DNA of 64,000 nucleotides, taken from Volvariella volvacea V23. Lineage: Eukaryota > Basidiomycota > Agaricomycetes > Agaricales > Pluteaceae. Under the pieces are notes generated by a model. The model saw nothing but the letters and a program-made list of their open reading frames with translations, did not search any database and was not told the DNA's origin. Position numbers and translations under genes: made by a program. The DNA lies in the NCBI GenBank assembly GCA_000349905.1, contig KB722759.1, positions 109,225-173,224 of the forward strand. Direction: 5' to 3'. Shown in pieces: positions 1 through 64,000 of the stretch; the first letter of the stretch is position 1, and the number at the start of each line of letters is the position of its first letter.

Positions 1-802
1 TCGTAGAAGAATACATCAAGCTATTACCTTGTGATCGTCAAACGATCCCAGAGCCTTCTCAGTGTCATGAAGTCACTAAATGGCTCTTGTATTTGCGACT
101 GAAGTATTCCCTGTACAACAGGGAACTTGTGAGCATAGGCATAATAATGGTGCCAATGGAGCTTACGAAGTTCCGGTCCTCAGCTGCGTTTTTGGCTTCA
201 TAATTCTGCTTCGCGACCTATTAAATTTAGCCAGGGTAAGTACTTGACCACCAGAAACCAATAACTACCCACCTAGGTGTTTGTCTGACGACATACAGCC
301 GCATATATGCAGCACTTTCGCAGCCGTTATTGCTCCCGAAATCTAAAAAGTGTATAATGAGCACATACCAATCGTATCGTGCCCATATTCTCTCCCAAGA
401 GTGTCCAACTACGACGTCTATATGACCCAAGATAAAATCCAAAGGGGTGTCGTAAATTAGGAGGTTGATAGCGAGACTGTACAAGTAGGGAAATGGTTTG
501 AGCACAAGTTTTGCGGTGCGTCCTTGATGCCTGCATTTCTGTAGTCACATGGAGAGTGGCGAGTATGCACGAAAACCAAAATAGTAAGTTCTGGACGGCT
601 TGAAATGATGTCATTGAATGAGAAGCATTCATTTGGTACTGAAAAGGCAATTTGACTGGATGCAAGGAAACCGTCAACTGCTCGCTCGACGTTCACAGAC
701 GACAGCAAACAGCAGCCAACGGCTCAGAACAGCCTGTCCCGGTTGACACCGGATTCTCGCGGCGACACGTTTTTACTGGGGTTAATTTTGAGGTTCTATT
801 TG
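1..802 (-). other. Unresolved 3' part of the preceding membrane-protein gene
   Basis: Several short minus-strand reading frames (457-708, 327-677, 227-505) lie downstream of the gene starting at 2072. They could be its last exons: a CAG acceptor near 670 would lead into a frame starting DGFLASSQIAF. None is decisive, and I cannot choose a stop codon. Confidence 0.25.
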
Positions 803-2072
803 TTACTGACTTGAGTTAACTGTAATTCCATCGCATGATGTCTCCACACGCGTGTATATGATACTGTCATTGCCGAGTTTAGATGGTTCCATACGTTCTA
901 TCAGAGGAGGGTCCGTTTCTGCAGACAGATTCTGTTGCTTGCAAGTAACTTTTGCTGTGAGCCCCTGCTGGGTCAATACGTAGTTGCGAGAGAAAGACGG
1001 TAGATAATGATTGGGTATGCCTGTTAAGATATTGACTGGGAGTACTGAATCCAAGGAAAGGACGCTAGGAATTTCCGCCAGGTTTGCGGGGAGAACACCA
1101 CCTGTGGTATGGACATTAGTCGCCAATGCTATAGGCCCGACATAAGCAAATTACCTGTTGATACGTTGAACGGAATTGCGTTAAAATCAAAATAGCTATC
1201 GCCCCCAAATCTTTTACTGAGGGCCGCAAACCCGCTATCCTGGACCGAAGGGAATATTCTCCGGAACTCCGCTATAGATATTCGGTCAATATGGTACACA
1301 AAAATTGAAACCTCATGCTCACATGTGCTCCAAATTTGAGACATTGGAGAAAACGCATCCAGGAACGCGAGAGAAATAAACTCATCTGAGAGAATATGAA
1401 GACCGAATCCAGTCATTGGCGAGGAGAGAGATATGATTTGAGGGGTGAGAAGGGACATCCATCTAGAATTAGATTAACAAGGTGAATTTCTTCATAAAAA
1501 GAGTTCCATACCCTGATGATTGGTAACTCGAAGCTGCAAGCCCGATTAAAGCATACAGTGTCCACTTTAGCTGTACGGCGCTTTTGACGGGGGATCTTCC
1601 CGCAATTCTTATGATAGCATGAACAAAAAATAGGGATACAGGCCGTGCGAGGGCTGAAGTAATGGCATATCGGAAGGCATGTGAATACAAACTTTTAAGG
1701 CCGTCAGTAAGACGGTACGATAGCACGCTGAACGATGGCTCACTATCCGGATATGAGAGAGACTGAGATCGCAACAATGTTGACAACGTAAACCCCTAAT
1801 TGGGGTTTTCGGGATACCGCTTCAGCAAGATAATCGGGCAGCGGAAGCGGTCTGCGTGAAATGACTGCGTAAAACGACCAGGCTGCTGCGAGGATGATGG
1901 TTTGTCCTGTCAGTATTAATACGGGCCATTTAATGCGTGGACGGAGGAGAGAATTCCTGTAATGCATGAGCTCATGTCCATAGTTGCTTGAGAGAGGACA
2001 CTTACTTGAGTTGGGTTTTACCATGCGTTTTGACTTCAGTATCGTCAGAACTTTGGGAAAGGGAGACATCAT
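803..2072 (-). CDS. Multi-pass membrane protein, unrecognised Agaricomycete family (3' end unresolved)
   Basis: Four exons can be joined on the minus strand. The start is the first ATG of MMSPFPKVL at 2072. Exon 1 joins exon 2 after PNSS (donor GTAAGT, acceptor TTACAG). Exon 2 ends at VSLISG and its frame resumes at YLYSHAFRY through a GTGAGC...AAAAG intron near 1747-1691. Exon 3 runs to YQSSG and resumes at WMSLLTP. Exon 4 resumes after an intron near 1149-1128 at ATNVHTTGG. At least three hydrophobic helices are visible (KWPVLILTGQTIILAAAW, VYVVNIVAISVSLISG, LKWTLYALIGLAAS). The order of helices followed by a long extracellular-type domain resembles a family I know from many mushroom genomes but cannot name. 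The C-terminal part probably continues below 800, where several frames are possible, so the stop is not called. No function is inferred. Confidence 0.55.
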
Positions 2073-3345
2073 TTGAGAGGAGAGGAGAGTCAGCACGTCC
2101 TACGAATAGGGACATTGGCGGAGCGACTGGGTCAGGAGGCTAGCTTAACGTCAATTCATCATTATACACCACCGGTATTTATCTGCACTGCAGTAAGTAT
2201 TTTTGAACATCTTGCAGTGTTAGCTTCGTTGGGACTCATCAACGCCGGCGGTCAGCCTTGTGATTAGTATAGGCTCAATGTGATGATAGCGTTGTTCCAG
2301 CTGGGGATAAGGAAGCAATCCGCGAATATCGACGGACGATGGAACAAATCGTGCTCCACCGAGAACCTAGATAACACACTGACTGCCTATTGTAGGATTG
2401 ACCTTGCAGCGCATCCATCTAGGCGTCAGAATGCAAATTATTTATAGGTCGGAGGGTTTCACATACCGGAGTAGCACAACATGCGCACAATCAACCAATC
2501 ATTGACACAGCACGCACTGGGGCATTCGTCCCAATTTTTGCTATCCGGTTATGCGTCTTCCCGATTTCTTCTGATTGGCGCCAGTTTTGCATTGCATTTC
2601 GTTCGGACAATGTTAACTAGTGCCGACAGTATTGCTAAGTCTTTCACCGGGTCGATAGATTTGAACTGATGCAATTGTACGTTGATTGCCGTGACAACAT
2701 CTGTTGCTCGCCACGGGCTAGAGAAGTCTGTATACCTGCTGGGATGACAACTAATAGTAAACTTGAATTTGCATGTAAAAAGTAACTTCTTTCTCCACAA
2801 GTAAATTTGGTGACTTCGTTTCGAAGCATGACATTGAAAGCGGTGTCTTAATCGCGAGTTTCCAATCCTCGACAAGGCTTAGCGGGGGTTTGGAGAAAGG
2901 CAAACTCCATATGCTGAGGGCAACCTAAGTGACAAAGTAGAAAAACGTTCCAATCAAGTGAAGAGATTGAATGTTAATTCAACCAGCCACCTCCCCCACC
3001 TCTCCATCGCATCAGCTGATTTTGTGATTCATTAGCTTCTGTGTTGTGGGCTTCCTTCCCAATGGGTCGTGTCGTTAATGAGGATAGGCACCAAGCACGA
3101 GTAAAACTTGCAAGGGCTGAAGGTGGTGACATACCGTCCAGCACTGCCACCGCCACCGCCACCGTGAGTGCCCGTCGACAAACGACCCGATTAGGAATGC
3201 TGGTGCGGGTTCTTACATTGCCAGGCAGGCCAATCACTGCTGTTCCCGAATGGGGGCTTTAGCCCTCAGTTCTACTCCTCTGGTAATGCCGCAGCTTCTA
3301 CTCAACCTCCTACTGTCACCACCACTCAAAGCTGAGCGCTCAACC
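2073..3345. other. Intergenic region, nothing recognised
   Basis: Between the divergent starts at 2072 and 3346 I see only short frames without family motifs. The longest, minus 2549-2875, shows no membrane segment or motif I know. The region presumably carries both promoters. Confidence 0.4.
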
Positions 3346-5496
3346 ATGGTTCTTACAGACTCCGGTAGCGGCGGCTCATGGTCCTCAATGCTACCCTCAG
3401 CCTTTACGGGTCTAACGTCCTTTACTATGTTCGCCGGGTCATCGCACTTTGTAGATGGCGTCAAGCTGTTGATCTTCGGGCAGTTGATAGAACTGTTTCG
3501 AACGTTCTTCTCTTGGTTGGTGGGGAGGTTCAGGCTGCGTATGTAGCGCCCAAGGCAATACTGGACCCTAGAACAGTCACGCTCACGAACGTTCTTGCTC
3601 GCGAACAGAGTATTGCATTACGGCTGAATTTACGGAAGGAGACCCTGTGTATGAGTGGATGATACACTTCCTTGTACGTCTATTACACATTCACCCCCAA
3701 ATGCTAAAAATACGCTAACGTAATCACCCTGACAGAATCACTCCAATGTCTGGCAGCAAACACGCGACTTTCGTGTTTACTTGAAGACACTCAAGCGGCG
3801 GTGGGCAGTGGACACATTGAATGCTCCAGCAGATTACGTACCTATGTATGAACGGCCACGGTTATTTCGTTGGAAAGGGTATTGGGTAGAGGTATCACGA
3901 ACCACCAACATGGCATTCGAAGGGACCAGGGAGTGTATATTGTGCATCAAGTGAGTGCACTGACATCTTGTCCAATCAGGTTCAACATCGACAATTGAAT
4001 GTATCCATTAAAGGATTTATACATTGGATATGTCCGTCCTCTCGGCGTTCATCGAGGAAGCGAAGCAGGAATACGCCAAAGTTACACACACCACAGTTAC
4101 TGTACACACAGTGGATGCAGTATGTCCTTTCTATTCTTTTACTGCCACCTCCATTTGATCAAGATTCACGCCACAGAACGCGAAATACTCCCCCGAATTT
4201 CGTTGGGCAAACGCAAAGCACAAATCACGTCGACCATTGAGCTCCCTCATTCTTCCTGATGGGATGCTAGAATCCTTGTTAAAAGATGCACGACGATTCC
4301 TAGCGAGTGAAGAGTGGTATACGAGGACTGGAGTTCCGTATCGTCGGGGTTACCTGCTATATGGTCCGCCTGGGGCTGGGAAAAGTGAGTAGATAGCTCT
4401 GCGATTCAAATTCAAACTGACACACACTAGCTTCAACGATATACGCTCTGGTATATGTTTAGAATCCTTATAATACTGCTATACACTCTGACAGTCAGAC
4501 CGACAGGCCGGCGAACTAAACCTCGAAATCTACACCCTGCCACTGTCTTCCAACTTGTAAGTGATTCCTCATACTATCCCAAACTTCCACAAGTTCTCAT
4601 GCGGCTCCATAGCCTCGACGACGGATTTTTGCAGCGAGCAGCAGCAGCAATCCCCAAGCGCTCAATCCTTCTCGTCGAAGACATCGATTGTGCATTCCCC
4701 TCGCGAGACTCGGACGATGAAGACGAAGAAAAATCCGAAATATATCCATACGACAAGCACGGAGTCACCCTATCCGGATTGCTGAACGTCCTCGATGGCG
4801 TTGGCAGTGAAGAAGGGAGGCTATTCTTTGCCACGGTGAGCACAGCAACGACACTCTGTATAATTCCCGTACAATACTCTTCTTCTGTACCAGACGAATT
4901 ACGTCGATCGACTAGACCCTGCGCTCATCCGCCCCGGTCGGATCGACAAAAAGATCGAGTACGGCCTCGCGACGACGGCACAAGCCGAAGCCCTCTTCTC
5001 GCAGATCTTCTCTCCAGCAGTAGCCCAACTCCCCACCACAGGAGAAACGGAAAAGGAGAAGGAGAATGGCACGACGACACCCGATAAATCATCGACCCGA
5101 GCCAAACACTTTGCCGCCCAAATCCCCCCTGGCCAGCTGTCCACCGCCGAACTCCAAGGCTACCTCCTCAACTACCGCGACGAGCCGGACGCTGCTCTCG
5201 CCAACGTCGCTGAATGGGCCAGAGGCGAGCTGGAGGAGAAGCGGTTAAGGAAGGAGAGGGAGGAGAAGAGGAAGCAGAGGGTGAGGGAGAACAGGAGGCA
5301 GGCGAGGTACAGTGGGTATTACGCCAGTGGTGGTAGTGGGGGGCCTCCACTGGAGTCGTCAGTTCGTCCGACGATTGGGATAGGGAAGGAGAGCGAGTAT
5401 GGGAGTAGGGATGGGAGTGTGAGTGCGACGCGGAGTACGGCGTCGGAGCCGTTGCAGGATTATGGGAGCTGTGCCTCTCTTGTGGAGGTTGAGTAG
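3346..5496 (+). CDS. BCS1-like AAA+ ATPase, copy 1
   Basis: The family is mitochondrial BCS1, an inner-membrane AAA+ ATPase that moves the folded Rieske protein. Agaricomycetes carry many BCS1-like paralogues of unknown role. Nine exons give about 560 aa: 3346-3538, 3609-3673, 3736-3950, 4014-4119, 4177-4384, 4431-4450, 4507-4556, 4613-4835 and 4894-5496. The order is an N-terminal hydrophobic segment (FVDGVKLLIFGQLIELF), the BCS1_N domain (FRWKGYWVEV), Walker A GPPGAGKTS, Walker B ILLVEDIDCAF, then sensor and arginine-finger segments NYVDRLDPALIRPGRIDKKI. A charged EEKRKQR helix and a Ser/Gly tail follow. The start matches the aligned start of copy 3 (37253). The frame is open throughout. 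The sixth exon is only 20 nt. It is convergent with copy 2. Whether it is the true BCS1 orthologue cannot be told. Confidence 0.9.
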
Positions 5497-5755
5497 TTCA
5501 TGGACTCTGGTGGGGTACTTGGATTTGAGCTGTTGCTTTTGAGGACGATTGGTGTACGTTAGATAGTGAAAGGAGATGTCGATGTAATACCATAGGGATT
5601 GCAGTGTATTCAATAAATGTAGTAACAATACCCAAACATTCATTACTCGACACAATAAGTACAATAAATGACGTGTCTAACGTTCAATATACATTAGATC
5701 ATCCAAGATTCCATTACACCCCACCACAATCCCACAAATCGCGTATACACACAAC

Positions 5756-8108
5756 CTACGGCGCAGCCGAGAGCAACAGCAAAGGCGACGCAGCCGCCGA
5801 CTGCGAATCCACATTCACCGACTCTTCATTCCCCTGATCATCCACATTCCCATCAACCGACGACGACGACGACGAAGCGCTCAACGCAATAGGCATCGCC
5901 GGCGTCGAACTATTCTGCGCTTGCGAGGCCAACGACCGCGAGCTATTCGCCGAGGACGGCTGTGTCATCGGAGCCGGTCCAGCGGGCGGTCCTCCACCAC
6001 CGACGAACCCTCCCGGTGCAACGGTCCCAGGGTACATCATCCCCATTCCCATCCCATACTTCGCAGCCGACTGCTGGAACGAGCTAAACTCCCTCCTCTC
6101 CTTGGCCTCCCTCGCCTTCATCTTCCTCCTCTCCTCCCTCTCCTCCCTCTCCCTCCTCTCACCAAGCTCGCGCTCGACCCAGGCGTGGACGCCGTGCGCG
6201 GCGCGGACGGGCTGCTTTTTGCAGGAGAGGAGGTACCCCTGGAGTTCGGCGGTCGAGAACTCGTTGGGCGGGATCTGGGCGACAAAGTGTTCTGCGAGGG
6301 ATTCGATGTCGGGCGTTTTTTCTGGTGACGTGGTGTCGGGATCTGTGGGCTTGAGTGACGAGCAAGGGAAGAAGCGGAGGAAGAGGGCGCGGGCTTGGTT
6401 CTTTGTCGCGAGCTTGTATTCGATCCGTTTGTCGATTCTTCCGGGGCGGAGGAGGGCCGAGTCGAGACGGTCGATGTAGTTTGTCTGTACGATGATGGTC
6501 AACCACATACACAAAGGCCCAGGCGATGGAGGAACGTACTGTAGCGAAGAAAAGCTTCCCCTCTTCACTTCCTACCCCGTCGATTACATTGAGCAGCCCG
6601 GATAACGTGACCGCCGATCGACGACCCATCCCCATTGGTTGATCCACTATCAGACCGCCATAGTTGGGTGCTGAGGACGTGTGACCTTCCTCTCCGTCTT
6701 CTCTGGGCGGGAAGGCGCAGTCGATGTCTTCGAGGAGCAGGATGGAGTTTTTGGGTATCGATGATGCAGCGCGCTGTAGGAAACCGTCGTCGACACTAAG
6801 AGCGATGATGATTAGGGAGAGAGTAAGTTGAGAAGGGACTATCGACTTACAAGCCGGAGGATAGACTAAGGGAGTATATTTCAAGACCGAGTTCTCCTGC
6901 CTAATGGACGTCAGTATATACAAGCAGCTTTAGAGCAGTGGTGCATACAATGGCATAAATAGTAGAACCTTGATCGTATGGTCAGAGTGGAACGTGCGTG
7001 ATCTGGAAGAGGTGACTCACTTTTACCGGTCCCAGGAGGCCCATACAACAAGTAACCTCGGCGGTAAGGGATGCCAGCTTCGATGTACCAGTCTTCCGAG
7101 GCGATAAACTCCCGCGCGTCCTTGAGTAATGAATCGATAACGCCGTCTTCGAGAACAATCGAACTCAGCGGACGGCGAACTTTGTGTTTGACGTTATTCC
7201 ACACAAACGCCGGTCCATAGCTAGGCTGAAGCACATTCGTCAACGGATGGTCAAGGGGAAGAGGCGGAAGCGCGCGTTACCATATCCGCCATGTGGATGA
7301 CCACGTTGGGCCGCGAGACCTCGAGGTAGCGCAGTCTAGCTTCCTCCACCAACGCGGACAACACGCTCATCCTCAACGTGTAGATTCTAAACACATCCCC
7401 CCATCGAGATCAGAAATGACAATTGTGGAGAGAGGCACATGAACCACCCACGTCACATAAATAGTCGAACCCATCTGCCCTCCAAGTTGGGACATTGACA
7501 TCGACTGCGTTCCCTTGCTTCTCTTGATCTCGACCCAGTAGCCCTTCCATTTGAACAGCTGAGGCAGGTCAAAAGTCGGGACGTAGTCTGCGTTGCCCTC
7601 GATCTCGAGTTCGGTCGGTTTGATGCCCCATTTCCGCTGAGAGCTCTTTGCTGTAACCCTGAAGTCCTTTGAGCGCCGCCATACGTTTTCCTGAGTCTGA
7701 TGACATAGTTTTTTTCGGCTGTCAGGACCGATAGGGATCAATGGGGCGGTAAAAGGCAACTCACCAAAAAGAGGACGATCCACTCGTACGCAGGGTCTCC
7801 TTCATCAAACTGAGCGGTAACAGAAAATTCTGTCATGCGTGGGCATTGAGCAGGGTCGAGAAAAAGCGTTGGGAGTACGTACTGAAGCGAAAACGCTCCA
7901 TCAACCACTGGCATAATCTCCTTCCCGTCTCGATTACAGTGCCCAAAACTAGTAGTTTGACGCTGTCGAAGAGGTATGTGTTTGCAAATAACGAGGCAAA
8001 GAAGGACAGGCCGAGGATGTTCTTGAATGTGCCCATGTCGGACCATGACGAGGATCGAGGAGTCGAGGAGTCGACGGGTATGCCGAGAGCAGGAATGGGG
8101 ACGTTCAT
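5756..8108 (-). CDS. BCS1-like AAA+ ATPase, copy 2
   Basis: This is a multi-exon gene with the same domain order as copy 1 but more divergent. The start at 8108 ([11 protein letters not shown]) precedes a hydrophobic segment [16 protein letters not shown]. The BCS1_N signature [13 protein letters not shown] lies at about 7570-7520. Walker A GPPGTGKS is at about 7050-7020, Walker [17 protein letters not shown] at about 6760-6710, and the [20 protein letters not shown] segment at about 6480-6420. The C-terminal exon ends with a charged [12 protein letters not shown] helix and a long tail rich in Gly, Ser and Pro. Exon 1 ends at 7883 with donor GTACGT. I see no stop or frameshift. It is tail-to-tail with copy 1, with 259 bp between the stops. 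The role is probably an ATP-driven membrane chaperone; the substrate is unknown. Confidence 0.88.
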
Positions 8109-8706
8109 CGTCCTCTGCGGTTTTCGTGCGCTGGAGAGTTGGTGGAAGAGAGGACGGAAGCGGGGAACTCCTGTGGAAGCGAGTTAGAGGCAGGGCACAA
8201 ATGCCGAAAGTGCCATGAGGACAATGCCCAGAAACGTGGCACTTACATAGAAGTGAGGAATCCTGCATTCTGCCCCGCCCAGCCACCTAAAATGCGAACT
8301 CCCGAGGGATTTAGAGACGTGGGAGGGCGTGGGCTTGCGTTGGCGTCATTCCGTGCGTTGGCGATGATTTCGGCGTATTGTCGAGCGGACTCTTCGAATC
8401 TTATCGCCAGGGGCCAGAACACCGTGCATCGTGTCGGAGGGTGAGGCGTTTACAGCCAGTCTGATGTGTGGCGTGGGTGGTCGCGGCTAGGAAACCGCGC
8501 CAGTCAATACCGCCGGCCAGGGTCTGACTCCGTTCTCACGAAGCTTAACGCATAACAGCGGGCGCTAAGCCTACACTGGAAGGCCCCTAGGTAATGCGTA
8601 CAATGCAAGACATGACATATATTGCATGCAGAAACTAAAGATGCTACAAGTGAACAGAAAGCTACATATGTAATTTTGCAAGAGAAACGAATCATGAAAC
8701 GGCACT

Positions 8707-10578
8707 CTATGAGGTCAAAGGGGGCGATTGCTGTTCTTCACCTATCAGCCAATCATTCAGCGCGTTGGACGCCTGGGTGCTAAGGACCGTTATCGAGAAT
8801 GACTGTTCTATCACCCGGGGCGCTGCTGAAGCCTTGTCAGCCTTACGTCGAAGTTGCAGTATCCTAACATCGATCGTGAGCACTGGATGTCATTCGTTCA
8901 TCAGTCAACAGAGCTGCGTACACACGACAAGCCTTGGTTCGTTCATGATGATGAGCACGCTTCGTGGCTGATATCACTATGCGTCACGTACCACGACATT
9001 CGGCATTATGGACACAAACGGGAGGCCAAACCGATTGAACGTCCAATTCGGTCTACAAGGTCCGTGGTCAAGTGAATGCGCAGCTACGTCGACATACGTC
9101 ATGACTTACATGTAGTAGACCACACAAGCTACGACGTTTACTACCAGCACAAAGGCGAAAGCCCATAAACCTGGTGCTAATATCAGCCACACCTCACAGT
9201 GCACAGTGTAGGCACACACCTTGGCCGATGAAGAAGCGCCCAAGCGCCGAGCCATTCATCAATTCCCGACGACAATGCTACAACCAAGCCATTAAACTCG
9301 TGATCCAGCACGAAATTAGAACACCCACGTAAATCACAACGCATAGCGACAAAAAGTCCATCGTGATTGCGGCCAGCTACATCGATATCCCAGCATTACT
9401 ATTCCGCCCATCACTGCCAAAAAGGAGCAGCCAAATTCGCCTACCTGTAACATCTGATGACGAAAACACCAAAGAACCATTCCCAAATCAGCTCGTTTTC
9501 AAACCCAGGGTACATAGAATCCCAAGCAGCAAAGGCACCATCACAGCGATCACCGGGCCCACAGCTCAAACAGCTCCCCGCACAAATGGAGAAAACACGG
9601 GAGGACGACCAAAAAGGTGCGAAAATCGCGAATTAGATAGGACGAGTACTCACCCCGATCTTCAAACCCATAACGTCACTCCCATAATCAGGAAAGCACC
9701 CCCGTATCCCCGACGCTTCGTACCACTCCACAGGCAGTATCGGCGGGTTCGTGCAAAAGACCCATATGCCCACCGCCACCAGCCCTGCGAAGCACACCGT
9801 GAGGATGACTAGTATGGGCGGCTTTTTGTCCGCGAATGCGTATGCTCGTATTAGCATTACAGCTGGAGGAGCCCAGGGAAGAACGGAAGGGAGGGAAGGT
9901 ATGCGGCAGCGTGGTGGTTGTGGCGCGAATTGTACCGCGCGAGAAGCAGGTGACGCGAATTTGGTAGCACGAGGACGGCTAATCAGCTTCTATGCCAGTA
10001 TAGAATTTCTTCCCATGACACACATGCTCACCTTGGGGAAAGATCAGCTATCAACCGGACAGACGAGGGGGATGGGTGGGTGGCAGAAACGCGAGTGAGC
10101 GTCGTGATCCCAAGAAAGAAGAGAAGAGAAGACGAGACGTACGAATGGGGCAAACAGGACGTGGACGGGGTATATGATCGTTTCGCAGCTTGTTGGTATG
10201 TGCTCGCCGATGTAGGCCCACATGATGATTGGGAAGCTGACGAGGGGGTAGTATCTGCACAGGAGAAAGGCGATTTTGACGCTGGACCAGTGCATGGGGT
10301 GGATCTGGAGGTGTGGTTTGAATTGGACATGGTCGCTTGATTTGGCTTTGGTGGGGTTGAGAGAGAGGGACTTGCCTGCGTTATTTCCTCTGGTAGACTT
10401 GCAATTGGTGAATGAAGCAAGCTCGCATTTTGCTCACAAGAAAAACTGTGGCGCTGGGTACTCACGTTGTTATCCATTCATAGGCAAATAGTGTGTATGC
10501 GGACACTAGGGCGTAACGTGTATGCTGAACGGTGTACCATAAGAGTTCGAATAGCGATTTTGGGACCTCCGATATCAT
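8707..10578 (-). CDS. DUF6533-like seven-helix membrane protein, copy 1
   Basis: DUF6533 proteins are fungal multi-pass membrane proteins of unknown function, abundant in Agaricomycetes. The start at 10578 gives MISEVPKSLFELLW followed by HTRYALVSAYTLFAYEW. Exon 2 carries LPEEITQ, and exon 3 WSSVKIAFLLCRYYPL, the family's core charged-loop and helix motif. Then come a helix near the PVHVLFAPF segment, LIRAYAFADKK (near 9850) and CFAGLVAVGIWVF. Downstream exons give LWAFAFVLVVNVVACVVYYM (about 9170-9110) and FGLPFVSIMPNVV (about 9030-8985). The terminal exon starts ILQLRRKADKAS and stops at 8707-8709. Every piece has a counterpart in the neighbouring copy (11655-13252), which supports the exon chain. 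The middle part near 9600-9350 is the least certain. Confidence 0.72.
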
Positions 10579-11654
10579 GTTCTTATCTCTACCTATAAAG
10601 ATATTGACGGCAGGCGAAGGGAACAAGAAGCACCAAAGTCCGATACATCAGAGCAGAGCACGAGGGCCATGAGGACGTAAATGCAGTGAACACTTGGACT
10701 GGACGTACCAGACTTAAAGTAACGTCTTGCAATGGTAGAGGGATAAGGACATGCCACAGCCAAACGGCAGGGGAGCGGAAAAGGAGGTGGTCGTAACAAA
10801 ATCCTAGCAGAGATGAGCGGAAGATGGGAGGTAGTAGTAGCAGAGAGAGCTACCAGAAAAACTTCGCGTAACATTCGCGTAGTTATGATGGGCCACCTCA
10901 GTCGGGTAAGCAAGTCCTGTATATGGATGGCATCGCGTCATGACGAAACACAAGTGCTGGTATTGGCTAGACCTTTACGACCCGCTCGGAGGTCACAAGA
11001 GATTTAATAGGACGCCATCCGTATCACCGTCAACAAAATGAGAGTGGGAAGCATTTTTTCCTGGACAACGATCATCGAGTCCTTCTGACTGGAACTAGAC
11101 CGAGGTAAAGTGTGCGGGCATATATCCGAGTCGGGCCCGGGATCTCGCGGGATCAACGTTAACGTGATAGGCCAGTTTTGATTTGATTGCTGGTAGCGAC
11201 TGAATAAACGGGACAAGAAGCGGGTAGCCTACAACATAACGCCTAACCCCTGCTTGGCAAGGCTGTACATGGGCCAAGTTGACATGCATGATGGATCACA
11301 TGGGACGAATGTGAAAAGAGGCTGGTGTAACAGAAAAATACTGTACTATGTGCAATAATAATATGGTCGATTGCTGGTGGGTGATTAATACAAATACAAC
11401 GAATGACGGGAGGATAAAGGAGAGCGGAGGAATCGCGCTCGGTTAGTTTGTGCGCTGGCTTCGGACCAGAGTGGGCGTTCGCGAAGGCTGGCTGATTGGC
11501 CTCCGCCTTCGTTCATAATGCGGTATAGTCAAAGGGCAGAAGACTTGGGCTGGGTTATATATGCCCAAGTTTCCATGACTGATAAAAATACCTGTCCGAC
11601 CCACGTAGCAGGTGCTTTGGGTGAGGTATGAAGCATTGATTTTAGGGAAGACGA
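10579..11654. other. Spacer between the two DUF6533-like genes
   Basis: No recognisable gene. It contains the promoter of copy 1 and the 3' flank of copy 2. Short frames on both strands lack motifs. Confidence 0.4.
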
Positions 11655-13252
11655 TTATGGGCTTTCGATATGCCATGGGTCTTGTGCTTGTGCTGTTCGT
11701 CGAATCACTGGTCCCGAATCATTGTTGGACACACCAAAAGAGTATATTCCGGTGGAGTGCTCCCCCGCGTGTGCATATCCGTTTGCTTGTGTTGCCTGGT
11801 CGGCTTTCTCGCGTAATTCCAGGATTCTGTAATAGGAAACAGCAGTAAGCGCACATGGACTGCGGGCATGTGAGGTGCGTAGCTTACAATCTGCAGGCCT
11901 ATGGAAAATATCGGATGTCAGGGATACACTGCAGATCATAGGGATAAGAAGATATGACGTACCACGAGATTACACACCGTGAAGGCAAAAGGCAATCCCA
12001 TCGTTCGATAGGTCGAGGTCGGTCTATCAGCACATGGATGAGGCCCTGTCATCAACAATTACGAAACGGGCGGATTTACTGGAAATACAGGATGGCTGCG
12101 ATGGCATTCACTACCGAGACTGTGGCGAAGTAAGCGAGACCTAAGACGTACGCCGATAAGTTCGGCCAGTGACGCCGGAGTATGAGACCCACCTTGTCTT
12201 ATAAAGTGCCTTGCCCACGACCAACGACGGGAAAGAGCTTTTACGCAATGCTGTTCGAGTCAGGACAAGCTCGCGGTCCTCTGGTGGGCGGACTTACCCA
12301 AATTACGATGCTCATTGAAAGGAAGTCCATCAACGTGGATGCCAGCTGGATTCTCAAAACGATTAATTGCTAAACGAATTGGAGCAGAACGCCGTACCAA
12401 GGCCAACTGTACATCCACGAAACAACTTCCAGGTGAGTTTGTTGCTTAAAGGCAAGAATAGAGCTTGAAGTGACCCACCCCCAGTCGAACCCCCATGACA
12501 TCGCCATCATAATTAGAGAAGCACCCCGTGTCTCCGAGGGCATTATACCAATAATCCGGAAGAACGGATACTCCCGTGCAAAACACCCAGATGCTGATTC
12601 CAATCAAACCACTAAAGGCGCTCAACAGGACAACGAGGGCACCGGACTTCCGATCGGCGAAAGCGTAAGCCCTAATCATCATCACGGCTACACGTGGAGG
12701 GATTATGATATCGGTGTCAAGACCAGCAGCTTGGATGGGAGGTCTTTCACGCACCTTGGGGAAATACTTGCTGACGAGCGCAATAATCAATGTAAGAGTC
12801 GCGATAATGGAAAGTGAGGACCCTGTGGAACTTACGAAGGGAGCGAAGAGGGCATGGACCGGCTGAATGATTGGTTGGCAATATTGTGGGCTATAGTTCC
12901 CCATATACGCCCACATCAGAATCGGAAATGCTATTAGGGGGTAGTAACGACAGAGCAGGTAGGCAATCTTCACAGAAGACCATCGTGAACCGTGAATCTT
13001 GAGTGTGTTGATGAGGGATGGGGTGACTCTGCGACGTAAGATGCGTACCAATTCGACTTCATCCGTGAAACTGGATATAAACTGTCAGCCTATACGCGAA
13101 AGGGTTCAGAAAAGGACGCACAACGTAAACAATTCATAAATTTGTAAGGTATAAGCAGCAGCAATCCCATATCGCAAGTGCGAGACCGTAAGGACTGCAA
13201 ACTCGACCGGAAACTCGGTCATGGTGGTGATATCAAACCCACTGACCGACAT
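11655..13252 (-). CDS. DUF6533-like seven-helix membrane protein, copy 2
   Basis: This tandem paralogue of the 8707-10578 gene has the same exon pattern. The start at 13252 gives MSVSGFDITTMTEF, then HLRYGIAAAYTLQIYELF, a short exon FTDEVEL, and IHGSRWSSVKIAYLLCRYYPL split by an intron. Further helices are IATLTLIIALVSKYF and LVVLLSAFSGLIGISIWVF. LIRAYAFADRK-type residues (MIRAYAFADRK) match copy 1. Later exons give LGLAYFATVSVVNAIAAIL (about 12160-12080) and TYRTMGLPFAFTVCNLV (about 12015-11965). The last exon starts ILELREKADQAT and stops at 11655. No break is visible. Function is unknown; a receptor or transporter role would be speculation. Confidence 0.75.
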
Positions 13253-13320
13253 CTTAACGAAAATCCGACTATAACGATCGTAGGGGGTGCAAAGTGGCCC
13301 GTTTTAGGTGGTAGAGCGGG

Positions 13321-13747
13321 TCAACGCAGGCCGGGGTACTAAGGTTCACAGAGAACGACCCATGAACGGATACGAAGTGGTGGTGGTGGTAGGATGGACA
13401 AATATGAGTAGGACAGCAACATACCCAAATGACAGGACTTGAGAAAATTATCCAACCGAAGATGATCCACCCCCGTAAGGAAATGAATGTGTCCTTCCCG
13501 TCGGAGATAGTCACGCTGTAGGAAAGCGAAGAAGACAGTCAGCAAAGGCTTAGGTGTACAATGAAGGTAAGATACTGCGATTACCGGGCCAGTTATCCCC
13601 AAAACGTCTGCAACAGAAAAGAGGCGTGTTTCCGGGTGAGGAGCTTCGAATGGTACCAGAAGCAGTGGTGAAGAGGTCAGAAGTTACAATGATGCCATGT
13701 GGCGCCTTGACCATTATGTTTCGTGTGCCGATAGCGACCCATTTCAT
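13321..13747 (-). CDS. Small three-exon hypothetical protein with one hydrophobic segment
   Basis: A frame-consistent chain of exons 13747-13560, 13515-13425 and 13338-13321 encodes 98 aa. It starts MKWVAIGTRNIM and ends in a hydrophobic stretch GWIIFGWIIFSSPVIW followed by YPGLR and a TGA stop. All three junctions use GT/AG, and the lengths add to a multiple of three. I do not recognise the protein. Its stop lies about 70 bp upstream of the start of DUF6533-like copy 2 on the same strand, so it may be an independent short gene or a remnant of another membrane gene. Confidence 0.35.
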
Positions 13748-15326
13748 CAGCCCTGCGGAACCGATAGAGTCCTAGTGGACAGGACAGGTAATTTATTGAT
13801 TGGCAGTGCGTAACGGGATGAGGGTATCAACAGGTTCGAATAGTTGGGCATGAGAAAAAATTGACTCTATGACCGCCGGAGCCACTCACTGTGTGATGCA
13901 ACCCTGAGTGCTTCTCTTACCCCGGGGAGAGATAGGAGCTGAAGTACTTTGGAAAACGAAGCGTGTTTGTGCGCTATTCGTCCAAAGAATTGTGGCTATT
14001 GGAAGCTATCAGCACCGCAAAGTGTTATGATTGGCTAGTACCGGGAAGCGCATAGGTTGATGGCAGCCGCTCATATTGGCCGAGAGTGGGAAGCGTGTCC
14101 CTGATAACCTTTAACACTGCAAGCGCAGGAAATGAGCCAACAATGAATATAAGCAATGATGCTACAAAACACTCCGGCTGCAATGTTACGACATTGACTC
14201 CACTTGATCATTACAGTTATAAAAAAAGCCGGGCGGATGGATTATGCAGATGAAATCGCCTAAATTCTCTCGAAAGCGTGCGTACTAACATGTAGTACTA
14301 AGCAGTGGGAAGATAAGCGCCAGCATAAAAGGCTGGCACGCAAACAAAGCGTGTTTAAAAGTCCGCGCACTGACCACCCTCTTAAAGCTTACAGCCATTG
14401 TCAGCGCTCAAAAAACACGTCTGGCACGCCGAAGTGCTGAGGCCGGCTTTGTGCATCGCCTACAATCAGATTGGGATCTCAGCTAGACGGCTTCTCCAGT
14501 GGTTAGCGTACAGCCGTCCTTTTCTGCTACAAACATTCGGACAACTTGGTGCCCATATTTCCTACCAACCGCCAGCCTGCGTCCGGATGTGGTACAACAA
14601 ATGATTCTCGATTATTCTCGCAACTAAAGGGGCACTGTAATCCGGTCATTTCAGTAGATGCCAGTTGTATATTTTCCTCAACGGGCCGTCAGGCGTCAGC
14701 CTTTAAACACGTGCATTACATTTCAAATCTCTGGTTGTGGGTCTAAATAAAAGCAACACTAGCCCTCTCAGGGGCCAAATATGAGAAGAAACCTTGGGAT
14801 AGACTCTCTTGTCCTAATACTAAATAGGATTACGGGATTTGACACCAAGGAAGTCGCACAAAAGCACCCTCTCCGCACAATACCATATTCACAGGGGCTT
14901 AGCTCTGGGCCCATCTTATCTTGGAAACGGCTGAGTAGACGGCAATTTGGTGCTAATAGCTCTGCCTCAAGGCAATTGTAATCTTCAGGAAGTAACCAAA
15001 GCTGGACACCATTCTCGATTGGACAAACTCCAATATTGGTCAGCCCACGACGAGCCTCCAGGCCGTTTTGTACCGCCCACCTTACAAACCAAGCCATTCA
15101 ACTCCCACACCAGCCCATCCTCCCCAATTAAAAAGTAACCGTAAAATGGAAGGACAATGTGTATATCAAATTCCTATTATGCGTGCACAGTATTTATACC
15201 CCGAGGACAAAGAAGTCTTTCACAAACTCGAAAGCCACCTTTGTTACGGTCAATTCCCTCGATTTCCTTTGCTCGCCTTTGTTGACGACTCTTACGAATT
15301 GCATACGACGCCGCTTGTATTTTTTG
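13748..15326. other. Intergenic region left of the mating-type segment, no supported gene
   Basis: I scanned both strands for long frames and for short frames ending in a CaaX box. I found no convincing gene. A TGC-GTA-ACG-GGA-TGA string near 13807 has an in-frame stop just upstream. Confidence 0.4.
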
Positions 15327-15470
15327 ATGCAAATGCGCCCCAAATCAGCATCTGCACCTGGAGCATCACATGGCGGTGATGTCTCTGTAGCCCCGGGCTC
15401 GACATCGTTGGGCGCTGTACATGGTGAAAACTCGGATACCACTTCAAACGGCACATGTGTAATAGCATGA
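15327..15470 (+). CDS. Candidate mating pheromone precursor ending in CaaX (CVIA)
   Basis: An intronless 47-codon frame, MQMRPKSASAPG...SNGTCVIA-stop, ends in a perfect CaaX box. An alanine in the last position predicts farnesylation. Basidiomycete pheromone precursors are typically 35-80 aa, low in structure and end in such a box, CVIA being a common form. It lies 0.7 kb upstream of the STE3 receptor start on the same strand, the usual context. Against it: the N-terminus is not the common MD-F form, and no clear ER/EH processing pair lies 10-15 residues before the cysteine (HGEN is the nearest). The frame is open further upstream (to 15159), and an antisense frame overlaps it. It may be a degenerate or atypical precursor. 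Confidence 0.4.
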   Translation: MQMRPKSASAPGASHGGDVSVAPGSTSLGAVHGENSDTTSNGTCVIA

Positions 15471-16187
15471 CTGTATGAATCATTTGGTAAGTAATTCATG
15501 GAGTGCATCTCGGTTTGAGTCTGATTCTGAGTAATAACAGACGAGTGCTAACGACAAGCCTTGTGGCACGACTACAATGACTGGCTCATGCTCTCACAAT
15601 GCTCTCAGACATGACTACTCTTTCTTTACGTCTATTTTGGCTTTTTTTTTCACGTCTTTGTGTGGTATAGCGTGTCCTGTTCATATGGGTACACTAATGT
15701 ATTAGATGCCCCATAGATTCGGATACAGAGATACAGAACAAACTACACAGATACCATTCTGATCTCTAGCTATTGTTCCCAGTCAGGGTGATAAATGATT
15801 ACTCATCTCTCAGCTCGTTCATTGTGGTATTCGCCATCATTACCCAGATCATGGCAGCCTCGCTTTGCCACTCGCACCCGCCACAGACAAAGCGAGCCAA
15901 ATACCCCCAACTCCCGACAAATACGCGCCTCATTGTCGCAGGGTCAGATCACACCAAATGCAATCGTGCCCACCACGTCGCGCGTCGCGCGACACGCGCC
16001 ATCATGCATCATTTATCACAATGGCCGCTTTGAATTTTCGTCTCTTAAAGAGCAGAAAAGGATATAACTATGGGCGGGAAGAATCGGCACAATCCTCATT
16101 CTCATTTTCGTTCTCCCAACTCTCTTCGTGCTCGCACACCCCAGAGCAGGTCATCAGTCGCGTGCGCTACGTCCAGGGATAGTGACC

Positions 16188-17993
16188 ATGCCACCTAATG
16201 GCGACCCTACATATCCTCTCTATCCAATTCTCGCGTTCTTTGGTTTCGTTTTGAGCTTGATACCCCTCCCGTGGCACGTCCAGGCATGGAACTCTGGCAC
16301 ATGCGCCTTTATGCTCTGGACAGGCACAATATGTCTTGCCTATTTCATCAACTCGTTGGTGTGGAGGGGGAGCGTGGAGAATGTCGCTCCTGTGTGGTGT
16401 GATATCTGTACGTCTTATGATCTGTATCCGCTTTAGTGCTGACTTGTGCATGTTTGACATGTAGCGACGAAGCTTACGATTGGAGTCAGCGTTGGGATTC
16501 CGGCTGCGATTCTTTGTATCAGTCGGAGGATGTACAAGATTACGACGCTTCAAGCGGCTTTTTTAACGCGTCAGGACGTAAGCAGCGCTCCCTCTGTCTC
16601 TCTTCTTGAAGCACATCTTAATCTATATCCCCCATAACAGAAACGGCGCATGGTCCTGGTTGACCTCTGCATCGCACTCGGCCTCCCCATCCTCATCATG
16701 GCCCTTCGTAAGTCTCCACCACCCCCAGCGTCCACTAACCCGCACCATAAGAACAGACATCATCGTCCAATCCCACCGATTCGACATCCTCGAAGACATC
16801 GGCTGCCACGCCGTCATCTACAACACCCCGCCAGCCTACCCGCTCATCCTCCTCTGGCCCCTCCTGCTCGGTACCCTCTCCTCCGTCTACTCCGCGCTCA
16901 CCCTACGCGCCTTCTGGCTGCACAAGTCCCTCCTCCGCCAGCACCTCCGCCCCTCCCCCTCCTCTACCATCAACACCTCGCCGTCTCTCACCCTCTCCCG
17001 CTACCGCCGCCTCATCCTCCTTTCCCTCCTCGACATCACGTTCACCCTCCCGCTCTCGATCTACACCCTCTACATCTCCAACAAAGGCGTCTCTCTCTCG
17101 CCTTACACCTCCTGGCGCTCTGTCCACCACGACTTCTCGCACGTCGGGCAGTACAGCGCCGAGATATGGAGAGCGGATGAGGCGCGGGAGAGGGCGGTGG
17201 AGATGACGCGGTGGCTGCCGGTGTTTTGCGCGCTGCTGTTTTGGGGCGTTGTCGGGACGGCGCGGGAGGCAAGGGAGAGGTACGGGCGTGTGTGGAGGAG
17301 CGCGGTGAGGAGGTGGGTTCGCGGAGCTCGGGAAGGGGAAGTGGAGGGGGAGGGTAGAGCGCCTGCGTGAGTGTGCTATAGTGAAGTGCTGCTGCTGCCG
17401 CTCTGTGCTGATTTTTGTGTGGTTTTAGGTGGGTGAGGCCGTTGAGGGCTGATCCGAATGCGACCATTGGCGCGCTGCTCCCCGTCCATGTCCATCGCGA
17501 CCGCGACTACGACGTGCCACATCAAGCGCGTGCGTGGGCGGAGACGTCTGTCTCCTCTACGGTCCACACGCCCAGTCACACAAAGAACTCGCCGAGCCAC
17601 TCCAGCACTAGTTCCAGCACCAGCACCACAGTCGCTGGTCCCCCATTCCCTTCGCACGGATCAGTTTCTCGGGCATCGTACGCGTCAAAAGCGTCGTCCA
17701 TCAGATCGTTCTATACCGCTCCGTCGACTCCAATCCGTCCAACACCGTCTAGGGAGCGTAGGGAACTCAATAATAATGATACTAGCGCGACTCGGACTGG
17801 CAGTGGTAGTCATCAAGCTTCATCTGTGCGTGGTGCTGATATTGCAAGCGACATTTCTGCGCCATCGCCATGTTACGGTCATTCAAGTCTAATTTCAAGT
17901 TCGAGACTCTGTTACTCATCCCCTCGGCGAGCCGGCAGAGAGTGTTACTGTAGATGTAGTGATCTTCAGTCTACGACTGGCGATCAGCTGTAG
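16188..17993 (+). CDS. STE3: STE3-type mating pheromone receptor (GPCR)
   Basis: This is a seven-transmembrane class D GPCR that binds lipopeptide pheromone and signals through a G protein and MAP kinases in B-regulated mating. Five exons (16188-16407, 16465-16577, 16641-16707, 16757-17366, 17429-17993) give 524 aa. The start MPPNGDPTYPLYPILAFFGF leads directly into helix 1 and the family motif LIPLPWHVQAWNSG. WCDISTKL-TIGVSVGIPAAIL (helix 3 region, across intron 1), RRMVLVDLCIALGLPIL, and HRFDILEDIGCHAVIYNTP are hallmark STE3 segments. Helices 5-7 follow (LLWPLLLGTLSSVYSALTLR, LILLSLLDITFTLPLSIYTL, WLPVFCALLFWGVVGTA). The cytoplasmic tail is long and Ser/Thr/Pro-rich (from about residue 340). 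No breaks. It is convergent with the RG-rich gene, 365 bp away. It could be a mating-specific or a non-mating STE3-like receptor; the nearby pheromone gene favours the former. Confidence 0.95.
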
Positions 17994-18357
17994 CCTGAGC
18001 TACCCCGTTCCTCTTCGTCTATATAAATCAATAAGTGATTCTAGTGAAAGTAGCCGTAGATCGACGGGATGGCTTTAATTTAGGCAGTCGATTATCGGCA
18101 CGGTGCCTGATCTGCAGTGGTTTATTATGTCTGCACTTGTACAATAGTTCGATTCGCGCCTAGATGGCTCCGGGTCGTGTACTATTTATTAGTTAAACCT
18201 CGTCTTCTCGTGATGGTAGTTCCTTATCGAAGCGCTTCTACCCTGATCCAGCTTCCGTGCACTGGAACCGCACCCTCCAAGCCAACCGTTGTTCATCTGA
18301 ATTTTGCATATTTCGAGGGTGCTGGTACGCTATGGCGCGATGTTGACGGCGTAACGA

Positions 18358-19252
18358 TCATCCCAGCAGATCATCTAGGAAGTCTTCCATCTTTTCCTTC
18401 GAACTCTTCCGTTGGAGTGTGGCGTCTTCTCCCGGGATGGGTGGCGCTTCTTGAATTGTGGCTGTTGCCAGCAGCAGTTCAGCGCATATATCCAGATGCA
18501 GATTAGGATCTCACCACTCTTGTTGGATGATTTCTGCGGTATCGCTGGCTTCGTTTTGAGATTGTCGACTTTGGTCTTGAACCGTGCCTTCAAGTCTGCA
18601 GAAGGCATGAGACCAGCTCCAGCGCCAAGCGACCGCACACACCTCGGGTCGCATCTGCAGCAGCCTTCTCCCGGCTCAACACCTCCAGCTCCTCATCCCA
18701 CTCAATCTGGGTCACCCTGCCTTTCTGCGCCCGCAGTACCTCGTTTCGTCGATTTGATGACGAGCCCGGCAGGATGTGATCTAGGGTGTGATCGATATCG
18801 TCATCGTCAATGTCCTCCTTCTTGGGTGCGGCGACGTCGAGTGATGGGCTGGGCCCTTCAGAGATGCGCTGGCGCTCGAGAAAGTTGGACAAATCGACTT
18901 CCGGCTCGACTACGGGCTCGCCTGTCGGGCGATGAGTGGGCTGTGTGCACCCAGGATGGGTTCAGCTGGACGCACCGTCTGAGCCCAGCTCCGGCTCCGG
19001 CTCAACGTAGCGATCGGCATTGCTCGTGAGCTGTCTCCGCGAGTACCTTTTCCGCTGCACCGCCAGCTCCTCCTCGTCCAGCTCCTCCTCCTGCTCGTGC
19101 TCCAGAACCAAGCGCTGCGAAAACTCGGCCGGACGCCCCCTCCCGCGCCCGCGCCCCTGTGCCCTGAGATACTTGCCCAGCCCGCCCCTCGACCGGCCTC
19201 TGCCCCTCCCGCGACCCCTGCTCGGCCCAGATTCCGCCTGCGAGTCCAACAT
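18358..19252 (-). CDS. RG-rich, acidic nuclear-type protein, unrecognised
   Basis: Four exons are joined on the minus strand. The start MLDSQAESGPSRGRG at 19252 is preferred over 19324 because the divergent ABC-F gene begins nearby. The N-terminal third is repeated RG (GRGRGRGRSRGG, GRGRGRGRPAEF). Then come an acidic coiled-coil-like part (EHEQEEELDEEELAVQRKRY), EVDLSNFLERQR, KKEDIDDDDIDHTLDHIL, and EWDEELEVLSREKAAAD. An intron near 18643-18600 leads to DLKARFKTKVDNLKTKP. The last exon ends KEKMEDFLDDLLG-stop. RG repeats suggest RNA binding and arginine methylation, but that is inference; I cannot name the family. It shares a short divergent promoter (158 bp between start codons) with the New1-type ATPase. 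Confidence 0.7.
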
Positions 19253-19410
19253 CGAACGTGGAAAGAGAAACACCGTGTTTGGATCTCCCGGCGTTGCACA
19301 ACACCCGATGAGATATGACGTCACCCCGCCCGATCAGCTCAGCCACGTGGGCAGCGCATTTTTCGATTGCAATCTGCCTGCCATTCTTGGCCATTCCATC
19401 CTCCATCCCA

Positions 19411-22400
19411 ATGTCCCCGACTTCTGTCGACGCCGCCGCCACACCCGACTCTCCGTTCGCGCCCTTCATCGACGCGCTGAGGACGGCGCCGACGGCACCA
19501 GGTGCGTGCGCCAGGCTCGCAGGCGGCCAGGGCTGCGTGTGGACTGACCCCTTTTTCAGAGGCCAAGGGTGCTGCTGATAGACTCGCCCGCGAGGTATCC
19601 AAGCTCGGATTCCAATCGCTAAAGTGACTACCCCCTCGCTGCTCCCTTGCTCGCTCTGTCTGACCCATGCCAGCCAATATCAGGTCTTCAAGACCCTCCA
19701 TGAATTCGCTACGAACAAAAAGTCCGGGTACGAGCGCGAGTCCGCCGCGATAGGCTTTACGTCGCTGGCGAGCATCCTCGGGCCTCCGATCGTGCCTCTT
19801 CTTCTGCCCTCGCTGCCGCTGCTGTTTGAGCTGTACATGGATAAGGGGGAGGTGGTCAAGGTAGCCGCTACGGCCGCAGTCAAGGCCATCATCAAAGCCT
19901 GTCCGCCGGAATCGACGCGCATCGTCTTCAGGATTCTGGAATCGGTGCTGGAGACGGGCAAGTGGAAGACCAAGGTCGGGGTGCTCGATGCGTTCAAGCT
20001 GTTTGTGCCTATAGCGCCTGAGCAAGTCGCGGCCGAGCTGGGCGCGACGATTCCAAAGGTGGAAGCTGCTATGCATGATACCAAGCAGGACGTGAGTGTT
20101 TCGTGGCATTGTAACGCCCTTCGCTGAGGATGAGATAGGTATCGAGCGCTGCTATCAAAGCCGCCACATCACTATGCACCACCCTCGCCAACCCCGACCT
20201 CGCCCCACACATCCCCGCGCTCGTCAAGTGCATGTCCAACCCCGACTCCGTCCCAGCATGCATCAAAGCCCTCTCCTCGACCACCTTTGTCGCCGAAGTC
20301 ACCGCACCGGCGCTCGCCGTCCTCGTCCCCCTCCTCCTCCGCGCGCTGAACAACCGCAGCATGGAGGTCCAGCGCCGCACAGTCGTGGTCATCGAGAACC
20401 TCGTCAAGCTGGTCAGAAACCCCGTCATCGCCGCCACGTACCTCAGCCCGCTCGTAGACGGCGTGAAGAGGATCGCAGAGGGCGCTGCATTCCCAGAGGT
20501 ACGCATCTGCCACACACTAGCCTAGTCCAAATGAATGCTAAAGCGCCGCTGCACCGCCCAGGTCCGAGCGTTCGCCGAATCCTCCCTCCAGACGCTCCTC
20601 AAATCGGGCGCCAACGCGGACGGCCCGCCGCCCTCGCACCGCAACATCGCGCAGGAAAAGCAAGAGGTCCTGTCCACGCTGCGCACTCTGCTCCCCAAGC
20701 CGCTCGCTGAGGCATCTGCCCAGCTGGATCTGCTGGACGCGTCGCTGGACTTCCAGGCGGATCTCGTGACGGACTTTGTGTATGAGCGGAGGTTTGGAGG
20801 TGGGGAGAAGGAGAGGGCGGCGTGGAGGAGGTGTATTGGGGTTTACATGGCCCCATGGGTCGACGGAGGCGCGGAGGAGGCGGATGGGTTTGCGGAGAGC
20901 GTGAGGGCGCATTATGAGACGATCGACAAGGTGTGTTGTGCTATTCATTTCTCTGACCCGAAAAGCCGACGTGGAGGACTGATTGCGATTTAATTTGCGC
21001 CCCATGGACAGATGAAGCACGCCTCCCTGACCTCGTCATCGGCAGAAGGCGAGCAGCTCCTCTGCGACACGCTCTTCTCCCTGGCGTACGGCGCGCTCCT
21101 CCTCCTCTCGCACACCACGCTGAGGCTCGTCCGTGGGAGGCGGTACGGTATCCTCGGCGCGAATGGATCCGGCAAGTCGACGCTGCTGAGACAGCTAAGA
21201 GATGGCAAGGTGGAGAATTTCCCGCCGAGGGAGGAGGTCAAGTGCGTGATGGTCGAGCACAGTCTGCAGGGCGAGGATGCGTCGTTGGCCGTGCTGGATT
21301 TCATCGCTGCGGGTAAGTCCCCACCCGGTCTGTTCTGATTGGTGGGGTGGTTTGCTCAAATGCGTGTCCTTTTTTTCGCGTTTGGTGGGGGTAGATAAGG
21401 CGCTTGTGGGCGTGTCGAGGGAGAAGATTAGGGACTCGTTAACCGCAGTCGGGTTTGATGAGGAGAGGCAGAGGGATATTGTCGGTGGGCTGTCTGGTGG
21501 GTGGAAGATGAAGCTGGAGCTTGCGAGGGCGATGTTGTATAATGCGGATTTGTTGCTTTTGGATGAGGTCTGTGGTTGTTCCTTCCTTGTTCCGATTTCG
21601 TTAGATGTAGTGCTAACGTGGTGAACACCAACGCTTGTGTGTAGCCGACTAACCATGTGAGTGGTTGACCTGTACGCTGTCCTGGAGTGCTTGGGTTCTT
21701 ATGCCTGCGTGTAGCTTGATAAGGATTCGGTGAGGTGGCTTGAGGAGTGGTTGTTGTCGCATAAGAATATTACTTGCTTAATCGTCAGTCACGATTCTGG
21801 GTAAGTTAACCTAAAACCTCTATCAGTTCGCCGCTGATGACGCTGTCAATGATAGATTCCTAGATAATGTTACAACAGATATCATCCACTACGAGAACAA
21901 AAAGGTGCTCTCCGTCTCCCACTCCCTTCCTTCCTCCTCTCATCACAACCTGTCCTTAATCCTTACCTTCACCCCCTCCCATTAGCTTGTCTACTACCCC
22001 GGCAACCTCTCCACCTTTGTCACCTCCCACCCCGAAGCAAAATCATACTACACCCTCGCCGCCACATCCGTCAAGTTCTCTTTCCCCACGCCCGGGAATC
22101 TGATGGGCGTGAGGAGCAACACGCGGGCAATTTTGAAGCTGAACAATTGCACGTTTACCTATCCGGGGAGAGAGAAGCCGAGTTTGTGGAATGTGAGCTG
22201 TGCGTTGTCGTTGTCGAGGTGAGAGGCTTTTTCTCCCCGTTTTATGAGGTGGAAGGTGTGATCGGTGAACTGACTGGTTTTGTTTTGGTGAATGGGTAGT
22301 CGGGTGGGTGTTGTAGGGCCTAATGGAGCTGGCAAGTCGACTTTGATCAAGTTGTTGACGGTGGGTATTTCTTTCTTTCTTTCATTGTTGGTCTTGACGC

Positions 22401-23795
22401 TCGGTTGTGTCGCTTGGTAGGGCGAGACGTCTCCACAAGAAGGAACGGTGTACAAGCATCCTAATTTGCGAGTTGGATATGTTTCGCAGCATGCCACCCA
22501 TCACATTGGTACGTTATCCTGCCCTCAGATGCCTTGTCATTCATATGCATATTTTCGTGTTTGTAGAGCGACACCTTGAGAAGACGCCGATACAATACAT
22601 CCAGTGGCGATTCCAGGACGGACACGATCGTAAGTAATTGTCTATTGTACGAGATGGAAGACTGACTTGGTGATTCTGCATTGGTATAGGTGAATTGCTC
22701 GAGAAGTCTACACGTGTGATGACGGCAGAGGAAAAGGCGTTGCTAGAAAAAGACTGGGTTGGTCGAGATGGCTCGAAGCGAAAGCTCGAGGTACGCATCT
22801 CACACCCCATCCATTCACCTCCATATTCTAACCCTATTTCCCCCCTCACAGCTCATAATGGGTCGCCAAAAGCTCAAAAAGACCTACCAGTACGAAATCA
22901 AATGGCGCGGCCTCGACCACAAATACAACACCTGGGTGCCCCGAGACGACCTCATCAACAAGGGGTTCACCAAGCTCGTCCAGCAGTTTGACGATCTCGA
23001 GAGCTCGAGGGACGGTGCGGGGAGCAGGGACACGAATGCGAACCTGGTGAGGAAGCATCTGGAAGATATCGGGCTGGATGGGGATATTGCGCAGTATAAC
23101 GAGATTTCGGGTTTGTCGGGCGGTCAGAAGATCAAATTGGTTATTGCGGCTTGTTTGTGGAATAACCCTCAGGTGAGGGGTCGTTTTGTTTGGAAGAATG
23201 GAACGAGGGCTGACATATGTTGTAGATTTGTGTATTGGATGAGCCGAGTAATTTCCTTGACCGTGAGGCTCTCGGTGGATTGGCGGTTGCCATTCGAGAT
23301 TGGGCAGGAGCTGTTGTTATCATCTCACATAACCACGAATTCGTCTCTGCACTCTGTTCGTGTTTTCCATTTCGCATTCGTTTATTCTCAGCTTGTTGAC
23401 GACGCCTTGCAGGCCCGGAGATATGGAACATTGAAAATGGAAGAATGACCCACAAAGGCAAAACGGCGGTCGTCGAAGACGCATTCTTGGACTCTAAACT
23501 CCGCAGCGGTGCCAACACTCCCAACATACGATCCCGATTGCACACACCGATTGCGTCTGGAAACCCTACCCCAGCTGGATCTGGTGCCGAAGACGCCGGT
23601 TCTAGCAACGCCGCCGCTGCAGGTGGTGCTGCAGCCGCGGGTGCAGATGGACAAGCAGCGCCGGTGGTGAAGAAAAAGAAGAAGTTGACTAGGAATCAGC
23701 TTAAAGCTAAAGAGGAGAGGAGAAGACAGAGAAAGTTGGCGTGGTTGACGCATGGAGGACCGAAGCCGGAGGATACAGATAGCGATTTAGATTAG
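19411..23795 (+). CDS. ABC-F ATPase with chromodomain, New1/Elf1 (eEF3-like) type
   Basis: New1/Elf1 proteins are cytosolic eEF3 relatives that act on translating ribosomes, chiefly in elongation and termination. The start is MSPTSVDAAATPDSPF at 19411 (an in-frame ATG at 19315 is possible). HEAT-repeat exons (19680-20510) and a four-helix part (20562-20930) precede the first ABC domain. That domain has Walker A GANGSGKST (about 21160), LSGGWKMKLELARAM (about 21490) and Walker B LLLLDEPTNHLD, spread over three exons. The second ABC domain has Walker A GPNGAGKST (about 22320), a chromodomain-like insert YEIKWRGLDHKYNTWVPRDDL (about 22890-22960), LSGGQKIKLVIAA (about 23115) and VLDEPSNFLDREA (about 23230). 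The tail KKKKKLTRNQLKAKEERRR...EDTDSD is closer to New1 than to the lysine-rich eEF3 end. About 14 introns. A 12-nt micro-exon at 21645-21656 encodes PTNH. Confidence 0.9.
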
Positions 23796-24288
23796 GAGGT
23801 GTGTGGTGTGTTGGATGATACCTACATAGACGTGATTTCTTAGACCTAGTGTACTCGTGCTCTTGGAATGGGCGTAGGATACCAGCAATTGCATGTCCTG
23901 AAATTCGACGGGTGCGGTTATGTCGATGACTTGATTGATCACCGTGATCCAAGGCTGGTGGCAACAGCGAGGCAAATGGAAAAGAAGCAATCTTATTGTC
24001 GTACATTGCAGGAGAAATGGAAGAGCACGACGATCCGTGGCTGTGAGGCCACGCTAAAATGCGAAAACGATGCTTGTACTCCAGCTGCGTGGTGGGCCGT
24101 GGCAACGCGTTTTCGCTCGGCGTTGTTCATAGTTTGCCCGGGTTTGTACTTTTTTTATTGTCATTGGACGATGACCGAGTTTGGGCAATGGGCAAGACGA
24201 ATCGGAACGCCGTTGAGGCTCCGGATCTGGTTTGCAATCGCCTCGAGGCCACTCAAACAAGGCATGGCGATGACAGAACATTTGCGTT

Positions 24289-25775
24289 TCAATTGCCAAA
24301 AGAGATACATCGTTGTGTCAAGATGCAGGCGAGAGCGCATAATAGGATGACGGGGGGTAGTAAGAGCACAACGACTTGAATAACGGCCAACAAAAAGATA
24401 CTGTGTATCCACGATTGAGGAGGAAGTAAATGTTCAACTTGTACGTCACTGTCTTTATGTTCGTCCCTGTCTGAGTTGGCCAGGTCTAAGTTAATATTGT
24501 GGCTGTCCAATTGAATACTCCCGTGCGCCTCCCTTATTTGACTTATTTTATGGCTTACGGGAGCATCAATCAAATGCTGTTGAGGCTGCACCACGACAGG
24601 AGTAGGCGGTGGCGTTGATGGCCAGGGAAGGTATATTGGGTCGTCCGAAGGACTGGGGACAATAGAGTGCTCGTTCAACAGACCTGGTCGAATCGTCAGC
24701 TTGGTAAACCCGGAAGAGGAAGGAGGAGCAGAGGCTGCTCTTGCACGATTCCTCCTTCGTCGATCGGATCTTGAAGATGGGCGGTGCGTGTTTTCGTTAC
24801 AATCCGTTACGCTGGCAGTGGCGTCTTCGTGACTATGGCTCTCGAGAGAAAACAATGAACGAGAGAGGATGCTCCGTGGCACAGACACGGTCGCTCTCCT
24901 CCTTATTTGTGGCCTCCTATGACTGCGTTGTAAGCTGGGCTCGCTTGTCCTGCTACCAGCCACCTTTGGCTTGTCAAAAGCCAAAGTTGAGGTGTCCGAG
25001 AATTGGAGGCTAAGTGGTGATAGTGGTGGTGATAGCAATAGGGGCGACACCATTTGTTCTTCCGAGTGGTTTTCTGCTTTTGGTTGAGGATCTGACTCTC
25101 TGTCTGAGCTGAAGTCGGGCAGATGTACCTGTCTGCTCTGCCACTCTGCTGTACGGGCCTGCCTTTGTCGCAATATCTTCCAGAAATGATTGAGGCGTTC
25201 CTTTATGGCGGACCTCCTGGTGCTGATATCTTTACGAATGTTATGTGGCCGCGATGTATCCTTTATATTGTGAAGAAGGCCAAGTCTGCGTATTTTGGAT
25301 ATCGGTGAAAGCGGGGTATGGCATGTATCGGAATTTTGACGCAATGGTGGTGCTATAGTGATATCTGACGGTGCTGGACTTGCAGGCCACTGAGATGAAT
25401 CGAGGATTCCCTGCTTCGGCGCGTTGGGTTCTTGATCGTTTATACTCTCTGTTAGGCATTCTTGACTTTCTCCGGGGAGCTCCTTCAGTGTATAGAGAGA
25501 AGTGGATCGTATCCTCTTCGGTGGGAGACACTAAAATCATGTATATATGCCCCATACACCGTGAACAAGTCAGCATGCTAGCCATTGGTTCGAATTTAGA
25601 CCTGCCACCACACACTCACCAGCGGTGTTCTATCCCTATGAGACACTTGATCCTGTCCAGATACAGCAGAGGGCTCGTGGAAACCGAAATTTGAGGAACT
25701 ACGACATACTGTTTGGTTTAAGTCGTCACCATTTGCGTATTCCACCACCTCGTCCCCGTGGCTGTCAACTATCAT
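24289..25775 (-). CDS. Hypothetical Ser/Arg/Pro-rich protein with C-terminal membrane anchor
   Basis: Two exons. Exon 1 starts MIVDSHGDEVVEYANGDD at 25775 and ends RTPL before GTGAGT near 25620. Exon 2 starts CLPPKRIRSTSLYTLKE after TTTTAG near 25535 and runs open to the stop at 24289-24291. The chain avoids two competing frames and stays open for roughly 410 codons. The middle is low-complexity and basic (RRPQIRRRATVSVPRS, RSDRRRRNRARAASAPP). The end is strongly hydrophobic (IFLLAVIQVVVLLLPPVILL). This looks like a tail-anchored or single-pass membrane protein with a long cytosolic disordered part. I do not recognise the family. It is convergent with the New1-type gene. Confidence 0.6.
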
Positions 25776-26917
25776 TTTATGCAAAAAAGCTTGAGAGGCA
25801 ATCTCAATGTATCCAATTTCTGACCCAGGACTAGGCGCCTAAATCGGGATGCCATTTAGCACCCAGGGAAACTCGTAACATGGATGTATCTGCTTACCAA
25901 GCCCTTCAATTGAGGCATGCTGACTTTTGTTTTGAAGTGCAAGAAGCTTGGTATCAAGGGAAGCTGAATGGTGTGAGCGAGTGTGCCGTAGTTCACGTCG
26001 TGAGACAATATATGAAATGACTGAGGATCCTTGGGTACTTGAAGAATAAGGCTTGAGGATGCAAAGTTGAGGTTCGAGTTTTCTTTGTAGATTGCGAGCG
26101 AGGCGTGTAGTTAATGGCAACAGGAAGAGGAACAGTGATGTAGCGTACAGTTCAACGACGTGAAATAAGGGATGTGGCATTTCGTTTGAGTGGCACTCAT
26201 TCTTTCGTTTCGCGTATGAGGTCCAGTTTGAGGACACCTTGCTATGACAACACGTGCATTATTCTGACATCCCCACAACCTCTGCCGTGCCGCGATGTAC
26301 GTCCATATACCTGTTCCTCGTCTTTCATCCGAGCATGCAGAAAAGAGGTCGAATGCAAACACTGTTGAAGATTTATTCGTGTTGTGGTGGTGAACTACAA
26401 GCAGGTGTAACATGCACCAAGCTGGAATATTCCTAATGGGGGTATATTTCGGTGAGGGAAGGAAATCTAGTATAGAGAGGGAGTGACTAGGTAGGTTCCA
26501 ATGTCCAACGACGTGAATGATAGTGTAACTGTGAGAGTGCCTACTATGCTCAAAACTAAAACCACCAAGAGATAGCCAATATATAGTAAGCGACCATATT
26601 GTAAACGTGATTGAACGTAAGGATAAAGTACAGAATGCAAGGCGATGCATGCAAGTCATCTAAGGTAAGAATACAAAGGGCAAGCTAATACTCTACTATG
26701 TAAACACGAGAAGAGTGTTTCATTGGACCGAATCTGAATGTCATAAAGGCGCCTGCGCCGGCCGCGCTGAACTCAGGAATACAGAAGACCAAATGTGCGA
26801 GTAGTCAGGAATCGTATAATGTGCGGAATCCTCGCACTAAAGATGTGCAGCTAGAGAAAATATCAGCGCAAGCCCTTCACGAATTTCAAAACCACTCACG
26901 GAACAAGATTTTTTCCA
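25776..26917. other. Intergenic region upstream of the tail-anchored protein gene
   Basis: Short frames on both strands lack motifs. No supported gene or repeat seen. Confidence 0.4.
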
Positions 26918-27091
26918 TCACATGATGGTACAGTTGATGAAAGTCGTCTGTCCTTTGCGCTCATGATTCGCGAGTTCGTGCATGAGGTCGTTTGCCTCGT
27001 TTTGCGCAGCTTGTTCAATGGGACTGAGGACGACTTCCGATGAAGTGGCCATGGAGTCCTCGATGGATGAGAAGGAAAAGAATGTGTCCAT
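26918..27091 (-). CDS. Mating pheromone precursor (CaaX, CTIM)
   Basis: This is an intronless 57-codon gene on the minus strand, hidden because its frame is shorter than the overlapping wrong frame. It starts MDTFFSFSSIEDSMATSS and ends HERKGQTTFINCTIM-stop. It shows all the usual marks of a basidiomycete lipopeptide pheromone precursor. These are the short length, the MD-F start, an acidic and polar pro-region, an ER pair (residues 44-45) ten residues before the end of the mature peptide, and a C-terminal CaaX box. The Met in the last position predicts farnesylation. The predicted mature peptide is KGQTTFINC, farnesylated and carboxymethylated at the Cys; cleavage after ER is inferred from known precursors. 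It would be exported by a STE6-like transporter and read by a STE3 receptor of a compatible mate. It lies 9 kb from the STE3 gene. Confidence 0.88.
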   Translation of the reverse strand: MDTFFSFSSIEDSMATSSEVVLSPIEQAAQNEANDLMHELANHERKGQTTFINCTIM

Positions 27092-28093
27092 TGCGAATTG
27101 AGGGTGAGAAAGAGTGGAAGATTGATAGTGTGGTCGCTCGGACTCAAATTAACGTGTGGGAATGGGGTAAACTTTATGGAAAGAGCTTCCGTCGACAGAT
27201 TTTATAGCATGGCCACCCGGAGGTCCACTCAGGGACAATCAAAGAACTGGTGGCCATTGCGAGTACCAGATGGTACAATTAGGCCTGGCAGCTGTCGTAG
27301 TTTCTACAGCAGCGTCAATGTACAATTACGGTAATCACAGAATCATCACCGTGCGATCGGCAATAAAACGCAGCAATGAATCGGGGAGCGTGTTTTTGCG
27401 AGAGCCTTCCGACCAGTAATGGGTTGGGCATGGCATGGACCCTGAGAAGCCTCGACGTCACGACCTTATTGTTTTGGATGCCAACTTTGGTCAATTGATT
27501 GCAATGAACTTTGTTGCGCAGAGCTTCGGCAATGAGGAAACAAAAGATGGGTGTGATTTAACTGGACGATGATCTGCACACACCTTAAAGGACTCGGTAA
27601 TGTAGGGTTCAAACCTCTTGGTGTGAGTCAGGATGGTTACGATTCCTGCGAGATGGGTCCTCCGTGGGCGCAGTATGCCTTTCAGTCACACAAGCAACAA
27701 GAAAAACAGGCCATAAACCGTATAGTTTGCAAAGCTCCGAAGATCCCGTGCATTGCTCGGGGAGAGTTGGAACGATGATGGAAGACAATAGCAGAGAGTT
27801 GTCTCGTTGGTTGGGCCTTGGGGCCAAACATGGCCCAACACAACTTTGCGATGACGCTCATTTCAAATCCTTCAAGCGAAAAGCAAATTCCAAGCAAGAT
27901 GCTATTGAAGGCATCAAACGGCTAACAAAACGAGTATGTACGAGAACATCTGGACCTCTCTGACCTCTAGATATGGTAGAGCGGTTCACCCCCAGCCGAC
28001 AATTTAAGGTACTCTCGAGGGGCAAAAACGTTTAAGAGGGTGGGCTATATGATATGACTCGTCAGCTTTGGCTCCGAAAGCGATCGTTATAGC
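27092..28093. other. Spacer between pheromone gene and peroxidase
   Basis: It contains the pheromone promoter (27092 upward) and the peroxidase 3' flank. I checked for further short CaaX-ending frames and found none convincing; TGC-ATT-GCT near 27752 continues to an unrelated stop. Confidence 0.4.
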
Positions 28094-29922
<1,829 letters not shown>

Positions 29923-32174
29923 AGCGCTGAATGTAGGAAAGATGCAGGAGAGATGGGACTATCCAAGGTCTGGAGGATTGGGGTAACAACGCCTCATACT
30001 TATACGATTTCTACACCCCCAGGATGAATGAGAACGACACTGCTCAGCATCATTGGACATAGACCGACACAGTGCAATAATCTCACAAGTGATATGGCTT
30101 GACACTCCCGTGGAGTTGCTTGTCGGGCTTCGCTACCAATAGATGTGAAATATTCCTGAGAAGTACCATGATAATGGATCCAGTAAGAACACGTACCACA
30201 ATTTTGAGATTCTTAGTCGTCTAGCTCGACAGCGACAGATATTACGGTAGGAATCAACGAGTAGTTGCTGTCTTCACCGTTTCATGACATATTGTAACAG
30301 ATAAAAGAGAAATTTCTGCGTAAAGCGTGTCTGGGTGAGCAAGAGCTGGATAAGCTAATCTCCCCGTGTTGTGGTGGGAGAGTAAGGCGATAATCTCTTC
30401 AACCTCTTAGGCGCGCTTGCCCACAGGAAGAGACAGCCTGGATTTCGGAAGCGAAGGGGGCATACCATGGTAATGGGAGCGGATTCCATGGATGCGATTC
30501 CGCAAACAAGACGAGTGTTGGAATACTTCCCGCGAAAATTCACATGCGTGCTAAAGTCATGGTCGGGATCTTTGCAGAATGCCATAAAGTCTTGCGAGTA
30601 TCTATCAGAATATAATTCCACCAAGCTCGCATTCCTAATTTTGGGTTCGGAGAAGCTCACCTAGGGCTTTCCTAGTAGGCACCGGTCATTGACTTTGGTT
30701 AAGTACCGGATCGTCTTAGCGAATTGGCTCTCACTGCCACCACCCTCTATTTTTAATTACAGAGGACTTTCGTCTAAGCGATGGTAAAAAGACATGTAGG
30801 ATATAGACGGGCGCTATTACTGACTCATCCCTCACTCAGTGACACAAGCAGTGACATGGCCCTCCGCGGCGTCACGCAGGAGTTCGGGAAGCGCCGAACG
30901 ATCACGTGACATCTTCTCAGCCATCCGCCTCGGCGTGTTGGGAAAATACTGATTTGCGAGTTTGATTTGTGTCTGTTCCTACATATCCGGTACTAACACT
31001 GAATAATCCATTCGGAATGCGCAGATCGATTTCAGAAAAGATATTAGTAGTACATATTTTGCGAACTCTGCTCAAGGTCGCTAGTGTCAAGGTGGATGAT
31101 GATAGAGCGATGAAAATGGCAGTAAATGTGGGGACTATGAACCCACTCTTATTAATTCTACTCGATTTCAACTACAGAAATTCTGCGTTCCCTTAATTAC
31201 GCTCCTTTTTCTAACGACACAGATATCAGAGGACCTTTTGAGGGTGGCGAACACAAGCTTGAAATTTGCTCGATTAGCTCAGACGCTAGAGAAATATTTA
31301 TCCATTAGTTTCACCTCATTAACGCTCTGAGATAGTAGAGACTACAACGTTGCAAGTCATAAAGAATTTCATGGACAAGCCAAGTAGAATACAACCTTGG
31401 TCCCTCTCAAGAGTAATTCGCAATGTCCAAATCCCTCCGCTACGAAGATGCACATTGTTGATCATTGTCGACAAAGTCCTCAACACAAAACTGTGTGCGG
31501 ACAAGCTCAATATATCAAACCGGAAAACAATTGGTGTTCGTATGGTAAAGGTGCTAGAGAACAAGAAACGATAAGACACACCCAGTTTAATCCATAAGAA
31601 GATAGGAGCGGAAACGAAAGCTTGCAGCGTCCGATATAAACTAACAACAGAATGAAGAATTCCGAGGAAATCAGAGTGTCAGAGATAGATGTTGTGAGGT
31701 GGTTACAAGATGGAATGTTCATCGCAGCAAGACAAATGGACAACAGATAAACGAATACGAAACCAAGAAGAATCACACACCAAGATATTGAACCGCTCAT
31801 GTACTACCCCAGTTCCAAGGAACGGATCCAGTGATGCAAGTAAAGCCCCCCCCCCCCCCCCCGACCGCGCACAACACACCAAATTGACAATACCCAGTGC
31901 CAGCTGGATATACCAATAAATAAACGACGTCTATGTGTTTCCTGCCCATATCCAACGTCAGGTTCCAAAACATCATCGTTGTCCGATAACTAACCACCGG
32001 GAAGGAATTGAGCATGCTCGGAAGGCATGAGATACGTAAAGCCGTCGTCGGGGAGAAGCCCGAGAAGCCAGACAAGGAGACCAAGAAGCACTGAGATTGC
32101 CCACCCGCGCAAGGGCATCAATTCATTGGGAAGAAAACCGTAAGGAGTCCTTGAAGATATCGCTTGGCATGTGA
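29923..32174. other. Long intergenic stretch, unresolved small frames, poly-C tract
   Basis: No recognisable gene. Minus-strand frames at 31800-31319 contain hydrophobic segments (CVILLGFVFVYLLSICLA) that could belong to a spliced membrane protein, but no coherent exon chain or family motif was found. A run of 17 C lies at 31846-31862. Confidence 0.35.
31846..31862. repeat. Poly-C tract (17 C)
   Basis: An uninterrupted run of 17 cytosines in intergenic DNA. Its length is likely to vary or be misread. Confidence 0.9.
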
Positions 32175-33801
32175 TCACGGTCTTGGAGGCGCCGGTTCCC
32201 TCTCAGAGTCCACCGCTCCTGCCACATTCTCATCAACGCCAGCTCGGCTCCCACTCTCTCCCATCGTCCTGTTCTCCCTGCCCAGCCCCGAATGCATCCG
32301 GTCACCACCTTCGACCACCAAGTGTCCATCCCCATCCGGATTCTCACCACTCCGCCCGATAGCATTACGCCCAGCACCGGCTTCCGAGTCGTCCCCTCCG
32401 GTCCGTCCTCTGAGCGACGCAACGGATTGCCGCAACTCCAATTCCGCACCGTTGTTGGTGTCCGGGAGATGTATCCCCGACTGCGTAGGCGTTCGGTTAC
32501 CTTGTAGCCTTTCCACCAGCCGGTTCGCCAATCCTCCCACACTCTCGGCTATTCTGGTCCCCATCGCCCCGATTCCACCACCACCGCCACCACCACTCTC
32601 TTCATTAACGGCAACCGGTGCAGCATTGGAAGGCGTACGGCCTCTAGTCCTCTCCAGGTCCGCATACTTTGGTGGTCCACCAAACATGTCATAAGCTGGC
32701 AACGCATCCTTGTCATCCAGAATACCATCATGATCACTTATCCCTAATCCGGATTCTACGCCCCTTCTTCCACCTGCACCTATATCTGCGCCCCTCGTTC
32801 CTCTGCCTCTTCTAACAGCATCATTTGCCGCAGTAGCAGCTGCAAACGCAGCTGGAGATAAAGGATATGTAGGTATCAGACCGGTTGCCGAACGTAAGAA
32901 AGACGCTTCGGTAGGATATCGCGAAGAGGATGTTGTTGGATGGAGAAGATGGGCATCGGATGGGTGACGAAGATGGGTCAAGGAGGAATTGGACGAATGT
33001 GAAAAGGGTCTCGTGCGGTGTTGCCGGTAGTAAGGTGTTGCGCGGTCAGGAGCGGTTGGTCTGGAAGCGCGGTAGATGAAGAAGTCGGAGAGAGGACGAT
33101 GGTCTATACGAAGCCGGTATATCCTATCGAAGAGAACTAATTAGGGGAGAGCGCATGGGAATAGAGATAACTGCATACCTCCGAATACAGAGGGCAATTA
33201 ACAGCAAGATACCCAACCCGAGGAACATGTACTCTACTATGATCTGCAATTTATGAAAAGAGAGAAAATGGCACTCGTTGAATCGGGAGATGGTGAATTG
33301 TTAGAAAGGGCAAGAACTCACCTTCGCCAGCTCGTCCTTGGAATCCTCCTCTACTGGCGGTGGGTCGAGCGTATTTGGGTCAGGGAAATAGGGTCTGTCG
33401 GTTGTTGAAGTGGGAGCTTCTGAAGTCGTCAGCGTGGACTCAACCGTACTAGTTGTTTGCGTAATGGAAGATGAAGAGGAAGAGGAAGAGGTCGATTCGG
33501 GTTCTTGTCGTGCTACATTGAGAGTATGATACATAACTCGTCGTTGGATGAGCATACAGGGAGGGGCATGATTATTCATGTCATTTGTTTCCTGAATTTC
33601 ATTAGGCATGTACTCCTGACAATCGGAGTCGGAGATTTCCCCATCGTTGGTCCATTTTTGTGTTACTTCCCAGGTGATTAGTGAGGTAGTATAAGGGGAT
33701 GGGGAGTTTTCAGCAGCCATCATCTCATCTTGGCCATGCCCGACTTCCGCATGGGATCCCCGAGCTGGGTCTTTTGACTTTCGTGAAACGGGGGTGTACA
33801 T
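32175..33801 (-). CDS. Single-pass membrane protein with extracellular Cys/Ser-Thr domain
   Basis: Three exons. The first frame starts MYTPVSRKSKDPARG at 33801, although a signal-peptide exon further upstream is possible. It contains TWEVTQKWTNDGEISDSDCQEYMP and PPCMLIQRRVMYH, a small cysteine-containing domain, then a Ser/Thr-rich stalk. An intron (about 33320-33230) leads to a transmembrane segment YMFLGLGILLLIALCIRR. A second intron (about 33180-33125) leads to a long cytosolic part running open to the stop at 32175. The cytosolic tail is Arg/Gly/Ser-rich with a run of seven Gly (about 32585). Architecture resembles fungal cell-surface sensors or mid2-like proteins (N-out, one helix, disordered tail), but the family is not recognised. 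Confidence 0.65.
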
Positions 33802-35145
33802 TTATTTGAATCGGAGAATTGTCGCGTATATGTGCGGGGAGTGCGAGTGAGAGGACAAGTGGTGCCACAATAGGCAGCGAGTGAACGTGTATCAGTCGGA
33901 GGTGGGGCAAAAGGCTTCTGTTCGTAACTTTAAGGCGCAAAGTCTAACTTACACCCATTTCTCCCAGCATTACTCATTTAAAGAAACCCCTTTGAGAGGA
34001 TGAAAAACTACTCACCCCGTTCCTCTTTTAACCTTTCAAGTACTGGTACTCTACTCCAAGGGTCGTCCTTCGATTTGGGCGGTGAAGTTGGTATAGCGGT
34101 CCAAGCCAGACGTTCTGTAATGCCCGATACTTGTATGCCCCGTCGTAAGCCACAGTGAAGCCAAATGGGGATACGCCTCGTTGTAGCGATACGCCAGAAC
34201 CGCCCAGATCCTGACGTAGGCTTAAGGAAAAGGCTAAGTTAAAAGACTTGATTTTATGGTCCTGAGCTGGAAATGAATTCCCATTCAACAGAGCGACCTA
34301 GTAACACTTACGGTTCTAATTTCGAGCAAAGACAAAAATCGTTGGCGTTCGTGATTCCAAATGCAATCCTTGTAGTAGAAATCAAGCTGGGTTCGGGGCG
34401 TAGGGCGCGCAGCAAGCTAGAATCCGCTAGGACTCCTATGTAAGCGTTCAGGACCTGCAGGGTTCAGCGTAAGGAACACAGCATTGATAATTTCAATGAA
34501 GTGACTGTGATTGTCTGAGGAAATTGCCGGCGGAGTTCTACACTTTGGTTCCGTCCGCCGCGGCTCTTGGAAGAGGACGAGAAGCATCTTGGCCTGGTAG
34601 GCTTGAATTGGCGTGGTTAACTGCACGCAGTGCTTGGAGTAGCGACTCAGACACGATTGACTGCACCGTTGTTGCTCTCCTCACTCCTACCTTTGAGGCA
34701 TTTCGAGTAACAGGAACCACTGGCACGTTGAGTGTTCGTGGACGCCATTGAAGCTCAAGTTTCAAGCCCAACCCATTATGGGAATTACGATACCGCCGAC
34801 CTTGGCGCATCGTGTCCGCCTTACCATGGCCATGGCGTTAATAAGGCATAACGATAAAGAAGCCATTGCCCAACCATTCGACCCGGTCGTGGCGTGAAGA
34901 TTGTTGGCAGGGCAAGATTGCTCAACATTCAACCCTTCCAGTAGGCGCATTCTTATCAGGGTGCTTTTACATCTCCATACTTCGAGTTGCACATCAAACC
35001 GTTCCTGTCTGACTAATACGGTATTGCTACTATGTAAAATACAAGCGTTATAATTGCTACAGATGCCTTTCATTTTAGAGTTAAATTGTCTATGTAGTTG
35101 GCCTACCAAGCGTCCATCAGTGCGTCATCTCCGTCTATTTATTCC
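33802..35145. other. Intergenic region, nothing recognised
   Basis: Only short frames without motifs are present. It holds the 5' side of the membrane-protein gene (minus) and the 3' flank of BCS1-like copy 3. Confidence 0.4.
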
Positions 35146-37253
35146 TTATTTTTCCTCAACACTGCCGTCTGATTCCTTCAGCTCAACATCCACTACCACA
35201 ACGGAGGGCGAGGAATCTGATGCTTCACTAGCCGTGGCATCCTCCTCCTTTGCTTTTGACAGGGCTGACTCCGGTTTGTTTAGCGTGTCTAGTGGAGGTG
35301 GAACACCGTAATAACCACCAAATCGCCTCTGTTTCCTTAACTCCCGAATTCTCTCTTTTCGCTTCTCTTCTTTCTCCTTTCTCATCCTTTTATCTTCTAG
35401 CTCCTTTCGAACCCATTCTCCAACAGTTGTTACAGCAGATCGGGGCTCGTCGCGATAATTCAAGAGGAATCCTTGGAGTTCTGCGGTGGAGAGCTCGTGC
35501 TCGGGAATTTGCTCGGCAAAGGATTTTGCGAGATTGGTGTGGGAGGCTTTTTTCATCTTTGGATGATGCCTCTTCTGAAGGGGGGAAGATCTGCAGGAAT
35601 AGGGCTTCTGCTTGTGCTTGTGTTGCTAGGCCATATTCGATCCGTTTATCGATCCTCCCTGGTCGGATTAGCGCAGGATCCAAGCGATCAATATAATTTG
35701 TCTGGTAATGTGATATGCACATAAGCTTCTGAGAGTGACCACGAAACGATTTAACGCACGGTAGCAAAGAATATTCTTCCTTCTTCACTTCCTACACCAT
35801 CAATAATGTTCAACAGACCGGAGAGCGTCACCGCGCGTGGTGGCTCGAAGGCATTATCATCCTCATCCTCATCTCCATCGTCGAGTTCCCGAGAAGGGAA
35901 TGCACAATCGATGTCCTCAATGAGAAGAATCGAGCGCTTTGGGATGGCGGATGCAGCGCGTTGCAAGAATCCATCGTCAACACTGGCAAAAACGGTGTGA
36001 AATTTTGGTCAAATTATTCTGTTAGATGACATACAAATTCGCTGAAAGTGGTAGCGTATAGATCTCCAAGTTGAGTTCACCAGCCTGTAGGAGCGCGGGT
36101 GAGCACCTCCATTACTACCCCAATACATTATAGGCATACCAAAGCGTAGATGGTTGACGCTAAAGTTCGATGAACGCGCCAGTTAGCTTCGCCATGTAGT
36201 AAGCAACTGATACTCACTCTTTCCCGCTCCAGGTGGTCCGTACAGCAGATACCCCCGACGATATGGCACCCCAATCTTTGCATACCAGTCTTCGCTATCC
36301 AAGAATCTGCGTGCATCTTGAACTAAAGAGTCGAGCATCCCGTCTGGGAGTGCCACGGAGCTCAATGGACGACGTAATTTGTGCTTTGCATTCGACCAGT
36401 GGAATTCAGAAGCGAATCTCATGCCCTATTAAATCGTCAGAATCATAATAGGCAGGGGGGAAATACAAAGGCTACGTACTGAGTCCACTGAATAGATTGT
36501 GACGGTAGTGTGAGTAGCTTTAGTGTACTCCCGTTTTGCTTCTTCGATAAGGGTTGAGAGTGCAGACATATCAAGGGTATAAATTCTGATTCAATGCAGA
36601 GGGTGAGCCCATCACAACCATGATAGATGCTGCTGCACAACGCACTTGATATAGAGAACGCGTTCCATATGCGACCCATCCGTTCCAGCAGCATTTTGGG
36701 TTCGCGAAATTTCGATCCAATATCCTTTCCAACGAAACAATCGCGGTCTTTCATACATAGGGACGTAGTCAGCCGGCGCGTTTTCTGTGTTTATGGCCCA
36801 TCGTCGTTTCAAGGTCTTCAAGTGGACGCGAAAATCGCGAGTTTGCTTCCACACGTTGGATTGGTTCTTTGTTCGTACAAAGCAGGGAGCCATGAGCCAA
36901 TGACGTTAGGACTCAATCTGAAAGAGACTTACGAGCCAGTGTATCATCCACTCGTACACAGGGTCTCCTTCCGCAAACTCCGCGGTGGTACAGAATTCTG
37001 TCCGTGAAGTATGAGTCGTGATCGCGACTTAGGGGCAGTAAGAGGTACAAGAGAACTTACGAAGTCGAAATCGCTCCACCAACCAGAAAAACAGCTCTCG
37101 AAACAGCTCCAACAACTGTCCAAAAATCAAGAGCTTGACACCATCCACGAACTGCGTCGATCCAGCAAACAGTGCAAAGTTCGTTAAGCCTGCAAAAGAC
37201 GGAAGACTTGAGGTCCACGAGCTCCCACTACTATTGCTTGTGTCAGAAGGCAT
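35146..37253 (-). pseudogene. BCS1-like AAA+ ATPase, copy 3, frameshifted in last exon
   Basis: It has the same exon order as copy 1 and closely similar sequence. The start is MPSDTSNSSGSSW at 37253, then FVDGVKLLIFGQLLELF, the BCS1_N motif FRWKGYWIEIS, Walker A GPPGAGK near 36235, Walker [16 protein letters not shown] near 35930 and [20 protein letters not shown] near 35700-35640. After LFLQIFPPSEEASSKDE the frame runs into unrelated residues and stops at 35390. The expected continuation (FAEQIPEHELSTAELQGFL...) lies in the +1 frame and is open to 35146. The two frames meet at a run of six A (plus-strand T, 35548-35553); five would keep the frame. Either a genuine frameshift that removes the C-terminal helical part, or a homopolymer sequencing error. 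The ATPase core is intact. Confidence 0.85.
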
Positions 37254-37701
37254 GACAGCTGTAGAGTTTTCAACTTGACGTCTCGTGAGCAGAAGGATGG
37301 AAAAGTGGGGGAGGTTGTTAGGTTATTTTACATAGTGGCGAAATGGTTGAAGGCTATATATAGCCTCAAGAAGAGTCAGTGAGACTCAAAAACCCGATAA
37401 GCGAAGTGCAGGTTCGGTAGCGATTGTGAGATGAACCCTGATAACTCCACGATGGATGGGCGGGCACAGGATGGGTGGCGGTGTGGAGCGGTATATGTTT
37501 TTCCTTTTTGGGTTGATTTCAACTGCAACACGCGTTCAGGGGGGTTGAAATTTGCCAGTCGGTACTATTTAAGTGGCGGTGATGCATGGCAAAGTCTTCC
37601 TGCAACGTGGATTTCATAAGTAATAACATGCCTTGGCCCTTTACGTTCAAATACTTCTAAAGAGGTGATTTTTATTTCAATTTGCAGAGTAAAACGTGAC
37701 G

Positions 37702-39196
37702 TTATTGTATGTGAGGAAGATATATGGACCATTGAACATTCTGGTAAGCAGAAGGAGGAAGGTCGCGAAGTGCAATGAGAGGTTGAACAATGAGAACGAT
37801 ACGAGCGATCCCATAAAGAAACGTACCAAGTAGAACAAAAATGAATCCAGCAAGGCCAAGAGCGATGTCGATAAATCTACATATCAACCCGACATAGCCT
37901 TGATTACGAAGATGCGCAAGAACGAAGAAGATACTCATTAGAATCGGTTCAATGGTTATGGTGAGTGATGAAGCTCTCCATAAGACCTGCTCTGCCCTAG
38001 TTGTAAACGGAAAGTCCCAATGTATCAAATGGATTCCGCCGAAAAGCACACCAATAAATGAGCAGGCATATAGCATGGTGAAGCTTTCCCCATCGTTCAA
38101 GTGGCCAGCGGAGTATGGTCTGACACTGGTAGAGTTCTTGACGCCTTCATCCGACATAATATTGAGGAGTGGATCGAATACGAATAGGAAGGGTCCTTTA
38201 ATCAGTTTCTTCCAAACTGTCATCCCCAACGACCGTTTTTCGGGGTCCTCCCTTATCCACTGCCACATGTCCTTCAACTCAGATCCACTCAACCACCCTT
38301 TGAATAATGGCCAACTTATCCAAAGCCCCAGATACCTTTCCGCCACCCAAGAATCTACAGAAGGTCTTCGCATCGGCCCAGTGGACTGGGTTCCATCTTT
38401 CGTAAAGTACACCGGGTACTCGGCATTCAATGGCTTGCTCCACCAGAGGAAATACGTGATGATATTGAGAGTCACAAACGCCAATGTTACCAGCTCTAAT
38501 TGGGTGACGACCAATCCCTGAGCATGACGCGCGATGCACTGGAAGACGAACCAAGACGTCTGCACGACAATCACTTTACTGAGAGAGTTGGCTTTAGATT
38601 TATCTTGTATCTCTTCTTCGGTGACAATGGGTAGGACTATGTCCAAAGTGGGCTTTTCATTTGCGCCGAGATGGGCATTCCCTTCCTTGTCGGTGGTTAC
38701 AACTTGGTAGCATTTTCCGTCGTCGTACATCAGCCCACCCGTTTGTACGAAGAATCCATGGGGTCTTGGTCCAGCCATAATTTGGATGACTTAAGTTTTG
38801 TATGGGTGCAGGGAGTGTAAATAAATACGTACGTTGATACTGTCTCGCAATTCGTGATGCAGCAAATCATTGCCGCATAGCCCACAAAATAAGAACTTCA
38901 GGGGCAAGAAGGGCATATAGAGTCGTTTCGAACTTCTGCAGTACCCGTTCTCCCCAAAAGGCATATCGATCCGGCACGCTTGGGTGAACGGCCACAGAGG
39001 TGCATACAGCAATCGTACTGAGGCAACTATATAGAAGCTTCCAAAGGGACCAGAATTTGGCTAGATCCTGGATACAAATAGCTACGTCCGCGATGGTGGT
39101 TAGAATGCGAGATGAAGAAGTAGGAATCTCCGACGAGGGAATGAGATGTGCAACGCTTTTCGCAAGGAAGAATACAAACAAGCTTGCTAAAAGCAT
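37702..39196 (-). pseudogene. Unnamed multi-pass membrane family, copy A (nonsense plus frameshift)
   Basis: Exon 1 (from 39196) starts MLLASLFVFFLAKSVAHL (signal peptide) and carries the family motif CTSVAVHPSVPDRYAF and APEVLILWAMRQ. A TGA (38867-38869) follows where other copies have a sense codon, and the expected FAASRIARQY follows it in frame. Exon 2 then needs WTKTHGFF, but a run of four G at 38760-38763 (CCCC on the coding strand) puts it out of frame; the long open frame below it can only start at an internal ATG (38778). The remaining 358 codons are open, with helices such as LVTLAFVTLNIITYFLWW and the family ending LRDLPPSAYQNVQWSIYLPHIQ. Two independent defects suggest a pseudogene, or a shortened gene using the internal ATG. 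Confidence 0.75.
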
Positions 39197-39696
39197 TGTG
39201 AAGACATGGAGTTCTCGGGTGATGTCTTGGGCTTATATGAGCGAAGGCCGATTGAAGTAGATCAATAGCTGTAGCATACCGTGTCTATCGGATGACGCCT
39301 GCTCTCCTCAAGGCTGGCTGTGCAGTATTCGAACATGCGGCCTGTTCCATGCCTAGTGCAGAGACGATGATACTCATCCCCTCGTGAAAATAAATCAAAC
39401 CCCCAGAGCTAGAATTTCAACAGAAAAAGAACAGGGGGTCGAGGTCACGCACGGAAGCTGTAACACAGTAACACTATCAAAAACAGAAGTACGATGCAAA
39501 GGAATACCCAATTTATGGCCATCAATAGAAGGAGAAGGAGAGAAATTAGGATGGCTTCAAGAGGGTACCTAGCATGACACAGTACAAACCAAAAGAATTG
39601 AAGCTATGAAGTACCAGACAAATTCCCAAAACAAAACTATACAGGCGACGGATCAAAAAGAACATAAAATCCAAAATCGTTTGAAAACATCCAGAC

Positions 39697-41192
39697 TTAA
39701 ATGTGAGGAATGAAAGCAGACCAGGCTATGTTCTCGTACGCAGAGGGAGGAAGATCGCGAAGGGCGATAAATGCCTCTACGAACAAAGCAGCTCTCGCCA
39801 ACGCGTAGCAGATTCCTCCAAAGACGGCTATCCAATCGTTGACAATAGTAATCCAATTCAACACTGTACCTGTCCATCCTTCGGGCTCGTATTCCCTTTT
39901 AATGAGGATCAAGCTATACCGAAATGCAAAGAATATCGGCACAGCAGTAATGACCATAGAGGAAGTTCTCCACAAGACCTTCTCTGCAGTTGTCGGGACT
40001 GAGTAGTTCCAGGCGATGAGATGAATTCCGCCGAATAGCGCCTCGATGAAAGACGAAAAATAGCCCAACACAACCCAGTCCTCTAGGCTCAATCGTCCGG
40101 AGTAGTATGAACCAACAGAGGCTCCTGACGGACACGATTCATCCATCAATTCCAAAGTGGAATGAATGATGTGCATGATGGGCTGTGTGAGCAGTCGTTT
40201 CCAGACCACCACCACAAAGGATCGCCGTCGTGCTATGTCGTCCTTTAGGGATGGCTGCCTCTGTTCTGCCGATTCACTGTGACCCCATTCCCAGGGCCAA
40301 GTGAATGAGATTCCCCAGTACTGCTCTGATAACCAAGGCTTTGGACGGAGTCGATTCTTCCCTAACGGTCCGGGAACTCGTTCGCCATTCTTGTTGAAGT
40401 AAATTGGATATGCTGCGCTCAACGGCTTGTTCCACCACAGAATATATGTGATAATATTGATCGTGGCGAATGCGAGCATGACGAGTTCTAGTTCGGTGAC
40501 GACCAAGCCCTGAGTATAGCAAGCAAAACATTGAAAAACGAACCAGGACGTTTGCATGACGACAACGAGCTTGCTGAGGAAATCTCCTTTCGCCTTGTCC
40601 TGGATCTCTTCCTCGGAGATTAGGGGCATTCTAATGTCTTTCATCTCTGTTTCCTTCTCTCCACTTAAGTAGATTTCGCCCGTACTAGTCCCATCAACTG
40701 TAAGGACTCGATACTTCTTGCCGTCATAGTAAACGAGACCGCCCATCTGGACAAAGAAACCATGGATTTTTGTCCATTCACATTCTACGATGCATTAGCA
40801 TGCTACTCGCAGCTGCTACTGAAAGTAAGCTCACCTCTATATTGTTTTGCAATTTTACAAGCGGCAAGCCTCTGCCTCATCGCCCACATGATCACAAGTT
40901 CGGGCGCGAATAACGCGAACGCTGTCGTCTTCATTTTCCTCCACAGCTTTCTTCCCGACGAAAGGTTTCGACATGGAATATTAGGGTGTATTGCAATATA
41001 CGTGCAAACAGCAATGGTTCCGAGACAGTTGTAGAGGAGATCCCATATCGATCGAATCTTGGTGGGATCGCGGAGACACCCAGTTACTCTAGCAAATATG
41101 GGGGAAAGTGTGTTTGGATCGTTTGATATGTGCGTAGGGACAGGAGAAGCAAGAGTACGGGCGAGAAAGAATATGAGTAGTGGTCCCAGCAT
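39697..41192 (-). CDS. Unnamed multi-pass membrane family, copy B (intact)
   Basis: Two exons (41192-40835 and 40784-39697) give 481 aa. The signal peptide MLGPLLIFFLARTLASP is followed by CTYIAIHPNIPCRN and FAPELVIMWAMRQR (helix), an intron after KQYR, then ECEWTKIHGFFVQMGG, a short beta-like segment, SEEEIQDKAKGDFLSK, and helices QTSWFVFQCFACYTQGL and LVMLAFATINIITYILWWNKPL. A loop, three to four more helices and the terminal motif LRDLPPSAYENIAWSAFIPHI complete it. The frame is open throughout. I know this architecture from many mushroom genomes as an expanded family without assigned function. It is the second of four head-to-tail copies. Confidence 0.85.
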
Positions 41193-41750
41193 CGCCCAGG
41201 TTGAAGCGTGTCAAATGAGCCCATGAGTGCTCGATATATTTTTATTTCGTACGATTTCATCATGCGTGTGAGGATCTGCAATCAGTCCGAGTTAGGGTAA
41301 GCCCAAGGTCCCATTTGCGAGATGGCCTAAGATCAATCCGGGCGCTGGAAGCCCCTGGTGGCGATCTACCTCGTATTGGCATCCTGCCTATCCATGTTTG
41401 TCGGAAGCAAGGGTAACAGGATCATGGAGAGGACGATACCAGTGATGCTTGCTTTATATAGTTCTATCGTGTCGAATATCGATGAGGAAGGAAGAGGGTT
41501 GAGTATGGCTATGACTCATGTGAAAAACTATATAGCGATTGTAATTGCGTAGTTGAGATGGGAGGATTGCAGAATAATATACGGTCAATCAGAAGTCATC
41601 GGAGGAGGGTTTAAAGAACATACCACGACTACAATAAATGGGTCAATGGAGTAAGGTGGAAACAAATTTCTAGCCCAAAAACAAACAATTGATTGGCTAA
41701 GCTATAAACGCGAACGGAATCGATGACAGCTAGCCGTGATCAAGGATATA

Positions 41751-43237
41751 CTAAATATGTGGGATGTACTCAGACCATAAGACATTCTCGTATGCAGAAG
41801 GAGGAAGATTGCGAAGGGCAAAGAGGGGGAGTACGAGGAGGGCGATTCGAGCAAGTGCGTAAGCAATAGGTGCAATGAAAAACGTCAAGTAACATGCGAA
41901 CCTATGTAAGATATCACCAAAGACACTAAGGTTATTTTGATCAACAGAATGTAGAAGATTCAGAGTAGGTGTGTATAGAGCAGGAAAAGCAGCGACAACG
42001 ACGGATGATATTCTCCATACCAACTTCTCTTTCTCGGTTGGAAAATCAAAGTTCCATCCAATGAGATGAAGCCCACCGAAGACGACGCCAATCGTTGCAG
42101 CTCCATACGCAACCATAATGATATTCTTGAAGGGTATCTTCCCAGAGAAATATGGTGAAACGCTTGTTGCATTGACTTCGAAACACCCTGTCATATCCCA
42201 TAAAGGTCTGAAAATGACCACGAATGGATCCTTGATTAACCTCCTCCAAATCGTCGTCAACAAAGACTGTTTGATATCTTCCTTCACTCGACGCCAAACA
42301 CTCTTCTCGGGTTCAGGAAAGATCCAATCCCAAAGCGAGCCGATCCACCATCCTCGATAACCCTCCGACTGCCAACTATTCGACCTTTGGGTCGCCATCG
42401 ATAGTGGGCCATTCGATCTTTGACCATCCGACTTGAAGTAAATTGGGTAACTTGCATTCAACGGTTTATTCCACCAAAGGAAGTAGGTGATGACATTGAG
42501 TGTCGCGAATGCGAGTGTAACTAGCTCGAGCTCTGTGATGACGAGACCCTGAGCATGGCGTGTGATACACTGGAGAACAAACCACGAGGTTTGCAGGACT
42601 GCAAGTAATTTGCTGAGTAGGTCGCCCTTGGCTTTATCGAGGATCTCTTCTTCGGATACAATTGGCATTCGGATGTCCTTCATCCACTCTTCACGCTCTC
42701 CACCAAGATAAACGTTACCGGTACCATCTCCATCGATGGTGACAACGCGATATATCTTTCCGTCATCGTAGATCAGTCCACCCATCAGCACAAAGAACCC
42801 ATGTGTCTTCGTCCATCCATATGCTGCATTTATCTTAACCGCTGTCACAATAGTAGCAAGGTAAACTGACCCTTGTAGTGGTCCGCTATCTTCGATGCCA
42901 AGATATTCTGTTTCATTGCCCATACGATGGCCGCTTCTGGCGCTAGCAACGCACAAATCGTTGTTTGAAGTTTCTGCTTCACCTTCTTTGAAAAAGAGTC
43001 ACGTCGATCCGGCATATTCGGATGGATGGCAATATATGTGCAGATTGCAATTGTCCCAAAGCAGTTGTACAAGAGTTCTGGAAGAGATCGGACTCTTCTT
43101 GGGTCACGGATGCAACCCGCAGCGTCGACGATGGAATTGAGGACAGGGAATGCTGGCTGGATAGGATTATTGGGTGGGACATCGACGGGATATGCGAGAG
43201 TGCGAGCAAGGAAGAGTATGAGCAGGACTCCGAGCAT
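41751..43237 (-). CDS. Unnamed multi-pass membrane family, copy C (intact)
   Basis: Two exons (43237-42871 and 42823-41751) give 479 aa in an unbroken frame. The signal peptide MLGVLLILFLARTLAYP is followed by CTYIAIHPNMPDRRD, APEAAIVWAMKQ, the intron after HYK (donor GTCAGT), GWTKTHGFFVLMGG, SEEEILDKAKGDLLSK, QTSWFVLQCITRHAQGL, LVTLAFATLNVITYFLWWNKPL, several C-terminal helices and LRNLPPSAYENVLWSEYIPHI. It is closest in structure to copies B and D. The junction lengths add to whole codons, which fixes the family's gene model. Confidence 0.87.
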
Positions 43238-43706
43238 GGGGATAGCTTGAAGATAGATTGCATTAGGACACTTACTGGTCGTATAATTGGGTTATCTCGT
43301 GCCTGGATGCTGGGAAATTTGCTGTGTCCTGTGACTGTCAAAATTCCATGTTAGGACCGATTCAACTCCCTAACGACGCTCTACGTAGAACCCTCAACAT
43401 GGGATTTGCGTCAAATACACGCCAGGGCATATCCTCTCCCGGTATCTTAGTGTCTAGCACTTAGCATTTAAGAAAGAAGGAGAGACGATTCTCGGCCGGG
43501 GGAACAAGGTTACAGAGAAAGATATGGTCTATGTGGCTTGGGAGGATTGTAATATTGAGGCCTGGTGTCGCAATGCATGCTCACACCTATAAAAGCAGCT
43601 ACGAATTCAAACATTCAACAGTTTGGATCGAAGGAAGCAAAGCTACAAGAGTAGAAGACTATACAGAGGGTGGGAGCAGAGACAGCAGGAAAATGTACAT
43701 CTGACA

Positions 43707-45232
43707 CTAAATGTGAGAAGTGTAGGCAGACCAATTCAAGTTTTGGTACGCGGAGGGTGGAAGATCACGAAGCAAAGTGAAGGCTTGTACGAATACATCG
43801 ACTCTGGCCAGTGCATAACCAACACCTGCTGAGACGAGGAACAAATCACCGATGAGTATAGCCCAACCCAACAAAGTACCAGTCCGTTCCTGAGGTTCGG
43901 GCACAGTCCAACTTGAAGGTAGATTTGAAACTAGCGTCAGGGTAAGACCAAAAAGTGCAGGCACGGCAGTGACCACGACCGATGAAACCATCCACACTAC
44001 TTGTTCAACTCTCGTTGGAAAGTCAAAACTCCACGCGATGAGATGGATGCTACCGAATAATATCCCAACGAAGATTGAAGAGTATGCTACAAGAACTCTG
44101 CCCTCTCTATGGAGTTCCCCATTATAATATAGCTTGACGCTTGTGGGCAGAGTGCTTTCTGTTGCAATGTGATCCCCAAACATCAACTCGCTAGTCAGGT
44201 AAAAGCAATACACGAACGGATTTCTGATTAGCTGCTCCCAGATAGCCACCAAGACTGGTCGTTTCGTGAGTCCGTCCTTGATGCGCCCCAAGATGCTCTT
44301 CCCCGATCCGTCTTGACACCACTCCCAAGGCCATGTGAATGAGACTCCCCAATATCTCTCTGAAAGCCAGCCCCGTTCTCGAAGCTGGTCCTTTCGCAAT
44401 GGTCCGGGGATTCGATCACCGTTTTGGTTGAAATAGATGGGATACGTCGCGTTCAGTGGTTTATCCCACCATAGAATGTAGGTGATAATATTGACCGCAG
44501 CGAATGCATGTGTGACGAGTTCCAATTCGGTGAGAGCGAGGCCTTCGACCTGACGGGCGACACATTGGAGGACAAACCAGGATGTTTGCACGACTGCGAC
44601 TAATTTGCTGAAGAAATCCCCTTTCGCCTTGTCCTGGATCTCTTCTTCGGAGACGATGGGCATCCTGATACCCCTCATCCAGGGTTCCCCAAACCTACCA
44701 AGGTGTACATTTCTAGCACCATCCCCAGAAATTGTGAGAACCCAGTAGTTCTTTCCATCGTAGTAGACGAAACCACCCATTTGGACAAAAAATCCATGAG
44801 TCTTCGTCCATCCATATTCTACAATCAGCGGGTTAGCAGGGTCGAGGTTAATGCTACTACAAGCTCACCTCAATACTGCTGCGCGATTTTGGAAGTTACA
44901 TACCTCTGCCTCATCGCCCACATGATGATTAGTTCAGGGGCCAGCAGTGCAAATAGGCTTGTTGTAAGCTTCCTCCACAGCTTTTTCCCCCGCGAAAGAT
45001 TTCGGTCAGGCATGTTGGGGTGCACCGAAATATAGGTGCAGATTGCGATGGTACCGAAGCAGTTCCAGAGGATATCCTAAATCGACCTTATCTTGGTGGG
45101 ATCCCGAATGCACCCATCTGCATCAGTGCCAAGAGCTGAGAGTGCAGAGGCTGAAGAGTTTGAGCCATTTGGTGTAGAGACTGGATATGCGAGGGTGCAG
45201 GCGAGGAAGAGTATGAGGATCAGTCCCAGCAT
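43707..45232 (-). pseudogene. Unnamed multi-pass membrane family, copy D (in-frame TAG)
   Basis: The start MLGLILILFLACTLAYPVS at 45232 leads to DPTKIRSI and then TAG (45077-45079), where copy B has Trp (IRSIWDLL). Downstream the same frame continues as DILWNCFGTIAICTYISVHP, APELIIMWAMRQRY and, after the intron, EYGWTKTHGFFVQMGG, then open to the stop at 43707 with the terminal motif LRDLPPSAYQNLNWSAYTSHI. One TGG-to-TAG change is the only defect I find, so the copy was silenced recently or the base is a sequencing error. If translated from a later ATG (e.g. 44780) it would lack the signal peptide and first helix. Confidence 0.8.
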
Positions 45233-45776
45233 CGTTGAGATGCAAGCCGTGAGACCACAAGGGGATTTTGGTGGGGCCTGCGCCCATATGTGCTTTAAAA
45301 GTACGACTAGAATGGAACAGCAAATGGAACTGAAAAACCCAAAATGACGCATGCTGTACAGCAGTTTCGTTATTACACATGTTGATTCCACCCAACTTCA
45401 AGGGAAGTTGAGCTAGTTGTGACAATAACAGAAGGCAAACGTCTGACGAGTTCTCTCAATATTTTACTTGACCATCTTGCTAGACAAGGAGATCCACAAA
45501 CTCTTCCTCAGGATAGTGGTAGATATGAAGGCCGAGAGGGCCGAGGAGCGGATCGGACCAGTTCGCCTCTGGTCATCACGTGAGATTACGGCCGTTCCAG
45601 TCACGCCACCAGTCCGCCCGACAGTTTCCTTCCGTTTTTGGGCATTCCGAGCTATTTTCTACCACACGCTCCACCACCTCCAGTCAAGCGTGCGCGTTTG
45701 CCAACTCGATATTCTGTTTCGTTTTGTGGAAGAAAGGAATTGATTCGGAAGGCAAGGGACAGGGTAGTAGGTGAAT

Positions 45777-46271
45777 ATGAGACCTTCGTTGGCAGTGTTG
45801 AAATCTGGACGGTCGGCTTGGAAAGGTGTGTCGAATAGAGCATAAAGTGCTTTTCGCGGTGGTTTTTTATGGTCTTGCGTGTTTTCTAGGACCTTATTTC
45901 GTCGCATTTCCTAACTTGAGAGATGCAATCACGAACCATGTAGCGATCAAAACCCAGGCGCGGTCATGTACCATTTTGCCTAATTTCGTCGGGTATGTTG
46001 GCATCGCCTCAGTCAGAAGATGCAGTAACTGACTCGCTTGTTTGTATCTTTCATTCCATGTCTGAACACACCCGCGACTCCACGACAGCGTCAAGTTCCT
46101 GGTCCACAACGGAAAGGACTACGTGCCAGTTACGGTAACGCAGGACATGGTCGGACATAAGTTGGGCGAGTTTTCACATACGAAGAAGAGATTCACATAC
46201 AAGTGCGTTGTATTTTCTGTCCTTGATGGCGTTGTTCTGACACAGCCCTCAGAGCTACCAAGAACCGGTAA
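45777..46271 (+). CDS. Mitochondrial small-subunit ribosomal protein uS19m
   Basis: Four exons (45777-45825, 45890-45992, 46089-46202, 46253-46271) give 94 aa. No exon forms a long frame, so the gene is easily missed. The protein starts [17 protein letters not shown] and continues [46 protein letters not shown] and [18 protein letters not shown], ending ATKNR. These are the diagnostic segments of uS19 (bacterial S19), and the length is normal. As a nuclear copy for mitochondria it has a short basic leader. uS19 sits in the head of the small subunit near the A-site tRNA. All junctions are GT-AG and in phase. It is a conserved housekeeping anchor next to the CLA4-like gene. Confidence 0.93.
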
Positions 46272-47229
46272 TAATATACATAGTACTGCTAATCCGCTTC
46301 CGTTTAATGAAAATACGATATTTCGGCATATCTGCACGATGGATTTGGAAGTCCTCGACGGAGTTCCTGGAGAAACAATGAGATTGCGGTTGACGGCATC
46401 ACCATCAGCGGCGGTGTTCTCGGTTGTCATGCGCGAGCCCCCAAGCCCCAAGTCCTTGCACATTCTGAGAGATACTGAGCAGGGCGTGGAATGCACTTTG
46501 ACCATTTGTTGAGCACGCTCGAGACCCGATGGGCGGTGCCTTGCCGGTAAATGAAAGGGGATGAGGACAGGTTCAGTTTAGATTGTTTCCCTGGTAATTC
46601 GGATAGATCCGGTTTGGTTTGAATTGAGAGTGTGCTTTGGACGACAATAACAACAACCAAATCGACGGTATTACCTCTTTTTCTTCGTCCACGCCGTCCG
46701 CAACGTCCCCCATCTACCTCTCGTCGACGCCGGCAACAGCGAGCAAGTGTTGTTTCTCGGCGTACCCTTGGAAACCCTATCAGGTCGCCCCCAACCTTGA
46801 ACCCAATCTCTCGCCCTATCGGATTGGTTTCTATCATCAACCCCATCACACGTTACCTTACTCATCCCTTCCTCTTCTCCCTTTCTTCGTCTCTGATCGA
46901 ATCCATCTCGACGGTCCCTCAAAGGCGGAACCAGCTTGCTCATTGTGCTTCACGACAGTCTCGCAGAGCACACTTGGCCGACGGACAGGACAGGACACGA
47001 CCACACGAACAACGACGTTTTCAACAGCGCGCGCACCTGGCAAGCATCACAGCCGAGCACCCTCTCTTGTGCATGTTTGATTGAACAATTAGTTTGGAAA
47101 CCCACCTTCCCCCTACTTGTCCTTGACTACGACAAACCAACACTTCTCTCTCTTCTGCCTTTTACTCGCCACAACCACCAGCAAGATCAAACAAAACTTT
47201 CCTATTATTGCTATTCATAACTTTCAACA
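46272..47229. other. Spacer with the 5' region of the PAK kinase
   Basis: No coding gene is supported. Pyrimidine-rich tracts and CAACAA-type leader sequence precede the ATG at 47230 (context CAACAATG). This is probably the kinase 5' UTR and promoter. Confidence 0.4.
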
Positions 47230-50200
47230 ATGTATAACACCGGGGGAAGTATTTCCACATCTTCAGGGTGCGTCTCCACCATCACGACAACGGACGTTTT
47301 GCTGATGGACTTGTTGCTAGCTCGTATTCAGGCATTGGTGGTTCGCCCATCCGTACGGGGGCTGGATCGTCCAACTTGGGGCTCGTACGTGCCGGGTACG
47401 TTAATCTGAAGGAAGACGGCTTTGGGAGTTGGCTATGGAAAAACAAGTGGATGACGCTCAAAGACGACGTTTTGACGATACACAAGTCCGAGGTACGTTC
47501 ACTACCTCGCGTGTGCCTTTTGACCCCCCTGGTTTGCTGAACCTGATGACGTCCCTCTGTTGCCTTGATTGCTTAGGGCTCACAACAACAATCCACGATC
47601 AGCCTACGCGAAATCACCAACATCGAGCGTACAGACTTGAAACCATACTGCCTGGTATTGGACACAAAAGAGAAACGCTATTACCTATCTCTCAAGAATG
47701 ACGAAGAGCTGTACAGCTGGCAAGATGAGATATATTCCCGAACTCCGTTAGGAACGAGCAACCCGACCAACTTTGTTCACAAGGTTCATGTTGGATTCGA
47801 TCCCGTTACAGGTGCATTCACGGTGCGTATATTTCATGCTTTGGACCACCCCCATCGTTATTTTTCCTACTTCTTCCCATGTCTCGACTCCGATGCTCCC
47901 ATGTTGGCACCGTGGACGTAATAACTTCGTTGCTATGGTGGAGTACCACAACTCCGTCATAACTTTCTACCCTTCTTTTTTTCTTCCCGCTGTTTCCACC
48001 CTTACTCTTTCACCGAAATCTTATTGGCCAACAACTGACTTTCTCTCTCTATGTGTGGGGAACGTGTGGCGTGCGACGTCCCGTCCATGTCGCTTTTTTC
48101 TTGCATACGTCGTGTGATGAATGTAGGGCATGCCCGATCAATGGAGTAAACTCCTCAACAAGTCTGCGATTACGAGGGAAGATTATGCGAAGGATCCTCA
48201 GGCTGTATTGGAAGTACTGGAGTTCTACACGGATCATCAAAAGCGAGAGATGGAAGAAGCTATGGGTATGTGCACTTCCCTTCGTACACCATCTCCCCCC
48301 CCTACCCTCCAAGTCCTCTTGACGTTGCTCGTCAACTCATCGGGCCCTCCTGCTGTTGGGCGCCTCCCCGCCTCCGCCCACCATCCACTCCTAACTTTAG
48401 AGGGGTGGAATCTCCGCCCCTTATCCCATCCTCACCGCCTTTTCGCACTCCTAAATCTAACCTCCCCTCCCCCCTCCAGGCGCACCACCACGATTCAACG
48501 CCGGAACCGGCCTAGGCGGCATAGCCAAACTAAGCACCACCACCTCGCCCAACAGCTCGCTCGACCTCCGGCGCCAAGACTCCTTCGCCACGTCCACCAC
48601 GGCCGTCTCGACGAACGGATCGTCGTCGACCCAGCTGAACGGCCTCGACCTCGGCGAGAGCTTCTCGACTGCCGCTTCCAGGGCCGCGGAGCTCGTCAAC
48701 GGCTCAGGTGGCGCCCCCGGATCGCATTTCTCGAGCTCGACGACGGCGTCGGGGAGTGGGAGCTCTGGGTCGGGCTCTGGCTCTGGGTCGGCGCTGGGGC
48801 TGGGAGTGGGAGTGGGCGCTAGTGCAGCTGCGGCTGCTGCTTCCTCGAACGGGGGAGGCGTGCAGGGCCCCCGGCCGCCATTACAGAGTTCAATTTCGTC
48901 ACCTGCTGCTTCTGGTGCGAATGGAGGGGGGATTGGGTCGCTGCAGGCTACGAGACCGGCGCCGTCTGCGCCGCTGAAGCCGTTGTTGACCGCGACGAGG
49001 CCGGCGCCGGGTGTGCCCCCAGCTGCTGCTGGCGGTGCTGGTGCTGGTGCTGGAGGGGAGAAGGACGGGGTTACGCCGTCGTCGGCGGATTTGAGGTCGA
49101 GGCAGAAGGCGCAGGGGCCGCATCCGCATCCGCACGGGCAAGGGGGCGTTGTGCCTGCGAGGAAGGACTCGTTGTCTGTCCAGGCGCAGGCTCAGGCGCA
49201 TAGGGAGAAGGAGAGGGAGAGGGAGAGGGAGCGAGAACAGAGAGAAAGAGAGCGGGAGAGGGAAAANNNNNNNNNNNNNNNNNNNNNNNNNNNNNNNNNN
49301 NNNNNNNNNNNNNNNNNNNNNNNNNNNNNNNNNNNNNNNNNNNNNNNNNNNNNNNNNNNNNNNNNNGGAGCAGCAGCGGGAGGAGAGGGAGAGGGAACAG
49401 CGCGAACGCGAACGCGAGCGTGAGCAGCGGGAGAGGGAGAGGGAGCAGATCAGACAGCAGCGACAACAGCAGCAACAGCAACAGCAGCAGAGGGAGGAGG
49501 AGGCGCAGCGGCCGGGGATGGGCGTTCCTGCTAAATCGGCTCCTGCGAACACGTACCCCGCCACGCAGCCTGCTGGTGGACCGGCAGGGACACTGGTGGG
49601 ACCTGCGCCGATCAAGCCTTTGCAGCCGACGAAGAAGGTGGCAATCAACCCCGCGGCGGTGGCTGCTGCTGAGGAGAAGGCCAAGGCGCAGGCTCAGGCT
49701 CAAACGCAGGCCCAGGCGGGGGGTGTGGCTGCCGCTGCGGCAGCGCTGGAGAAGAAGGACACGGAGAAGAAGGAGCAGAGGCTGAGCAAAATGACAGAGG
49801 TGCAGATTATGGAGAAGCTGAGACAGGTTGTGTCGCCTGATGATCCGAAGATGTTGTATAGTAAGATTAAGAAGGTTGGACAAGGGTGAGTGTGGGCGAT
49901 GAGCTTGCCCGTCGTTATCTGGTTGGCTTGGTTTGGTGCTTATGGTTTGGTTGTGTATAGTGCTTCTGGACATGTGTATGTCGCCAAGACGCTTTCGACG
50001 GGCAAGAAGGTTGCTATTAAGGAGATGGACTTGTCTCACCAACCGCGAAAGGAGCTGATCGTCAACGAGATATTGGTGATGAAGGAAAGCCAGCACCCGA
50101 ATATTGTAAACTTTTTGTCATCGTATCTTGTGAAGAGCACGGAGCTATGGGTCGTTATGGAGTATATGGAGGGAGGAGCACTGACTGATATCATTGAGAA

Positions 50201-50912
50201 CAATACGTTGGAGGAGGATCAGATTTCGAGTATCTGCTTCGAGGTTTGTGTGGCGACCTTTTGTGGTGCGCTTCAGTGCTGATGACTCGTCTTGTAGACG
50301 TGCAAGGGACTAGGGCATCTGCACAGTCAGAGCATCATCCATCGAGATATCAAGTCTGATAATGTCCTCCTGGATGCTCAAGGTCGTGTTAAGATCAGTA
50401 CGTCTGCTTCTTTCCCCTATCCTTCACCTTTCTCACAAACCTACCAGCCGACTTTGGCTTCTGCGCCAAACTCACCGATCAAAAATCCAAACGGGCCACC
50501 ATGGTGGGTACACCCTACTGGATGGCGCCCGAAGTCGTCAAGCAAAAAGAGTACGGCGCCAAGGTGGACATTTGGTCTCTTGGCATCATGGCGATTGAGA
50601 TGATTGAGAACGAGCCGCCGTATTTGGACGAGGAGCCGCTGAAGGCGCTGTATTTGATCGCGACGAACGGGACGCCGACGTTGAAGAAGCCCGAGGCGTT
50701 GAGTAGGGAGCTGAAGAGCTTCTTGGCGGTGTGTTTGTGTGTGGATGTGGCTAGTAGGGCTACGGCGCAGGAGTTGTTACAGGTAGGGTGGTTTGTTGCC
50801 TGATGTGGGACTGGTACTGATGGTTTTGTTGTAGCACGAATTTTTGAAGAAGGCTTGTGCGCTTTCGGGGCTTGCACCGCTCTTGCGATTCAAGAACAAG
50901 CAAGCGTCATGA
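47230..50912 (+). CDS. CLA4: p21-activated protein kinase, CLA4 type (PH-CRIB-kinase)
   Basis: This Ser/Thr kinase acts downstream of Cdc42/Rac in polarity, septation and morphogenesis. The start [13 protein letters not shown] at 47230 is followed by a PH domain ([20 protein letters not shown] ... [18 protein letters not shown], about 47390-47730). Next is a CRIB motif ([23 protein letters not shown], split by an intron at 47823-48126). A long low-complexity linker contains Ser/Gly, Ala/Pro and Arg-Glu repeats (48480-49790), interrupted by a 100-N gap. The kinase has [19 protein letters not shown] (catalytic Lys), [20 protein letters not shown] and [13 protein letters not shown], ending [10 protein letters not shown]. 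The presence of PH plus CRIB separates it from STE20. The true linker length is unknown because of the gap. Confidence 0.93.
49200..49500 (+). repeat. Purine-rich hexamer repeat coding Arg-Glu and Gln runs
   Basis: GAGAGG/GAGCGG-type units on both sides of the gap encode alternating R-E residues, followed by CAG/CAA codons giving a glutamine run. All reading frames are open here, which explains the long spurious frames on both strands. Confidence 0.85.
49267..49366. other. Assembly gap of 100 N inside the CLA4 linker
   Basis: Exactly 100 N lie between two purine-rich GAGAGG-type stretches coding RERERE repeats. The size is the conventional placeholder, so the missing length is unknown. Confidence 0.98.
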
Positions 50913-51801
50913 AAGACGGACGAGAAGCTGTTAGGATGAAACGGTGAAATGAGCGTATGATTTATATCATGGATGATGATTTTTTCCCTACCTTTTTTCT
51001 TTTTCTTTTTTTTTTGTTTCATTTCTGTTTCTTTACCTTTACCTCCTTCATACCACCCACCGATTTGTGAGACCTTGCTTCTTCTGCTAATTCGAAGTTG
51101 TTTGTGTCGTCCGTTATACATAATCCTTAGTGCTCCCCTCCCGAGTCCCCCCTCCCTGTTCCTGTCCCCATCCCATCCCATCCTCGCCTTCTTATATCGC
51201 TACCTCGTTATCTATAGCCATCACAACCCCTTAGCCAGATTCGATTGTTCAAGTCTGAACTTTTTCGATGCTGCTGTGTACATTCATGTCTCGCGTTTTC
51301 AATACAACTCCTGTTACTCTTTTTTCTCGTCCTACTTCCTCCTCTTTACCTCGGATCCGCTTTTATTACCAACCCGATTCCGACACCTCGATGAAAGATA
51401 CATACCACTTCAACGCGGTGGCTCATAATCGCAGTGCCCTCTGTTCGTGCCATTGTCCATATATGTCGTCGTACGTACGTATCTTACAGTACTCAGCAAT
51501 TTCCTGTTTCCTTCACCTTCTCGCCGAGCTCGTATTTCATTACTTTTTATCCCCTGCATCGATGTCCGTGCGGGCGTCTTCTACGTGGCTTTGTTAGTTG
51601 AATTGGTCTAGCTGTTATTTGGTTTTGGATTTCACTCTTCTTGCTCTCGACACGGAAGTAAATAGCGACGTTGCGCTCGTAAATAGCTTTAACTGTACCA
51701 GAGCTCCTGTTCACGCTGAGCGCCCAAGGTGTGAGCAAATGGTGAGATGGGACAACACCATCAAACAGGACAAAGGCCATCATCTGCCACTCGATGCGCC
51801 A

Positions 51802-53941
51802 ATGACTAACAACCCCTCTCCTCTTTCCTCTTCCTCCACCTCCCACATCGCTCTTTCGAGGGCCACACAGGCCGCAGTGCCAGCACGGTCTCCAAACCCC
51901 GCCATGACTGCAAAAACCCCTCCAACAGCGGGGATGCCAGCGCCAGGACACGGCCACAACATCGCCTATCTGGGACAAGCAAGTATTGGCAACACGTTCG
52001 CCCAGGGTCCGTCATCGTCACCAGCTCCACTGACGCCGGTATCATTGCATAATCCTCAAGCACAAGCATCAGGATCAGGACAAGGCCAAGGCCAGGGATC
52101 GGGATATTGGTATACGCAGATGGACCCAGTCCGGGCGAGCGTCAGCCACATGCTGTCAAAGGCGTATTCCATGCCATGCTTCTCGGCCGCTCAGGCTTTT
52201 AAGCAATTGGTGCAGCCTACGGTCAGATTTCAACTTGCGCTGGATGCGTTGTTGCCGCTGCTAGAGCATGCGGATGCTGAGGTATGTCTGGCTCGCTCGC
52301 TCGGTTGTTCGGTTCAGCGATTGCGCCTTGTACTTTGTAAAGGCGATTTGTGCTGCTGTTTCTTTCTTCGTGTATGCGTTCGGTGATGTGTACCGGATGG
52401 CTGATTATGTGTTGTGCTTTCTAGCTGCCACTACGAATCTTGGTTGCGTTCATCCTCTACTCGCTCTACACGCCTCACCCAATCACCATCAATCCATTCA
52501 AATCTGCGCTGTATGCCACCTATGTGCAAGAGCGAGAAAGGGCGATCAGCCTTGCGCAAGAAGGTGGTATGGCACCGAACGAGCAGTTGGTCTGGGTATT
52601 GTGGAAGATTTTGAGAGGGGATGGTAATGAGGTATGTCCGCGTTTACGATGCCCTTCCCTGCTCTTTGAGGTGTCATCTCCTTTTTACCTTGCCCTTTCA
52701 TTACGATGTGGCTGACAATGGCGTTGTAGATTGGTCCTTACTCCCCAACCACGCTCGCTCGATCTCCGCTGCCACCCAAATTAAGAGCCACTAATTTAAG
52801 CCTCGACGATCAATTGAATAGCTCTGGCGAGTTGTACGTTATCGTCACTCTAGCTTCCCTTGCTTGCCCATTGTCTCGCCGTATTCTGCCGCTGACGTGC
52901 AACGTCGACCCGCAGGGACGATTTAACTTATTCGCACACTCAAGCTCACGCTCAAGATAACACTGCCCGCCATGAGCTCGCTAATAATGACTTCACCGTT
53001 GACTCGGTGCCTGATAATGTCAGAGCAAGTGGCGTTCCGGCTGCAGAACCCTCCATCGTTGCTGGTGCAAGAGCGAATGGATCAGGAGTGACCCACGCTC
53101 CGCCCGTTGGGGAGAGGGACGAAAAGATTGCTCATGGAATGAAACTGCTCTTGGCGGCCAGAGAAAGAGTGCTGACCCTCAGTGAACAACGGGTGAGCAG
53201 TTTCCTTGGTCGTCGTCGGATTGGATAGTTGAAGCTCATGCCTTCTCTTCCTCTTGACGATCTGTCATACAGCAACTCCTTCCTCTCATTCCAGAAATTA
53301 CCTCTTCTCCGCGAATGATTACTTCGTTGGATCTTCATCCAATTATAGCTCTCAATCCAACACTAGCACACCCACTCTTTGTTGGGCTCCTTGTCAACGC
53401 CCGCCCGAGCCCGCAAGATAACCAGCTCCCACCCCATCTCCGAAACCAAAATGGGACGCTCGTATCATATCTCTCTCCGTACCTCGAAATTTTGCCTTTC
53501 CTCCCACCCACTCTGCCCACATTCGATTTGATGGGTAAACTCATCCTCGACCAAACCCCTCTTTCATCTGGTCCTGGCTCCGGTTCTGGGCCAACTATTT
53601 CGTCTATCATCCGCACTGAGGTGCTCGGGAGGTTCATTCACGAGAGCGTCAACTGGATCGAAAGAGCCGAAAGGGAAGAAAGAGAAGGAATGGTCAGCGA
53701 CGACCGAGTCGGAAAAGGCGTACAGAGCCTGTGCAGGTTCTTCAATGGACTAGTCAAGCTGGGCGTTGTCGATCTGGACGACGATGGCGAGGGCGGCGGC
53801 GTGAAGGCTGCGAGTCTTGGAGCGGGCGTGGATCATTTGGGTTTGAAAACGGAGATGATGCATTTTTGTTTGAGGTTTGCGAGGTTTGAGGAGGCTAATG
53901 CGCTTTATCGGGTTTTGGCGATGAGGTATCGTGGGATGTGA
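51802..53941 (+). CDS. CCR4-NOT complex subunit 11 (CNOT11) homologue
   Basis: CNOT11 binds the N-terminal part of NOT1 in the CCR4-NOT deadenylase. Five exons (51802-52281, 52425-52631, 52730-52833, 52916-53192, 53273-53941) give 578 aa. The N-terminus is disordered (Ser/Pro/Gln/Gly). Then SAAQAFKQLVQPTVRFQLAL, LPLRILVAFILYSLYTPHPI and NPFKSALYATYVQERERA match the N-terminal helical domain. A linker follows, and the C-terminal DUF2363-type domain SLDLHPIIALNPTLAHPLF is followed by FIHESVNWIERAE and HFCLRFARFEEANALYR near the end. The start is uncertain: in-frame ATGs lie upstream to 51598, but the low-complexity start at 51802 fits best. The junctions are in phase. Confidence 0.82.
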
Positions 53942-55101
53942 GCACTGTGATGGTGGAGTGAACGAGGAGAGGAGGGCATTCCGGAAAATCGCTCGCTCGC
54001 TACGAACCTGCTCTTGTGGATTGGCGTGAAGGTTGCTGTCGTTTTAATGACTATGGATGGTATATCTTGTTTCTTTCTTTCTCTATCTTTTTTTTATCTT
54101 TGGTGTTTTTGTTGCCACTATCCGTTGCATCGTGTGACTCTCTTCTTGTCTCAATTTGTCTTTCTTCCCTCCTTCACTCGTCCGTCCTCGTCTTCAAGTT
54201 GATGGACCCCGGTATATAAGTATTATATTTTTTTTATTTCTTAATAACTCTGTACTGTAGTTAATTTCTCCTCACTCTTACTCCTCTCCGCGTCATACTC
54301 CTCTCCGCGTCAAGACTCTTTCCATCCTTCACTTCTCCCCTTGACCCATTCTCGTTTCCAAGCCATCTCCCATCCATCCATCCTCCTTTCCTTCGTGGTG
54401 ATATTAAAGTTTAGTTTATGTCTAGTCCACACTCCTCTTGTTAATGTTAGCGTTAGCGTCATTTTGGCTTTGTTACCCTCTCTCGATCTTGTAACCTGTT
54501 CTCCTTCTCGCCTTTAAATTTTCGATCTTGATCTTAGTCCGTGAATGTATGTGTGTATATTCATCGTTAACCTTAACTTTTTTCCCTTTTTATGGTCTTG
54601 GTTTGGTTTCGGTTGTCTTTTGATGAATCGCCAGCCCTAAAAGTTCTTGAGGCTGTCGCTTGATGCGATGGTTTGTTTTGTGGCTATATGTAGGTGTACG
54701 TGTATGTGACTATGTATGGGTATCTTAAGCTGCAACTGTCGTGTTTTTAGGCGTGAAATGACCAGAGCACTCCTCCATTCTGTCGACGTCATTAACGAAC
54801 CACCTCACCATATGCCTCCAGTGCCCGAGTCCACCTTTGGGGGAGTTGAGGCTATGATGCAAGAGTCCTTATCTACTTCAAGTCGAATGGGATGTTAGAA
54901 GTGACGAAGGAAAAAAATTGGCGGTCAGAAAATTATCAGGCCCCAGAGCAGAGAATATACTCCCACTAGGATAGGATATGTGGGGAGTCCGAAAAAAAGC
55001 TTTGGCAAAGTACAACGGAAGATTTCAGGCAAGAATTGTAGCTTCTTGCACTTTAGTTCCTTACGAGATCAATTGAAGCTATCCTCTGGCACCTAGCAGG
55101 A
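53942..55101. other. Intergenic T-rich DNA downstream of CNOT11
   Basis: T- and CT-rich sequence with a short direct repeat ACTCCTCTCCGCGTCA (near 54280-54312). No gene seen. Confidence 0.5.
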
Positions 55102-55227
55102 ATGGTGACGACTGACGACAAAGAACCTCGCTGTCTATTCACCTTCGAAGCCAGACAACACCACACCCTCCCCTACAACCGTTTCCTAAGCCATCCAGTC
55201 CTTCGCGCCGTCGCAGATACGGTAAAC

Positions 55228-55560
55228 CGCATTTGCTTCCCAACAAAAATCACATTTTTACGGGAAACCATTTCCAATCGCCTCGGGACGATCACATACA
55301 AGACTATCCATCCTAATATTCCGGATAGAGACGAATCTTGGATTAAGTGGATGTGGAGGAAAGCTAAGTCGACGCTTTTTTTGTTGCTCCTGGGTTTGCT
55401 ATCTTTTGGGCCATGAAGCAGGGTTTGTTGCTTTACGAAACAGTATCAAAGTGAGTTGGTACTACGATTTAGCTGTGATATCTTGCCAATAGCTATTCCT
55501 CGCCTGGATCAAGGCTGGACTAAAACCCATGGGTACGCACAAAAGACTCCTCTGTGCTCA
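55228..55560 (+). pseudogene. Membrane-family fragment, copy E (decayed)
   Basis: Remnants of exon 1 of the 37-45 kb family: SNRLGTITYKTIHPNIPDRDE, then a frameshift, after which FAIFWAMKQGLLLYETVSK continues the motif in another frame (about 55390-55450). After an intron-like stretch GWTKTHGYAQK (about 55515-55545) matches the start of exon 2 and then similarity is lost. It lies on the opposite strand to copies A-D. Confidence 0.65.
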
Positions 55561-56446
55561 GATTGCTACAGATACAGTTACCACATCCGCGCCACTTACT
55601 TCGCCTGTCAAAACAGTATTGAAGCAAGCTCGTGGGCTTTCCATAGCCAAATGCACGATCGCTATATTGGGGGTGCTCCTGACTGTATGTCTATATTACC
55701 ACCCCTTCACTTATTGTTGGGCCCATCGTTTTATGCTCGCGCGAGTTAGCCTCCCCATTCCCTCTCTTTGTTATCTTCAATCTCCCATCTCCTACTTGTC
55801 AGAATGACCAATTGATTTGGCACATTCCCACATCTGAGCACCTAGCCGCTACAGCACTTCATCCATTTTTTACGAGAAATCTGTGGGATAGTTTCACACT
55901 CAACGTCTTTACAAACAGTCTTGCATTCTCATAAGTGCAATTATTCGTTTTCTGGTCTTTAAAGGCATTCAGTTTTGGCAGTAGTCGCATTGTCACCCCC
56001 TGCCCCAATTTACCGTTCCTGGCGAAAGCATTCGGGTCTAGGGTGGTACGTTAATCCTGTTCACTTCCTAAATCAGGTTTCTATATTCAATCGGATCGAA
56101 ACAGGGCGAGATACGGGGTTCTGATTGAATAAGATAACCGAACTCAAGGTGTTCTTTGAATTGGCTTGCGGCAGCAATACAATCACGATGAGCAGCCGTG
56201 AGTGGCGTCAAGCCCATCAGAAGACCAGATGATGAGGTCAATAAATAGGACGGCTGTTGATGAGCCAACGTGCAATAGGATTTAGATCATGTGCACAATG
56301 TGTGCTGACCTCGGTGAAAACACCAGGAATGAATACACGATAAGCGCCAAATCGATAGATACGAGAGGGATGCATACTCTTAATAATTGTCAGCGGAAGA
56401 CAAGGCAAACTCTATTCTATTAAATAGCATTACTACAGCCCCTTCA

Positions 56447-57794
56447 ATGCTCCTCACTGACTTTGTTCTCGCTGCCCTTGTGCGCTCCCGTGGAGCGCCC
56501 GTCTCTGTAACCAACCACACCTCTAGCCCTTTATACTCCGTTGGGCTTGTCAATATACCGTCCAACACAGATACCTGTGGGCGTACCACAGTCGACATTC
56601 TCTATGGATGTTTCACAGTTATCCTCCTCTGTACACATTTTGCCATACACCACAATATTCCCGATCAAAACGATTCACAATTGAGGATTTCGTGGCTGAA
56701 GCTCAAAGAGATGCTATAAGCGATATTGGCGCCAGAAGCCATGATAATGTGGGCATTGAGGCAAAGAATCATGGCACATAGGATTGCACGCTCAGATTTT
56801 GGCAAAAGTAAGTTTATCTTCAAGTGCACATCGCGACGCTAATATGAAAAAGGGCATAAATGGACGCCGGCACACGCGTTCTTTCTTCAAATGGGTGGAT
56901 TAATGTTGAAACATGACAATGGGGAATGCGAAGTCGTGGTGAAGAACTGGCATAAGATGGAACTAGAAACGCCTTCCGGTAAAAGGGTTTCCGAGTTGCC
57001 AGCAATCAGGAAGAAAGAACTCGACGCTCTCGGAAGAGGTGACCCATTTTCCAAAGCCATCGTCGTCTTCCAAACGTCTTGGTATATTGTCCGGTGCATC
57101 ACTCGTCTAGCCCAGGATCTCATGATGACGGAGCCTGAGTGGATCACGCTTGCATTCGCAACGTTGAATGTTGTGACGTATCTGCTCTGGTGGAACAAGC
57201 CGTTGAACGTGCTGTATCCTATATACTTCGATGAGGACGGAAAACGAGTGGATGGACCAGAAGAGGAGGTGAGAGTGTTAGCAGATAATCATTTTAGACA
57301 CTGTAGCCACGAGGCTCTCAGCATGGCATCATTAGGGCGCCTCATGAACCAATACCTTGGCATTTCTTATCTTTCCGTATCATTTCCGAAGGAACACATT
57401 TATATAGAATTGTATCTACGATAGGAAAATACAGTTTTAAGCTACTACGCTTTGGATGTGATCTCGTCAGAGAGGTGGAGAGGATGAGGATGAAGTGGAT
57501 GAAGAGGACCAAGAGCCTGAGGAAAGACTGAAAGGAGAGGGTAGAGAAGGGCTAAAATGGTACAGAAAAGTGACATGGTTGTGGGAGGTTGTGACAAGAA
57601 ATTGGAATGGGGCATGCTGTTGGTTGAGGGATATCCGAGAGAGCATCAAATTGCATGGCGTAGTGAATACATTAATCAAGAGGCCACTCACAACCATGTG
57701 CACACCACTCCATGAGATGATTGATGAAGAAAAGATCCACAGACCAACAACACAACAGGAAACAGCCACTAGTTTTGATAGAAACACCCTATAA
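56447..57794 (+). pseudogene. Membrane-family member, copy F (nonsense, truncated)
   Basis: The signal-peptide start MLLTDFVLAALVRSRG at 56447 leads to CTHFAIHHNIPDQND and then a TAA at 56717-56719 inside the helix, after which ILAPEAMIMWALRQRIM continues in the same frame. Exon 2 (from about 56850) carries HKWTPAHAFFLQMGG, GRGDPFSKAIVVFQTSWYIV and WITLAFATLNVVTYLLWWNKPL and stops at 57424. A possible further exon from about 57465 (DEEDQEPEERLKGEG ... GVVNTLIKRPLTTMCTPLHEM) ends at 57794. The C-terminal helices and the LRDLPPSAY ending are absent. It is the most diverged copy and a pseudogene. Confidence 0.75.
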
Positions 57795-57848
57795 ACAATG
57801 TAAAACCACATTCCAAGTCCAGAACATAAGTGTAGGACTTGGTCTTTT

Positions 57849-58050
57849 CAATGCAGCTTCCCCCCGGAGTTTGCCGCATAAAGTGCGGTAAGTCCCGGAA
57901 ATAGATAGCCAACACTTAGGACTCAGCATGCAGACATCTCCCTCGGCAATTTCCCCATAAAATGCGGCAATTCCCGGAATTCACTGCTGCATGCTCTGTC
58001 TTGGCATCTTCCTTACAATGCAGCAAATTCCAGGATTTACTCAATTCACA
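57849..58050. repeat. Three degenerate copies of a GC-box hairpin repeat
   Basis: Units beginning CTTCCCCCCGGAGTTTGCCG, ATCTCCCTCGGCAATTTCCC and ATCTTCCTTACAATGCAGCA recur every 70-80 bp. Each contains (C)CGCATAAAGTGCGG-like inverted sequence. They mark the edge of the repeat-rich DNA. Confidence 0.55.
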
Positions 58051-58214
58051 CTCCACTACATCATATTTTATAATGGTTGTAGATACAAATTAGGTGTATT
58101 TAATACAGAATATGTATGCATAATTAGCTATATTTGTTTCCTACTTGTTATACATTCAATAATCCCTCATAGCAATGTAGAATTATCATATTTTGGTTGA
58201 GTTCAATGACAATT

Positions 58215-58412
58215 TGCATTGCATTTGAGAACTGTGAGAGATATCAACACCACACTTTGTACATGCATCCTACATAAAATGGAAGGTTTCTTTCCCTTAT
58301 AGCCAAGAAATATATGAAGGACCTGTAGAGATATTCACCATTTTGTGTTTTGCTTACCAAAGAATTGCATCACATTCAATAACCATGAAGCACATCTTAA
58401 AACTAATACTAC
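58215..58412 (+). repeat. Left arm of a 1.2-kb inverted repeat
   Basis: Reads AACTGTGAGAGATATCAACA...ATATATGAAGGACCTGTAG...CCAAAGAATTGCATCACATT. It is matched in reverse complement by 59205-59395 with roughly 80% identity by eye. Confidence 0.75.
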
Positions 58413-59204
58413 CATTAGATTTCTGTCAGCAACTGAGTTCAGGCACATACTGACACTTGTTACATAACACCACCTATCAACCTGAGACAAGTCAACCAGG
58501 GCAGTGTCATACCTGACTTCAAAAGTCAGGCTGTTCTTTACCTGACACAACCCATCAGGGTCTGTATTCATTGGGAGAATCAGGGACAGGAAAGTCACCC
58601 TGAGGCTGCTCTCTGCAAGTTCTTGCAATGTATTCAGGGGGAGGTCACTCTGGAGAGGTTGCCCTAGTCTCTGCTCATTCTTTATACATGTTTTGGGCTG
58701 ATGCCCTAACTGGAAGATGGTAGATAGAAAAGGAATAATTGGTGGATGGCACACCCTGGCAGCCATTGTTCTCATTGAGTCCTTCAGACTCAAGGTGACA
58801 TTGGGTGCTGGGTGAACTGAGCAACCCCAAGTCCCTGATGGTGCCCTATGGAAGTGAAAAAAAAAACGATTGGACTGGTTATGTGGTTTGTAACAGGTTC
58901 TATGAAGAATTGATTGAGCAATGAGGCATACAGATAGAACAGGTTATGTCACATTTTGTGATCAGGGATAGGCTTGGCATCTCAGAAAAGCACTCCCATG
59001 GTCTGGCATCTTGAAAAAGTTGCACTCTCAGCCAAAAGTTGCAACAGCACTGTCAGATCAATAGGAACAAATGTCTATATTTGGATGATGTGACACTAGG
59101 CAACTACACTCATGAATGCTTAATTATTCATTCAATTGTTCACCAAACCTTGTGATGTTATAATGAATTCTGTGCCATATTTTATGTAGATTCCAATGGT
59201 TATA

Positions 59205-59395
59205 TTAATTTTAATGTGCACTCCATGGTTATTGAATGCAATACAATTCTTTGGTGAGAAAAACACAAAATGGTCAATATCTCTACAGGTTCTTCATATA
59301 TTTCTTAGCTACAAGATAAATCTTTCATTTTATATGTAGAGTCCATATATAAAGTGCAATGTTAATATCTCTCACAGTTTACAAATGTGATGCAA
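59205..59395 (-). repeat. Right arm of the 1.2-kb inverted repeat
   Basis: Reverse complement of the left arm (CACCAAAGAATTGTATTGCA..., ATATATGAAGAACCTGTAGA..., AACTGTGAGAGATATTAACA in the complementary reading). About 0.8 kb of non-coding DNA lies between the arms. Foldback or old MITE-like element; no transposase frame is present. Further degenerate TAATATCTC repeats follow to 59560. Confidence 0.75.
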
Positions 59396-59610
59396 TTTTT
59401 TAATATACACAATACAAAAAAATTGAATAACTTGACATAACCTTTATGAATTTGTTGATTATAAGGAGATAAAATCACATATTATATGTATACAGTGTAT
59501 CTTTAAAGTATGTGATTAATATCTCAAATACTATACAACCTTTTGATGTATAATGCACAAAATTGCAAATATCATTCAACTTCATTATACCTGTGCTAAT
59601 ACTGTGAGAG

Positions 59611-60159
59611 TGTTACAAGTACTTACCTCTGAGATGATCTTAGCAGGAATAGAGTCAAATAGGGCAGTTGCTTGTGCACAGGCAATGCAGTAGAGCAAGA
59701 AAAGAACAAATTGATTGATCTGAGAAGCAATACTCAGAAGTACAGGCCTTATATATCTACAAAACTGTATGTAACTATTTGTATAATGTAAATGGCTGAT
59801 AACAGATCTATCAGATATCTGAAGCATGTGTTTAACTAAGCAACCAATGGCATAAGTCCCTCTATTCTACAATGTTCTATGACATTCCATGAGGCTGTAC
59901 ATATAACTCAATTTTGATGTAATATGACTTCAAGGTTCTGGAATGTTCCATAACCTTCCAGAAAGTTCTAAAGAAGTCTTAGCATGTGAAGATATTATAA
60001 TGATTATATAATAAGAATAGACACCTAGGATAAGCACTGAGGCATAAGTGCCCACAATAGCCACTCAAGGTTGTTAGTGCTTGAGGGTTACTAGAAGAAT
60101 GCAAGGTAATTGAAGGGAAGTAATAGTGTGAATACTGTCACATGTGGAAAACCGTGACA
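59611..60159 (-). mobile_element. Solo LTR, family 1, minus orientation
   Basis: 549 bp from TGTTACAAGTAC to ...CCGTGACA (TG...CA ends), flanked by the 5-bp direct repeat GAGAG on both sides. It is the reverse complement of the LTR at 60244-60797 at roughly 90% identity. No internal retrotransposon domain is left. The TATA-like GATATATAAGGC, read on the minus strand, fixes orientation. Confidence 0.9.
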
Positions 60160-60243
60160 GAGAGGTGGTTGATATTCTTGGTGAAGATATTGAGAAGACA
60201 TTGTAATTTACACAATCTGATTAGCTGATAACTTTGTATTTCA

Positions 60244-60797
60244 TGTCACAGTTTTCTACATGTGACAGCATTCACACTATTACTTTCCTTCAATTACCTT
60301 GCATTTCTTCTAGTAACCCTCAGGCACTAACACCCTTGAGCAGCTATTGTGTGCACTTATGCCTCAGTGCTTATCTTAGGTGTCTATTCTTATTATATAA
60401 TCATTATTAGTAATATTTTCACATGCCAAGACTTCTTTAGAACTTTTCAGAAGGTTATGAAACATCCCAGAACCTTGGAGTCATATTACATCATAACTGA
60501 GTCATATGTACAGCCTCATGGAATGTTATAGAACATTGTAGAATAGAGGGACTTATGCCATTGGTTGCTTAGTTAAACACATGCTTCAGATATCTGATAG
60601 ATCTGTTGTCAGCCATTTACATTGTATAAATAGTTACATATAGTTTTGTAGATATATAAGGCCTGTACTTCTGAGTATTGCTCCTCAGATCAATCAATTT
60701 GTTTTTTTCTTACTCTATTGCATTGCCTGTGCACAAGCAACTGTCCTACTTGCATCTACTCCTGCTAAGATCATTTCAGAGGTAAGTACTTGTAACA
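60244..60797 (+). mobile_element. Solo LTR, family 1, plus orientation
   Basis: 554 bp from TGTCACAGTTTTC to ...ACTTGTAACA, flanked by the 5-bp direct repeat TTTCA. It contains GATATATAAGGCCTG (TATA region) followed by GTATTGCTCCTCAGATC. It sits 84 bp from the inverted family-1 LTR. The different target duplications show two separate insertions. Confidence 0.9.
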
Positions 60798-61382
60798 TTT
60801 CAATATGTCTACCAAAATTTTATAATACTAATATAAATATATATTGGCTATTTTTCAGTGTGTAATTTTTATATATCTTCTTTTTTTGTTAGACAAAATT
60901 GTTATGTTTTTATGGTTTATCAAAGCAATGATGCTCTTGACTTAGAAAACAAGCTAAATAATATTATTTTAGGGATACTGCTTTGATATTTGTACTCAAA
61001 TAACTGGTCATTACTACTTTTTCCTATCTGCTCCATCTATTTTTGCATTTAATCTTGTTGTATTATTAACTTATTATATATATATATATTTATATAGTTA
61101 TCTTACATGCAACGTTATTCAGAATAGCAAAATGTAATTTCACAAGGAGTTTTAACCACAATAGACATATATAATACTATTAATGATTAGAAATACATAT
61201 ATTATTATAATAATCAAGTTGCAATTGACTAGTTAGTGTCACAGTTTTTCCATATATATACATTTAATCTTGAGTTTATACCTTTTATCTTATCTAATCA
61301 GATTAGATATGCATATTATCTTGTTTGCTTTTAGTAATACTCTTTTTAGATCAGTTTTCCAAAGTTATTTCATCCATATATC

Positions 61383-61892
61383 TGTTACGACAATGTTACC
61401 TTAACACGTTGATCTGTAATTCAAATATGCGGGAGCACGGTTGACTTAAAGACGAGTAAGATGACGAGGATGGTTTGGGGCCAACAATGCGTTGAGTCGG
61501 TTATCTGTCAAAGGCGTTAATAAGGTAAGTCGAGATATGATTTGCACAGCGAAGTACGAGATAGGTTTTTAAGAGAAAGAACAGGAGGTCAAGCTAGAGT
61601 TTTACGCTAAAGAGAAGAGGTATTTATACTGTTTGAGTGCTTGACTAAGAAGGAAACGCGGTGTTCGAGTCATACGTACGCGTAAGCTATGGATGCGTGG
61701 GCTGTGGACGCGTAAGCTATGGACGTGTAAGCTATACGCGCGTATATTACTATATGGAGGAAGGTTATTGTAGCTACTGAAAATGGTTGTAACTACTCGA
61801 AATGAAACTGAGTCCTGATAGAAAGTTCGAGAGCAAGACGATAGTCCGAGAACACACAAGCTGATTTGACGGTTTTTTTACCCATCGTAACA
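61383..61892 (-). mobile_element. Solo LTR, family 3, nested in the family-2 LTR
   Basis: 510 bp with perfect 8-bp terminal inverted repeats TGTTACGA...TCGTAACA, flanked by the direct repeat ATATC (61378-61382 and 61893-61897). On the minus strand AGTATAAATACCTC is TATA-like, giving the orientation. Being nested, it is the youngest insertion of the two. Confidence 0.92.
61675..61745. repeat. Short tandem repeat inside the family-3 LTR
   Basis: About four imperfect copies of an ACGCGTAAGCTATGG-type unit (CGTAAGCTATGGATG, CGTGGGCTGTGGACG, CGTAAGCTATGGACG, TGTAAGCTATACG). Confidence 0.8.
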
Positions 61893-62243
61893 ATATCACA
61901 TGCTGATCTCAATCCAGATCCTAATCAATCTAGATTGATCTTGTAATCCAAATGGGAGAAGCCAGTGATCTACCACATGCACTCTGGCCTGGACTGACAT
62001 CCAAATTAGAGTAACATGTGATTATGTACTTGGCATGCACTCAGCAGTGGTGGCTAAGTACTATATAGTATTATAAATAAGGTTCTACCAGAATGTATTT
62101 AAGTAGGACCATCTGAGGCATCACTCCTCAGATTGAATAACATTTCTTACTGCTCTCCAGTCACTTCTGAGACTCTTCCACTTCGACTCCCCTGTTTTAA
62201 ACAAGTAAAAACAAAGGGTAAGTCTTAGATTTGTGATAGTTAG

Positions 62244-64000
62244 TAAAAAATTGAAAGGTCAGATAGTATACAACTTACTATATTTCTAGCAGACTTAATT
62301 CTGGACTTGGATATGCCAGGTGTTAGCCATGGCCCATAGTTCAAAGTACATATTCACCCTAATCAGTTTACCACTATGAACAAAATATATTTGGAAGGGG
62401 GAGATATTTCTACAATTTGACAGGGAAAATGTGTGACAGGGAGCACAAAAGTGCATAAATCTGGTGAAAAGTCCTGCTTAAGTAAAATTCCACAAAAATT
62501 CATCCCAATGCATAAGCGGGCCAGTGCGCGAACAATGCAAGTGCAAAGTCATTCCACAAAGATACTTATGTAGCCGAAGTTAGCCGAGGCGAATGCAATG
62601 GATTTAATTTTGTCCTATGGAACCCATCATACAACAGAACCCTTTGCTCCTTCCTTCACTTTTCCCCTCCACACCGGGTGACTCATCATCACAATTTACA
62701 GGAAGACAGGGATTCTACAGAGAAAACTGAGAGCGTTTCCGGCTCAAATATCAAAAAATTTGCCAGCTTGTGTCAACGTCGAGTGGAGCCGCCAAACGGT
62801 ATACGCAAGAGAATGAAGAAACTCTCGGAATGACGCATAAATAAAGACTCGGGCTGAATACCAACACCCAACGAACTAATATCTCAGCACACAGAGGGTT
62901 GAGATGTGGCGTTCTCAGTTTATTCCTTCCCGCACAGTAACGATTCTCGTACAGGGTGAATGCAAAGGAATCTGAGCATCAATGCGCATGATGACAACAA
63001 AAGGAAAGCAATGCGTGGTGTTCTCCTAGTATTTGACAGATGGAAGAATCATATCCGGTGTCTCAAGAACGCATCTCGAACAGAGGCTAACCGGTGAAAC
63101 GGACTCCAGTAACCGAACCAATCCGTACCTGTGCTCCAAGGGGCTAAAAGCAGTGTCGTGAACCGCCTCTAGATAACGGAATATACACTCACGGATGCTT
63201 ACCATAGTGCCTAGATCGCGCGACAAGACCTCCGAGTTCAGGCGTGATACTAGCTCGCAGAGAGCACGCAATCGGTATGCCATGTCTTTCCATTGAACCG
63301 CATGGTTTGCACTGGGTCTCCGAGTTGCGAATTAATCGCACAACCATCCGACTATCTGCATGCTGATCTACGTAAAGAAGAGCACTAATGAAACGAGGGT
63401 GAACACACCTGGCGCACAGATACAAGCCTCTGCGTGTCAGGGAAGCGATACAACTCTGGCTGACAGGTGTCTTCGAGCAACCTGTAGTGGTACCCAAAAG
63501 ATTGAGGATCCGGATGCGGCCAAAACGTTGAGCATATCTCAATGAACTGCGCGTAAGGGATTATCAGACGATCGGATGGGTTTGTTGATAACAGGCGATG
63601 TAAAAAGGGCCGGCCTATGCAACCACACTCATCAAATCACGATAATTCCGGCCATCACATCAGTTATTCACTGGTGTGGATGAAATGATCTGAGGCGACG
63701 CGGGTGGGCGTTGTGGAAAAACTTGACAGAGCGTCTAGACTTTGGCAATACTCGTTAAGGCATTCCTTTTGCCTCTGGTATGCACTGTAGAGCGCTGGAG
63801 ATGGGAATGGACAGCAAAAGTGAGCTTATATGCCCGAGTTGGGCCTGCCAACAATTGGTACGAGTGAGTGAAGGTATGGAGTACACGATGAAAGACGTAC
63901 TGAATGTGGTGGAACATTCGATTGTGTTTGGTGATATGCGAATAAGAGTTCCGTGAGGATTGGTGGGCAACGAGGCCTACGCTTCGGTGATACTCTTGAT
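62244..64000. other. Right-end region without a recognised gene
   Basis: Minus-strand frames near 63545-63400 (containing HPDPQSFGYHYRLLEDT) and 63283-63026 could be exons of a spliced gene running off the window, but no family motif or convincing exon chain was found. The part 62300-62950 is repeat-like AT-rich DNA. Confidence 0.3.

Follow-up and report, generated by a model that had tools for sequence, protein, structure and literature searches.

The window analysed here is a 64,000-nucleotide stretch of contig C24 (C24:109225-173224) from a genome of 35.4 Mb in 54 contigs. It carries a short minus-strand frame with the marks of a mating-pheromone precursor, along with a pheromone receptor gene, a kinase gene and some smaller features:

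15327..15470, + strand: weak second-precursor candidate of 47 aa with SNGTCVIA at its C-terminus; the STE3 start follows 717 bp downstream
16188..17993, + strand: STE3 pheromone receptor gene (PF02076 match and hand-built open model of five exons and 524 aa, with seven hydrophobic segments and an uncertain 3′ end)
26896-27147, − strand: TTG-start ORF of 83 aa, overlapping the precursor ORF in a different frame (ORF listing at 50 aa)
26918..27091, − strand: pheromone precursor ORF, 57 aa, MDTF...NHER-KGQTTFINC-TIM (translation, motifs, PF08015 match, simulations, codon score)
27201..27206, − strand: TATAAA, 115 bp upstream of the precursor ATG, a probable core promoter
47577..50800, + strand: PAK kinase gene in pieces, with PBD and protein kinase domains over the Pfam cut-off and a PH match below it

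What does the short frame encode? Translation of 26918-27091 (−) gives 57 residues followed by a stop, MDTFFSFSSIEDSMATSSEVVLSPIEQAAQNEANDLMHELANHERKGQTTFINCTIM, bearing out the MD-F start, ER pair and CTIM end that the preliminary description had read in a 57-codon minus-strand frame. The protein begins with MDTF, a start of the MDxF type, and finishes in the CaaX box CTIM with the stop codon directly after it. Its charged couplet ER occupies residues 44–45 of 57, the R being 13th from the C-terminus and the E ten residues before Cys54, a position within the published ranges of 9–15 residues from the C-terminus (PMC4136793) and 10–15 residues before the CaaX box (PMC5473757). The leader preceding the ER pair holds eight acidic residues and not a single K or R. 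The codon score of this frame is the best among its six frames and, the ORF being short, modest in itself: it ranks 7 of 145 among the window's ATG ORFs of 45–70 aa, or 3 of 145 with training on family-supported exons only, so that six or two ORFs of the same length class stand above it, depending on the training set. Searched against its own genome at E ≤ 10, the protein matches itself only. The warning that length-cut ORF calling would miss the frame proved justified as well: with ATG/GTG/TTG starts and a 60-aa limit, only the wrong-frame 83-aa TTG ORF is returned, and a listing run at 20 aa found no ATG-only ORF of 60 aa or more overlapping 26800–27200. That annotation overlooks short pheromone genes is an already recognised problem; in Rhizopogon, according to PMC5473757, about half of the pheromone genes were found only via a CaaX script.

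When compared with Pfam, the sole family reported for the precursor at E ≤ 10 was PF08015 (Pheromone), matched weakly (17.6 bits, E 0.0083, residues 1–49) and below the curated cut-off of 22 bits, with the best stretch stopping short of the CaaX end. Short, divergent pheromone precursors are hard to detect by similarity (PMC4101180), and because of this we use ‘member’ of the family on the strength of motifs and context, not of the Pfam score. A genome search with the PF08015 profile returned zero matches and missed the precursor ORF itself too, and is thus uninformative on absence. The strings KGQTTFINC, FINCTIM and SNGTCVIA were not found in the searched literature; as papers mostly show such sequences in figures, this result carries little weight.

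The 57-aa length compares with 57–61 aa for PEphb3.1-3.4 of Pleurotus eryngii (PMC4136793), 48–60 aa for 11 distinct phb precursors of Rhizopogon (PMC5473757) and 51–72 aa for the precursors of Pleurotus ostreatus matB, which resemble the one described here in having a CaaX end (PMC13108863). The MDxF start, charged couplet and CaaX end are common to our precursor and the B-locus precursors of P. eryngii and Rhizopogon, with CTIM here in place of the CIIS, CIIA, CVIS, CVII and CVIV given for Rhizopogon (PMC5473757). In an alignment with the 11 published Rhizopogon precursors, what they share with ours was largely limited to the MDxF start, the zone of the couplet and the C-terminal Cys; such scant similarity beyond the ends is usual in the PF08015 family.

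The surroundings match the B-type pheromone/receptor region that had been proposed, with STE3 genes, a PAK kinase gene and the HD/MIP genes on another contig supporting this assignment. STE3 (PF02076) matches number 12 in the genome and fall at four places; C24 carries three STE3 genes, namely the window copy and two more. These places and the homeodomain region are as follows:

window 16.2-17.3 kb: STE3 match (PF02076)
C24:194562-195592: STE3 match (PF02076)
C24:200498-201462: STE3 match (PF02076)
C2:751652-752755: STE3 match (PF02076)
C7:405445-406785: two homeodomain matches, divergent (profile search of the genome)
C7:409062-410576: peptidase M3 (MIP-type) gene beside the homeodomain pair (profile search of the genome)

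The STE3 model ends at 17993, leaving 8.9 kb to the precursor ORF, in agreement with the 9 kb stated beforehand. This spacing is wider than in tightly paired loci; the Grifola precursors sit 10.8 and 12.5 kb from their receptors (PMC10607315). Between the two genes lie unassigned ORFs and, near 22.7–23.4 kb, at least one chromodomain gene, for which a weak ABC match was also obtained. The PAK kinase, possibly of Cla4-type, includes a 100-base N gap (49267–49366), and the genome has PBD matches at three further places. Together, the homeodomain pair and the MIP-type gene represent the usual HD locus, which lies on C7, separate from the STE3 cluster on C24. This may reflect a tetrapolar arrangement, with P/R and HD loci unlinked, though the two may be linked past the contig ends.

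How does this arrangement compare with known mating loci? In MAT B of Serpula lacrymans (PMC3564976), an STE3 cluster, pheromone genes and a PAK kinase share one scaffold, as here, the kinase lying ~19 kb beyond the cluster in that species and ~20 kb from the precursor in ours. Serpula has three or four precursors close to its receptors, whereas we find one that is convincing. Further precursors may be hidden, because two nearby stretches read N throughout: C24:83743-109224 (25.5 kb), directly left of the window, and C24:173280-188497 (15.2 kb), just right of it. Pleurotus ostreatus matB (PMC13108863) likewise has several STE3 genes per haplotype, with the HD locus on another chromosome (on another contig here). 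It is flanked by MFS and UbiA genes, whereas no UbiA match was found on readable C24; UbiA was accordingly rejected as a Pleurotus-like neighbour, with 0 of the 10 matches in the genome on C24.

Could so short a frame be a chance ORF with look-alike ends? Its shortness, its Pfam score under the cut-off and search patterns that postdate sight of the ORF all favour such a view. A loose pattern (MD, charged pair, CaaX) gave nine matches in 100 third-order Markov simulations of 162,900 readable bases (142,900 of C24 plus 20,000 of C2), or 0.09 expected per 162.9 kb against one in the real sequence, this single match being the precursor ORF. When the C24 piece (142.9 readable kb) was simulated 60 times, a strict pattern (MDxF, pair, aliphatic CaaX) yielded 0 unspliced matches, with one simulation giving one spliced match, while the real piece contains one match out of four MDxF starts. 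Both sets of figures, which argue against chance, flatter the ORF somewhat because the patterns were drawn up with the ORF already in view, on the basis of its own features and the motifs of the family. A one-intron MDxF search for spliced precursors in the same 142.9 readable kb and in 20 kb around the STE3 gene on C2 recovered the known ORF only. That the sole Pfam match is to the expected family and that the ORF lies within an STE3 cluster tell against coincidence as well, and we regard a chance origin as highly improbable.

A different alternative accepts the peptide as real, farnesylated and pheromone-like, and denies it mating-type specificity: the ORF might be a conserved ‘non-mating-type’ gene near the B region, or what is left of a B locus that has lost its role in determining mating type, as in a bipolar species. 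Non-mating-type peptides and receptors are known from the literature (PMC8305134, PMC4101180 and PMC8161036), and an STE3 gene at 8.9 kb, not adjacent, would suit this view. The predicted peptide, however, has one G, unlike the G-rich non-mating peptides with the consensus GGGSGNGAYC given in PMC8305134; and in P. cinnabarinus non-mating precursors come in groups whose members resemble one another (PMC4101180), whereas the precursor described here is alone in its genome. Neither point is strong, and we consider this alternative unlikely, though a serious contender.

We thus favour, with a probability of about 0.9, the view that the 57-aa product is a precursor from which an Agaricomycete-type mushroom-forming fungus would make a farnesylated, carboxymethylated mating pheromone, and that the ORF lies in the B (P/R) mating region of this fungus. 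Direct observations are the frame with its motifs, its rarity by chance, a weak match to the family and the presence of STE3 and PAK genes nearby, and the PF08015 match, chance controls and codon score sustain the original proposal of a lipopeptide mating-pheromone precursor. Once exported, the peptide would activate STE3 receptors belonging to another B allele, thereby permitting nuclear migration and clamp fusion, but would not activate the receptor encoded by its own haplotype. A mating-type-specific role of this kind is, in our judgement, probable, and from what is usual in the family one would expect the mature sequence to be specific to the B allele.

Which peptide would be released from the precursor? 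Methionine in the X position of a CaaX box favours farnesyl. It is found among the X residues of such boxes (PMC10607315; PMC12387193). Precursors of this kind are cut at the charged couplet and farnesylated on the CaaX cysteine, with trimming and methylation to follow (PMC8305134, PMC4136793, PMC12387193 and PMC5473757). Along this pathway, a cut at the NHER site would leave ERKGQTTFINC, Cys54 would be farnesylated, and TIM would be lost before methylation. The preliminary description had instead predicted the 9-mer KGQTTFINC, from a cut after ER; the 11-mer agrees with published conventions no less well than this putative 9-mer. Within the couplet zone NHER, a cut after R gives the 9-mer and a cut before E the 11-mer, both within the published length ranges of 9–15 (PMC4136793) and 9–14 residues (PMC4101180), and ER and NH are both among the cleavage motifs listed in PMC8305134. 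Cleavage between NH and ER would place the couplet at the N-terminus of the mature pheromone, as in the account of PMC5473757, and N at −2, consistent with the D/N at −2 and proline at −4 of the cutting site set out in PMC4136793 except that −4 is L, not proline. On balance, we lean somewhat towards the 11-mer.

The ORF at 15327–15470 deserves separate mention. Counting back exactly ten residues from its Cys leads to a Glu, the same spacing as in ERKGQTTFINC, and TATTTATA is present 136 bp upstream of the ORF. It has no MDxF start and no match in Pfam, and its codon score ranks 89 or 117 of 145, other frames scoring better. That it represents a cryptic second precursor of unusual form in the B haplotype, directly upstream of STE3, strikes us as very unlikely. 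If true, precursor searches demanding MDxF would overlook a class of B-locus pheromones.

The 57-aa precursor gene would provide a B mating locus with its ligand, and the 9- or 11-residue farnesyl peptide that it predicts can be tested. It could serve as a marker for B typing, and it adds another case to those that automatic annotation tends to miss. The finding extends a well-known family pattern and overturns nothing.

Several further genes were seen in passing. ICMT (PF04140), the methyltransferase family responsible for the finishing step on such pheromones, has 18 matches in the genome, seven of them on C31 within 262360–352168; this apparent expansion may in part reflect separate exons of a single gene. 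At 28000–29920 (−), about 1 kb away from the precursor ORF, the window holds a class II (manganese/versatile-type) peroxidase gene, one exon of which matches manganese peroxidase 4 in the PDB (4bm1, E 1.4e-35); this gene suggests a white-rot fungus. Four related tandem ORFs of 349–390 aa occupy 37702–44780 (−), with a shorter similar ORF at 56891–57424 (+); two ORFs of this set were scanned against Pfam and gave no match. Lid domains of BCS1-like AAA ATPases occur at two places in the window, 5759–6571 (−) and 35149–35625 (−).
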